From NCBI GenBank assembly GCA_026989035.1, contig JALSKB010000178.1, positions 1 to 46,227 of the forward strand: a DNA stretch of 46,227 nucleotides, written 5' to 3'. The DNA is from Saprospiraceae bacterium. Its GTDB lineage: Bacteria; Bacteroidota; Bacteroidia; Chitinophagales; Saprospiraceae. The position numbers were made by a program, and so were the translations under genes. How positions within the stretch are numbered: the first letter of the stretch is position 1; every line of letters starts with the position of its first letter. Positions 1 to 46,227 of this stretch are shown piece after piece. The notes below the pieces were generated by a model that was not told the origin of the DNA, ran no database searches, and saw only the letters and a list, made by a program, of their open reading frames with translations.

Positions 1-1
1 C

Positions 2-367
2 GATCGGGTCTTGCTGCTCAATTATTCCATCGATACCCGCAACGACACGGTGCCTGCTCTAAAGCGCTATGCCGAAAAACTGGGGGTGTCTTCCGACAAA
101 TGGCATTTCGTCACCGGAGACAAGGATGCCATCTACGAAATTGCAGACGATTACTTCAGCGTAGCCAAAGAAGATCCCGAAGCGCCCGGAGGGTTTGACC
201 ACAGCGGACGCCTCATTCTCGTCGATGGCAAAGGTCATGTGCGATCTTTTTGCGACGGTACAGACTCCCAAGATGTAGATCGATTTATCAAAGACATCGA
301 AAAGTTGCTTCGGGAAGAGTATGGGGGGTATCCTGCATCACAGAATTCGGCCGGCTCAAGTCATTAA
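2..367 (+). CDS. SCO1/SenC-family protein, C-terminal fragment
   Basis: The reading frame is open at the left window edge, so only about the last 120 residues are visible and the N-terminal anchor and CxxxC copper site lie outside. The visible part has a thioredoxin-fold ending with the FDHSG stretch that carries the third copper ligand (His) of SCO1/SenC proteins, followed by a LILVDGKG strand and a helix ending in KLLREEY. SCO proteins deliver copper to the CuA site of cytochrome c oxidase at the membrane; that role here is inferred from the family. The last 80 bp overlap the 3' end of the opposite-strand aminotransferase gene, and the tail after EEYGGY looks unconserved. A related periplasmic thiol oxidoreductase cannot be excluded without the N-terminus. 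Confidence 0.75.
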   Translation, partial: DRVLLLNYSIDTRNDTVPALKRYAEKLGVSSDKWHFVTGDKDAIYEIADDYFSVAKEDPEAPGGFDHSGRLILVDGKGHVRSFCDGTDSQDVDRFIKDIEKLLREEYGGYPASQNSAGSSH

Positions 368-1565
368 AGCTCGCTTCAGCACTTCTGCTCGGCAAGGGAA
401 GCAATTCCCGAACATGTTTTTCGAGAAAGTCTGCGGTGCGTCTGAGTTGGTGATCTGTTATGTCGGGGTCTGTCAACAGATTCAGCATGTGTGCACTGAG
501 GTGTTCGCCAACGGGATTGCTGCCGGCAACGTACTGCCAGGTTTCCCAGTTTTCAGTGATGGGATGCAAGGGGCTTTTCATCCAATCACCAATGGGGATC
601 TGTGCTTTTTCCGCCAATTGCAAGAAATACTTCCTGTCCCTGACCAAAAAGGGATAGCGTAGCCAACCGTGGGAGGCGTAATCCGGAACAAAAGGACGCG
701 GCAGTTGTAAGCGCTTAAAAAGAGCATCGTAAAAGGCGACAATCTCCCGCCGTCTCTCCAAAATTTTGTCAAATCGGCGCAAAGCTTGTAAGCCTGCTCT
801 AGCCTGGACTGCACCAAAACCTCTTAAATAGTTCTCCGGCATATCGGTACCCGAAAGCTCCAGCGATTCGGAGGAACCGGATACCAGGCTCCAGCTGCTC
901 AATTTGCGATACAACTTGAGCAAAGGCCAGTAAACGGCCGGTCGAAGCACATGCCTGCGCATAAAAAGCTGAATGCTGAGCAAGTATTCAAAGAGTCGGG
1001 AGGGCAAATTGAGCTTGGCTTCTTTTTCCTTCATGGCTTTCGCCAAACGAGGGGATTTGACATAGACAAAACCCCCTAAGCCCGTAGAAAAAGGCTTATT
1101 CCACTGCGTGGAAAAAAATGCCGCATCTCCCAAAGTGCCGTTAGGTCTTCCCTTATAACTTCCGCCAAAACCATGTGCACAATCCTCAATGACAAAGAGT
1201 TTTTTCTCCCTGGCTAAAGCCAAAATGGGGTCGAAATCAGGACTTAATCCAAAAGTGTTCTGTACGATAATGGCCCGCGTAGCAGGCGTGATCCGAGCTT
1301 GAATTTGCTCAACCGAACTGTTGAAGGTACAGGGCTCGATTTCCGAGTACACAGGGCGCGCACCGGTGTAGATAATGGCATTGGGTACCACCACACAGGT
1401 GAAAGCCGGAACAATGACTTCATCGCCTTGCCCGATACCCAAGCTTCTCAGCAAAGCATAAAGGCCTTGCCTCCCTTTCCCAAAAAGTGTGATATGCTCT
1501 GACGATACCCCCATTTGCGCAGCCAAAGCAGCCCGGTATCGGTCAATGTCGTTTCCCTTTTTCAT
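288..1565 (-). CDS. DegT/DnrJ/EryC1/StrS-family PLP aminotransferase
   Basis: A 425-residue fold-type I PLP protein. The sugar-aminotransferase signature is present: GDEVIVPAFTCV near residue 47, a cofactor-contacting EDCAHGFGG around 127-135, and the probable Schiff-base lysine K157 in WNKPFSTGLGG. Family members usually transaminate nucleotide-linked keto-sugars for O-antigen, capsule or glycan synthesis; the substrate here is unknown. The ATG at 1563-1565 is the natural start. No sugar-nucleotide genes adjoin it, so pathway assignment is not possible. The C-terminal ~25 residues run into the convergent SCO1-like gene (80-bp overlap) and are serine/proline rich, which suggests a recent C-terminal extension. 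Confidence 0.85.
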   Translation of the reverse strand: MKKGNDIDRYRAALAAQMGVSSEHITLFGKGRQGLYALLRSLGIGQGDEVIVPAFTCVVVPNAIIYTGARPVYSEIEPCTFNSSVEQIQARITPATRAIIVQNTFGLSPDFDPILALAREKKLFVIEDCAHGFGGSYKGRPNGTLGDAAFFSTQWNKPFSTGLGGFVYVKSPRLAKAMKEKEAKLNLPSRLFEYLLSIQLFMRRHVLRPAVYWPLLKLYRKLSSWSLVSGSSESLELSGTDMPENYLRGFGAVQARAGLQALRRFDKILERRREIVAFYDALFKRLQLPRPFVPDYASHGWLRYPFLVRDRKYFLQLAEKAQIPIGDWMKSPLHPITENWETWQYVAGSNPVGEHLSAHMLNLLTDPDITDHQLRRTADFLEKHVRELLPLPSRSAEASFNDLSRPNSVMQDTPHTLPEATFRCL

Positions 1566-1802
1566 CTGTGTAACCTTATTGCTCCGCCAAGGAGGGGCAG
1601 CGGTAAACCTGTGGAATGCTCAAGACTTCACCTCATCTTTCAGGTACAACGTTCGCACAGCCTCATTCGCTCCTTTTGTTAGGAAAACAGCTGCCCTTCT
1701 TCCTTGTTCACCTTTATCAGGTAAAATTCCTTTACAGAATAAAGCGGCTGAAATGAGTTGCCTCCCCCGTTAAAAAAGACAAAAACCAATAAATAAAATA
1801 AT

Positions 1803-1827
1803 TAACTTCTTGATTATCAATAAGTTA
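1803..1827. promoter_or_regulatory. Candidate operator: 25-bp palindrome
   Basis: TAACTTCTTGAT, a central T, then ATCAATAAGTTA form a 12+1+12 inverted repeat with one mismatch. It contains TTGAT/ATCAA half-sites like those of Crp/Fnr regulators, but separated by 1 base rather than the classical 4. It lies about 110 bp upstream of the Crp/Fnr start codon, so autoregulation is a reasonable inference. Confidence 0.45.
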
Positions 1828-1898
1828 TTCAGCTTTCTACTTTAAGAAAATTAGGACAAGTTGCCACTCTTGTACTTTTCCACTCTACCAGCTCCTTC

Positions 1899-1906
1899 TA
1901 CTTTTG
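1899..1906 (+). promoter_or_regulatory. Bacteroidota -7 element of the Crp/Fnr gene
   Basis: TACTTTTG matches the TAnnTTTG consensus exactly. A TTTC at 1877-1880, 18 bp upstream, can serve as the -33 element. The predicted leader is about 25-30 nt. Confidence 0.6.
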
Positions 1907-1937
1907 TTATCGTCAAGAACCTTTAAATCGTTGAATC

Positions 1938-2621
1938 ATGGTCGCTAAAGCTTCTTTTCTCGAAATTTTCAAGCAGTTGAGCTTCTTTGATGTACTTTCG
2001 GACAGCGAATTGCAAAAATTGCAAAGTTTATCCACCTTAGAAACCCTTGATCGTTATCGTTATATCTTTAAACACAACGATGCTGCCGAAAATCTCTACA
2101 TCTTGGTAGAGGGCATTGTAAAAACCGGCCGTCATTCTTCAGATGAACGCGAGGTTATTAAAAACATTCTGCATCCGATCTCAATTTTTGGAGAATTGTC
2201 TTTAGTCGGCCAAGAGACCCACATGGAGTTTGCCATGACCATGAATCAACGAACCTCCTTTATAAAAATTGACGCACGAGGTTTTAAGGAGCTGATGTGC
2301 AAAAATTCCGAGCTAAGCCTAAATATGCTGAATCTCATAGGCGGTCGTTTACAGCGCACCGAGAGAAAGCTGGAATCCCTGATTTTCAAAGATGCCCGCA
2401 CCCGTATTATCGATTTCATCAAGGATATGGCACGCCAAAGAGGCCGTCGAGTGGGTTATGAAATGCTGTTCAAACACTGCCTGACCCAACAGGAAATCGC
2501 CAACATTACGGGTACCTCCCGACAAACCGTAACCAGCGTACTCAACGAATTGCGCAAGGAAAACCTCATCACGTTCAACCGCAGAACCATTCTCATTAGG
2601 GATATGTCAAAGTTGGCTTGA
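1938..2621 (+). CDS. Crp/Fnr-family transcriptional regulator
   Basis: A 227-residue protein with an N-terminal cyclic-nucleotide-binding-type beta barrel (about 15-125, with FGELSL near 95) and a C-terminal winged helix-turn-helix (LTQQEIANITGTSRQTVTS, about 183-201). The recognition helix ends SRQTVTSVLNELR, the usual Crp_C form. It has only two cysteines (about 120 and 182), far apart, so it lacks the N-terminal [4Fe-4S] cysteine cluster of true Fnr; ligand and signal cannot be told. It is transcribed alone from a TAnnTTTG promoter, and a near-perfect palindrome upstream may be its binding site. Confidence 0.88.
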   Translation: MVAKASFLEIFKQLSFFDVLSDSELQKLQSLSTLETLDRYRYIFKHNDAAENLYILVEGIVKTGRHSSDEREVIKNILHPISIFGELSLVGQETHMEFAMTMNQRTSFIKIDARGFKELMCKNSELSLNMLNLIGGRLQRTERKLESLIFKDARTRIIDFIKDMARQRGRRVGYEMLFKHCLTQQEIANITGTSRQTVTSVLNELRKENLITFNRRTILIRDMSKLA

Positions 2622-2661
2622 GAAACGCCCGTTCGTTACGTATAATACACCTTGGCAAGGC

Positions 2662-3471
2662 TCATTTGGCAGTTTCCCTTTTATACTTCAACAAGCGGCC
2701 GGTGGGCAAATACGAAAAAACCAAGTCCCTATCCGTCAAACGCACTATTTTGTATTTGTCTTCTTCTTTTTCAGCAGGTGTTCGGCAATACAAAAAGCCC
2801 TTTTCAATCTTTATTTGGGCATGGTCCATATATTCTCCGTCGTAGTACTCTATTTTCCTAAGTCCATCAAATTCTATAACGTTTAAGGTATCCATGCTTG
2901 AAACCCAACGTCCCTGAATTTGATTGTATTCCACTTGGTTGTTTTTCTTGTTTTTCAGTAAGGGTCGGAAACTTAAAAGGGCTGAAGCAAAATCTTGAGC
3001 TTGCGGAAGCCCCATTGATCTATTTCCTTTTTCGAGTTTTTTGATTTCCTTCCCCCCTGCAAAGTAGTGTTGTGCCTCGTACTGCAGTTCCGTTTGAGCA
3101 TAATCAAAGCCCAAAAAAAGACCTGCGCTATCCATGAGTTGTTTGTAATGCTGCTCAGCATCATAGACAAAGATCAATTTGTCTTGCCAAAGATAGTACG
3201 TTGTGGTCATGGCGCCATAAGACAACCCGATCCACTCAACCACTTTAAACAAGCTGTCATTTTTATAATAGCCTTTTAGTTCAGCGCCCTGATCCGGTAC
3301 ATTTTCCAAGTAGTCTTCGCCGCTTAATTCAGCGACGACAAAATCGGTCTGTCGGTTAATCCATTCTAAACGGGCATTGATTTGATCAACGGGTCCACTT
3401 TTTGCTTTACTTTGAGAATAGCCGAGATTTGCCGAAAGGGCCAAAGCGAGTAGCACGAGTATTTGCCGCAT
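2662..3471 (-). CDS. Secreted protein of unknown function, lipocalin-like C-terminus
   Basis: I do not recognise a named family. The 269-residue product starts with a clear Sec signal peptide (hydrophobic LVLLALALSANLGYSQ, cleavage after about residue 20). Residues about 195-265 start with IQGRW, then alternate short strands (IEFDGLRKIEYYDGEY, KGFLYCRT, YKIVRLTDRDLVFSYL). This resembles lipocalin-like domains common in Bacteroidota, where a GxW motif opens the barrel. It is probably periplasmic or secreted. It stands alone on the minus strand between the Crp/Fnr gene and RNase Z. The signal-peptide coding region contains one copy (3427-3438) of the iterated 12-base word described in the findings. 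Confidence 0.6.
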   Translation of the reverse strand: MRQILVLLALALSANLGYSQSKAKSGPVDQINARLEWINRQTDFVVAELSGEDYLENVPDQGAELKGYYKNDSLFKVVEWIGLSYGAMTTTYYLWQDKLIFVYDAEQHYKQLMDSAGLFLGFDYAQTELQYEAQHYFAGGKEIKKLEKGNRSMGLPQAQDFASALLSFRPLLKNKKNNQVEYNQIQGRWVSSMDTLNVIEFDGLRKIEYYDGEYMDHAQIKIEKGFLYCRTPAEKEEDKYKIVRLTDRDLVFSYLPTGRLLKYKRETAK

Positions 3472-3508
3472 CTTTTAGGGGCCTTATGTTTAATAAATAC
3501 AAGAGTTT

Positions 3509-3530
3509 TTGAGATGCATAGGCATCTCAA
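3509..3530. repeat. Intergenic hairpin, 9-bp stem
   Basis: TTGAGATGC, loop ATAG, GCATCTCAA: a perfect 9-bp stem just upstream of the secreted unknown gene. There is no U-tract in either direction, so it is not a standard terminator. Its GAGATGC/GCATCTC core recurs in the hairpin at 34709-34746. A second inverted repeat (TTGTGCAA at 3604-3611, TTGCACAA at 3632-3639) lies in the same spacer. Confidence 0.5.
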
Positions 3531-3722
3531 TGGGGTGGGCTGGGATATTTGCTTCTCGTCAATGGGTGAAAGCAGCGTTTAAACCACTACTACCAAACTG
3601 AGCTTGTGCAAAGCTACTCAAAGCTTTTCAATTGCACAACTTCTTAGTGCACTCCTCTTTTTCTTTTTTCCCTGTTTAAGTCTTCCGGTCCAAACCTCCA
3701 ACTCACTCTACTTGGCCACATC

Positions 3723-4673
3723 TCAAGAATCCATAGTGTTTTGACGAACCTTGGGCACCTCATACCTTTTCCCCTCTTCGGCCAAATAGGTACGGGGAAA
3801 AACGGCCCGCGCTTCCTCCAGAAAAGGAGTTAAATCGGCATACCGGCCGGAGAAATGTCCCAGCAGCAAGGCCTGTGCTCCGGCATCGCGAGCTATAGCA
3901 GCAGCTTGAGCAGCTGTGCTGTGCATAGAACGCAAGGCTTTATCCTCTCGTTCTGTAGTAAAAGTGCTTTCGTGATAAATCAGATGGATGCCTTCCAGGG
4001 CTTTCGCCAAATGAGGCAGATAGAGGGTGTCGCTACAATAAGCAAAAGAGCGCGGCGGAGGTGTCGGAAGGCTGAGTTCTTCGACTCCGATTTTTTCTTC
4101 CCCGATGATCAAGTCTTCTCCCCTTTTTACGGCTTTAATCTGCTCAATACTCAAACCGTATTCTTGGATTTTTTCTTTTAGCATCTTCCGCTCTCTTTGC
4201 TTTTCGCGAAAGATGTAGCCGGATACCGGAATGCGGTGTTTCAAGGGCAAATTCCAAACGCTGAGTTCATCCGTTTCAAAGATGCAGCGGGACGCCCCTT
4301 CCGTAGGAACTTCTACAAAACGCAGGCTAAAGCTCAAGTCCCTTTGCAAGGCATCCAACTGAGGAAGGATGACGGCTTTCAGGCCTTTGGGAGAAAAAAC
4401 GGTAAGTGGTTTGTTCCTTCCTTGCAAGGACATGCTGCTCAACAGCCCTACCAGACCAAAGTAGTGATCTCCATGCAGATGCGTGATAAAAATTTCCCGA
4501 ATAGCAAAAGGCGAGAGACCGAAGTCGTGTAATTGAAATTGCGTGCCCTCGCCACAGTCAATCAAAAACTTGTGATGCTCTATCTGCAGCAACTGAGCCG
4601 ACGGATGCCGGTGGTGGGCGTACAAAGCTCCTCCACAACCCAGAACCGTTACCGAAAAATCCGTTTCAGCCAT
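3723..4673 (-). CDS. rnz: Ribonuclease Z (tRNA 3' endonuclease)
   Basis: A short-form RNase Z of the metallo-beta-lactamase fold that removes tRNA 3' trailers. The metal site ITHLHGDH lies near residues 63-70, preceded by FLIDCGEGTQ. The family-specific LLLGHFSGRY stretch is near the C-terminus, and a YHESTF motif supplies further ligands. I chose the ATG at 4673, which gives 316 residues opening MAETDFSVTVLG; an in-frame ATG at 4697 would add 8 residues but overlaps the upstream gene by 20 bp. The STAS gene ends 4 nt before the chosen start, so the two are almost certainly co-transcribed and translationally coupled. The copy of the iterated word at 4001-4012 lies in this gene. Confidence 0.93.
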   Translation of the reverse strand: MAETDFSVTVLGCGGALYAHHRHPSAQLLQIEHHKFLIDCGEGTQFQLHDFGLSPFAIREIFITHLHGDHYFGLVGLLSSMSLQGRNKPLTVFSPKGLKAVILPQLDALQRDLSFSLRFVEVPTEGASRCIFETDELSVWNLPLKHRIPVSGYIFREKQRERKMLKEKIQEYGLSIEQIKAVKRGEDLIIGEEKIGVEELSLPTPPPRSFAYCSDTLYLPHLAKALEGIHLIYHESTFTTEREDKALRSMHSTAAQAAAIARDAGAQALLLGHFSGRYADLTPFLEEARAVFPRTYLAEEGKRYEVPKVRQNTMDS

Positions 4674-4677
4674 GAAC

Positions 4678-5073
4678 TCATTCGTCCAGCTCTTCATCCG
4701 GTTCAGCTGTTATTTGGCGTTCCAGCTCTTCCATCATGAAGTAGTCTTCAGCCTCTGAAGTGGTGGGAAGGATATTCAGCACTTTATCCAAGCGGGAAAT
4801 GGAAATCAGCTTTTTCACACTGGGCTGGTGAATACCTGTAAGGATAAAGCTGCCCTGCTCCCCGCCCCAGAGGCGATCAGCAGTGAGGATGGCACTAAGT
4901 CCGGATGAATCCACAAATTCCAGCTGAGATAAATCCAAAATCAAACGCTTGATGCCTTCGTTGGAAAGCACCACAAATTTCGATTTTAACTCAGGTGCTA
5001 TAGCTGCGTTCAAGTTCTTTTCTTCTAAAGTAAAGACCGCATAATGCGGCGTCGTTTTCAATGAAAATTTCAT
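4678..5073 (-). CDS. STAS-domain protein (anti-sigma factor antagonist type)
   Basis: A 131-residue single-domain STAS protein. The diagnostic FVDSSGLSAIL stretch (about 53-63) carries the DSSG motif whose serine is phosphorylated in SpoIIAA-type anti-anti-sigma factors. The rest (LILDLSQLEF before it, LTGIHQPSVKKLISISRLDKVLNI after it) follows the domain order. The acidic C-terminal tail (EPDEELDE) is extra. No kinase or sigma partner is encoded nearby, so its partner is unknown. It precedes rnz by 4 nt, in an operon with a TAnnTTTG box at 5187-5194. Confidence 0.85.
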   Translation of the reverse strand: MKFSLKTTPHYAVFTLEEKNLNAAIAPELKSKFVVLSNEGIKRLILDLSQLEFVDSSGLSAILTADRLWGGEQGSFILTGIHQPSVKKLISISRLDKVLNILPTTSEAEDYFMMEELERQITAEPDEELDE

Positions 5074-5415
5074 ACCTCCGGTAGATTATTTTGCTTTACC
5101 ATGGAGCTCGTCCAAAGCAAACGACTCCTCGTATTTTCCTGTTCAATCGGTCATTGGCAACCGTTTTTGCTCTAGCCAATCAAAGGCAAAAGTACAGAAT
5201 AATCTGAAATCCAACACAAGGCAATGGCGCGGAGTATTTTTCACAGGCATAAGGGATCAATCTCAGATAATACGCGTATCTTTGGCCTTTACTATGACAA
5301 TTTGACTGCTTTTTGAACCAAATGGGCTTAATGGCATTGTTTTTAAGGTAAGAAAGTGCGGTACTTTTTTCATTTTTGCGACAGCAAACGAACCTAAACG
5401 AGTTAGGAGAAACAG
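5074..5415. other. Intergenic region between STAS gene and clpC
   Basis: This 342-bp divergent spacer holds the STAS -7 box (5187-5194, minus strand). On the plus strand there is a near-consensus TACTTTTT upstream of clpC and a good Shine-Dalgarno AGGAG at 5405-5409, 6 nt before the clpC ATG, unusual for this window where most genes lack one. I see no RNA gene or repeat in it. Confidence 0.5.
5187..5194 (-). promoter_or_regulatory. -7 element of the STAS-rnz operon
   Basis: On the minus strand the sequence reads TACTTTTG, an exact TAnnTTTG match. The expected leader is about 105 nt. The -33 element is poor. Confidence 0.5.
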
Positions 5416-7944
5416 ATGAACAGAAAATTTTCGCCAGAAGTCAAGCAAATCATCTCTCGCAGTCGTGAGATGGCCTTGCGACTGGGCCATGATTACATCG
5501 GAGCAGAGCACCTTCTGCTCGGGGTGTTGGAATATCCGGATACCTTAGCGGTCAGAATTTTAGAATTGTTGGAAGTAGATACAGAGGCGTTAAAAGAAGC
5601 TATTGAGCATTCCATTCAGAACAACTCCTTTGCCCGGGAACCTTTGAATGTGGGCAACTTGCCCCTCAACCGCCTGGCTGCTAAAGTCTTGAAAATCACC
5701 TTTTTAGAAGCTACCGAGATGCGTACTGAAGAGATTCATCCGGAGCATTTAATCCTTTCTATCTTACGTCACAACGAAAATCTAGCCAGCCGCATCTTAC
5801 ACGAATTCAAGGTGGATTACGAGTTGTTTCGCACGGAATTGGAAATCGCTAACTATCAAAGCGATTTTCCGGAAACAGATCCCTTTTTGCAGGCCTCAGA
5901 TGAAGATGAGCCTATGGGGGAAGAACAAATTCGGCGCCATCAACAAAAGAAGCAAAGCTCCAAATCAAAAACGCCTGTATTGGACAATTTCGGTAGAGAT
6001 GTTACCCGATTGGCTCAGGAAGGCAAGCTGGATCCCATCATTGGCCGTGATCGCGAAATAGAGCGGGTTTCGCAGATCTTATCGCGGCGCAAGAAGAACA
6101 ACCCCATCCTCATCGGAGAACCCGGTGTAGGTAAAACGGCCATAGTAGAACGTTTGGCCTTGCGAATCATTGAGCGCAAAGTCTCGCGAACTCTCTTCAA
6201 CAAGCGCATCGTGATGTTGGATTTGGCGGCCTTGGTGGCCGGAACGAAATACCGCGGACAATTTGAAGAGCGCATGAAGGCCATCATGAATGAGCTGGAG
6301 AAATCGAGAGATGTCATCCTTTTCATCGATGAAATTCACACCATCGTAGGTGCAGGGGGAGCTACGGGCTCTTTGGATGCCTCCAACATTTTCAAACCAG
6401 CCTTGGCGCGCGGAGAACTGCAGTGTATCGGAGCGTCAACCCTTGACGAATACCGTCAATACATCGAAAAAGACGGGGCGCTCGACAGGCGTTTCCAAAA
6501 GGTCATGGTGGACCCTCCTACCCTGGAGGAAGCCATCAACATCCTGCAAAATATCAAGCCCAAATACGAGGAATTTCATCACGTATCGTACGCAGATGAA
6601 GCTATTGAGGCTTGCGCCAAATTGAGTGATCGCTATATCACCGATCGTTATCTGCCGGACAAAGCCATTGATGTTTTGGATGAAGCCGGAGCACGCGTGC
6701 ACCTCAAAAACATCCACGTTCCTAAGCACATCGAAGAACTCGAGGCAAAAATTGAATCGGTTAAAGAACAAAAAAGCCAGGCCGTCAAGAATCAGGACTA
6801 CGAGCGAGCTGCCGATTTGCGCGATGTGGAATCTCGCCTGAGTGCTCAGTTGGAAGTGGAACGCGAAGCTTGGGAAGAAGAATCCAAAACCAAGCGCTAT
6901 CCCGTCACGGAAGAAAACATCGCAGAAGTCGTTGCCATGATGACCGGCATCCCCGTCAATCGCGTCGCCCAAAGCGAAAGCAAAAAGCTGGTCCATATGG
7001 GCAAAGACCTGCGCGAGGCCATCATCGGGCAAGATGAGGCCATTGAAAAAATCACCAAAGCCATCCAGCGCAATCGCGTAGGTCTCAAAGACCCGAAAAA
7101 ACCCATTGGCTCTTTCATCTTTTTGGGGCCCACAGGCGTGGGCAAAACCGAATTAGCCAAAGCCCTGGCGCGCTACCTCTTCGATTCCGAAGACGCTTTG
7201 GTGCGCATAGATATGAGCGAGTACATGGAAAAATTTTCCGTGACAAGGCTCATCGGCGCTCCCCCGGGTTTCGTCGGCTATGAAGAAGGTGGCCAACTCA
7301 CCGAAAAGGTGCGTCGCAAACCCTATTCCGTCATTCTCCTTGACGAAATTGAAAAGGCCCATCCGGATGTTTACAACATCCTGCTGCAGGTTCTCGATGA
7401 CGGCCAACTCACCGACGGCTTGGGACGTCGCGTCGATTTTAAAAACACCATCATCATCATGACTTCCAACATTGGCGTACGCCAGTTGAAAGACTTCGGC
7501 CAGGGTGTGGGCTTTGCTACGCAAGCGCGTAAACAAGCTGCCGACGAACACTCGCGCAGCGTCATTCAAAATGCCTTGAAGCGCACCTTTTCACCTGAAT
7601 TTCTCAATCGCATAGATGATGTGGTGATCTTCAACAGCTTGAACAAGGAAAATATCTTCAAGATCATAGACATCACCTTGAAAGAGCTGTACGAACGCTT
7701 GAGCAATATGAACTATCGCCTCAAGCTCTCGAAAAAAGCGAAAGAATTCGTTGCCGAAAAAGGCTATGATCCTCAGTTCGGTGCACGTCCCTTAAACCGG
7801 GCTGTGCAAAAATATATTGAAGACCCGTTAGCGGAGTTTATCCTCCAAAACAACCCGCCTGAGGGAAGCGTCTTTGAAGCCGTTTTGTCAAAAGACAAAT
7901 CCAAATTGGAAATCAAATTGGTAGAAAAGAAAGCTGCCCACTAA
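5416..7944 (+). CDS. clpC: ATP-dependent Clp protease ATP-binding subunit ClpC
   Basis: An 842-residue Hsp100/Clp unfoldase that feeds substrates to ClpP. Domains in order: double Clp-N repeat (about 1-145), AAA+ D1 with Walker A GEPGVGKT (234-241) and Walker [10 protein letters not shown] (about 300-308), a UVR/M segment ([10 protein letters not shown] near 461) that marks ClpC rather than ClpA or ClpB, then AAA+ D2 with Walker A GPTGVGKT (571-578), and a C-terminal D2-small domain. The VGF tripeptide at 698-700 is the ClpP-docking loop. No mcsA, mcsB or ctsR neighbours are present, so regulation differs from Firmicutes. A Shine-Dalgarno and the ATG at 5416 fix the start, and a strong terminator follows the stop. 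Confidence 0.97.
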
Positions 7945-7957
7945 ACAGCAAATTCAA

Positions 7958-7997
7958 CCGACAAAAAGGCTCTGGTCCTTTTTGTCGGATTTTTTTC
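7958..7997 (+). terminator. Rho-independent terminator after clpC (or infC attenuator)
   Basis: CCGACAAAAAGG (7958-7969), 7-nt loop, CCTTTTTGTCGG (7977-7988): a perfect 12-bp stem followed by ATTTTTTTC. It ends only 20 nt before the proposed infC start, leaving no room for a separate infC promoter, so it may act as an attenuator. Confidence 0.9.
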
Positions 7998-8017
7998 ACA
8001 ACAAAACAAATGAACAT

Positions 8018-8602
8018 TTGGCAAAGAGATCACGAAGCAACAAACGACCGGAAAGGAAAATCTTCTTTCGAACCAACCGCCAAATCAGGGTGCCCGAAGT
8101 ACGACTCGTAGGAGATAACCTCAACGAAGTCAGTCAAGTTGCCGGCCGGGAAGTGAAACCCGATATCTACCCCACTGCTCAAGTCCAACGCTGGGCAGAT
8201 GAACTGGATCTGGATCTGGTGGAAATCTCTCCCAATGCTTCCCCTCCTGTAGTGAAAATCATCGACTACAACAAATTTCTCTACGAAAAAAAGCGGAAGG
8301 AAAAAGAAATGAAGGCCAAAACGGCCAAAACCGTCATCAAGGAAATACGCTTCGGCCCCAATACGGATGAACACGATTTCAACTTTAAACTCAAACACGC
8401 CAAAGAATTCCTTGAAAAGGGTGCTAAAGTCAAGGCCTACGTCCATTTTAAAGGACGTACCATCGTCTTCAAAGAACGGGGAGAATTGCTCTTGCTTCGA
8501 TTTATCAAGGAGTTGGAGGGTTATGGCACCGTCGAATCCCTGCCTCAAATGATGGGCCGCCGCATGTCGGTGATGATCTCTCCGGTCAAGAAAAAGAAAT
8601 AA
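8018..8602 (+). CDS. infC: Translation initiation factor IF-3
   Basis: IF-3 binds the 30S subunit and discriminates start codons. The IF3_N domain opens with [16 protein letters not shown], and IF3_C includes [20 protein letters not shown] and later [11 protein letters not shown]. No in-frame ATG exists before the middle of the protein. The TTG at 8018 gives a 194-residue product beginning [10 protein letters not shown], a sensible basic N-terminus; the TTG at 7982 lies inside the terminator stem and is unlikely. A non-AUG start is the known autoregulation device of infC in other bacteria (AUU in E. coli). It leads the infC-rpmI-rplT cluster; thrS, its usual neighbour, is replaced here by clpC. 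Confidence 0.93.
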
Positions 8603-8643
8603 ACCGCAAAAGAAAATGGCCTTGCTGTTTTCAAATTATTGTG

Positions 8644-8651
8644 TACCTTTG
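8644..8651 (+). promoter_or_regulatory. -7 element upstream of rpmI
   Basis: TACCTTTG is an exact TAnnTTTG match. CTTG at 8621-8624 lies 19 bp upstream as a possible -33. It would give rpmI-rplT a promoter independent of infC, with a leader of about 25 nt. Confidence 0.6.
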
Positions 8652-8679
8652 CCGCCCGTACAACAAAACAGAAGGTATT

Positions 8680-8874
8680 ATGCCTAAAATGAAAACGCAT
8701 TCCAGCGCCAAAAAGCGCTTTAAAGTAACCGGATCAGGCAAGATCGCGCGTCGTCATGCACGGACCTCTCACCTCATGCGCAAAAAGAGCAAAAAAGCCA
8801 AATTGCGCCTGAGACATAGCGGTCTGATCAGCAAGGCTGACTTCAAGCGCGTTCGCTTGCTGCTCGGGATCTAA
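8680..8874 (+). CDS. rpmI: 50S ribosomal protein L35
   Basis: A 64-residue, very basic protein matching L35 along its length: [20 protein letters not shown], then [22 protein letters not shown] and a C-terminus ending VRLLLGI. I place the start at the ATG at 8680, the classical MPKMKT beginning, rather than an upstream GTG that would add 13 unrelated residues and include the promoter. It lies between infC and rplT in the conserved order. Confidence 0.97.
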
Positions 8875-8947
8875 GAGGTTAACTCCTCTCGTATTTTTTA
8901 ACGAGCATACAGGTATAAGCAGCGTTCTGCAGAATGCTCCCTGTATG
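8875..8947 (+). promoter_or_regulatory. Structured rpmI-rplT spacer, candidate L20 control element
   Basis: After a small AGAGG/CCTCT hairpin (8874-8889), CATACAGG (8906-8913) pairs with CCTGTATG (8940-8947). It encloses AGCGTTC (8921-8927) pairing with GAATGCT (8932-8938, one G-U). GAGCAT (8903-8908) can alternatively pair with ATGCTC (8934-8939). In E. coli and Bacillus L20 represses its own operon by binding an RNA mimic of its rRNA site; a similar role here is inference. Confidence 0.45.
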
Positions 8948-8967
8948 GTACTAAAAAACAACACATC

Positions 8968-9315
8968 ATGCCACGTTCAGTCAATGCCGTCGCTTCACGC
9001 AAACGACGCAAAAAAATCCTCAAACTCGCCAAAGGCTATTTCGGTGCACGTAAAAACGTCTATACCGTTGCCAAAAATGCCGTTGAAAAAGCCTTACAGT
9101 ATGCTTATCGCGATCGGCGCAACAAAAAACGCGCTTTCCGACGCCTTTGGATCGCCCGCATCAATGCAGCAGCTCGCCTGCATGGAACAACCTACTCCAA
9201 ATTGATGCACAACATCAACCAAAAAAACATAAAACTCAACCGGAAGGTGCTGGCCGATCTGGCCCTCAACCATCCGGATACCTTCAAGGCCGTACTCGAA
9301 GAGGCCATGAAATAA
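8968..9315 (+). CDS. rplT: 50S ribosomal protein L20
   Basis: A 115-residue protein with the L20 signature throughout: [26 protein letters not shown], the R-rich [23 protein letters not shown] and the C-terminal [18 protein letters not shown]20 binds 23S rRNA early in 50S assembly. The ATG at 8968 is the canonical start. It is separated from rpmI by 93 nt of structured RNA, which could mediate feedback control, and is followed by an exceptionally strong terminator. Confidence 0.98.
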
Positions 9316-9350
9316 AAAAAGAAAGGGGAGCTAAGCTCCCCTTTCTTTTT
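9316..9350. terminator. Bidirectional terminator between rplT and pdhB
   Basis: A perfect 16-bp stem: AAAAAGAAAGGGGAGC (9316-9331), loop TAA, GCTCCCCTTTCTTTTT (9335-9350). Both strands end in T-rich tracts, so it can stop rplT transcription on the plus strand and pdhB transcription on the minus strand. Confidence 0.95.
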
Positions 9351-9404
9351 GCCTTGGCCACAAAAAAGCCACAGCAAACAAAATCTACCTGACGACAAAG
9401 CCCC

Positions 9405-10382
9405 TCAAACGTAACTTACTTCCTTGACAGCTGCAATGACTTTAGCCGGGTTAGGCATCCAAGCCTCGACGAGGGAAGCGGCGTAAGGCACGGAAGCGTC
9501 TGCCCCATTGACTCGCAAAACCGGTGCGTCCAGGTAGTCAAAGGCGTACTTCTGCACTTCGTAAGCTATTTCCGAAGAGATCGAAGCAAAAGGCCAGGAT
9601 TCGTCAATGACCACCAGCCGATTGGTCTTTTTGACGGAAGTCACCACAGTTTCGTAATCCAAGGGCCTGATCGTTCTCAAATCAATCACTTCGGCAGAAA
9701 TTCCTTCTTTGGCCAATTCTTCGGCAGCCTCCAGAGCTGTCAAGACCATTTTGTTGAAAGATACCAAAGTGATGTCAGAACCTTCCCGACGTACTACGGC
9801 CTCCCCTATGGACACCAAATACTCGCCTTCCGGCACCGGGCCTTTGCGGTTGTACATGATCTCAGACTCCATGAAGCAGACCGGATTTTCATCGCGTATG
9901 GCCGACTTGAGCAACCCTTTGGCATCAGCCGGGTCAATGCACGAAATGACCTTGAGCCCCGGGGTATTGCCCAACCAACTCTCAAAAGTTTGGGAGTGTT
10001 GTTGCCCCAACTGCCCTGCGACTCCCGTGGGCCCTCTAAAAACAATGGGACAGCCGAATTGACCTGCCGACATGGGGCGAATCTTGGCTGCCTGATTGAC
10101 GATCTGATCGAAAGCCAAGACGGCAAAGTTCCAAGTCATAAACTCCACAATAGGCCTCAAACCATTCATGGCAGCACCTACTCCTATGGCTGCAAATCCT
10201 AGCTCAGCAATGGGGGTGTCAATAACCCTCTGAGGCCCAAATTCATCCAACATGCCCTTGCTGACTTTGTAGGCCCCGTTGTATTCAGCGACTTCCTCTC
10301 CCATGAGGAAAACCGTGGAGTCGCGTCGCATTTCTTCTGCCATGGCCTCCCGCAAGGCTTCCCTGAGTTGTATTTCTCGCAT
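9405..10382 (-). CDS. pdhB: Pyruvate dehydrogenase E1 component, beta subunit
   Basis: A 325-residue transketolase-like beta subunit of the 2-oxoacid dehydrogenase complex, which with E1-alpha decarboxylates pyruvate using thiamine diphosphate. Visible signatures are LMGEEVAEYNGAYKVSKG (with the conserved Glu near the ThDP aminopyrimidine), RVIDTPIAELGFAAIGVGAA, FRGPTGVAGQLGQQHSQTFESW and VIDLRTIRPLDYETV. I place the start at the ATG at 10382 (MREIQLREAL), the family N-terminus; an upstream ATG at 10430 would add 16 non-conserved residues. The alpha subunit and E2 are not in the window. It follows gdhA by 53 nt on the same strand, so co-transcription is possible. Confidence 0.94.
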   Translation of the reverse strand: MREIQLREALREAMAEEMRRDSTVFLMGEEVAEYNGAYKVSKGMLDEFGPQRVIDTPIAELGFAAIGVGAAMNGLRPIVEFMTWNFAVLAFDQIVNQAAKIRPMSAGQFGCPIVFRGPTGVAGQLGQQHSQTFESWLGNTPGLKVISCIDPADAKGLLKSAIRDENPVCFMESEIMYNRKGPVPEGEYLVSIGEAVVRREGSDITLVSFNKMVLTALEAAEELAKEGISAEVIDLRTIRPLDYETVVTSVKKTNRLVVIDESWPFASISSEIAYEVQKYAFDYLDAPVLRVNGADASVPYAASLVEAWMPNPAKVIAAVKEVSYV

Positions 10383-10435
10383 GATTCCAAAACATTGAGC
10401 CTCCGGAGGCGAAAGCCTCTCCGAAGACATGAACT

Positions 10436-11818
10436 TTAAACAATTCCCTGCTCCAGCATGGCATCGGCTACTTTGACAAAGCCCGCCACATTAGCACCTC
10501 GAACGTAATCAATCCAGCCGTCCTCCGTACGGCCATAATGGACGCACTGTTCGTGAATATCCTTCATAATCTCTTGCAAACGGCGATCCACCTCCTCGCG
10601 GCTCCAGCTCAAGCGCAAGCTGTTTTGGCTCATTTCCAAACCGGAAGTGGCAACTCCGCCGGCATTGGAAGCCTTGCCGGGGGCATAGAGGATTTTGTGC
10701 TGCTGAAAAACGTGTATAGCCTCCGGCGTAGAAGGCATATTGGCTCCTTCAGCCACACCCATGCAGCCCTGCTCAACCAGCCTCTTCGCATCTTTTTCGT
10801 TCAGTTCATTTTGCGTAGCACAGGGGAAAGCCAGGTCACAGGCAATGTCCCAAGGCTTTCCACCTTCGATGTAAAGCAGCTTAAAAGCTTCCGCAAATTC
10901 TTTAATGCGACCCCGACGCCGGTTTTTGAGTTCCTTAACCCATTCGAGTTTTTCAGGGGTCAGACCTTCTTTATCATACACCATACCCGAAGAATCGGAA
11001 AGGGTGTGCACGGAACCACCTAACTGCATGATTTTTTCAGCGGCAAATTGGGCTACATTGCCCGAACCCGAAACGATACAACGCTTGCCTTTAACACTGT
11101 CTCCCTGGCGTCTGAGCATTTCTTCCATGAAATACACCGTTCCATACCCCGTGGCCTCGGGCCGGATCAAACTGCCCCCATAGCTCATGCCCTTCCCGGT
11201 CAGCACGCCGGAATAACTGTTCGTGAGTTTTTTGTACATGCCGAAGAGGTAACCGATTTCCCGGCCGCCTACGCCAATATCGCCGGCCGGCACGTCCTTA
11301 TCAGGCCCGATATGGCGATACAATTCCGCCATGAAGTTTTGACAAAATCGCATGACCTCTCCGTCAGACTTCCCCTTGGGATCAAAATCGGAGCCACCTT
11401 TACCTCCTCCCATGGGCAAGGTTGTCAGGCTGTTTTTAAAAATTTGCTCAAATCCGAGAAACTTGAGAATGCTGAGATTCACCGAAGGATGAAAGCGCAG
11501 TCCGCCCTTATAAGGCCCAATGGCATTGCTAAATTCCACGCGATAGCCCTTGTTGATCTGCACTTCACCTTGATCATCAACCCAGCTCACCCGAAATTGG
11601 ATGATGCGATCGGGTTCTGTGATGCGTTCCAACAGTTTCTGTTGCTGATACTTGGGGTTTTCATCGATAAAAGGCAGAACAGCTTCTACAAATTCCTGAA
11701 CTGCCTGATGAAATTCGGGTTGGTAGGGGTTGCGCTGTTTTAACTCCTCCATGAAAGTCTCTAAGCGCTGCTGAAGAGGTTTCGTTAGGGTTGTCACGAC
11801 GCTAGAGGTTTTGTTCAA
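10436..11818 (-). CDS. gdhA: NADP-type glutamate dehydrogenase
   Basis: A 460-residue hexameric-type GDH catalysing 2-oxoglutarate + NH4+ + NAD(P)H to glutamate. The catalytic glycine-rich segment LPMGGGKGGSDFDPKGKSD carries the active-site lysine (GGGKGG), preceded by YKGGLRFHPSVN and followed by PAGDIGVGGREIGYLFG. The nucleotide-binding domain has the GSGNVAQ loop. The length and the KGKSDGEVMRFCQ form fit the bacterial small (about 450-residue) NADP-dependent class. The -7 box at 11829-11836 lies so close to the ATG that the mRNA would be nearly leaderless. Confidence 0.96.
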   Translation of the reverse strand: MNKTSSVVTTLTKPLQQRLETFMEELKQRNPYQPEFHQAVQEFVEAVLPFIDENPKYQQQKLLERITEPDRIIQFRVSWVDDQGEVQINKGYRVEFSNAIGPYKGGLRFHPSVNLSILKFLGFEQIFKNSLTTLPMGGGKGGSDFDPKGKSDGEVMRFCQNFMAELYRHIGPDKDVPAGDIGVGGREIGYLFGMYKKLTNSYSGVLTGKGMSYGGSLIRPEATGYGTVYFMEEMLRRQGDSVKGKRCIVSGSGNVAQFAAEKIMQLGGSVHTLSDSSGMVYDKEGLTPEKLEWVKELKNRRRGRIKEFAEAFKLLYIEGGKPWDIACDLAFPCATQNELNEKDAKRLVEQGCMGVAEGANMPSTPEAIHVFQQHKILYAPGKASNAGGVATSGLEMSQNSLRLSWSREEVDRRLQEIMKDIHEQCVHYGRTEDGWIDYVRGANVAGFVKVADAMLEQGIV

Positions 11819-11828
11819 AAGGACGCGG

Positions 11829-11836
11829 CAAATCTA
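11829..11836 (-). promoter_or_regulatory. -7 element of gdhA
   Basis: On the minus strand: TAGATTTG, an exact TAnnTTTG match ending 10 nt before the gdhA ATG. If used, the leader is only about 5 nt. Confidence 0.45.
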
Positions 11837-12351
11837 AGAGAAATCTCATAGATTTAACCCACCTGTCATTTTTTTAAAAATCAGGTTGTCAAACCTAAAC
11901 CAAAGCTCTGTAAATCCACAAAAAGCAGCACAACAAGCTGCCGAGACTTGCCGTTTCACCTCTGCGCAGATAACGAAAAAGCCAGATCGCTTCACAAAAT
12001 GTTCAGTGCCACCTTACGAAAAGCCCCGATAGCCCCAAACTATACCCAAACCGAAATGGTTTGGGACATGTACGACTCGCAAACGAGCAAAAGATAGGGA
12101 GTTTGGGAGGCTGACGCCTCCCAAACCACTTCGCCATGAGTATATCTTATTATTTATACCCGGAGTGAAGTGGGGTGAGTAAATGAGCTGGCCGTCGGTG
12201 TGGTTCCGCTAAGGCGCAAAATGCAGGCGGAGGCCGCAACGGCAAGGGAACAATTCCCAAAACACTTCGTGACGGGTATAGCAAGACCAAACAACTTTCC
12301 CCCCTCCCATCGCTTTATACTTGAAGGAAGTTGTTTTCAAAACCCATACTG
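11837..12351. other. Long non-coding region rich in inverted repeats
   Basis: About 515 bp without a credible gene. The first 200 bp (to about 12030) look featureless. From 12031 to 12280 several perfect or near-perfect inverted repeats are stacked (see the repeat entry). A weak promoter-like TATACTTG lies at 12316-12323, upstream of the lipoprotein gene. Confidence 0.7.
12041..12280. repeat. MITE-like or structured-RNA element, 240 bp
   Basis: The stretch starts TATACCC (12041-12047) and ends GGGTATA (12274-12280). A further internal TATACCCG lies at 12155-12162. Internal hairpins: CCCAAACC/GGTTTGGG (12045-12052/12058-12065), CTCG/CGAG (12076-12079/12084-12087), GTTTGGGAGGC/GCCTCCCAAAC (12101-12111/12116-12126), CCACTTC/GAAGTGG (12126-12132/12167-12173) around GTATA/TATAC (12140-12144/12155-12159), and GGGAA/TTCCC (12246-12250/12254-12258). 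GAAGTG (12167-12172) can alternatively pair with CACTTC (12263-12268). It has no coding capacity. It could be a non-autonomous mobile element with TA-flanked ends or a structured transcript; the sequence alone does not decide. Confidence 0.45.
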
Positions 12352-12876
12352 ATGAGTCGTGTACCTTCTGTTTTGAGCGCTTTAAGCTTGGCTTGGCTGG
12401 TCTTTATCGGACTTTCCTGTGGTGATGAAGCCTGTCAGGGAAACGAGCCCACAGCCATCTTTCAACCGGATATTCCCGGCGTTCTGTCGCACAGTTTCTT
12501 AATCAACAAAGGTGGTGACGCCCTGGAAACCTTAAAGTTGTCAGATGGTTTTTCCCTTGAATTGTGGCAAAGCAATTGCCGGAGTACCGAGCAAGAATTT
12601 CGATTTGCTCTTCCCCTTTCGGAAAAGATAAACCCTCAAAAAATTTCTTCCGACCAGGTCATAGAGCTGGCAGCTGCCCAATTTCATCGCCTGAGCCTTC
12701 TGGGACCCGCCTACAGGGCATTTGATGCCTGGGCCCAGACCATATCGGCCCACAAAGAAAGCTTTCAGCCGGGGCGCCCGCTGGAAGTTCAACCCGGTAT
12801 CACCATCACCATAGACGGCATCCCCTCTTCGGAAAAATTCACGATCCTGGTGCGCTTGGAACAGCAAAAAAACTGA
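12352..12876 (+). CDS. Small putative lipoprotein, unknown function
   Basis: A 174-residue product not assigned to a family. The start is the ATG at 12352; an upstream in-frame TTG is not needed. The N-terminus is a hydrophobic signal ending FIGLSCGDEAC, consistent with lipid attachment at the Cys near residue 23 in the relaxed Bacteroidota lipobox. The remainder alternates short strands and ends TITIDGIPSSEKFTILVRLEQ, suggesting a compact beta domain. It stands alone, and its stop lies 1 nt from the stop of the convergent yebC gene. Confidence 0.65.
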   Translation: MSRVPSVLSALSLAWLVFIGLSCGDEACQGNEPTAIFQPDIPGVLSHSFLINKGGDALETLKLSDGFSLELWQSNCRSTEQEFRFALPLSEKINPQKISSDQVIELAAAQFHRLSLLGPAYRAFDAWAQTISAHKESFQPGRPLEVQPGITITIDGIPSSEKFTILVRLEQQKN

Positions 12877-12877
12877 A

Positions 12878-13633
12878 TCACCCCATCAGCTCGGCTTCCA
12901 GCTCAGGGGTGAGTTCGAGATTGTGAAAGACGTTTTGCACATCATCGTCATCTTCCAAAGCTTCGATCAGAGCAAGGACCTTGCGAGCAGTTTCCAAATC
13001 GACAGTAGTAGTCGTTGTGGGAATCCGCTCTACGGTAGCACTTTGTGGTTCTATGCCCAATTCTTCCAGCTTTTTTTGCATAGCACCAAAATCTTCAAAA
13101 GCCACGGTCACGGTCCATACGCCCGCTTCTTCATCGATGTCCAAATCTTCCGCTCCCCCGTCAATTAGCTCCAATTCCAATTCCTCGGGGTCTTTGCCTT
13201 CCGGTTTGAGCAGAAAAACGCCTTTGCGTTCAAAGAGATAATCCACCGAACCCGAGGTAGAAAGAGTTCCTCCCCGCTTGTTGAAAATGGCCCGAACACT
13301 GGCCACCGTGCGATTCAGATTGTCTGTGGTGCATTCTACAAATACCGCAATACCACCCGGAGCATAACCTTCATAAGTGGGTTGAAAAAGCGCCGTAGAG
13401 CCGGAATCCAAAGCCTTTTTAATGGCCCGCTCGATGTTGTCCTTGGGCATGTTGGCCCCTTTGGCATTGGCAATAGCCAGGCGCAAACGCGGATTGAACT
13501 CCGGATCCCCACTGTTTCCCTCCTTTACGGCAACCGTAATCTCCTTAATGATGCGCCCGAATATTTTGGAGCGCTTTGCATCTTGCGCACCCTTCTTGTG
13601 TTTGATCTTCGACCATTTATTATGTCCCGCCAT
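12878..13633 (-). CDS. yebC: YebC/PmpR-family (TACO1-like) protein
   Basis: A 251-residue protein with the invariant N-terminus MAGHNKWSKIKHKKGAQDAK, RSKIFGRIIKEI, the central LRLAIANAKGANMPKDNIERAI and YEGYAPGGIAVFVECTTDN. The family is annotated as a transcriptional regulator, but recent work connects it to relief of ribosome stalling on polyproline; which applies here is unknown. I place the start at the ATG at 13633, because the longer frame adds 45 residues of non-family sequence. A TAnnTTTG box lies at 13665-13672. It is divergent from ppk1. Confidence 0.95.
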   Translation of the reverse strand: MAGHNKWSKIKHKKGAQDAKRSKIFGRIIKEITVAVKEGNSGDPEFNPRLRLAIANAKGANMPKDNIERAIKKALDSGSTALFQPTYEGYAPGGIAVFVECTTDNLNRTVASVRAIFNKRGGTLSTSGSVDYLFERKGVFLLKPEGKDPEELELELIDGGAEDLDIDEEAGVWTVTVAFEDFGAMQKKLEELGIEPQSATVERIPTTTTTVDLETARKVLALIEALEDDDDVQNVFHNLELTPELEAELMG

Positions 13634-13664
13634 GTGATGTGTTGTTCGTTCAAACAAAGGCACG

Positions 13665-13672
13665 CAAAAATA
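13665..13672 (-). promoter_or_regulatory. -7 element of yebC
   Basis: On the minus strand: TATTTTTG, an exact TAnnTTTG match, 31 nt before the yebC ATG. Confidence 0.5.
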
Positions 13673-13766
13673 AGCAAAAAAGCCAAATGGCGGCTTTTGT
13701 GTTTCACAAAGATTTGTTATCCTTGTGCTGCAATCCTTCTTCATCAAGGACAAAAAACGGCCCTCC

Positions 13767-15839
13767 ATGACAGAACTCTCGGCTCAAACCAACTCGCCCT
13801 ACATCCATCGCGACATCAGCTGGCTTTCGTTTAACCATCGCGTATTACAAGAGGCCAAAGACCCCGGAGTACCCCTGTTTGAACGCATCAAGTTCATAGC
13901 TATTTACTCCAACAACCTCAATGAGTTCTTTCGGGTACGAGTCGCCTCATTGCGAAATCTGTACCGCGTAGGAAAAAAGACCAAACGAGAGTTGGAATAC
14001 GAGCCCAAAGCCGTTTTGCGCGAAATTCTCAAAATCGTTGAGCGGCATCAAATAGAGCTGGAGCGGATCATGGAAAAGGAAATCATTCCGCAGCTTCACC
14101 AACACGGCATCAATCTCCTGCGCCGACTGGATCTGAATGAAGAGCAAAAAGAGTTCGTTCAAGCCTATTTCAACCAGTTTATGCTGCCTTATGTACAACC
14201 CGTTCTTTTGATTAAAAACAAAGTCCGCCCCTTCTTGAACAATGCTCAGCTCTACATGTCTGTCTTGATGAAAGACAAGGAAAATCCTAACGGACCGGAT
14301 TGGTACGCCATTGTCAAAGTGCCTTCCGATCACCTCCCACGTTTCTTGTCCCTACCTTCTCCAGGTCATCAACACGACCTCATCATGTTGGATGATGTCG
14401 TCCGGTTTTCGCTTTCGGAAATGTTTCCGGGCTATGAAATCACCGATACCTATTCCATTAAACTCACCCGAGATGCCGAGTTGTACATCGATGATGAGTT
14501 TTCCGGAGATCTCATTTCCAAGATACGCAACAGCCTCATACGCAGGCAAGTCGGACCCCCTTCCCGTTTTGTCTATGATCGACAGATGCCCGAAAAATTG
14601 CTCAACTTTTTGTGCGAAACCTTCGGTTTGGAAAAAAAGATAGACCTCATCGCCGAAGGCCGCTACCACAACAATTTCGACTTCTTCAAGTTCCCCGATT
14701 TCGGGATGAACCATTTGAAATATCCCCCCATGCCTCCACTCAGCTATAAACCGCTGGAAGAAGCCGAAAACTTTTTTGAGGCCTTATCAAAAGACGAACA
14801 CCTACTCAATTATCCGTACCATTCTTACGAGTCTGTCGTGCGCTTTTTCGAGGAAGCTGCTCGCGATCCCAAAGTTACCCACATCAAAATCATCCAGTAT
14901 CGAGTAGCCCGCAAATCGCGCATCATGGACGCCTTGAAAAAGGCTGTAAAAAGAGGCAAACAGGTCTTTGCCTTCATCGAAATCAAAGCGCGTTTTGACG
15001 AAGAGGCCAATTTGGCCTGGGGAGAAGAACTTCAAAAGGCAGGTATCAATGTCCGCTATAGCTTTCCTGGCTTAAAAGTTCATGCTAAAATAGCTTTGAT
15101 ACGGCGCCTGGAAAAGGGCAAATCGCGTATCTTCTGCTACATGAGCACGGGCAATTTCCACGAAGATACGGCCAGAATTTACTCCGACCTGGGCTTTTTT
15201 ACCACCGATACGCGCATCACCAAAGAAGCTGCCAGGCTCTTTTCCTTTCTCGAAACCATGAAAGTGCCCACGCATCAGTTTGAGCACTTGCTCGTCGGGC
15301 AGTTCAACTTGCGCAAAAGCCTTATTCAAAAAGTTCAGCGGGAAATTCAACACGCCAAGGCCGGAGAACAGGCTCGCATTCTACTCAAACTCAACAGCTT
15401 GCAAGACCGCGAAATGATTGAATGGCTCTATAAAGCAAGCCAGGCCGGCGTTCAGGTACAGCTCATCATTCGCGGAATTTGCTCATTGGTTCCGGGCCTG
15501 CCGGGCATCAGCGAAAACATTGAAGCCATCAGTATCGTGGACCGCTTCCTGGAACACGCCCGCGTCTTTCTCTTCCACAACAAGGGAGAAGAAGAAATTT
15601 ACCTGTCGTCGGCAGATTGGATGGTGCGCAACCTGCGCCATCGGATTGAAACAGCTTTTCCCGTTTACAACCCGCAATTCAAGAAAACCATCAAAGACTT
15701 GCTGCAAATCCAACTGTCGGACAACGTCAAAGCGCGCATTATCGATGCCGAACAGAGCAATCCCTACCGCGAAGACGGAGGCGACCTGCCCATACGCTCG
15801 CAAATCGAAACCTATTACTACTTCAAAAGGCTCAGCTGA
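13767..15839 (+). CDS. ppk1: Polyphosphate kinase 1
   Basis: A 690-residue PPK1 that polymerises ATP gamma-phosphate into polyphosphate, reversibly. The N-terminal domain begins HRDISWLSFNHRVLQEA. The two catalytic PLD-like domains hold the phospho-accepting His439 in GLKVHAKIALI and the second conserved His597 in VDRFLEHARV (E. coli His435 and His592 by family alignment from memory). STGNFHEDTARIYSDLG and YLSSADWMVRNL are further signatures. I place the start at the ATG at 13767; the earlier in-frame CTG is unconvincing. A near-consensus TATCCTTG at 13718-13725 may be the promoter. No ppx neighbour is visible. Confidence 0.96.
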   Translation: MTELSAQTNSPYIHRDISWLSFNHRVLQEAKDPGVPLFERIKFIAIYSNNLNEFFRVRVASLRNLYRVGKKTKRELEYEPKAVLREILKIVERHQIELERIMEKEIIPQLHQHGINLLRRLDLNEEQKEFVQAYFNQFMLPYVQPVLLIKNKVRPFLNNAQLYMSVLMKDKENPNGPDWYAIVKVPSDHLPRFLSLPSPGHQHDLIMLDDVVRFSLSEMFPGYEITDTYSIKLTRDAELYIDDEFSGDLISKIRNSLIRRQVGPPSRFVYDRQMPEKLLNFLCETFGLEKKIDLIAEGRYHNNFDFFKFPDFGMNHLKYPPMPPLSYKPLEEAENFFEALSKDEHLLNYPYHSYESVVRFFEEAARDPKVTHIKIIQYRVARKSRIMDALKKAVKRGKQVFAFIEIKARFDEEANLAWGEELQKAGINVRYSFPGLKVHAKIALIRRLEKGKSRIFCYMSTGNFHEDTARIYSDLGFFTTDTRITKEAARLFSFLETMKVPTHQFEHLLVGQFNLRKSLIQKVQREIQHAKAGEQARILLKLNSLQDREMIEWLYKASQAGVQVQLIIRGICSLVPGLPGISENIEAISIVDRFLEHARVFLFHNKGEEEIYLSSADWMVRNLRHRIETAFPVYNPQFKKTIKDLLQIQLSDNVKARIIDAEQSNPYREDGGDLPIRSQIETYYYFKRLS

Positions 15840-15870
15840 CGTAGTGGCAGGTGGTAATCGGCAGACTCAA

Positions 15871-16350
15871 TCAATGTTTTAAAGCCTCTCTAATGAATTC
15901 GTCCAAGGTCCGCATGTCCTCCTTGCTGAGTTTCTTTCCCGCTTGGGCTCCCAAGTACAAAAGAACACCCAAAACCAGACAGCCAACCGAAAGCCAAATT
16001 TTACCTGTCTTCCCATCCAACATCCACTCCGACATGCCCAAAATCAGAAAAACCATCCAGGCAAAACCGATAAGTCCATAACCAAACATAAAAAGCGTCC
16101 ATACGGCGGGCTTCGGGCCGTAACGACCGCGAACCAAAGTACCGCCTTGCTCCGCTTCCAACTCCAAGGTCAGTTGGGGCGACCAAAAATGTTGCCGCTC
16201 CGGTGGCAAGCTCAACACCACGTGATTTTGCGTCGCCATGCCTTGGCATCGCCTGTCGTTGCGCTTAAATTCCTCACACAATTTGGCGACAAATTCATCG
16301 GGGCTAAGACTGATGTGTTTTGTGAAACTGGGGCGAATTTCCAAAGACAT
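15871..16350 (-). CDS. Unknown two-helix membrane protein
   Basis: A 159-residue protein without a family I can name. The soluble N-terminal part (about 1-80) has SPDEFVAKLCEEF and HFWSPQLTLELEAEQGGTLVRGRYGPKP. Two predicted transmembrane helices follow at about 83-108 (TLFMFGYGLIGFAWMVFLIL) and 117-137 (IWLSVGCLVLGVLLYLGAQAG), then a helical tail (SKEDMRTLDEFIREAL). The GTLVRGRYGP-to-helix layout recurs in Bacteroidota hypothetical proteins. It is convergent with ppk1 and divergent from the small membrane protein, with a TAnnTTTG box at 16382-16389. Confidence 0.7.
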   Translation of the reverse strand: MSLEIRPSFTKHISLSPDEFVAKLCEEFKRNDRRCQGMATQNHVVLSLPPERQHFWSPQLTLELEAEQGGTLVRGRYGPKPAVWTLFMFGYGLIGFAWMVFLILGMSEWMLDGKTGKIWLSVGCLVLGVLLYLGAQAGKKLSKEDMRTLDEFIREALKH

Positions 16351-16381
16351 GCCCTATCTGTTTTTTGTGCTGATGACTGAG

Positions 16382-16389
16382 CAAATATA
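16382..16389 (-). promoter_or_regulatory. -7 element of the two-helix membrane protein gene
   Basis: On the minus strand: TATATTTG, an exact TAnnTTTG match, 31 nt before the ATG at 16350. Confidence 0.5.
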
Positions 16390-16465
16390 GCAAAAAAGTG
16401 TATCTTAGCCTCAGTAAATAGAGTTTTCCTCCACCAAAAGGTCTTTAACCACAACTCGTATCACC

Positions 16466-16603
16466 ATGAGAGGAATCAAAAAAGGAAAAAAGCGCCGCCA
16501 AATCCAACAGGAACGAGATGCCAGGCGCATCTTTCGGACCATTGGACTCATCACCATTCTCATCGTCCTCATTTTGTACATCGTGTACCGAATGAGCCTG
16601 TAG
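16466..16603 (+). CDS. 45-residue single-pass membrane protein
   Basis: A short reading frame: ATG at 16466, stop TAG at 16601-16603. The first ~24 residues are strongly basic (GIKKGKKRRQ, then RDARRIFR), followed by one hydrophobic helix (TIGLITILIVLILYIVY, about 25-41) and a five-residue tail. The positive-inside rule predicts the N-terminus in the cytoplasm. It ends 29 nt before the cdd ATG on the same strand and may be co-transcribed with it. There is no recognised family; the clean amphipathic layout argues for a real gene, but only conservation in relatives can prove it. Confidence 0.6.
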   Translation: MRGIKKGKKRRQIQQERDARRIFRTIGLITILIVLILYIVYRMSL

Positions 16604-16632
16604 GTGCCGCTGTTCAAACGCAGACCTCACCC

Positions 16633-17121
16633 ATGAACAAGAAAATAACCTACTCCTTTGAGTACGAGTGGTATCCCACGGAAAAGGATTTGCCGGCCGA
16701 AGACAGAGCTCTGCTGCAGGCCGCTCGTCAGGCCTTGAAAACAGCTTATGCCCCTTATTCGCGGTTTCGCGTAGGTGCTGCAGTGCTGTTGGAAGACGGC
16801 CGCATCATAACGGGCAGCAACCAGGAAAATGCAGCCTATCCCATGTGCCTCTGCGCCGAACGCGTGGCCCTGGCTGCAGTGGAAAGTGAAGCTCCGAATA
16901 CCCGCGTCATCGCTATGGCCATCACCGTTTCCAACGAAAAAACATCCGTTCAACAACCTGCTGCACCTTGTGGAGCCTGCCGCCAGGTCATCAGCGAAAA
17001 AGAACAACGACAACACGCAGCCATGAAAATCATCTTGCAAGGCGAAACAGGCCCCGTTCTCCTGCTTCCATCCGGACGCAATCTCCTACCCTTTCCCTTC
17101 GGTGGAGAACTGCTCTCCTAA
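16633..17121 (+). CDS. cdd: Cytidine deaminase
   Basis: A 162-residue zinc-dependent deaminase of cytidine and deoxycytidine for pyrimidine salvage. The zinc site is C74-A-E76 in MCLCAERVAL (Glu76 as proton shuttle) and C113/C116 in PCGACRQVI. The substrate-binding region AYAPYSRFRVGAAVLLEDGRIITGSNQENAAYP precedes it. An N-terminal extension of roughly 20 residues is present relative to the shortest tetrameric Cdds. Its last 4 bp overlap the 3' end of the convergent kdsB gene. Confidence 0.95.
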   Translation: MNKKITYSFEYEWYPTEKDLPAEDRALLQAARQALKTAYAPYSRFRVGAAVLLEDGRIITGSNQENAAYPMCLCAERVALAAVESEAPNTRVIAMAITVSNEKTSVQQPAAPCGACRQVISEKEQRQHAAMKIILQGETGPVLLLPSGRNLLPFPFGGELLS

Positions 17122-17861
17122 GCATATAAAAGGGCTCTGGCTTTCGCCAAATCTTCCTCCGTATCTATGCCTATCGTATCTTCTTCAGCCTCTGCCATTT
17201 GAATGCGGAAGCCGTGTTGCAACCAACGCAGTTGCTCCAATTTCTCCATGCCTTCCAGCAAAGTGGGCTGTAATGCTGCCAGTTGAGGTAAGACTCCTGC
17301 ACGGAAGGCGTAGAGGCCTATGTGTTTGTAGCAACAGCCTTTCGGCAAATGATGCTGCCTGTGGTCTGCATCGCGCTGATGCGGAATGGGCGCACGACTG
17401 AAGTACAAAGCCCGACCGGATCGACTCATCACGACCTTCACGCAATTCGGGTCGACCAAATCGGCATAATCCAATAAGGGGCAGCACAGACTGGACAGAT
17501 CAGCCTCTTTGCTTAAAGCTTGCACGAGGTCTTGCATTTGCCGTGAGCGAACAAAAGGCTCGTCTCCTTGGAGGTTCACGATGATGTCTTCAGTTAAACC
17601 CAAAGCCACAGCTGCCTCAGCACAGCGTTCTGTACCACTCTCGTGCTTTTCCCTGCTCAAAAACACCTTGCCTCCAAAATTTCTAACTGCAGCAGCAATG
17701 CGCTCATCAGCTGCAGCGACCCAAACCGAATCAGCTGCCGACCATTGCAGAGCAGCCTCATAGGTCCATTGCAAAACAGGCTTCCCTCCTAAGTCAGCCA
17801 ACAATTTTCCCGGAAAACGAGCCGAGTCGTAGCGGGCAGGAATGATGACGTGTATTCCCAT
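17118..17861 (-). CDS. kdsB: 3-deoxy-manno-octulosonate cytidylyltransferase (CMP-KDO synthetase)
   Basis: A 247-residue nucleotidyltransferase that activates KDO with CTP for lipopolysaccharide inner-core synthesis. The N-terminal IIPARYDSARFPGKLLADLGGKPVLQWTYE is the CTP-binding signature. The motif SGTERCAEA (contacting CTP) and IIVNLQGDEPF (metal-binding Asp) follow, then PIPHQRDA and a C-terminal EDTIGIDTEEDLAKA. Two copies of the iterated 12-base word lie in this gene (17141-17152 and 17339-17350). Together with lpxB it shows a classical Gram-negative outer membrane. Confidence 0.95.
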   Translation of the reverse strand: MGIHVIIPARYDSARFPGKLLADLGGKPVLQWTYEAALQWSAADSVWVAAADERIAAAVRNFGGKVFLSREKHESGTERCAEAAVALGLTEDIIVNLQGDEPFVRSRQMQDLVQALSKEADLSSLCCPLLDYADLVDPNCVKVVMSRSGRALYFSRAPIPHQRDADHRQHHLPKGCCYKHIGLYAFRAGVLPQLAALQPTLLEGMEKLEQLRWLQHGFRIQMAEAEEDTIGIDTEEDLAKARALLYA

Positions 17862-17886
17862 AAAAGTTTTTTTGCTTAATTTTTCT

Positions 17887-17894
17887 TACTTTTG
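17887..17894 (+). promoter_or_regulatory. -7 element of the LysM/RlpA-like gene
   Basis: TACTTTTG, an exact TAnnTTTG match, only 4 nt before the ATG at 17899. If used, the transcript would begin at or next to the start codon (leaderless). The -33 element is not convincing. Confidence 0.4.
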
Positions 17895-17898
17895 CTGC

Positions 17899-18768
17899 AT
17901 GAGAAAACATTCTTTTACACACCTGATAGCCTGGCTAATTCTCCTCTTGCCGAACCTTTCCCATGCCCAAGTCGCAACAGTACAAGCACCTTTCTTACTG
18001 CCCACTGACACCATTTTCCTGCACCGCGATCCCGACGGCAGCCAATGGTTCCCCCATACCCTGCGCCCCGGTCAAAGCCTCTATTCCGTTGCACAATTTT
18101 ACGGCATTTCTCTCAATACCCTGTATGCCTATAATCCCGATTTTCGCGGTCGCCCTTACCAAATTGGAGAACAAGTGCGCATCCCTCTCCCAAATCGGGC
18201 CATCATTCGCTACAAAAGTCCTTACTTTGTCGCATCCGAATTTTTACCCGTTTGCTATGTAGTGCGCAAAGGGGATACCGTTTTCGGCATCGCCAAAAGG
18301 CTCTTCAAAATGCCCATAGATACCATTGTACGCCGAAATCAACTTCCCGATTATACTATCGAAGTCGGTCAAGCTTTACATATCGGCTGGATGAGTGTAC
18401 ATGGCATTCCGGACAGCTTGCACCGAAAGCACAGAGGCCCGCTCTGGGACAAGAGCTATGCCCTGGAAAAACAATTCGATGAGGCGGCCTTGAAACACAG
18501 CATTAAATTTTTCCAGGGAGCTGCCTTCCAAATTGAGACCGATAAAAAACAATCGAGCTCAGGTCTTTACGCCTTGTGCGACAAAGCGCGAAAAGGTAGC
18601 ATCATAGCCATCAAAAACCCTATGAACAACAGAGAGGTCTTTGCCAAAGTACTGGGACCTATCCCAACAAACTACCCCTCAAATATCATCGTCGTCATAC
18701 CTTCCGATATCGCGCAAATGCTGGGTGGCTTAGACGCCAAATTCTTCATCCACTTGCGGTATTTTTAA
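17899..18768 (+). CDS. Secreted LysM-domain protein with RlpA-like C-terminus
   Basis: A 289-residue protein with a Sec signal peptide (LIAWLILLLPNLSHAQ) from the ATG at 17899; an earlier ATG at 17842 lies inside kdsB and upstream of the promoter. Two LysM domains follow: LRPGQSLYSVAQFYGISLNTL... (about 62-110) and VVRKGDTVFGIAKRLFKMP... (about 123-166). LysM binds peptidoglycan glycan chains. The C-terminal ~75 residues (GLYALCDKARKGSIIAIKNPMN, then VFAKVLG and IVVIPSDIAQMLG) match the double-psi beta-barrel of RlpA-like proteins. A role in cell-wall remodelling or septum maturation is inferred; lytic activity is not shown by the sequence. Confidence 0.85.
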   Translation: MRKHSFTHLIAWLILLLPNLSHAQVATVQAPFLLPTDTIFLHRDPDGSQWFPHTLRPGQSLYSVAQFYGISLNTLYAYNPDFRGRPYQIGEQVRIPLPNRAIIRYKSPYFVASEFLPVCYVVRKGDTVFGIAKRLFKMPIDTIVRRNQLPDYTIEVGQALHIGWMSVHGIPDSLHRKHRGPLWDKSYALEKQFDEAALKHSIKFFQGAAFQIETDKKQSSSGLYALCDKARKGSIIAIKNPMNNREVFAKVLGPIPTNYPSNIIVVIPSDIAQMLGGLDAKFFIHLRYF

Positions 18769-18815
18769 GACCGAAATATCGAATTTATCAACAACAGAAA
18801 TCTCCTCTTCCTTGT

Positions 18816-18823
18816 TATCTTTG
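18816..18823 (+). promoter_or_regulatory. -7 element of the cysteine/cystathionine synthase gene
   Basis: TATCTTTG, an exact TAnnTTTG match, 25 nt before the ATG at 18849. Confidence 0.5.
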
Positions 18824-18848
18824 CGGCTTCAACGACTTAAGCAAATTC

Positions 18849-19829
18849 ATGCTCTATTACGACAATATTCTGCAGACCATAGGCAATACCCCCCTGGTCA
18901 AGCTCAACAAAATCGCCAAAGACCTGCCCGCTTTGGTCCTGATCAAAATGGAAACCTTCAATCCGGGGCACTCCATCAAAGACCGCATGGCTTTGAAAAT
19001 GCTGGAAGACGCCGAGGTCAGAGGAGATTTGAAACCGGGTGGTACCATCATTGAATGCACCTCCGGCAATACCGGTATGGGATTGGCCTTGGCCGCTGCA
19101 GTCAAGGGATACAACTGCATCTTTACAACCACAGACAAGCAGTCCAAAGAAAAAATAGACATGCTGCGGGCCTTGGGTGCAGAGGTCATCGTCTGCCCTA
19201 CAGCCGTAGCCCCCGACCATCCCGAATCGTACTACGCCGTAGCACGTCGCCTGAGCAAAGAAATACCCAACTCCTTTTGGTTCAATCAGTACGACAACCT
19301 GTCTAACCGCCAGGCACATTATGAAAGTACCGGACCCGAAATCTGGCAACAGACAGAAGGGGAAATAACACACTTGGTCGTTGGCGTCGGCACCGGAGGT
19401 ACCATATCCGGTACCGGCAGGTATCTCAAAGAGCAGAAACCCGACATCAAGATTTGGGGTATTGACACCTATGGCTCGGTCTTCAAAAAGTACCACGAAA
19501 CCGGCGAATTTGACGAAAGTGAAATCTATCCCTACATTACAGAAGGCATAGGAGAAGATATCATTCCGAAAAACGTGGATTTCGACATCATCGACCACTT
19601 TGAAAAGGTTACCGATAAGGATGGTGCCCTCATGGCACGTCGCCTGGCCCGAGAAGAAGGCCTGATGCTGGGCTACTCGGCCGGATCAGCTGTGGCCGGC
19701 TTGCTCCAAATGAAAGACAAACTCCACAAAGGGGACGTAGTGGTCGTAGTCATCCACGACCACGGAAGCCGCTACGTCAACAAGCTCTACAACGACGATT
19801 GGATTCGAGCCCAAGGCTGGGAAATCTGA
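18849..19829 (+). CDS. PLP-dependent cysteine synthase / cystathionine beta-synthase-type enzyme
   Basis: A 326-residue fold-type II PLP enzyme. The Schiff-base lysine is K44 in PGHSIKDRMA, the substrate loop is TSGNTGMGLA, and the PLP phosphate loop is GVGTGGTISGTGRY. The stretches TTDKQSKEKIDMLRALGAEVIVCPT and FNQYDNLSNRQAHYESTGPEIW resemble cystathionine beta-synthase more than CysK. The regulatory C-terminal CBS-domain pair of most Bacteroidota cystathionine synthases is absent. It condenses O-acetylserine with sulfide or serine with homocysteine; the sequence does not settle which. It is monocistronic, with its 3' end 28 bp from the convergent TlpA-like gene. Confidence 0.88.
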   Translation: MLYYDNILQTIGNTPLVKLNKIAKDLPALVLIKMETFNPGHSIKDRMALKMLEDAEVRGDLKPGGTIIECTSGNTGMGLALAAAVKGYNCIFTTTDKQSKEKIDMLRALGAEVIVCPTAVAPDHPESYYAVARRLSKEIPNSFWFNQYDNLSNRQAHYESTGPEIWQQTEGEITHLVVGVGTGGTISGTGRYLKEQKPDIKIWGIDTYGSVFKKYHETGEFDESEIYPYITEGIGEDIIPKNVDFDIIDHFEKVTDKDGALMARRLAREEGLMLGYSAGSAVAGLLQMKDKLHKGDVVVVVIHDHGSRYVNKLYNDDWIRAQGWEI

Positions 19830-19857
19830 TTCCCGCCGCCGGCCTCCTCTCCCACCG

Positions 19858-21315
19858 CTATTTTCGCAGAGCCTTATCCCGCACAATGATGGTGTCAATC
19901 TGATTGGTCTTCAGGTTTTTGCCGATCAGTATCCGGTCCGGATTGATGACGTAAATCTCCGGGGTGATGTCCACAAAATACTTTCCGTAAATAGCCCGAT
20001 TGGTCGGGTCATACACGTTCACCCAGGGCATCTTGTTTTTGGCTATGTAATCGACCCACTTTTGGTGATCCGTATCCAAAGCAATGCCAAAAACATCCAC
20101 CTCGGGGTAATGCTCGTGGTAATACTTCACCATCTTCGGGGTTTCTTCAGCACAGTGCTCACAGTCCGGATTGTACATGTAAACGATCAAATAAGGTGCT
20201 TGGAGATCGTAGAGCGAGTACATCTTGCCGTCGGGGCCGGGAGCTGTAACGTTCGGTGCTTTCTCACCCAACAAGCTACCTGCCATTTCTTCCGCCCTTT
20301 GCCGCAAGGCATAAACTTCTACGGAATCCGACCAAAAAGCCTTGTCGTAAGTGAAGTACTTGAGAATCATTTTGGAAAACACCTTCTCCGAATCCATCAT
20401 GTGCGATTCCCGAGGGTCATATTGCAAAACAATCCAATTGGCAAAGTACTTGTAGTACTCCGGATCGTAATTAGGATAGTTCTCCAGGCGATCCATCAAA
20501 GCATAAGCCGCCGTCAAGACGGAATCTCTATGCTGAGGCGTTAATTCCTTGATATAACGCTTGAGCTTGGTTGAGATGACCGGCGTGTACAGCAGGCGCT
20601 TATCGCTAAAATCCACATCATCCCAAAATTTTTGGCGATACAAATAGGCGTACAAAACCTGGTCGATGCTGCCGTCCGGTCCAGGCTCTAAACGAATATC
20701 CGGATTTTGCCCTGCTTTTTTAAATTTGGTGAAAAAGGAATTGGGCCGGCGGGCATAAAGCTCTTCCAAAAAGGCCTCTCGCTTGTCGAGCAAAGCGTAG
20801 CGTTCCTGCAACAATTGCAGATACTCTTTGGAGTTTTTAGGCAGTTCCCGCATTTTGTTGCTGATGCGCGCAAACTTGGCCCGTTGTGAAGCATCAAAGC
20901 GAAACGACTCGTACAACAACTCATTGTCCACACTCCCCTCTACTTGCATCTCGCTCTCAATGCTACCCGGCGTTTTTAACGAGAAAGTCTGATCTTCATC
21001 GACCAGCATTTGGACGATCTTGCGATCCGGAAATTGTACGAACAATAAACCTGCAGGATAAGGCTCCTCTCGCTTGAAGTGCACTCCTCCCTGTTCATTA
21101 ACTTGAGCTGAATCGATGAGATAGTAATTCCCTTCGAAGATACCCAACAAGCGAGCCATACCCGGGCGAATGCCCTGCACTTCCACATAAATATCCGGAG
21201 ATTCTGCTTGGCGATTTGTCGTACTGCCATCACCATGGCCGGAAGAAGAAGCCTGCTGAGAACATGCTCCGAAAGTGAGGAGCACAAAGGCCACAACAAA
21301 GCATAAATACCTCAT
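19858..21315 (-). CDS. TlpA-like thioredoxin-domain lipoprotein
   Basis: A 485-residue lipoprotein from the ATG at 21315 (lipobox ...LTFGAC, lipid Cys about 18). The N-terminal ~100 residues (YVEVQGIRPGMARLLGIFEGNYYLIDSAQVN) fit the DUF4369 domain common in Bacteroidota. A helical middle segment follows, then a C-terminal thioredoxin fold (LGEKAPNVTAPGPDGKMYSLYDL onward) with the redox pair C385-E-H-C388. The cis-proline region is VDITPEIYVINP. It likely acts at the outer or inner membrane as a periplasmic thiol oxidoreductase; its substrate is unknown. A TAnnTTTG box lies at 21337-21344. It is downstream of the GH9-like gene but on its own promoter. Confidence 0.87.
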   Translation of the reverse strand: MRYLCFVVAFVLLTFGACSQQASSSGHGDGSTTNRQAESPDIYVEVQGIRPGMARLLGIFEGNYYLIDSAQVNEQGGVHFKREEPYPAGLLFVQFPDRKIVQMLVDEDQTFSLKTPGSIESEMQVEGSVDNELLYESFRFDASQRAKFARISNKMRELPKNSKEYLQLLQERYALLDKREAFLEELYARRPNSFFTKFKKAGQNPDIRLEPGPDGSIDQVLYAYLYRQKFWDDVDFSDKRLLYTPVISTKLKRYIKELTPQHRDSVLTAAYALMDRLENYPNYDPEYYKYFANWIVLQYDPRESHMMDSEKVFSKMILKYFTYDKAFWSDSVEVYALRQRAEEMAGSLLGEKAPNVTAPGPDGKMYSLYDLQAPYLIVYMYNPDCEHCAEETPKMVKYYHEHYPEVDVFGIALDTDHQKWVDYIAKNKMPWVNVYDPTNRAIYGKYFVDITPEIYVINPDRILIGKNLKTNQIDTIIVRDKALRK

Positions 21316-21336
21316 GACTGTCTGGTTTTGAGACAG

Positions 21337-21344
21337 CAAATATA
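21337..21344 (-). promoter_or_regulatory. -7 element of the TlpA-like gene
   Basis: On the minus strand: TATATTTG, an exact TAnnTTTG match, 22 nt before the ATG at 21315. Confidence 0.5.
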
Positions 21345-21396
21345 GAAAGAGTTGCTTACCGCAATACCTGCCAGAACCAAATACGTCAATTTTTTT

Positions 21397-23541
21397 TTAG
21401 CGAACGACCGAAAGCCACAACCCACCGAGATCTCCGGCTTTGACCCAATAAGAACCGGTGGCCAAATCGGACGGAAGAAGCAGCCTGTTGCCCTCCTTGG
21501 GCAGTTCAGCGACAAAATGCCCGGAAGCATCCAGCAAATACCAATGCTCCGGTGGTAAACTGCTGCCTTTCCATTGGATCAAAACCTCTTGTCGGGCCGG
21601 ATTGGGATAGAGCGCAAAAAGCGATTCGGCAGATCTTCGGTACACTTCTGCCGTTGGCGTGGTAATCAGGGCATCCGCACTGGCAAATTCCGCTAACAAA
21701 CGTACATAGGCCGCCTGGATCTCCAAATCGGCCAGAGAGACAAACCAAGAATTTTCAGGCCAATTGGTATTCCAGTCCAGATAGGACTTCATGGGAGGCT
21801 GAAACTGCGGAGGTGAAATCACGCCCCCGTAAGATTCATCGGGTTCATAGTAGTGATTGGGACCGGAAACGACAAAACCCGGTGCAGGCCCGTAAGGCGA
21901 AGTCTCTGCATTGTCCCAAGGCGTATCGTCGTAAAACCAGTAGTGAAAGATTTCCCTACAGCTGTTCTCCGCCCCATAAGCCGACATGTTGCTCACAAAA
22001 GTCTTGTTCAAAGGATTGAGCCCGTGCAAATAATACAGGTATCGCTGCACGGCCTGCAGATAGGCGCTCGCATAGTTAACCGTATCCATGCCGTATTGCA
22101 AGGCTTGAGCATAAAGACGAGCCGTATTCAATTTTATCAAATTGCTCAACCAGCCGTAATCCGGCACATAGGACAAGTAAGCACAGCTGTCCGACAAAAA
22201 AGCTTGTAGCAAGTCGGTATTGTTCTGTACCATGCTCTCTACAAAGCTTTGGCGAATTTCGGTTTCTACCGAAGGCGTGGGGTCAGGCAAATCCAAATAA
22301 AACAGCAGGGCATCTTGAATAATGCCTTCCCAAGGATACCAGTAATACCAATCCACGGGATTCAAATCGGTATATCGAAGTTCAAAAAAGTTCTTGTACA
22401 GTTGTGATCCTGTGGCGGCATAGAGATATAGAGCTGCCAAAGTGAGAGCTGCTTCTTGTTGATACTCTTCGATTTCCGGATTATCATTATCAAAACCCAC
22501 ATCGTCGTATTGAGAGTAACCCGGATGAGCAGCTACCCAGAACCAGGCAGCTTCTGCCCGAGCAATCAAGGTGTCGGCATAAGTCTGCCATTCGGGCTCC
22601 GGCCGTTCAGAAAACACTACAGCCGCATGAGCCAGCATACTACTGAAACGCCTGGTGGCAGAGCTTTGTGCCGGCCCGTAAAAGCGCTGGTAGATGCCAT
22701 CTGCCGAAGGTGGAGATTCCCCTGCCCAACCGTATTTAGAGACCTTCATCAAAACCTGACCGTCGGGCAACTGCATCTTCATCAACCAATCCAGCTCCCA
22801 CTTCACTTCATCCAAAATATCGGGCAAGCCGTTTCCCGATTCAGGGATACCCACAGCATCGCTCCACAGCTCAGGCTTGCGGCGATATGCCGATAGCAGA
22901 AGATGCACCGGATAAAAAGCGTTATTCACGGTTTTTAAGTAGAAACCACCATCGTGCCATCCTCCTGAAACGTCTTTTTCCAAAGAGATGTCATTCGGTG
23001 CCAGCACAAAGCGGCAAGCCGTATCAGCCAAATGGCATGGCACATCGGCCCAGTTATCACCTGCATAAGCCGCTTCTTTGGCCACGCCGCATCGCTCGTA
23101 GTAAAACGCCTTTAAAGCGGTTTGCAAAATGCCGTCGTAAACCTGAGGAGAAATGTCAAAAACGGCAGAACGAAGGTTTTGCTGTGCATCCAAAAGGTAA
23201 TAACTACCCTCCGTTGTCAAGGAGGAAAAGTCCATGCGCCACACCTTATTGCCCGATTGCGGATCCACTACCCCACCTTGCCAAGCTTGCGGCACACCCG
23301 TAAAAACCACATCACCCGACATGGCATCCACAATTTGAATTTCCGAGGAGGGAACATAGCTCTCTTGTGCATCAAAACCTTCCTGAGGGTCGCTGAACAC
23401 AGCTATTTTCTCGCCTTCCGGCAAATAACCAAACTGATCTACATGGATCAAAGGGCTGAGCAGCTGCCCATAACTGCCTGGAGTTGTCAAAAGCAAACTC
23501 AAGCTCAGCAAAACAGACGTAAAAAGCCCCTGCTGTTTCAT
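21397..23541 (-). CDS. GH9-like secreted protein, apparently without catalytic residues
   Basis: A 714-residue secreted protein: signal peptide (LSLSLLLTTPGSYGQ), CelD_N-like Ig domain (about 30-130, HVDQFGYLPEGEKIAVFS), GH9 (alpha/alpha)6 barrel (about 135-620), and a type IX secretion C-terminal domain starting near ALYPNPARQEVLIQW. GH9 cellulases have a DAGD motif supplying the base; here it reads D197-G-G-F200, so the second Asp is lost. The catalytic Glu expected in the NSWxVTEP-type motif reads NSWFVSLADLE, with Leu603 at the acid position. Fold residues are kept. It may bind glycan without cleaving it. The start is the ATG at 23541, 1 nt after the stop of the OmpA gene, so the two are translationally coupled. 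Confidence 0.85.
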   Translation of the reverse strand: MKQQGLFTSVLLSLSLLLTTPGSYGQLLSPLIHVDQFGYLPEGEKIAVFSDPQEGFDAQESYVPSSEIQIVDAMSGDVVFTGVPQAWQGGVVDPQSGNKVWRMDFSSLTTEGSYYLLDAQQNLRSAVFDISPQVYDGILQTALKAFYYERCGVAKEAAYAGDNWADVPCHLADTACRFVLAPNDISLEKDVSGGWHDGGFYLKTVNNAFYPVHLLLSAYRRKPELWSDAVGIPESGNGLPDILDEVKWELDWLMKMQLPDGQVLMKVSKYGWAGESPPSADGIYQRFYGPAQSSATRRFSSMLAHAAVVFSERPEPEWQTYADTLIARAEAAWFWVAAHPGYSQYDDVGFDNDNPEIEEYQQEAALTLAALYLYAATGSQLYKNFFELRYTDLNPVDWYYWYPWEGIIQDALLFYLDLPDPTPSVETEIRQSFVESMVQNNTDLLQAFLSDSCAYLSYVPDYGWLSNLIKLNTARLYAQALQYGMDTVNYASAYLQAVQRYLYYLHGLNPLNKTFVSNMSAYGAENSCREIFHYWFYDDTPWDNAETSPYGPAPGFVVSGPNHYYEPDESYGGVISPPQFQPPMKSYLDWNTNWPENSWFVSLADLEIQAAYVRLLAEFASADALITTPTAEVYRRSAESLFALYPNPARQEVLIQWKGSSLPPEHWYLLDASGHFVAELPKEGNRLLLPSDLATGSYWVKAGDLGGLWLSVVR

Positions 23542-23542
23542 A

Positions 23543-25618
23543 TCAGTAAAGTTCAAATTCCACTCTGCGATTCAACTCTCGCCCCTGTGGCGTATCGTTC
23601 GTTGCTATGGGATGGGCTTCTCCCTTGCCCTCATAACTCATGCGGGCAGGGTCTATACCCTGAGCAATCAGATAATCATAACAGGAACGAGCGCGTTCTT
23701 CAGACAAAGTCATGTTGTGGGTGGGATCGCCTACATTATCCGTATAACCTACGATGCGAAGTTTGTAATCGGGGTATTTCTTCATGATGGCGGCCACTTT
23801 ATTGAGGATGTTGTAGGACTCCACTTTGAGGGTAGCCTTACCCGTTTCAAACTGTATGGCTTGTGCTGCCAAATCCAGCGTTTCCTTTTCCTCCTTTTTC
23901 AACTCAGGGCAGCCAAAAGTTTCCAGTGGCCCCGCGCTGTTGGGACAGTGGTCATGAGCATCATCAATGCCGTCACCATCGGTATCGGGGCAGCCGTTAA
24001 AAGGACCTGCTTTATCCGGGCAGGGGTCTTTGTCATCAGTCAGGCCATCACCGTCACTATCGGGGCAGCCTTGATTTTTCTCCTCACCGGCTTTATTCGG
24101 ACATTTGTCTTTGCTATCTTCAATGCCGTCGCCATCACTGTCGGGGCAGCCGTTGAATTTTTTCAAACCCGGCTTTAAGGGACACTGGTCATCGGCATTT
24201 TTGATACCGTCGCCATCGCTATCAGGACAACCTCCTGTCGAAGGAGGACCGATTTCCGTAGGGCAAGCATCGTCTTTATCGGCCAGGCCATCACCATCGC
24301 TGTCGGGGCAGCCGTTCAGGTTAATCGGGCCTGCTGTATTCGGACATTGATCCGCCTGGTCCAATACGCCGTCGCCATCGCTGTCTTTGGGCGGGCAACC
24401 GCCCATATCGATGGGGCCGGCTTCATCGGGGCAAGCATCGTCTTTGTCGGCCAGGCCGTCACCATCGCTGTCGGGGCAGCCGTTCAGGTTAATCGGGCCT
24501 GCTGTATTCGGACATTGATCCGCCTGGTCCAATACGCCGTCGCCATCGCTGTCTTTGGGCGGGCAACCGCCCATGTTGATAGGCCCTGCCTCATGGGGAC
24601 ACTTGTCTACGCTATCAATTACGCCATCGCCATCGCTATCAGCCGGACCCTTCTCTTCGGGGCAGCCATCCTTTTCTAAGCTGCCTGCCTGATCCGGACA
24701 ACGATCTTTGTCATCGCTTACGCCATCACCGTCGCTATCAGGACAGCCCGACAAATCAGCCGGACCGGCCAATTCGGGACAGGCATCTTTCTCGTCCGGT
24801 ACGCCGTCGCCATCGCTGTCTGCCATAACTTCTTCCTCGGGACATCCTCCGTGATCGGGCGAGCCCGAAACATCTGGACATTGGTCGTCTTTGTCGGCCA
24901 CGCCATCTCCGTCTCCATCCGGGCAGCCCATGGTTTCGCCCGTTCCGGGCATGTTGGGACATTGGTCAAGTCGATCCACCAAACCGTCACCATCGCTGTC
25001 GGGGCAGCCGAGTAAATTGGCAGGCCCGGCCAGCTCCGGGCACTCGTCTTTTTCGTCCGGCACGCCATCACCATCTGCATCGCTGAGCTGGGGCGCCGAT
25101 TTGAGGGTAAACCAATAGCCCAAGCCCACTTTCAAGTGATTGCGCTGATCGGCTTGCGCCAAACGATATGCCGCCTCTAAATTGAGATAGGAGTCTTTTC
25201 CTATTTGAAAGTTGAAACCCAGGCCAACGGGAAATTCCACAGCCAGGCCCTCAAAATTTTCAGAGACGATTCCTCCCCCAAGTAGAAAATAAGGCGTAAA
25301 AGGAGAAGATTCCTTGTAGTACTGCACCAACAGCAAAGCATCTCCTCCCAGCATGGTTCGCTTATTCATAAAATCCGGCACATTGGCCAGGCCGGCATGC
25401 AGTGGAAAGGCGATGTTTAAAAAGGAATTAATGTTGCGGATATAGGCGACTTCCAAGCCATTGGAAATGGGTAAAGTCTGAAAGTCATACCCCTGGGGTG
25501 TGGCGTAATCCAAAAAGAGCACGCGAGCAGCCAGGGCATGAGGGGTCTCGCCTATTTGAGCATTTGCCGAAAGGCTCAAAAAAAACAAAAGGAACAGCAG
25601 TGTAGTCGTTTTTCTCAT
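23543..25618 (-). CDS. Outer-membrane protein with 14 thrombospondin type 3 repeats and OmpA domain
   Basis: A 691-residue protein from the ATG at 25618. Signal peptide LLFLLFFLSLSANAQ, then a ~170-residue membrane-barrel-like domain (LEVAYIRNINSFLNIAFPL ... LEAAYRLAQADQRNHLKVGLGYWF). Fourteen Ca2+-binding TSP3 repeats follow, each DxDGDG...D.CP..xG...GCP. The C-terminus is an OmpA/MotB peptidoglycan-binding domain (FETGKATLKVESYNIL, VGYTDNVGDPTHN, LSEERARSCYDYL, NRRVEF). It links outer membrane and cell wall, with a calcium-stiffened stalk. Repeats were recently duplicated (168-bp unit). It is followed with 1 nt gap by the GH9-like gene. Confidence 0.93.
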   Translation of the reverse strand: MRKTTTLLFLLFFLSLSANAQIGETPHALAARVLFLDYATPQGYDFQTLPISNGLEVAYIRNINSFLNIAFPLHAGLANVPDFMNKRTMLGGDALLLVQYYKESSPFTPYFLLGGGIVSENFEGLAVEFPVGLGFNFQIGKDSYLNLEAAYRLAQADQRNHLKVGLGYWFTLKSAPQLSDADGDGVPDEKDECPELAGPANLLGCPDSDGDGLVDRLDQCPNMPGTGETMGCPDGDGDGVADKDDQCPDVSGSPDHGGCPEEEVMADSDGDGVPDEKDACPELAGPADLSGCPDSDGDGVSDDKDRCPDQAGSLEKDGCPEEKGPADSDGDGVIDSVDKCPHEAGPINMGGCPPKDSDGDGVLDQADQCPNTAGPINLNGCPDSDGDGLADKDDACPDEAGPIDMGGCPPKDSDGDGVLDQADQCPNTAGPINLNGCPDSDGDGLADKDDACPTEIGPPSTGGCPDSDGDGIKNADDQCPLKPGLKKFNGCPDSDGDGIEDSKDKCPNKAGEEKNQGCPDSDGDGLTDDKDPCPDKAGPFNGCPDTDGDGIDDAHDHCPNSAGPLETFGCPELKKEEKETLDLAAQAIQFETGKATLKVESYNILNKVAAIMKKYPDYKLRIVGYTDNVGDPTHNMTLSEERARSCYDYLIAQGIDPARMSYEGKGEAHPIATNDTPQGRELNRRVEFELY
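24261..24574. repeat. Tandem duplication of a 168-bp unit inside the TSP3 repeats
   Basis: Positions 24261-24406 and 24429-24574 are the same 146 bases with two differences by my reading. The 168-bp offset equals exactly two TSP3 repeats (56 residues). Neighbouring TSP3 copies are much more diverged at the DNA level, so this duplication is recent. Confidence 0.85.
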
Positions 25619-25661
25619 AACAGGTCGTTGTTCGTGGGTAATCGGTTTGGTGTAGTCTGCC

Positions 25662-25669
25662 CAAAGATA
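25662..25669 (-). promoter_or_regulatory. -7 element of the OmpA-GH9 operon
   Basis: On the minus strand: TATCTTTG, an exact TAnnTTTG match, 43 nt before the ATG at 25618. Confidence 0.5.
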
Positions 25670-25720
25670 GGGCTTTTTGTACAACCGCTTTGGAGAAGAC
25701 CGTGCTAAGGGGCCAAAAGG

Positions 25721-26371
25721 TCAAAACTCGCAAGTGGCAATGTGTAAGCCGGGAACGGCTGAATCAAGGTCCAATTCGGCTTCGCGTTTGCCGGCGACCT
25801 GAGCCTTGAAGCGGTGCAAGAGTTCTTGAGTCCGACTGCGAGGCATAGCGAGTACGATCTGTGCTTTTTCCGAGAAATCTTGTTTGACGATCCGCAAATC
25901 GGGCTTTTTGGCGGCCCTCATAACGGCATTCATCAAGGCATAATCAAAATTCACCTCGAAATAAGCTTCCGCCATGCGCTCCACCTTTTCCGCCGCTTCC
26001 AAGGCAGCTGCCGTACTGCCCTTGTAGGCCTGAATCAAGCCCGAAGTACCGAGCAGGGTGCCTCCGAAATAGCGCACCACAACCACCACCACATTCGTCA
26101 ATTGCCATCGATCGATTTGCCCCAGAATGGGGCGCCCCGCCGTACCCGAAGGTTCCCCATCGTCGTTGGCGCGAAAGCGTTCTCCGCCAAATCCCAATCG
26201 CCAGGCAAAACAGTGGTGCCGGGCTTTGGGGTGCTGCTTGCGCACTTCTCTTACCCGCTGCAAAGCCTCTTCTTCCGTCTCAACCGGAAAGGCGTAAGCT
26301 ATAAATTTGCTTCCCCTGTCCCGATATTCACCACTAGCCGGGGCGGCGATGGTTTTGTAGATATCGTCCAT
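25721..26371 (-). CDS. yigZ: YigZ/IMPACT-family protein
   Basis: A 216-residue protein of the UPF0029/IMPACT family. The N-terminal domain contains SKFIAYAFPVETEEEAL, KARHHCFAWRLG and DDGEPSGTAGRPIL, the family's core signature, then VVVVVRYFGGTLLGTSGLIQAY. The C-terminal domain (FDYALMNAVMRAAKK onward) is the DUF1949 half. I place the start at the ATG at 26371; the longer frame adds 40 unrelated residues. The biochemical role is not settled in bacteria; the eukaryotic relative modulates Gcn2-dependent translation control. It is upstream of, and on the same strand as, the OmpA gene, which has its own promoter. Confidence 0.93.
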   Translation of the reverse strand: MDDIYKTIAAPASGEYRDRGSKFIAYAFPVETEEEALQRVREVRKQHPKARHHCFAWRLGFGGERFRANDDGEPSGTAGRPILGQIDRWQLTNVVVVVVRYFGGTLLGTSGLIQAYKGSTAAALEAAEKVERMAEAYFEVNFDYALMNAVMRAAKKPDLRIVKQDFSEKAQIVLAMPRSRTQELLHRFKAQVAGKREAELDLDSAVPGLHIATCEF

Positions 26372-26491
26372 AACGTACTCATTCCAAAACCGGATGAACC
26401 CGCAACTTTTAAACGCGCAAACCGATATGCTCAAAGCCGTACACCGAGAAGAACAATAGCCATTTAAATAGCTGCGCGCACATAAAAGCAA

Positions 26492-26525
26492 AAAGTCGGT
26501 TCTACTCCGGGGCAGAACCGACTTT
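26492..26525 (-). terminator. Terminator after the POT transporter gene
   Basis: AAAGTCGGTTCT (26492-26503), 10-nt loop, AGAACCGACTTT (26514-26525): a perfect 12-bp stem. On the minus strand it is followed by a T-rich run (TTTTGCTTTT), 7 nt after the transporter stop. Confidence 0.9.
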
Positions 26526-26532
26526 CATGGCC

Positions 26533-28310
<1,778 letters not shown>

Positions 28311-28434
28311 GATAATAAAGTTGTTTCGTTTCGGGGCATCAGGTTCCCAATTGAGTGGTATAAAAGCCGCCTCACAGACAGCTGCTTCCAACAAAAAACT
28401 CCGCAATAATAGCAAAAAACGGAAACTAAACCAG

Positions 28435-29469
28435 TCATCGCGGCATATTTCCATGTAACAACTTCCAAATCAGCTCGCGCAACAGCTCTCCCTGAGCCGC
28501 CGGACTACTGCTGTTGAAGCCCACGCCCTTGCTCTTCAGGTCGTACTCGTGCAAGAGCGCAATAGCCCGCTCCACATCGGCTCGACGAAAACGGCGTGCG
28601 GCTTCGCGGTATTCGCGCAGGAAGTAGGTCGAACGCAGCCCCATGGCTTGCAGCAATTCGCGTTCCGACATTTGCCGCAAGGCCAGATACTTCAACAGTT
28701 TGCTGTAAAAGCCGTAAAGACTGGCCACGACCAAGGGCATGGGAGCGCTCTTGGGGTTGGCTTGAAAATAGCTGAGTATGCGCCAAATTTTCCGACGATC
28801 ACCCCTGGCCAAAGCCCGTTGCAACTCAAAGGGATTGTATTCTCTGCTAATGCCCACATAACGCTCAACAGCCGCAGCATCTACGGTTTCACCTTTCGGC
28901 AAATTGAGACCCAACTTTTCAATCTCCCCGGCTATGCGGGCCAGGTCCGTCCCCAGGTATTCGGCCATCAATTCGGCTGCTTCGGGAACTATCTGCAAGC
29001 CTCGCCGCTTCACTTCCGAGATGATCCAGTCCGGAACCTGATTGTCATATAGGCGTTTGGATTCAAAGAGCACCACCTTAGGGTTCTTTTTCAGGGCTTT
29101 CGCCAAACCCGAACGCAAGTCGAGGCGCTTGTGCTTGTGCAAGACGACCAGCACCGTGCTGTCGAGCGGTTGTTCGATGTACTTTTGCAAACCCTGCAAA
29201 TCCTTCATTTCCGCCGCTTCGCGCAACACGATGAGCTGGCGCTCCGCCATCATGGGATAACGCCTGGCAACATCGATCAAAGGTTGGGCCGTAGGCAAAT
29301 CTCTACCATAAAGTATCGTCTGATTGAAAGCCCTTTCTTCCGGTTTCAAAACCCGTTTTTCCAAGTCCGAAACCAGCTGGTCCATGAAAAAATCCTCCTC
29401 GCCATGCAAGAAGTAAACCGGAGCATACTCCCCGGCTCGAATGGCTTTCAAAATGGCTTGATACTCCAC
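28435..29469 (-). CDS. holA: DNA polymerase III delta subunit
   Basis: A 344-residue clamp-loader delta subunit that opens the beta clamp. The N-terminal AAA-like domain shows YAPVYFLHGEEDFFMDQ (non-functional P-loop region), followed by FNQTILYG, RYPMMAERQLIVLREA and LVVLHKHKRLDLRSGLAKAL. The collar domain has GTDLARIAGEIEKLGLNLP and the C-terminal helices end in ELLRELIWKLL. The length fits the family. A TAnnTTTG box at 29525-29532 lies 55 nt before the ATG. Two copies of the iterated word lie in this gene (28893-28904 and 29097-29108). Confidence 0.9.
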   Translation of the reverse strand: MEYQAILKAIRAGEYAPVYFLHGEEDFFMDQLVSDLEKRVLKPEERAFNQTILYGRDLPTAQPLIDVARRYPMMAERQLIVLREAAEMKDLQGLQKYIEQPLDSTVLVVLHKHKRLDLRSGLAKALKKNPKVVLFESKRLYDNQVPDWIISEVKRRGLQIVPEAAELMAEYLGTDLARIAGEIEKLGLNLPKGETVDAAAVERYVGISREYNPFELQRALARGDRRKIWRILSYFQANPKSAPMPLVVASLYGFYSKLLKYLALRQMSERELLQAMGLRSTYFLREYREAARRFRRADVERAIALLHEYDLKSKGVGFNSSSPAAQGELLRELIWKLLHGNMPR

Positions 29470-29524
29470 GATGCAAAAGGTTTACACAAGACGCGCTTGT
29501 AAGCTCTCATCTCTCTGCTCAGGG

Positions 29525-29532
29525 CAAAGATA
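29525..29532 (-). promoter_or_regulatory. -7 element of holA
   Basis: On the minus strand: TATCTTTG, an exact TAnnTTTG match. The divergent surE box lies 41 bp away. Confidence 0.5.
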
Positions 29533-29573
29533 AGAAAGGAAAGCTGCTGAGCTGCAAGCTCAAGGCTTTTCTT

Positions 29574-29581
29574 TACCTTTG
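29574..29581 (+). promoter_or_regulatory. -7 element of the surE-lpxB operon
   Basis: TACCTTTG, an exact TAnnTTTG match, 82 nt before the surE ATG. Confidence 0.5.
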
Positions 29582-29663
29582 TCGCTTGGTGAATGAATAA
29601 ACCTGTAAAGCCAGTAGCCACTAAAGCGCTGGCAACAAAAACCGGCTGCAAAAAGCCCGCAAC

Positions 29664-30437
29664 ATGAAAAAACCGCTCATCATAGTAACCAATGACGACG
29701 GCATTGCTGCACCCGGCATCCGAGCTTTGGTGGAAACTGCCCAAAACCTCGGCGAAGTCATCGTCGTTGCACCCGACAAGCCACAATCGGGCCAAGGGCA
29801 TGCCATCACGATTACCCGGCCTTTGCGCATTCATCCGGTGGACATCTTCGAAGGGATCGAAGCCTACGAATGCTCCGGCACACCAGTGGACTGCGTCAAA
29901 TTTGCCAAGTACTTTCTACTCAAGGATAGAAAAATAGATCTTTGCGTCTCAGGCATCAACCACGGCACCAATGCCGCCATCAACATCCTCTACTCGGGAA
30001 CCATGTCGGCTGCTATGGAAGCTTCACTGGAAGGCATCAACTCCATTGGCTTTTCCCTGGAGGACTACTCTTGGGAAGCAGATTTTGAAGCCGCCCGCTT
30101 TTTCGCCCTCAAGCTCATGGAACACGTGCTCGAAAACGGCCTGGCCGACTGCAAACTGCTCAACGTCAACATTCCCAAACTGCCGTTGGAGCAGATTCGA
30201 GGTATCAAACTCTGCCGGCAAGCCGAATGCAACTACAGCGAAGAGTTCGTGCAAGGTGTCGATCCTCACGGACAAAAATACTACTGGCTCGCAGGGGAGC
30301 TGCAAAACAATGGAGCTGCTGAAGGCACCGACATCTGGGCTTTGCAAAACGGCTATGTGTCTATCGTACCCTCAACCCATGACCTGACGAGCTACCGCGG
30401 CCTGACAGCACTCCAAGGGCTGGAAAAAATACTGTAA
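29664..30437 (+). CDS. surE: 5'/3'-nucleotidase SurE
   Basis: A 257-residue metal-dependent survival-protein phosphatase acting on nucleoside monophosphates and possibly short polyphosphate. The metal site is IIVTNDDGIAAPG (N10, D11, D12), with further family motifs in PDKPQSGQGHAIT, YECSGTPVDCV, VSGINHGTNA and YSGTMSAAMEA. The ATG at 29664 matches the family N-terminus. The gene is followed after 3 nt by a small membrane-protein gene and then lpxB, with overlaps indicating a translationally coupled operon. Confidence 0.95.
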   Translation: MKKPLIIVTNDDGIAAPGIRALVETAQNLGEVIVVAPDKPQSGQGHAITITRPLRIHPVDIFEGIEAYECSGTPVDCVKFAKYFLLKDRKIDLCVSGINHGTNAAINILYSGTMSAAMEASLEGINSIGFSLEDYSWEADFEAARFFALKLMEHVLENGLADCKLLNVNIPKLPLEQIRGIKLCRQAECNYSEEFVQGVDPHGQKYYWLAGELQNNGAAEGTDIWALQNGYVSIVPSTHDLTSYRGLTALQGLEKIL

Positions 30438-30440
30438 GAT

Positions 30441-30758
30441 ATGGATACATTACCCCACCACAAGGCAGCCTTCAAAAAAGGGCTGATTCAAGCTTTATTG
30501 CTTCCGCTTCTGCTTTTTGCCCTGCTCAACGGCCTGTACTATCTCCTGGAACAGCTGGGTTGGGTTTCTTCCCGGCATTTCAGACCCAATTTCCGCCTAC
30601 GCACTACAGCTCTTATCGGCATAGCGGCTAACGCCTATTTGCTAAATCGCTTCAAAGGGCGAAAAGGCATGCCTGCACTGCGCGCTGTCGTAATCGTTAC
30701 CTTTTGCTATGTGGCGCTGTGGATGGCTTTCTTTGCCAAAGACGTGATGAACTTATGA
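30441..30758 (+). CDS. Small membrane protein of unknown function in the surE-lpxB operon
   Basis: A 105-residue protein with hydrophobic segments at about 15-37 (LIQALLLPLLLFALLNGLYY), 57-70 (ALIGIAANAYLLN) and 83-100 (AVVIVTFCYVALWMAFF), so probably three membrane helices. It starts 3 nt after the surE stop, and its stop overlaps the lpxB start by 4 bp (ATGA), a classic coupling arrangement. I recognise no family. The position suggests an envelope role related to lipid A synthesis, but this is inference from context only. Confidence 0.75.
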   Translation: MDTLPHHKAAFKKGLIQALLLPLLLFALLNGLYYLLEQLGWVSSRHFRPNFRLRTTALIGIAANAYLLNRFKGRKGMPALRAVVIVTFCYVALWMAFFAKDVMNL

Positions 30759-31891
30759 AAGTATTCCTCCTTGCAGGAGAAACCTCCGGCGACATGCATG
30801 CGGCAAAGCTCATGCAAGCGCTAAAAAAACAGCGCAAGGACATCCGGTTTTCCTTTTTCGGTGGTGATCGCATGGCCGCTGTGGGTGGAGAGCTTTTACT
30901 CCACCATCGAGAAATGGCTTTCATGGGTTTTTGGGAAGTGCTCAAAAACCTGCGAAGCATTTCTCATAATTTTCGACTGGCCAAGCAGGCCCTTCTGCGC
31001 ATTCGCCCTGATGCCTTGATTTTGGTAGATTTCCCCGGCTTCAATCTGCGCCTGGCCGAATGGGCAAAAAAACAAGGCTTTAAAATTTTTTACTACATTT
31101 CGCCCCAGGTTTGGGCCTGGAAGGAAAGTCGAGTCAAAAAAATTAAAAAAGTCGTTGACGAGCTTTTCGTCATTTTGCCTTTTGAAAAAGAATTTTACGC
31201 CCAACACGGCTTTGAAGTCACCTATGTCGGTCATCCCCTACTCGAACAGTTTGAAGAGGAAAATGAAACGCTACCCGCGCTTTCGCCAAACGACAAAGCC
31301 TCCGAAGAAGACAGCTGCCCTCTGGTTGCCCTTTTGCCCGGCAGCAGAAAACAAGAAGTACAGCGCATTTTACCCGTCATGTTGCAGCTGCCGTTGCGTT
31401 TTCCCGACCATCGCTTTGTCATCGCTGCAGCACCGGCCTTGAGTGATGAGTTTTTTCACGGCATTTTCCGAAAGGAAAAAAACAAATTGCCCCTCATCAG
31501 AAGCAATCACCACGCCTTGCTCAGGCAGGCGCGTGCTGCCGTAGTTTGCTCCGGTACGGCCACCTTGGAGACAGCCCTACTGGGAACACCTCAAGTCGTG
31601 GGCTATCGCGGAAATCCCCTCTCCTACCTCATCGCCAAAAGACTTGTCAAAGTCCCTTACATCTCCCTGGTTAACCTCATCTTAAACCGCCCTCTGGTGG
31701 AAGAACTCATCCAGAAAGCGTTTACCGCTGATCGGGTCGAACAAAGTTTGCGCAAATTACTTGCCGACCCCTCCGATATACTCCAAGGCTATACTTCGCT
31801 CCGAAAATTGCTATCCCCTCCGCTACCCGATAAAAGCGCTTCGGAAATCGTCGCCACCCGAATTTTGAGCAAATTGTCAGCTGAAAATTGA
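30755..31891 (+). CDS. lpxB: Lipid-A-disaccharide synthase
   Basis: A 378-residue GT19 glycosyltransferase that joins UDP-2,3-diacylglucosamine and lipid X to form the lipid A disaccharide at the inner-membrane face. Motifs are LLAGETSGDMHAAKLM at the N-terminus, LVDFPGFNLRLA, YYISPQVWAWKESRVKKI, LLPGSRKQEVQRI and CSGTATLETALLGTPQVVGYR. I place the start at the ATG at 30755, overlapping the previous gene by 4 bp; the longer frame adds 17 residues inside that gene. It contains the only plus-strand-gene copy of the iterated word (31280-31291). Confidence 0.95.
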   Translation: MKVFLLAGETSGDMHAAKLMQALKKQRKDIRFSFFGGDRMAAVGGELLLHHREMAFMGFWEVLKNLRSISHNFRLAKQALLRIRPDALILVDFPGFNLRLAEWAKKQGFKIFYYISPQVWAWKESRVKKIKKVVDELFVILPFEKEFYAQHGFEVTYVGHPLLEQFEEENETLPALSPNDKASEEDSCPLVALLPGSRKQEVQRILPVMLQLPLRFPDHRFVIAAAPALSDEFFHGIFRKEKNKLPLIRSNHHALLRQARAAVVCSGTATLETALLGTPQVVGYRGNPLSYLIAKRLVKVPYISLVNLILNRPLVEELIQKAFTADRVEQSLRKLLADPSDILQGYTSLRKLLSPPLPDKSASEIVATRILSKLSAEN

Positions 31892-31921
31892 CAATCCTTT
31901 CTTTCCAAATCCAAAATTTCG

Positions 31922-31929
31922 TAGTTTTG
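31922..31929 (+). promoter_or_regulatory. -7 element of the first Asp-box gene
   Basis: TAGTTTTG, an exact TAnnTTTG match, with TTTC at 31898-31901 about 20 bp upstream as -33. The leader would be about 50 nt. Confidence 0.6.
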
Positions 31930-31984
31930 TCAGAACGATACGAAAGCGTTTCAAATGTAAACAGACAAAATAAAAAAAGCACTT

Positions 31985-34717
31985 ATGAAAATACGATGCC
32001 TTTTTTCGCTTGTATTTTCCCCCCTCTTTTTTTTCTTCATCCACACAAGTTTGGCCCAAACGCACAACTGGCAGCGCACCAATCCCGGCGGAGGCGGTGC
32101 TTTCAGCACCATCGGTGCTTCCGCTTCGGGTATCATCCTCGCCGGTAGTGATTTGAGCGGCGCCTATCGGAGTACCGATGGCGGAAACAGCTGGGATGTC
32201 ATCGGCGCAGACAAGGGCCTGACCGAAACGCATGTCAGTGGTTTGGGTTTCCACAAAACCAATGGAGATATCCTCTACATCGGTACGGATAACGGCATTT
32301 TCCGCAGCGACGATGGTGGAAATTCCGTTACCCAGGTCCTGGTCGGAGGCTACATCACCGATATTGAATTTGGTACGGCTCAGCCCCATATCGGCTATGC
32401 CAGCTACCACCCGACATACAATTCCAACCAGGGCGTCATCTACAAGAGTACCAACAACGGCCTGTCCTGGACACAGGTGAGCACCAACCTGCCCTCAGGC
32501 CTGCGTATTTTAAAGCTCCTGGTTAATCCCAATGATGCCGACATCGTCTATCTGCTCTCCGGCGAAGGTCGCTTTGCCTGCGGACCTGCCGAAGTGTACA
32601 AAAGTACGGATGGCGGTGTTACCTGGACTCACCTGACGGCTTCTCTTTCGGAAATTCTGGACATAGCCCTCAATCCCGACAACCCGAATGAAGTCTTCGT
32701 TACCACCATGAATGCCGATTGCAATGCACCTTATTACTGGACAGACCTCAATGGCGACCTCTACCAAAGCACGGACGGGGGCAACAGCTGGGGCAGCCCC
32801 CTGGCTGCGGGGCGAACCGGTGTTATCTGGATCGACCGCAACAATACCGATATCATCAGGCTCATTGACCCACGCGAACCCTACACCTGGAACCCCGATG
32901 CCGGCACCTGGACTTCCACAGATGGAGGGCAGACCTTTACCCATACGGGCTTCGTCGACAACTGGGATACCTTCTTCAACGGAGACCCGTATTACTGCTA
33001 CGGCTCCAGCTTCAACGGCATCTGCAAAACCTTGGGCGATGATCTGTCTGATCCCGATGTGTTGTACTGGGTTAATATCCAGTGGGTTTTCAAAACCACC
33101 GATGGTGGAAATACCTTTCAAAACCTCATGACCAATGAAGTAGGTACGGATTTCTGGCAAAGCCGTGGTTTTGATAACGTTAATATGATGGACATTTCCA
33201 TCAGCCCCGCCGATGAAAACATCATTTACCTGGCCTACTTCGACATGGGCATTTGGCGCAGCTTGGACGGCGGCCAAAGCTGGCAGAGCTGCAACCACGC
33301 CGACTACACCGGTGATTGGGACGGACGGGGTGGAAATTGCGCCACCGTGCTGGCCGACCCGGACAGGCCTAATGTCGTCTGGGCTACCCTATCCGAAAAC
33401 CAAAATGGTGAACCACCCGTCTATCTCATCAAAAACAACAATACCGGCGAACGCAACAGCTGGATCCAATCCGACAACGGCTTGCCCGATGTGGAAATCA
33501 TGGGATTATCTGTAGATCCCAATAGCCCGACCAACAACCGCACCCTCTACGTAACGGCCAATCGCGACGTCTATCGAAGTGTCGATGACGGGGCCACCTG
33601 GACGAAAATCTTCAATTGCAACGGCTGCCGGTTTACTGCTGTGGACTATTTCGACAGCAACCTCATCTATGCCGGAGGCGAAACAGGCCTGTGGCGCTCT
33701 ACCGACGGAGGTAGCACTTGGACAGACGTCAGCCATTCCGACATGCCCTCTTCCGGAACGGATTTTTGGGACTACAACTACGACGGCATCTTTGACGTCA
33801 AGACCGACCCCAACGTCGCCAATACCGTTTACGTGGCGGTGCATGGTGACGGCAGCAACAAAGGGCTATACAAAAGCACTGACCAGGGCAACAACTGGAC
33901 ACAGGTATTGACCGACCCCTACTTGCGCAAAGTGGCCATCATGCCGCAAAACAGCAGCATCCTATACGCCACCTCTTCCAGTGCCTTCGAAGCCGGAGGT
34001 TACTATCCCGCATCAGGTGGTGTCTTTTTTTCCTATGACAGCGGCTCCTCTTGGGTACAACAAAACCAAAACATGGCCTACCCCTTTGCCCTGGCCGTAG
34101 CTGTGGACCATACCGCCACACCTGAGGTTTTCGTAGGCTCGCCGGGCACCGGCTTTCAACATGCCCCCGTGGATCTCTCTCTGGTCATGGCTGTGGATTA
34201 TCTACAGCCTCTACAGGCCAACCTTGAGGGCGGACAGGTACGGCTGAGCTGGAGTTGCCATAGACAAGAAGGTGCTCAAAACTTTGCGCTACAACGCAGC
34301 CCTGATTTGCAAAACTGGGAGGAAATAGCCCTACTTCCCCTACGGGCAGACGGTCTATATCAGTGGTTGGATGTACCTCCTCGTGCCGGACAGTGGTACT
34401 ATCGCCTCAAACAGAACGATCTGGACGGCAGCTTCTCCTACTCCAACATCGCCTCCGTTAACTTTCGGGGAAAAACCAAGCTACAGCTCTCCCCCAACCC
34501 CTGCCAAGGTGTATTGCAGCTTAAGATCAACAACACACCACCGCAAGTTGCCCATGTCCTCATCAAGGATAGCCTGGGAAAACTCGTTTTTCAACAGAAA
34601 ATTTCCTCCATGGAAACTTCCCTCCAACTCGGGCACCTACTTCCCGGAATCTACACCCTCAGCCTCAGTGGACACGGGCAGGTACTCACAACGGAAAAGC
34701 TGGTGCTGCTCAGGTAG
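31985..34717 (+). CDS. Secreted Asp-box (sortilin/GH74-like) beta-propeller protein with T9SS sorting domain
   Basis: A 910-residue secreted protein. Signal peptide up to HTSLAQ (about residue 24). Then I count about twelve Asp-box-type motifs of the S-x-D-G-G-x-S/T-W kind (YRSTDGGNSW, YKSTDGGVTW, WRSLDGGQSW, WRSTDGGSTW and others), which build the double seven-bladed propeller of VPS10/sortilin and GH74 proteins. The C-terminal 85 residues start LQLSPNPCQGVLQL and end in KLVLLR, a type A T9SS domain. GH74 xyloglucanases share the fold and opening (LSGAYRSTDGGNSW), but I could not identify catalytic aspartates, so the function (glycosidase, adhesin or binding protein) is open. A convergent partner of similar architecture follows. 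Confidence 0.85.
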   Translation: MKIRCLFSLVFSPLFFFFIHTSLAQTHNWQRTNPGGGGAFSTIGASASGIILAGSDLSGAYRSTDGGNSWDVIGADKGLTETHVSGLGFHKTNGDILYIGTDNGIFRSDDGGNSVTQVLVGGYITDIEFGTAQPHIGYASYHPTYNSNQGVIYKSTNNGLSWTQVSTNLPSGLRILKLLVNPNDADIVYLLSGEGRFACGPAEVYKSTDGGVTWTHLTASLSEILDIALNPDNPNEVFVTTMNADCNAPYYWTDLNGDLYQSTDGGNSWGSPLAAGRTGVIWIDRNNTDIIRLIDPREPYTWNPDAGTWTSTDGGQTFTHTGFVDNWDTFFNGDPYYCYGSSFNGICKTLGDDLSDPDVLYWVNIQWVFKTTDGGNTFQNLMTNEVGTDFWQSRGFDNVNMMDISISPADENIIYLAYFDMGIWRSLDGGQSWQSCNHADYTGDWDGRGGNCATVLADPDRPNVVWATLSENQNGEPPVYLIKNNNTGERNSWIQSDNGLPDVEIMGLSVDPNSPTNNRTLYVTANRDVYRSVDDGATWTKIFNCNGCRFTAVDYFDSNLIYAGGETGLWRSTDGGSTWTDVSHSDMPSSGTDFWDYNYDGIFDVKTDPNVANTVYVAVHGDGSNKGLYKSTDQGNNWTQVLTDPYLRKVAIMPQNSSILYATSSSAFEAGGYYPASGGVFFSYDSGSSWVQQNQNMAYPFALAVAVDHTATPEVFVGSPGTGFQHAPVDLSLVMAVDYLQPLQANLEGGQVRLSWSCHRQEGAQNFALQRSPDLQNWEEIALLPLRADGLYQWLDVPPRAGQWYYRLKQNDLDGSFSYSNIASVNFRGKTKLQLSPNPCQGVLQLKINNTPPQVAHVLIKDSLGKLVFQQKISSMETSLQLGHLLPGIYTLSLSGHGQVLTTEKLVLLR

Positions 34718-34746
34718 AGATGCACTTTGATGCATCTCTACCTGAG
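34709..34746. terminator. Shared hairpin between the two convergent Asp-box genes
   Basis: CTCAGGTAGAGATGCA (34709-34724), 6-nt loop, TGCATCTCTACCTGAG (34731-34746): a perfect 16-bp stem. It overlaps the stop codon of the plus-strand gene and lies 16 bp from the stop of the minus-strand gene. No T-run follows, so it may act as an RNA-stability or convergent-transcription element rather than a classical terminator. Confidence 0.75.
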
Positions 34747-34762
34747 GAATGAGTCATTGCGC

Positions 34763-37327
34763 TCATCGCTCAATCACAAAAGGCAAAACACTTTGCCTGC
34801 CCTGTTCATCGTAGAGCTGGGCGTAGTACATGCCGGAAGACAGGTCCAGCTCTACCTCCAGGCTTTCATTTGGCGAAAGCCTAAGCGCCGTGCGAGCCTG
34901 CACCACCCTGCCTCGGGCATCGCAGATCTGCCAACTGCCCCGGAACGCCTTACCACCGCGCCACTGTAGAGAAAAATGCCCGTTCGAGGGATTGGGAAAA
35001 CAGCGAAAAGACTCCTTGAGGGAAGTCGCTTCAGCAGCAGCAGTAATCACGCTCAACAGGTTTCCCTCATAAACCCCGTTTCCATGGGTAGCTATGCGCA
35101 GTTTTTCCGCTGGCAGAGAAGCTGCAACATCCATGACTAAAACTCCACTAGGTAGGCCATCCATATACGGCTCCCAGCTCGCTCCTCCATCTGTCGAGGC
35201 AAAAACGCCTAAATCGTTGCCCACATAGAGGATTTCGGTATCGAAGGGGTCAAATAGAATGCTGTTGGTCGGTACGTCCGGCAGGCCGGCATCGGAAGGG
35301 AACCAGCTAGCACCTCCGTCTTCCGTTTTATAGACGTGGGGCGTACCAAAGCCACTAAAAACGACAAAAGCCACATCGGGGTCTGCGTGAGACAGGGCAA
35401 AATCCATGGCCATGCGATCGGGCAAGCCACTGACAGGCTGCCAAGTGGCTCCTCCATCGGTACTTCGACGCACATAAGCCGATGATAAATCGTAATAGTT
35501 GACCAGGCTGAGCAAGATGAGGTTAGCGTTTAGCGGGGATAGGCCAATGCGAAAAATCGGCGTTTGATCATCGACCACGTGCTCTGCACCGGTGGCTTCC
35601 CAGTTTTCGCCCCGATCGGTTGAATAATACAAGCGCGAAGAGCCTGCGTACAAAGCTCCCGGAAGCTGAGGTGCCAATTCAAAAGCTCCACTAAAGGCCC
35701 GAAGCTCCTGATCGGCATCCGGTGGCCTGATGAAAGTATTGAAATTCAACCCGTCATCAGCCCTGACCAAGTAGAGAAACTGGGCTGAGGCGTACATGAT
35801 GTCGTCGTCTGTGGGATCTATAGCCGCACTCATGCCGTCTCCTCCCACAACGCGCGTCCAGGCATCCTCACCGGTGTAAATGGCCGTAGCATTGTCTTGC
35901 ATACCTCCAATGGCCAAATCTGCACTCAGCATGGAATTGCCAAAATTGGCATAAAACTGCTGGGTCTGGTAAAAACCATTGCGCCCCTCCCAAGTCAATC
36001 CCGCATCTCCAGAGTAAAAAATCCCTCCATCGGTGGCGGCAAAAACTTCATTGGGGTTGTCAGGCTGAAAGTAAAGGGCATGGACATCAGCATGCACGTA
36101 ATTGGAAGGGCCTTCGGGGCCACCCACCGGCACCTGCCCGAAGTACCAAGCCGACCAATCGCCAACCTGGCTGGATGTAAGTCCTCCATCCGTAGATAAA
36201 AAGGTGTTTACCCCTGCGAAAACCAGATGATCGGGATTGTCGGGCTTTACGGCTACATCATGGGAGTACCAGCCCTGATAAGTGGCATAATTCAGATCCG
36301 TCATTTGTGTCCAGCTGTCACCACCATCCACAGAGCGATACAGTCCCTTACCTGAAAAATCATCGGCAACAGAGGCATAAAGGACAGAAGGATTAGAGGG
36401 AGAAATGGCCAAGAGCGTTTTCCCCGTGTAATTTGTCGGCAATCCGTTATCCAACAGCTCAAAAGTCTGACCGCCGTCCGAGCTTCGGAAAACCCCGGAG
36501 ACAGGGCTGTTGAAATTGCCAAAGCTGACGTACAACTTACCGGTATCCGCCGGGCTCATTTCAATGTCAATGGCCATATCGGGATCAAAGATTTTCTCCC
36601 AGCTAGCCCCTGCATCGTAGGAGCGATACAGTCCTTTTGTAGTTGCAGCGAAGACCGTTTCCGGCCGCTGGGGGTTGATGAGTATATCCTGCACACCGGT
36701 CATTTCATCCAAGTCCCAATCCAGACTTTTGCTCCAGGTCTGGCCTCCATCTGTCGTCTTGAGGATGCCGATTCCATAAGTGCCTCGCGTAATACGGTTG
36801 ATGACGCCGGGCGATGCTGCTTCGTAATTGTACACCTCTCCGGTGCCGATGTACATCTCGTCGGGGTTTAAAGGATTGATGGCTATGGCCGGCACACCGA
36901 TAAGGGGAAAGCCCGTTTCAACGCGTTCCCAGGCCTGCACGCCCTGGCCTGCCGTGTTGCTCTTCCACAAGCCACCACCGGCCGATCCGGCATAGATGAT
37001 GTCGGGATTCTGGGGGTGAAAAGCCAGGCAAAGCGTGCGGCCGCCGATGTTCTTCGGGCCTATGGCCTGCCAGTCGGCAGAGGGCAAAGAGCGCACCGAC
37101 AAGCGGCTTTGGAGCTTCTCCTGTGCGCTCTCCCAACGCTTAACAGGGATGCGTTTTCCCGGATAAGCCCGAAAAGCACTCCACTGCAACAGCGACCACT
37201 CCGCTCCGCTAAATCGCTGTTCAGAGGCCCTGACTCGGTCTTCCGACAAAGCGGATGGCTTCTGCTTTTGACAAGAAAGAGAGAGCAAAACAAGAAAAAT
37301 GTAGAGAATGTACCAGCGGGCAAACAT
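34763..37327 (-). CDS. Asp-box (sortilin-like) propeller protein with lipoprotein-type signal and T9SS domain
   Basis: An 854-residue protein. The N-terminus (LYIFLVLLSLSCQKQK) looks like a Bacteroidota lipoprotein signal with Cys near residue 19. After a linker come propeller repeats with Asp boxes (ILKTTDGGQTW, YRSYDAGASW, FRSSDGGQTF, YRSVDGGDSW, RRSTDGGATW, YKTEDGGASW and others) and the opening WQAIGPKNIGGRTLCLAFHP typical of VPS10-like exo-proteins in this phylum. The C-terminus begins FRCFPNPSNGHFSLQW, a T9SS sorting domain. Having both a lipobox and a sorting domain is uncommon. No enzymatic residues could be assigned. One copy of the iterated word lies at 34868-34879. Confidence 0.83.
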   Translation of the reverse strand: MFARWYILYIFLVLLSLSCQKQKPSALSEDRVRASEQRFSGAEWSLLQWSAFRAYPGKRIPVKRWESAQEKLQSRLSVRSLPSADWQAIGPKNIGGRTLCLAFHPQNPDIIYAGSAGGGLWKSNTAGQGVQAWERVETGFPLIGVPAIAINPLNPDEMYIGTGEVYNYEAASPGVINRITRGTYGIGILKTTDGGQTWSKSLDWDLDEMTGVQDILINPQRPETVFAATTKGLYRSYDAGASWEKIFDPDMAIDIEMSPADTGKLYVSFGNFNSPVSGVFRSSDGGQTFELLDNGLPTNYTGKTLLAISPSNPSVLYASVADDFSGKGLYRSVDGGDSWTQMTDLNYATYQGWYSHDVAVKPDNPDHLVFAGVNTFLSTDGGLTSSQVGDWSAWYFGQVPVGGPEGPSNYVHADVHALYFQPDNPNEVFAATDGGIFYSGDAGLTWEGRNGFYQTQQFYANFGNSMLSADLAIGGMQDNATAIYTGEDAWTRVVGGDGMSAAIDPTDDDIMYASAQFLYLVRADDGLNFNTFIRPPDADQELRAFSGAFELAPQLPGALYAGSSRLYYSTDRGENWEATGAEHVVDDQTPIFRIGLSPLNANLILLSLVNYYDLSSAYVRRSTDGGATWQPVSGLPDRMAMDFALSHADPDVAFVVFSGFGTPHVYKTEDGGASWFPSDAGLPDVPTNSILFDPFDTEILYVGNDLGVFASTDGGASWEPYMDGLPSGVLVMDVAASLPAEKLRIATHGNGVYEGNLLSVITAAAEATSLKESFRCFPNPSNGHFSLQWRGGKAFRGSWQICDARGRVVQARTALRLSPNESLEVELDLSSGMYYAQLYDEQGRQSVLPFVIER

Positions 37328-37350
37328 AAAAGTGAGGTTTAATCAGAATG

Positions 37351-37368
37351 ATTTGCCGAAAGGCAAAT
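37351..37368. repeat. GAAA-loop hairpin containing the iterated word
   Basis: ATTTGCC (37351-37357), loop GAAA, GGCAAAT (37362-37368): a 7-bp perfect stem in the 64-bp spacer between the unknown membrane gene and the second Asp-box gene. It is the only intergenic copy of the word CTTTCGSCAAAY (read on the minus strand) and the only one where the stem is extended on both sides. Confidence 0.6.
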
Positions 37369-37391
37369 GGCCTTTGAACGAGCATAAAAGC

Positions 37392-38075
37392 TCAGGCATG
37401 CAAAGAGATTTCACGATCCCGTGAAAGTATGTAGTAAATCGTAAAGGCCAGCAGCAAAGTGAGCTCTTTTTCTGTCATCGGGGATACAAAAGTGAACACT
37501 CTGGGGTTGGGATTTCCTTCCTCCGGCCTCAGGTTGAGGCTGGCCAATTCTTTATTCTGGCTGTAGAAAGTCATCATATTTCCCGGTGCCGGTCGAGCAG
37601 ACAGGTAAGGCGTTTGCCCGTCGGGTTTGAGCAGGCGGTAGGATTTTAGGTCGCAAAAGCCGATGAGGTAGTCGTCTATGGCCACTTCCACGCCTCCTTT
37701 CTTCCCCTTCCGATAGGAGAACTCGTGGCGGTCAGTGCGCGCATAAACCAGGTGTTTATAAGGGCTGCGGGCATAGGTCTTGATGGCAAAAGCGACCAGA
37801 GGTTCTTGGTAGATGTTGCTCAACAAGCCGGTTAAAAAGGGCTTCCGTCGTCCGGGAGGAATTTTCTCCCTTATGGCAAAGGAGAACAATTTAATTTCAT
37901 CGGTAGTGAAGGGCACCAACTCAGGGTACTGTTCTCGCACCGCCTTCTCCATCAATTGCAAATCCTTGGCCATTCGTTTGCCGGCAGATTGCAAACCTTT
38001 AATGCTTTTAAAAGCCAAAGCCAGCGAAGCGGCACCGGCCACGGCAGTAGTCAAAACGGCAAGGGCTGTAATCAT
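37392..38075 (-). CDS. Unknown protein with N-terminal membrane segment
   Basis: A 227-residue protein I cannot assign. Residues about 1-22 (ALAVLTTAVAGAASLALAF) form a membrane anchor or uncleaved signal. The rest is soluble with several aromatic and basic strands (HLVYARTDRHEFSYRKGKKGGVEVAIDDYLIGFCDL), then MTEKELTLLLAFTIYYILSRD near the end. It starts 24 nt after the SH3-like lipoprotein gene, which itself follows rpoD by 9 nt, so the three are likely co-transcribed. Confidence 0.65.
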   Translation of the reverse strand: MITALAVLTTAVAGAASLALAFKSIKGLQSAGKRMAKDLQLMEKAVREQYPELVPFTTDEIKLFSFAIREKIPPGRRKPFLTGLLSNIYQEPLVAFAIKTYARSPYKHLVYARTDRHEFSYRKGKKGGVEVAIDDYLIGFCDLKSYRLLKPDGQTPYLSARPAPGNMMTFYSQNKELASLNLRPEEGNPNPRVFTFVSPMTEKELTLLLAFTIYYILSRDREISLHA

Positions 38076-38099
38076 AGCTTGTGGGTTCTCAGCGTCAGC

Positions 38100-39194
38100 T
38101 CAATGCAACAACGGTTCGTCTGTTTTTTGTAAGGCCTGTTTCAGTTGCTCTCGGTCTTCGTTCGACAAGATCGGCAAATTTTGCTCTAAGATAGCGTTTA
38201 TCTCGGAATGCAAACTCTCCGCATCCTGCCAAAAGGGATAATCGGGATTGAGCAAGTCTCGAAGCCAGCGGTCCTTCCAATACAAGGCCCGCTCTTTGTA
38301 CACCCCACCTGCCTGATAGAGCTTAGACAGCCGCTGCAGCAGCGCAGGCGCCTGCCCTTCTTCCATAGAAAACCAAATTTGCTGCTTCTCGGTATCGACC
38401 AGGAGGTAAGAAGGGTTTTGGTGTTCCAGGCTATCCGGGAACAGCGCCAGGTACAATTGCACCAGTTCATCATCCAATGCTCCGCTGCAACGGGAAGCCA
38501 TGCGTTTCAAGACTTGGAAATCGCGATAGAGGCGAAGTCTTTGCGAGGGCTGGTCATAGAGGACAAAAAAAGGTGGAAAAGAGGCAGTCAGCCAATTGAA
38601 ATCGGGTAGCTGGCCGACATACCGGTAGTGCTTGTTGAGTTCTTCCTCGATTTGCGGCCGGAGTTCCAGGCTTTTTTTCAGCCTTTCGGCAAATGAAAGC
38701 TCGTTGCAATCGGGCTTTTTCCAGTCGAGTGCATACTGTTCGACTTTTTGTGCCAGTTCACTACCCAGAAAGTGTTTGAGACGTCCGTCTATGAGAGACT
38801 GAGAAACGGCTGAGCGAGGTTGATGGCGAAAGCTAAGCCCTCCGCCATACACCCAACCCGTACGGCCATCTGCTGTTTGAACGCGCACCCAGGGGTCTTC
38901 GTAGGCCAAACCCCGCATGCTGACAGGCTGCTGAAAACCCGTGATTTCACCACTGAGCCGAACTTGTTGCCCCACGCGCAAAGAAGCCATTTCGGCAGCA
39001 TCCAGGCGGGGTTCTTCCCGTAGGCGCAAATAGTCCACGGCAACCAGGGCCGTGGGCAAAGGGGCATCCGGTGAAGGATCGGACAGCGCCTGCTCGGCTG
39101 TATGTTCTTGGCCATTGGATGGCTCTTCTCCCTTACAACTGATGAAAAAGCTGCTCCCACCAAGCAGAAGCAGCAAGTAAAAACCAAATTTCAT
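38100..39194 (-). CDS. Putative lipoprotein with bacterial SH3-like domain
   Basis: A 364-residue protein with a signal ending SSFFISCKGEE (probable lipid Cys about 20). Residues about 50-125 show an SH3b-type pattern: LVAVDYLRLREEPRLDAAEMASLRVGQQVRLSGE ... PWVRVQTADGRTGWVYGGGLSF. SH3b domains usually bind peptidoglycan or other envelope ligands. The remainder is helical with no family I can name. The start lies 9 nt after the rpoD stop, suggesting co-transcription with the primary sigma factor. One iterated-word copy lies at 38684-38695. Confidence 0.75.
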   Translation of the reverse strand: MKFGFYLLLLLGGSSFFISCKGEEPSNGQEHTAEQALSDPSPDAPLPTALVAVDYLRLREEPRLDAAEMASLRVGQQVRLSGEITGFQQPVSMRGLAYEDPWVRVQTADGRTGWVYGGGLSFRHQPRSAVSQSLIDGRLKHFLGSELAQKVEQYALDWKKPDCNELSFAERLKKSLELRPQIEEELNKHYRYVGQLPDFNWLTASFPPFFVLYDQPSQRLRLYRDFQVLKRMASRCSGALDDELVQLYLALFPDSLEHQNPSYLLVDTEKQQIWFSMEEGQAPALLQRLSKLYQAGGVYKERALYWKDRWLRDLLNPDYPFWQDAESLHSEINAILEQNLPILSNEDREQLKQALQKTDEPLLH

Positions 39195-39203
39195 AGATCC
39201 CTT

Positions 39204-40073
39204 TTACAACTCCAACAAGTGGTTGAGTGAACGGCGGTTGTAAATTTTGCGCAAGCGGCGTATGGCCCGATCTTTAATCTGGCGGGTGCGTTCCCGGGTG
39301 AGCCCCAGGCGATCGCCCACTTCTTCCAGGTTCAACGGCTTGCCGTCTTCCAGGCCGAAATAAGAAACGATGATTTCGCGTTCGCGCGGCGAGAGCACTT
39401 TCAAACTGTGAAGGATTTCCTGGCGTCGAGCTTCCGTAATTAAATCCAAGTCCGGGCTGAGGCTTTCATCGGAAGACAGCAGGTCCAGCATGGTGCTGCT
39501 GCCGTCTTCACTCTTATTCAGCGGTGCATCCATAGACAAATGCCTACCCGAACGAAAAACGGCAGCAACTTCAGCAGCCTTCAAGCCCAGGATATCCGCC
39601 AGTTCTTCATAAGAAGGCTCGCGCTCGTGCTCCTGAATAAATTTGGCGTAAGCCCGATTGATTTTGTTGTACGAAGCGATTTTGTTGGTCGGCATCCGAA
39701 CGATGCGCGCATTTTCCACAATGGCATGTAAAATGGATTGGCGAATCCACCACACGGCATAAGAGATGAACTTGAAGCCCCGCGTCTCATCAAAGCGCCG
39801 GGCAGCCTTGATCAAGCCTACATTGCCTTCATTGATCAAATCGGTGAGAGAAAGGCCCTGGTTTTGGTAGTTCTTGGCTACGGAAACGACGAAGCGCAGG
39901 TTGGCCTTGGTCAGCTTTTCCAAAGCCTCTTCGTCGCCTTCTTTAATCCGGCGGGCCAGTTCGGCCTCTTCCTCGGCTGTTAGCATGTCTATTTTCGAAA
40001 TCTCATTCAGGTACTTATCCAAAGAGAGGCTTTCGCGAGATGTGATTCGGTTTGTAATTTTTAATTGTCGCAT
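39204..40073 (-). CDS. rpoD: RNA polymerase primary sigma factor (Bacteroidota short type)
   Basis: A 289-residue sigma-70 protein starting MRQLKITNRITSRESLSLDKYL, the usual primary sigma of Bacteroidota, which lacks region 1.1. Region 1.2 (SLDKYLNEISKIDMLTAEEE), region 2 with NLRFVVSVAKNYQNQGLSLTDLINEGNVGLIKAARRFD and KFISYAVWWIRQSI (core binding, -10 melting), region 3 (REPSYEELADILGL) and region 4 helix-turn-helix (LNLEEVGDRLGLTRERTRQIKDRAIRRLR) are intact. It recognises the TTTG/TAnnTTTG promoters seen throughout this window. A 10-bp inverted repeat lies 45-81 bp upstream of the ATG. Confidence 0.95.
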   Translation of the reverse strand: MRQLKITNRITSRESLSLDKYLNEISKIDMLTAEEEAELARRIKEGDEEALEKLTKANLRFVVSVAKNYQNQGLSLTDLINEGNVGLIKAARRFDETRGFKFISYAVWWIRQSILHAIVENARIVRMPTNKIASYNKINRAYAKFIQEHEREPSYEELADILGLKAAEVAAVFRSGRHLSMDAPLNKSEDGSSTMLDLLSSDESLSPDLDLITEARRQEILHSLKVLSPREREIIVSYFGLEDGKPLNLEEVGDRLGLTRERTRQIKDRAIRRLRKIYNRRSLNHLLEL

Positions 40074-40117
40074 AGGCTAAGGGGGCATTACAGATGTTCA
40101 GGGATTTGTTTCTGAAA

Positions 40118-40154
40118 GAAAGTTGTTAATAGCTGTACACAAAAAACAACTTTC
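40118..40154. promoter_or_regulatory. Inverted repeat upstream of rpoD
   Basis: GAAAGTTGTT (40118-40127), 17-nt spacer, AACAACTTTC (40145-40154): a perfect 10-bp inverted repeat. It could be an operator or a leader hairpin controlling rpoD. Confidence 0.45.
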
Positions 40155-40268
40155 CTTTACTTACAACGCAAGACTTGACCAAAAAGTTCCCAGCCCGCCA
40201 AAAGAAACACACGAAAAGCGTTATGGCTTGGGCAAGCTCAAGGAAAGCGCACTGCAAAGGCGAAAAAG

Positions 40269-40309
40269 ACAAGAGGTTTGAGCACGGATTTTGTGCCCAA
40301 ACCTCTTGT
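40269..40309 (-). terminator. Terminator of the rpsO-pnp operon
   Basis: ACAAGAGGTTTG (40269-40280) pairs with CAAACCTCTTGT (40298-40309), with an inner GCAC/GTGC continuation. On the minus strand the stem is followed by CTTTTTC. It lies about 50 bp after the pnp stop. Confidence 0.9.
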
Positions 40310-40359
40310 GGAAAACAGTTTTTGCAAAAAAGGAGAAGAGCGGGTCCTCCCCTGTCTCA

Positions 40360-42594
40360 TCAGCGCTTATCTCTTGGCGGCCTCCGGTCCGAGCGTCGGT
40401 GCTCTCTACGCCCGCCGCGTTCACCTCGGGAACGAGATTCTGTGTAGTTGTCATCGGGCATGCTGCCATCGGGCCTGGGGATAAGAGCTTTTCGCGACAG
40501 ACGGATTTTGCCCGTCTTCGGATCAATACCTATGAGTTTGATTTTAACCTTATCGCCTTCCTTAAAGAAATCTTCGACGCGTTCTACGCGTTCGTGAGCA
40601 ATTTCGGAGACGTGTAGCAAGCCGCTCTTCCCTGCGAAATCCACAAAGACGCCATAGGGCATCACCGTTTTCACTACGGCTTCATAGACATCACCCACTT
40701 CCGGGGTGAAGGTGATTTCCTTAATTTTGGCGACAGCCTTTTCGATACCTTCGGCATTGGAGCTGGCGATGTTGACCACGCCCTTGTCATCCACCTCTTC
40801 GATATTGATGGTGGTGCCGGTTTCCTGTTGCAGTTGTTGGATAATTTTGCCACCCGGGCCGATGACGGCTCCGATGAAGCTTTTGTCGATGATCAGTTCG
40901 ACAATGCGCGGAGCATGGGGCTTGTAGTCTTCGCGCGGAGCGGAAATGGTTTTGCGCATCTCGTTGAGGATGTGCAAACGACCGCGCTTAGCCTGCTCCA
41001 GAGCTTCCTCCAGCAGCTGATAAGACATGCCCTCGATTTTGATGTCCATCTGGCAGGCTGTGATACCTTTTTCCGTGCCGGTAATTTTGAAGTCCATATC
41101 GCCCAAAGCATCTTCATCACCGAGGATGTCGCTGAGAACGGCAACCCGTTCCCCATCGGAAATCAAGCCCATGGCGATACCCGATACATCGCTTTTTACC
41201 TTGATACCGGCATCCATTAGAGCCAGCGAACCGGCGCAGACCGTAGCCATAGACGAAGAGCCGTTGCTTTCCATGATGTCGGAAACGATGCGCAGGGTGT
41301 AGGGCATTTCATCGGGCAACACGGGACGCAAAGCACGAGCCGCCAGGTTGGCATGCCCCACCTCGCGACGACCCGGGCCGCGCATCGGCTTAACTTCCCC
41401 TACGGAATAAGGCGGAAAATTGTAGTGCAGAATGAACTTTTCGTAGCTCATCAACAGCGCATTATCTTCCATCAGTTCGCTGAGCTTGGTACCCATGGTC
41501 AGGGTGGTCAGCGATTGGGTTTCACCCCGCGTGAAGATGGCCGAACCGTGAGCAGCCGGCAGATAGTCCACCTCGCACCAAATGGGACGGATTTCATCCA
41601 ATGCACGCCCATCCAGGCGAATGCGCTCGTCCATCACCATGTTGCGGATGACTTCCTTTTTCGTTTTGTCGAAGTAGCGGTCGATAAAAGCGGCCTTTTC
41701 TTCGGCCAGCTCCTCCCCTTTTTCTTCGAGGAATTGCTCGCTCAGTTTCTTTTTCAGCTCGTCAAAACGCGCTTTGCGAGTTTGCTTGTCGAGAAAAGCT
41801 TTGGCAATTTCATAGATTTCACCTTGGGCTTTTTCTTTTACCCAAGCGAGCACTTCTTCATCCTCTTCGGGCAAGGCCACTTCGCGCTTGTTCAGGGCTT
41901 TCTCACCCACCTTTTGGGCCAGGTCCAGTTGCGCTTGAATTTGTGTCTTGATGGCTTCATGCCCAATGCGCATGGCCTCAACCAGGGCTTGTTCCGACAC
42001 CTCGTTGGCTTCACCTTCCACCATGGTGATGTTGTCCATGGTAGCCGCGACGATGATGCTCAAGTCGGCCTCTTCCACTTCAGCCCGCGAGGGATTCACC
42101 TTGTACTCTCCGCCAATACGAGCTACGCGCACCTCGGAGATGGGCCCGGCGAAGGGGATGTCCGACACGGCCAGAGCCGATGAAGCGGCCAGAGCTGCAT
42201 AGGCATCCGGCAGCACCTGCTCCTCGCCGGAAATCAGGTTGATGATGATTTGCGTTTCGTTCATGTAACCATCGGGAAAAAGCGGGCGCAAAGCCCTATC
42301 CACCAGGCGGGAAATCAGAATCTCGTAGTTCGACAAGCGGGCTTCCCTGCGAAAAAAGTTGCCGGGAATCCGCCCGGCAGCGGCAAATTTTTCCTGATAA
42401 TCCACAGACAGTGGAAAGAAAGATTGACCTTCTTTGGCTTCTTTGGCAGAAACCACCGAAGCGAAAAGCATGGTTTTACCTATGCGAACGACCACAGAGC
42501 CATCGGCCTGGGTAGCTAATTTTCCGGTTTCAATGACCACTTCTTTGCCGTCAGGCAACTGAAATGAAGTACTAATAGGAATTTGTTTTCCCAT
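40360..42594 (-). CDS. pnp: Polyribonucleotide nucleotidyltransferase (PNPase)
   Basis: A 744-residue 3'-5' phosphorolytic exoribonuclease of mRNA turnover. Two RNase PH domains (ESGEE-type LISGEEQVLPDAYAALAASSAL in the first; GETQSLTTLTMGTK and SNGSSSMATVCAGSLALMDAG in the second) flank a helical linker. A KH domain follows (IDKSFIGAVIGPGGKIIQQLQQETG, about 570-600), then an S1 domain (VGDVYEAVVKTVMPYGVFVDFAGKSGLLHVSEIA, about 635-700). The C-terminus is an Arg-rich tail (ERGGRREHRRSDRRPPRDKR). It follows rpsO on the same strand, the arrangement known from E. coli, with a 10-bp hairpin in the spacer that may serve autoregulation. Confidence 0.97.
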   Translation of the reverse strand: MGKQIPISTSFQLPDGKEVVIETGKLATQADGSVVVRIGKTMLFASVVSAKEAKEGQSFFPLSVDYQEKFAAAGRIPGNFFRREARLSNYEILISRLVDRALRPLFPDGYMNETQIIINLISGEEQVLPDAYAALAASSALAVSDIPFAGPISEVRVARIGGEYKVNPSRAEVEEADLSIIVAATMDNITMVEGEANEVSEQALVEAMRIGHEAIKTQIQAQLDLAQKVGEKALNKREVALPEEDEEVLAWVKEKAQGEIYEIAKAFLDKQTRKARFDELKKKLSEQFLEEKGEELAEEKAAFIDRYFDKTKKEVIRNMVMDERIRLDGRALDEIRPIWCEVDYLPAAHGSAIFTRGETQSLTTLTMGTKLSELMEDNALLMSYEKFILHYNFPPYSVGEVKPMRGPGRREVGHANLAARALRPVLPDEMPYTLRIVSDIMESNGSSSMATVCAGSLALMDAGIKVKSDVSGIAMGLISDGERVAVLSDILGDEDALGDMDFKITGTEKGITACQMDIKIEGMSYQLLEEALEQAKRGRLHILNEMRKTISAPREDYKPHAPRIVELIIDKSFIGAVIGPGGKIIQQLQQETGTTINIEEVDDKGVVNIASSNAEGIEKAVAKIKEITFTPEVGDVYEAVVKTVMPYGVFVDFAGKSGLLHVSEIAHERVERVEDFFKEGDKVKIKLIGIDPKTGKIRLSRKALIPRPDGSMPDDNYTESRSRGERGGRREHRRSDRRPPRDKR

Positions 42595-42614
42595 GAATAG
42601 TTGTTTTAAAACTG

Positions 42615-42652
42615 AGCGAGCGGGTAAAACACTTGTGGTTCTCCCGCTCGCT
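42615..42652 (-). promoter_or_regulatory. rpsO-pnp intercistronic hairpin
   Basis: AGCGAGCGGG (42615-42624), 18-nt loop, CCCGCTCGCT (42643-42652): a 10-bp perfect stem, 21 nt upstream of the pnp ATG. On the minus strand it is followed by only AGTTTTAAAAC, so termination is weak. In E. coli a leader stem upstream of pnp is cleaved by RNase III for autoregulation; the position here is equivalent, the mechanism is inferred. Confidence 0.65.
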
Positions 42653-42666
42653 TAAGCTGTGATGCA

Positions 42667-42942
42667 TTAACCGCGAATTCCGAGCTTTTTGATCAATTCT
42701 CGATAGGCGGTGATGTCTTTCTTTCCCAGGTAGCGCAGCAGGCGCTTGCGCTTACCGACCAGGTTCAACAAAGCCCTGCGGCAAGCGTGGTCTTTGTGAT
42801 TCTTGTGGAGGTGCTCGGAAAGATTTTGAATGCGATAGGTGAACAGGGCAATTTGTCCTTCAATGGAACCCGTGTTCTTGGCGTCTCCGCCATACTCCTG
42901 GAAGATCTCTTGGATCTTCTCCTTGGGCAAATACTCTGGCAT
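42667..42942 (-). CDS. rpsO: 30S ribosomal protein S15
   Basis: A 91-residue protein matching S15: KEKIQEIFQEYGGDAKNTGSIEGQIALFTYRI, NLSEHLHKNHKDHACRRALLNLVGKRKRLLRYL and the C-terminal YRELIKKLGIRG. S15 binds the 16S rRNA central domain and organises the platform. A TAnnTTTG box lies at 42991-42998, and pnp follows 72 nt downstream. Confidence 0.98.
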   Translation of the reverse strand: MPEYLPKEKIQEIFQEYGGDAKNTGSIEGQIALFTYRIQNLSEHLHKNHKDHACRRALLNLVGKRKRLLRYLGKKDITAYRELIKKLGIRG

Positions 42943-42990
42943 GATGTTGTTTTTAACCGTTAGTGATTGCGAAAATCAGTTACAGCGGCG

Positions 42991-42998
42991 CAAAGGTA
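42991..42998 (-). promoter_or_regulatory. -7 element of rpsO-pnp
   Basis: On the minus strand: TACCTTTG, an exact TAnnTTTG match identical to the rpmI box, 48 nt before the rpsO ATG. Confidence 0.55.
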
Positions 42999-43007
42999 CA
43001 CATTTTC

Positions 43008-43043
43008 AAACAAAAAAGCCGGCGTGCACCGGCTTTTTTGTTT
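43008..43043 (-). terminator. Terminator of the etfB-etfA operon
   Basis: AAACAAAAAAGCCGG (43008-43022), loop CGTGCA, CCGGCTTTTTTGTTT (43029-43043): a perfect 15-bp stem directly after the etfA stop, with a T-rich 3' arm on the minus strand. Confidence 0.95.
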
Positions 43044-44012
43044 TTATTTATTTTTGAAGCGCTTCACCGCTTCGGTCAGGCGGGGTACCACTTCAAAGAG
43101 GTCGCCCACCACGCCGTAGTCTGCAGCTTTGAAAAAAGGCGCTTCGGGATCTTTGTTGATGACGACAATGGTCTTGGAGTTGTTCACGCCGGCCAGGTGC
43201 TGAATGGCACCCGAGATGCCTATAGCCACATACAAGTTGGGGCGGATGGCCAGTCCGGTCTGGCCCACGTGTTCGTGATGGGGGCGCCAGCCGTTGTCGG
43301 CTACGGGGCGCGAGCAGGCTGTAGCTGCATCCAGGGCTTTCGCCAAATCTTCAATCAAGTGCCAGTTTTCCGGGCCTTTCAGACCTCTACCGCCGGATAC
43401 CACGCGCTCAGCTTCGGGCAGGGGAATGCTGCCTTCCTGCTTTTGCCGCTTGAGTAGGCGTATGCCGGGAGCCTCTATGGCCAGTTCCAGGGTTTCCACC
43501 GGACATTCCGATCCCAGCTGATCGTCGGGGGGAATGCTGTTGCCCATCAGGCTGAGCACCTTAAGCTCGCCCTTCAACTCCACCGTTGCGACGGCCTTAC
43601 CCGAAAAAACCGGCCGCCTGACTTTGAAACCTTCCGTTAAGTCGGGCAAGCTGTTTACACCGGAGGCCGAGGCGGCACCCAAAGCGGCAGCTACGCGTCC
43701 GCCCAGGGCTTTACCCCGAACGGTAAAGGGCAGCACCACCACCTGAGCGCCCGTCTTCCGAGCCACTTCGGCAAGGCCATGGGCATAGAGCTTGCTGTCA
43801 AAGTCCGTCAGGTTTTCGTGGCTTACGCCAAACACCTTGGCGGCCCCGTAAAGACCCAACTGTGAGGCTTCGGCTGGAAGTTCTCCGCCTAAAACCAAAG
43901 CGTGACATTCCACACCCAGCATGTCGGCCGTCTTGCGGCCATAAGTTACGGCTTCTTTGGCGGCTTTTTTGAATCCGCCATCCTGCATTTCTGCAAAGAC
44001 TAAAACAGACAT
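43044..44012 (-). CDS. etfA: Electron transfer flavoprotein, alpha subunit
   Basis: A 322-residue FAD-binding subunit that passes electrons from acyl-CoA dehydrogenases to the quinone pool through ETF:quinone oxidoreductase. The N-terminal domain resembles EtfB. The C-terminal FAD domain is diagnostic: VVSGGRGLKGPENWHLIEDLAKALDAATACSRPVADNGW, then VGQTGLAIRPNLYVAIGISGAIQHLAGVNNSKTIVVINKDPEAPFFKAADYGVVGDL. It lies 58 nt after etfB on the same strand. The word copy at 43337-43348 falls in the FAD domain. Confidence 0.96.
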   Translation of the reverse strand: MSVLVFAEMQDGGFKKAAKEAVTYGRKTADMLGVECHALVLGGELPAEASQLGLYGAAKVFGVSHENLTDFDSKLYAHGLAEVARKTGAQVVVLPFTVRGKALGGRVAAALGAASASGVNSLPDLTEGFKVRRPVFSGKAVATVELKGELKVLSLMGNSIPPDDQLGSECPVETLELAIEAPGIRLLKRQKQEGSIPLPEAERVVSGGRGLKGPENWHLIEDLAKALDAATACSRPVADNGWRPHHEHVGQTGLAIRPNLYVAIGISGAIQHLAGVNNSKTIVVINKDPEAPFFKAADYGVVGDLFEVVPRLTEAVKRFKNK

Positions 44013-44070
44013 ATACGCTATGTTTTGAACGCCTCTGTCCGGTTCTTTTCCGGCAAAGGCCGTAGATGTT

Positions 44071-44811
44071 TTAAATGACTTTGGCTTCTTCGTGAAGCAG
44101 GCGCACCAACTCGTCCATGTTTTCCGGATCGATCAGCTTGACTTCTTTCTTGGCCGGGGGCAATTCGAAATGCACAAACTGCACCTTCTCTTCCACCTCT
44201 ACCGGCGGCACCACCTTCAGCGGCTTGCGCTTGGCCATCATGATGCCCCGCATATTGGGAATGCGCTGTTCGGCCATGCCTTTGGCAGCACTGACCACCA
44301 GGGGCCCCTCCACTTCCACCACTTCGGTACCCCCCGTTACCGGCCGTGTCAAGACAAATTTTTGCCCTTCCATCTCCAGCTTTTCGGCATGCGACACGAA
44401 AGGCAGGCCGAGCAACTCGGCCAGCATCCCGGGCACTTCGGCTCCGTTGTAGTCGATGGTTTCCTTGCCGCAGAGAATGAGATCGTAGTTTTCCGATTTG
44501 GCGAAAGCCGCCAACTGCCGAGCTGTAAAATCTGCAGAAGACGCCTCGGCATCAATACGCACCGCATCATCGGCACCAATGGCCAGGGCCTTGCGGATGA
44601 TGGGGTCTGAAGCTGCCGTGCCTACATGAACTACCGTAACGCTTCCGCCCAGGCTTTCCTTCAGCTCCAAGGCCCGCACCAGGGCATACCACTCGTCATA
44701 AGGGTTCATGATGAAGGTAACGCCACTTTCGTCAAAAGCCGAACCCTCGGCCGTAAAAGCCACGCGGGCCTCGGTATCCGGCACGCGACTTATGCACACG
44801 AGTATTTTCAT
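44071..44811 (-). CDS. etfB: Electron transfer flavoprotein, beta subunit
   Basis: A 246-residue AMP-binding subunit: MKILVCISRVPDTEARV, FIMNPYDEWYALVRALELKE, VVHVGTAASDPIIRKALAIGADDAVRID and YDLILCGKETIDYNGAEVPGMLAELLGLPFVSH, followed by VEGPLVVSAAKGMAEQRIPNMRGIMMAKRKPL, the region that links to EtfA. It is first gene of the etfBA operon, with a TAnnTTTG box at 44859-44866. A copy of the word lies at 44496-44507 in a reading frame different from the other genes. Confidence 0.96.
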   Translation of the reverse strand: MKILVCISRVPDTEARVAFTAEGSAFDESGVTFIMNPYDEWYALVRALELKESLGGSVTVVHVGTAASDPIIRKALAIGADDAVRIDAEASSADFTARQLAAFAKSENYDLILCGKETIDYNGAEVPGMLAELLGLPFVSHAEKLEMEGQKFVLTRPVTGGTEVVEVEGPLVVSAAKGMAEQRIPNMRGIMMAKRKPLKVVPPVEVEEKVQFVHFELPPAKKEVKLIDPENMDELVRLLHEEAKVI

Positions 44812-44858
44812 TGCATTGTTTTTTTTCGTGTAAAGCGAAGAGCCTTTTCAGGCGCCTG

Positions 44859-44866
44859 CAAAGATA
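44859..44866 (-). promoter_or_regulatory. -7 element of etfBA
   Basis: On the minus strand: TATCTTTG, an exact TAnnTTTG match, 47 nt before the etfB ATG. The divergent miaE box lies 41 bp away. Confidence 0.5.
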
Positions 44867-44907
44867 GGCAGAATTCCACAAAGCGAGCGAATTTTCGCAC
44901 GAAGGAT

Positions 44908-44915
44908 TATCTTTG
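44908..44915 (+). promoter_or_regulatory. -7 element of the miaE-like gene
   Basis: TATCTTTG, an exact TAnnTTTG match, 17 nt before the ATG at 44933. Confidence 0.5.
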
Positions 44916-44932
44916 TCGCAAAAAACCATTTC

Positions 44933-45514
44933 ATGCTCAAAGTTTCACTCCGTTGTGCATCGCCCGATGCCTGGTTACAAGCCGTTTTAGCCGACTTCGA
45001 CACTTTTTTGCAAGACCATGCCGATTGTGAACGCAAGGCCTCGGCCATGGCGCTGAGTTTTGTGGCCAAATACCACGATCGCAAGGCCATCATCCCCGCG
45101 CTGATCGACCTGGGTATAGAGGAATTGGAACACTTTCGCGAGGTGTATGCCGAGATGGAAAAGCGGGGCATCTCTCTGCCGGCCTCCATGGGCAAAGACC
45201 CCTACCTGGAGGCCCTGCTCAAACTTTGCAGGACAGGCAGAGATCAGCGCTTCCTCGACCGCCTGCTCATCGCCGGTTTGGTAGAGCAGCGCGGAGCCGA
45301 GCGCTTTCGCCTGGTTGCGGAGAACGTGGCCGATGAAGCCATGCAAAAATTTTACAAGCACTTCTGGACCTCGGAGGCCAAGCACGGCGTTCTCTTTCTT
45401 CGCCTTGCGGCAAATTATTTTTCGGAAGAAGAGATACAATCTCGCCTTGCCTGGTGGGAAGAACGCGAAGCGGAAATCATTCGAGCTTTACCTCCCCGAG
45501 CAGCCTTACACTAA
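44933..45514 (+). CDS. miaE: MiaE-like tRNA-(ms2io6A) hydroxylase
   Basis: A 193-residue ferritin-fold di-iron monooxygenase. Iron-ligand motifs are DHADCERKASAMA (about 28-40), GIEELEHFREVY (about 61-72), EQRGAERF (about 118-125) and SEAKHGVLF (about 147-155). In Salmonella MiaE hydroxylates the isopentenyl group of ms2i6A-37 in tRNA. Some relatives act on other substrates, so the exact modification here is inference. It is followed 13 nt later by the TRAP substrate-binding gene, possibly co-transcribed. Confidence 0.88.
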   Translation: MLKVSLRCASPDAWLQAVLADFDTFLQDHADCERKASAMALSFVAKYHDRKAIIPALIDLGIEELEHFREVYAEMEKRGISLPASMGKDPYLEALLKLCRTGRDQRFLDRLLIAGLVEQRGAERFRLVAENVADEAMQKFYKHFWTSEAKHGVLFLRLAANYFSEEEIQSRLAWWEEREAEIIRALPPRAALH

Positions 45515-45527
45515 GAGTCGAAATCTC

Positions 45528-46227
45528 ATGAATCGCAAAAAGTTTCTTCAATGGCTGGCTTTGTCCACCATTTCCCTGCCGGTGCTCATCCGTTTCTTTG
45601 GCGGGCAGAGCAAGGCCCAAGGTAAAGCAGAAAGCCGAAACCGCTTTTTCTCCGCATCAACGGCGGTTCATCGCTGGAAGATGGTAACGACCTGGCCGCC
45701 CAAGTTTCCGGTTTTGGGCGAGGTGTGCGACTTGTTTGCCGACTGGGTTCGGCAGATGTCGGGCGGACGGCTCGAAATTCAGGTTTACGGAGGAGGCGAG
45801 TTGGTGCCCCCTTTGGAAGCCTTTGACGCCGTGCGTTCGGGTGCGGCCGATATGGCCAGCGGTGCTCCCTATTACTGGGCCGGCAAGTTACCCGCAGCCC
45901 AGTTCATCGCCTCCATTCCCTTTGGAATGAGCGCCCAACAGGTCAATGCCTGGCTACTCAGCGGTGGTGGCTGGGAATTGTGGCAGGAGCTATACGCCGA
46001 TTTCAACCTCTACCCCATTCCCGCGGGAAATACGGGTGCGCAGATGGGCGGCTGGTTCAACAAGCGCATCGACTCTTTTTCCGATTTGCAAAACCTCAAG
46101 ATGCGCATTCCCGGATTGGGCGGCAAGGTGCTGGAGCGGGCCGGTGGTGCTCCCGTACTGCTGGCCGGCAGCGAAATCTACATGGGGCTGGAGCGCGGCG
46201 TCATCGACGCCACGGAATGGATAGGCC
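45528..46227 (+). CDS. TRAP-type transporter substrate-binding protein (DctP family), 5' part
   Basis: The frame starts at the ATG at 45528 and runs off the right window edge (about 233 residues visible). The N-terminus MNRKKFLQWLALSTISLPVLIRF is a signal with a degenerate twin-arginine-like RKKFL. The body has WKMVTTWPPKFPVLGE, YGGGELVPPLEAFDAVRSGAADMASGAPYYWAGK, and KMRIPGLGGKVLERAGGAPVLL ... EIYMGLERGVIDATEWIG, which match DctP proteins of the TakP type that bind 2-oxo acids or other monocarboxylates. The membrane subunits (DctQM) would be expected to the right. Confidence 0.88.
   Translation, partial: MNRKKFLQWLALSTISLPVLIRFFGGQSKAQGKAESRNRFFSASTAVHRWKMVTTWPPKFPVLGEVCDLFADWVRQMSGGRLEIQVYGGGELVPPLEAFDAVRSGAADMASGAPYYWAGKLPAAQFIASIPFGMSAQQVNAWLLSGGGWELWQELYADFNLYPIPAGNTGAQMGGWFNKRIDSFSDLQNLKMRIPGLGGKVLERAGGAPVLLAGSEIYMGLERGVIDATEWIG

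Follow-up and report, generated by a model that had tools for sequence, protein, structure and literature searches.

The question posed by this locus is whether a protein that belongs by homology to the GH9 cellulases, and whose sequence has changed at both catalytic positions, still functions as a hydrolase and, if it does not, what it may have become. The window, a stretch of 46,227 nucleotides from a Saprospiraceae genome, carries the gene on its minus strand (21397..23541, including the stop), with an ATG at 23541, a TAA stop at 21397-21399 and a product of 714 aa. Membership of GH9 is clear from the match to PF00759 (E 1.9e-51), which reaches 176.2 bits against a cut-off of 27.7, and Pfam also detected a CelD_N domain (E 5.5e-16); the barrel and Ig domain of the preliminary description are therefore both present. 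From the N-terminus, with all coordinates on the minus strand, the protein consists of a probable Sec signal peptide recognised by eye in the sequence (residues 1-25; 23467..23541), the CelD_N Ig-like domain found by Pfam (residues 30-116; 23194..23454), a GH9 (alpha/alpha)6 barrel identified by Pfam and by fold comparison (residues 135-597 as the Pfam match; 21751..23139) and a C-terminal beta-rich domain, with seven predicted strands, that is probably a T9SS type A sorting domain (residues 642-714; 21400..21618).

The first catalytic motif reads GGWHDGGFY (residues 193-201) and aligns without a gap to GGWHDAGDY in the Cel9 structure 3x17 and to KGWHDAGDY in CelD. In this alignment to solved GH9 proteins the first Asp of DAGD is retained as Asp197 and Phe200 occupies the position of the catalytic base, in line with the first reading of the degenerate DAGD as D-G-G-F (D197 G198 G199 F200; 22942..22953, minus strand). 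The second motif, NSWFVSLADLE (597-607), stands where many relatives have NSWEITEPAIY, and it was placed by means of a profile of 20 sequences, namely the window protein, its orthologue in a congener and 18 relatives. The degenerate acid motif SWFVSLADLE (residues 598-607; 21721..21750, minus strand) then maps on to SYETNEPAI in 3x17 and SYQTNEIAI in CelD, the CelD part of the mapping being a separate short stretch that has no significance of its own, and Leu603 falls at the position of the acid, again in agreement with the first reading of the sequence. In CelD the triad presumably corresponds to Asp198, Asp201 and Glu555. The triad of cellulase E4 is given as Asp55, Asp58 (established as the base by azide rescue) and Glu424, and the profile mapping on CelD and 3x17 fits it (PMC4071793). 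Of the residues expected in an active inverting GH9, the window protein thus lacks the base Asp and the acid Glu and retains the first Asp of DAGD (D197). The idea that the catalytic residues are simply placed elsewhere was rejected, as both motifs align gap-free to 3x17 and CelD and neither species' protein contains DAGD.

A predicted structure agrees with the family assignment. An AlphaFold2 model of the window protein built from 20 sequences has a mean pLDDT of 70.4 and a pTM of 0.73; its top Foldseek match is 3x17 (E 2.0e-22), and alignment to CelD (4cj0) with VIA-align gives a Z of 30.0 over 502 residues with an rmsd of 3.8, so that comparison with CelD bears out a GH9 fold for the model. 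The catalytic loops of the model are unreliable, with pLDDT below 50 at residues 198-202, 532-539, 541-543, 559-579 and 588-603. The C-terminal catalytic loops are also poor in a model of a relative with an intact triad (L050) made from the same 20 sequences, so the shallow alignment must account for at least some of the low confidence there; in the DAGD segment the window protein has blocks of 44 and 50, compared with 69 and 73 in that relative.

Whether the loss is peculiar to this protein was assessed against a broad set of relatives. These were drawn from a search of 398 genomes belonging to the family, of which 119 gave a match at E 1e-60 (the place G425:C236 was left out), from 100 near-relative genomes (44 with a match at E 1e-3) and from 19 named loci that include the congener, the three sources overlapping. 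The 180 ORF hits at a phmmer E of <=1e-40, a threshold that leaves distant GH9 proteins outside, were merged by identical core to 147 rows, with the three loci L003, L032 and L091, which are one contig of the congener, counted once; removal of the window protein, the congener and their partial copies (L117 and L118) left 143. The catalytic residues were Asp/Asp/Glu in 137 of these and Asn/Asp/Glu in one, whilst five were truncated with their visible catalytic residues intact. All 138 of the 138 that cover the three catalytic positions have Asp at 200 and Glu at 603, and no catalytic loss was found in other genera among the 143. In the aligned columns these relatives share 30-45% identity with the window protein. 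A wider alignment with 88 other rows contained 74 DDE, 11 DD-gap, one NDE, one gap-gap-E and one DDQ, the last being a very divergent sequence (L070) whose alignment is unsure. One relative (L074, from genome G330) has NAGD for DAGD, with Asn at the equivalent of 197, the sole such change among the complete relatives compared.

Amongst all the sequences compared, base and acid have both been lost in two proteins only, that of the window and that of the congener. The nearest named record is the congener itself (G001; Saprospiraceae MAG JALVES010000023.1), 71% identical in the best segment, and its orthologue, approximately 70% identical, has the motifs WHGSDVY and SWYVSLVDLE. The two species thus agree in having Leu at the acid position but differ at the base, with Phe in the window protein and Val in the congener, and the first Asp of DAGD is kept only in the window protein and is Gly in the congener. 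An error of sequencing or assembly is disfavoured, since the MAG of another species carries the same loss. A third genome of the genus, G002, yielded no GH9 domain match, but this genome, listed as 82% complete, is uninformative because its 4963-nt contig ends inside the redoxin gene (match to 4962) that adjoins the expected GH9 site. Judged from these alignments, and as far as examined, the loss of base and acid appears confined to one genus.

A quick maximum-likelihood tree of 80 rows, from which the motif columns were left out, places the window protein and the congener in one clade (SH-aLRT 100) with a stem of 0.81. The clade is nested in a 17-row group (SH-aLRT 93) whose other members retain the acid Glu and the base Asp. 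The stem is the longest in the 73-row subfamily, but others reach 0.76 and it is not exceptional. Two other features of the tree and its members deserve mention in their own right: records L046 and L047 (Flavobacteriaceae) each contain two adjoining GH9 ORFs of this subfamily, and the GH9 proteins of L038 and L040, which are labelled Paenibacillus, group with the Bacteroidota subfamily, either through mislabelled bins or through gene transfer. Along the stem of this Saprospiraceae genus, a GH9 ancestor with the intact triad would have had its base (Asp to Phe or Val) and its acid (Glu to Leu) replaced, and the folded protein would then have been retained.

An important consideration is whether the gene is being maintained at all. 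The reading frame is open over its full length in both species, and between them dN is 0.234 at a dS of 2.9, which is near saturation, so that omega is not accurate. The corresponding dN values for the neighbouring genes are 0.214 (OmpA-TSP3), 0.227 (redoxin), 0.247 (YigZ), 0.062 (PLP-dependent synthase) and 0.396 (LysM), and the GH9 gene is maintained, since its dN resembles theirs whilst its dS is near saturation. A dying gene on its way to becoming a pseudogene would explain a catalytic loss in a genome where few of the searched glucanase families are represented, but full-length open frames in two species that are 70% identical, a dN like that of the neighbours and the retention in both proteins of 69 of 81 near-invariant columns make this very improbable, and it is disfavoured here. 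With catalytic residues lost, and fold and frame apparently kept under selection, the protein has the properties of a pseudoenzyme. The earlier suggestion of a pseudo-cellulase holds in so far as base and acid are replaced in both members of the genus and the gene is maintained, and it is very probable, judging by its sequence, that the protein is no longer a classical GH9 hydrolase.

The pattern of conservation in the remainder of the protein is informative. Among 81 columns conserved at >=95% in 70 relatives, nine are lost in the window protein and 11 in the congener; eight of the 81 are lost in both (D98, Q172, A198, D200, Y204, G465, G559 and E603), and the 69 retained in both include W464, H506, H533, W535, F536, Y587 and W599. 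When single relatives were left out in turn, the median loss was one of about 80 near-invariant columns and the maximum nine of 83, the latter in L046 (2112-5777), which keeps its triad. A high count of losses is therefore in itself no mark of a dead enzyme; the count here falls at the upper end of the range, and what tells is where in the alignment the losses lie. At 80% conservation 9 of 18 columns in the catalytic segments are lost, compared with 13 of 145 outside them (Fisher p 6.5e-5), and the same enrichment is seen at 90% and 95% conservation (p 0.005 and 0.015, respectively), with the proviso that the segments (195-207 and 596-612) were chosen after the motifs were known and that columns are not independent.

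These losses have to be set against the possibility that catalysis has been moved rather than abandoned. The protein might still be a hydrolase, or might be a new enzyme, if D605 and E607, just past the old acid, together with another carboxylate had replaced the lost pair. The changes A605D and Y607E, two of the twelve Asp/Glu gains that the species share (A275E and S566E are others), are common to the window protein and the congener, each of the resulting residues occurs in <=3% of relatives, and the last barrel helix is predicted to begin at 603 in the model. However, the base position is hydrophobic in both species; no carboxylate of the DAGD segment lies at the same place in both; and E600 and Y204 have been lost together with the acid. 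Replaced catalysis is consequently improbable. A slightly more doubtful variant is that the pocket has been rebuilt, a hydrophobic base and acid position and the new Asp605/Glu607 pair serving a different glycan reaction or accommodating a ligand not usual for GH9.

The reading that we prefer, by a narrow balance of probability, is a lineage-specific non-hydrolytic GH9 that is exported through the Sec and type IX systems and whose cleft binds glycans without cutting them. Glycan binding taken by itself stands at about even odds. The aromatic and His columns that have been kept fit glycan binding at the old cleft, and we infer a binding role from them, but the retained residues may serve folding only. 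A serious rival, although less probable, is that the protein is non-hydrolytic without being a lectin, the barrel acting as an exported scaffold, an adhesin body or a protein-binding partner whilst the cleft drifts. This would account for the difference between Phe and Val at the base, and between D197 and Gly, as expected of a relaxed site, and for the change in both species of G465 to Leu and G559 to Ser, which may alter the cleft. The surroundings, which hold YigZ, OmpA-TSP3, redoxin, PLP-dependent synthase and LysM genes and are no polysaccharide locus, would suit it too, and there is a precedent in the mutated hydrolase GH26B, considered below, which bound none of the glycans tried. Against it stands the retention in both species of the near-invariant W464, H533, W535 and W599. 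On the preferred reading of a non-hydrolytic glycan binder, the cleft would hold beta-glucan-like or other glycans uncut and the protein would act as an adhesin or capture protein.

The export route assumed in that reading depends on the C-terminal tail, which the preliminary description had called an intact T9SS signal. The best match of the last 90 residues is to TIGR04183 (E 2.3e-4), but its 21.1 bits fall below the curated cut-off of 23, and PF18962 gives 21.8 bits against a cut-off of 27; for the congener the scores are 21.1 bits, likewise under the cut-off, and 13.9 bits. As a sorting domain the tail is thus probable, its scores in both profiles falling short of the cut-offs. In the window genome (G000; 3.1 Mb) there are 101 matches to TIGR04183 at E 0.001, 96 of them over the cut-off, and the GH9 tail is absent from this list. 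Export of the GH9 protein by T9SS is likely, and after passage through the Sec and type IX systems the protein would be displayed on, or released from, the surface. Elsewhere in the window two large Sortilin/Vps10-type propeller proteins (31985-34717 on the plus strand and 34763-37327 on the minus strand) are encoded tail to tail with a spacing of about 45 nt, and the T9SS tail of each passes the cut-off.

The gene immediately upstream (23543..25684, minus strand) encodes, by Pfam, a protein with an N-terminal region presumed to be a barrel, TSP3 repeats and a C-terminal OmpA domain. Its ORF ends at 23543 and the GH9 ATG lies at 23541 on the same strand, which confirms the gap of 1 nt noted at the outset. 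In the congener the two genes also adjoin on one strand with a gap of 64 nt, and both species have the gene order YigZ, OmpA-TSP3, GH9, redoxin, PLP-dependent synthase and LysM; in the congener the interval from redoxin to the PLP-dependent synthase is longer by about 1.3 kb. It had been proposed that the GH9 protein is coupled to an OmpA-TSP3 porin, and the two might form one surface complex, an idea compatible with any of the other readings. The genes are on the same strand, 1 nt apart and probably co-transcribed here, and they adjoin in both species; against this, the whole surrounding gene order is conserved, 64 nt separate the two genes in the congener, and the OmpA protein has relatives in many genomes with no GH9 beside them. 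A complex is thus unlikely, and the coupling is reduced to an adjacency in two congeners inside a conserved block. Relatives of the OmpA N-terminal region were found in 55 of 100 genomes, but in a comparison by eye of the contigs of these 100 genomes such a relative occurred on one contig with a GH9 only in G000 and G001. Amongst 110 loci, in many of which the flanking sequence extends to only some 1.5 kb, the congener locus alone contained an OmpA N-terminal relative, and no GH9 was present near such relatives in 14 stretches of 7-14 kb. In one of these stretches (L129) YigZ adjoins the OmpA gene with no GH9 in the stretch, and a YigZ-OmpA neighbourhood therefore exists without GH9. An OmpA C-terminal domain does lie at a distance of about 4 kb from an intact GH9 gene of another genome (G194; L101, 2092-3426, E 9.9e-13), in a protein without a match to the N-terminal region of the window OmpA-TSP3 protein.

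The two further attributes given to this neighbour also fared poorly. No barrel or porin family was detected by Pfam in this protein at E 0.001. In OprF-like proteins the region between the N-terminal part and the OmpA domain is a periplasmic linker, and the TSP3 repeats are likewise internal, following the N-terminal region and preceding the C-terminal OmpA domain; a periplasmic linker is suggested by this position, and a calcium stalk at the surface is doubtful. A promoter and terminator scan of 21250-25800 revealed no promoter-like site on the minus strand; its two sites were both on the plus strand and fewer than in shuffled sequences, and the scan is uninformative for Bacteroidota. A 652-codon open frame (L032, 3975-5930, minus strand) runs antisense to the OmpA-TSP3 gene of the congener and is probably a by-product of the repeats.

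In the genome as a whole (3.12 Mb, 215 contigs) PF00759 matches no protein other than this GH9, GH5 (PF00150) has no match in the genome, GH3 has one, and SusD has one partial match on another contig (C208); the GH9 gene itself, with its YigZ, OmpA-TSP3, redoxin, PLP-dependent synthase and LysM neighbours, lies outside any PUL. As its only GH9 is apparently dead, the four families searched give little indication that this organism breaks down cellulose. The genome combines 101 T9SS sorting-domain matches with a scarcity of matches to those glycan-related families that were searched. A family-based annotation would make the protein a cellulase and, there being no other GH9 in the genome, would imply that the organism degrades cellulose. 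The protein has probably lost the ability to cut, and it may bind sugars or serve otherwise at the cell surface. It also provides a clean test case for a glucanase turning to another function, since the loss, among the sequences examined, maps to a single branch and many close relatives keep the triad.

Comparison with known systems begins with the Ig-domain GH9 proteins CelD (1clc/4cj0), the metagenomic Cel9 (3x17), BoGH9A (6dht) and CbhA (1ut9), which have the same fold of Ig domain and barrel; the window model aligns to them with Z 27.4-30.0 over 498-519 residues at 24-28% identity. Unlike them, the window protein has its base and acid replaced and carries a probable C-terminal T9SS tail. 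The closest relatives with an intact triad, from Saprospiraceae and other Bacteroidota (L004, L005 and L050; 49%, 48% and 39% identical), belong to a subfamily that shares most of the near-invariant columns but keeps DAGD and the acid Glu, and whose activity is predicted from the family. The GH18 chitinase-like lectins are dead hydrolases turned glycan binders, and serve as a model for how such a protein might work only, their fold and hosts being unrelated. The same sort of case is known in another GH family: in GH26B of Segatella copri both catalytic residues are mutated and further genomes share the mutations, the protein was inactive on beta-mannosides and bound none of the glycans tried, and its authors speculate on a role as a binding protein (PMC12704710). 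GH26B resembles the window protein as a GH homologue of Bacteroidota that is predicted to face the surface and has conserved mutations at both catalytic residues; it differs in its GH family and in being PUL-encoded, whereas the window GH9 lies outside a PUL. The negative binding results with GH26B lowered our confidence in glycan binding by the window protein. No inactive GH9 was described among the literature matches listed, which consist of titles and the starts of abstracts and mostly leave the subscription literature outside. In an earlier family alignment, it was observed that the GH9 triad is not invariant, perhaps reflecting a sporadic loss of catalysis with a binding role maintained (PMC4071793), and the window protein is a concrete candidate for the loss suggested there.
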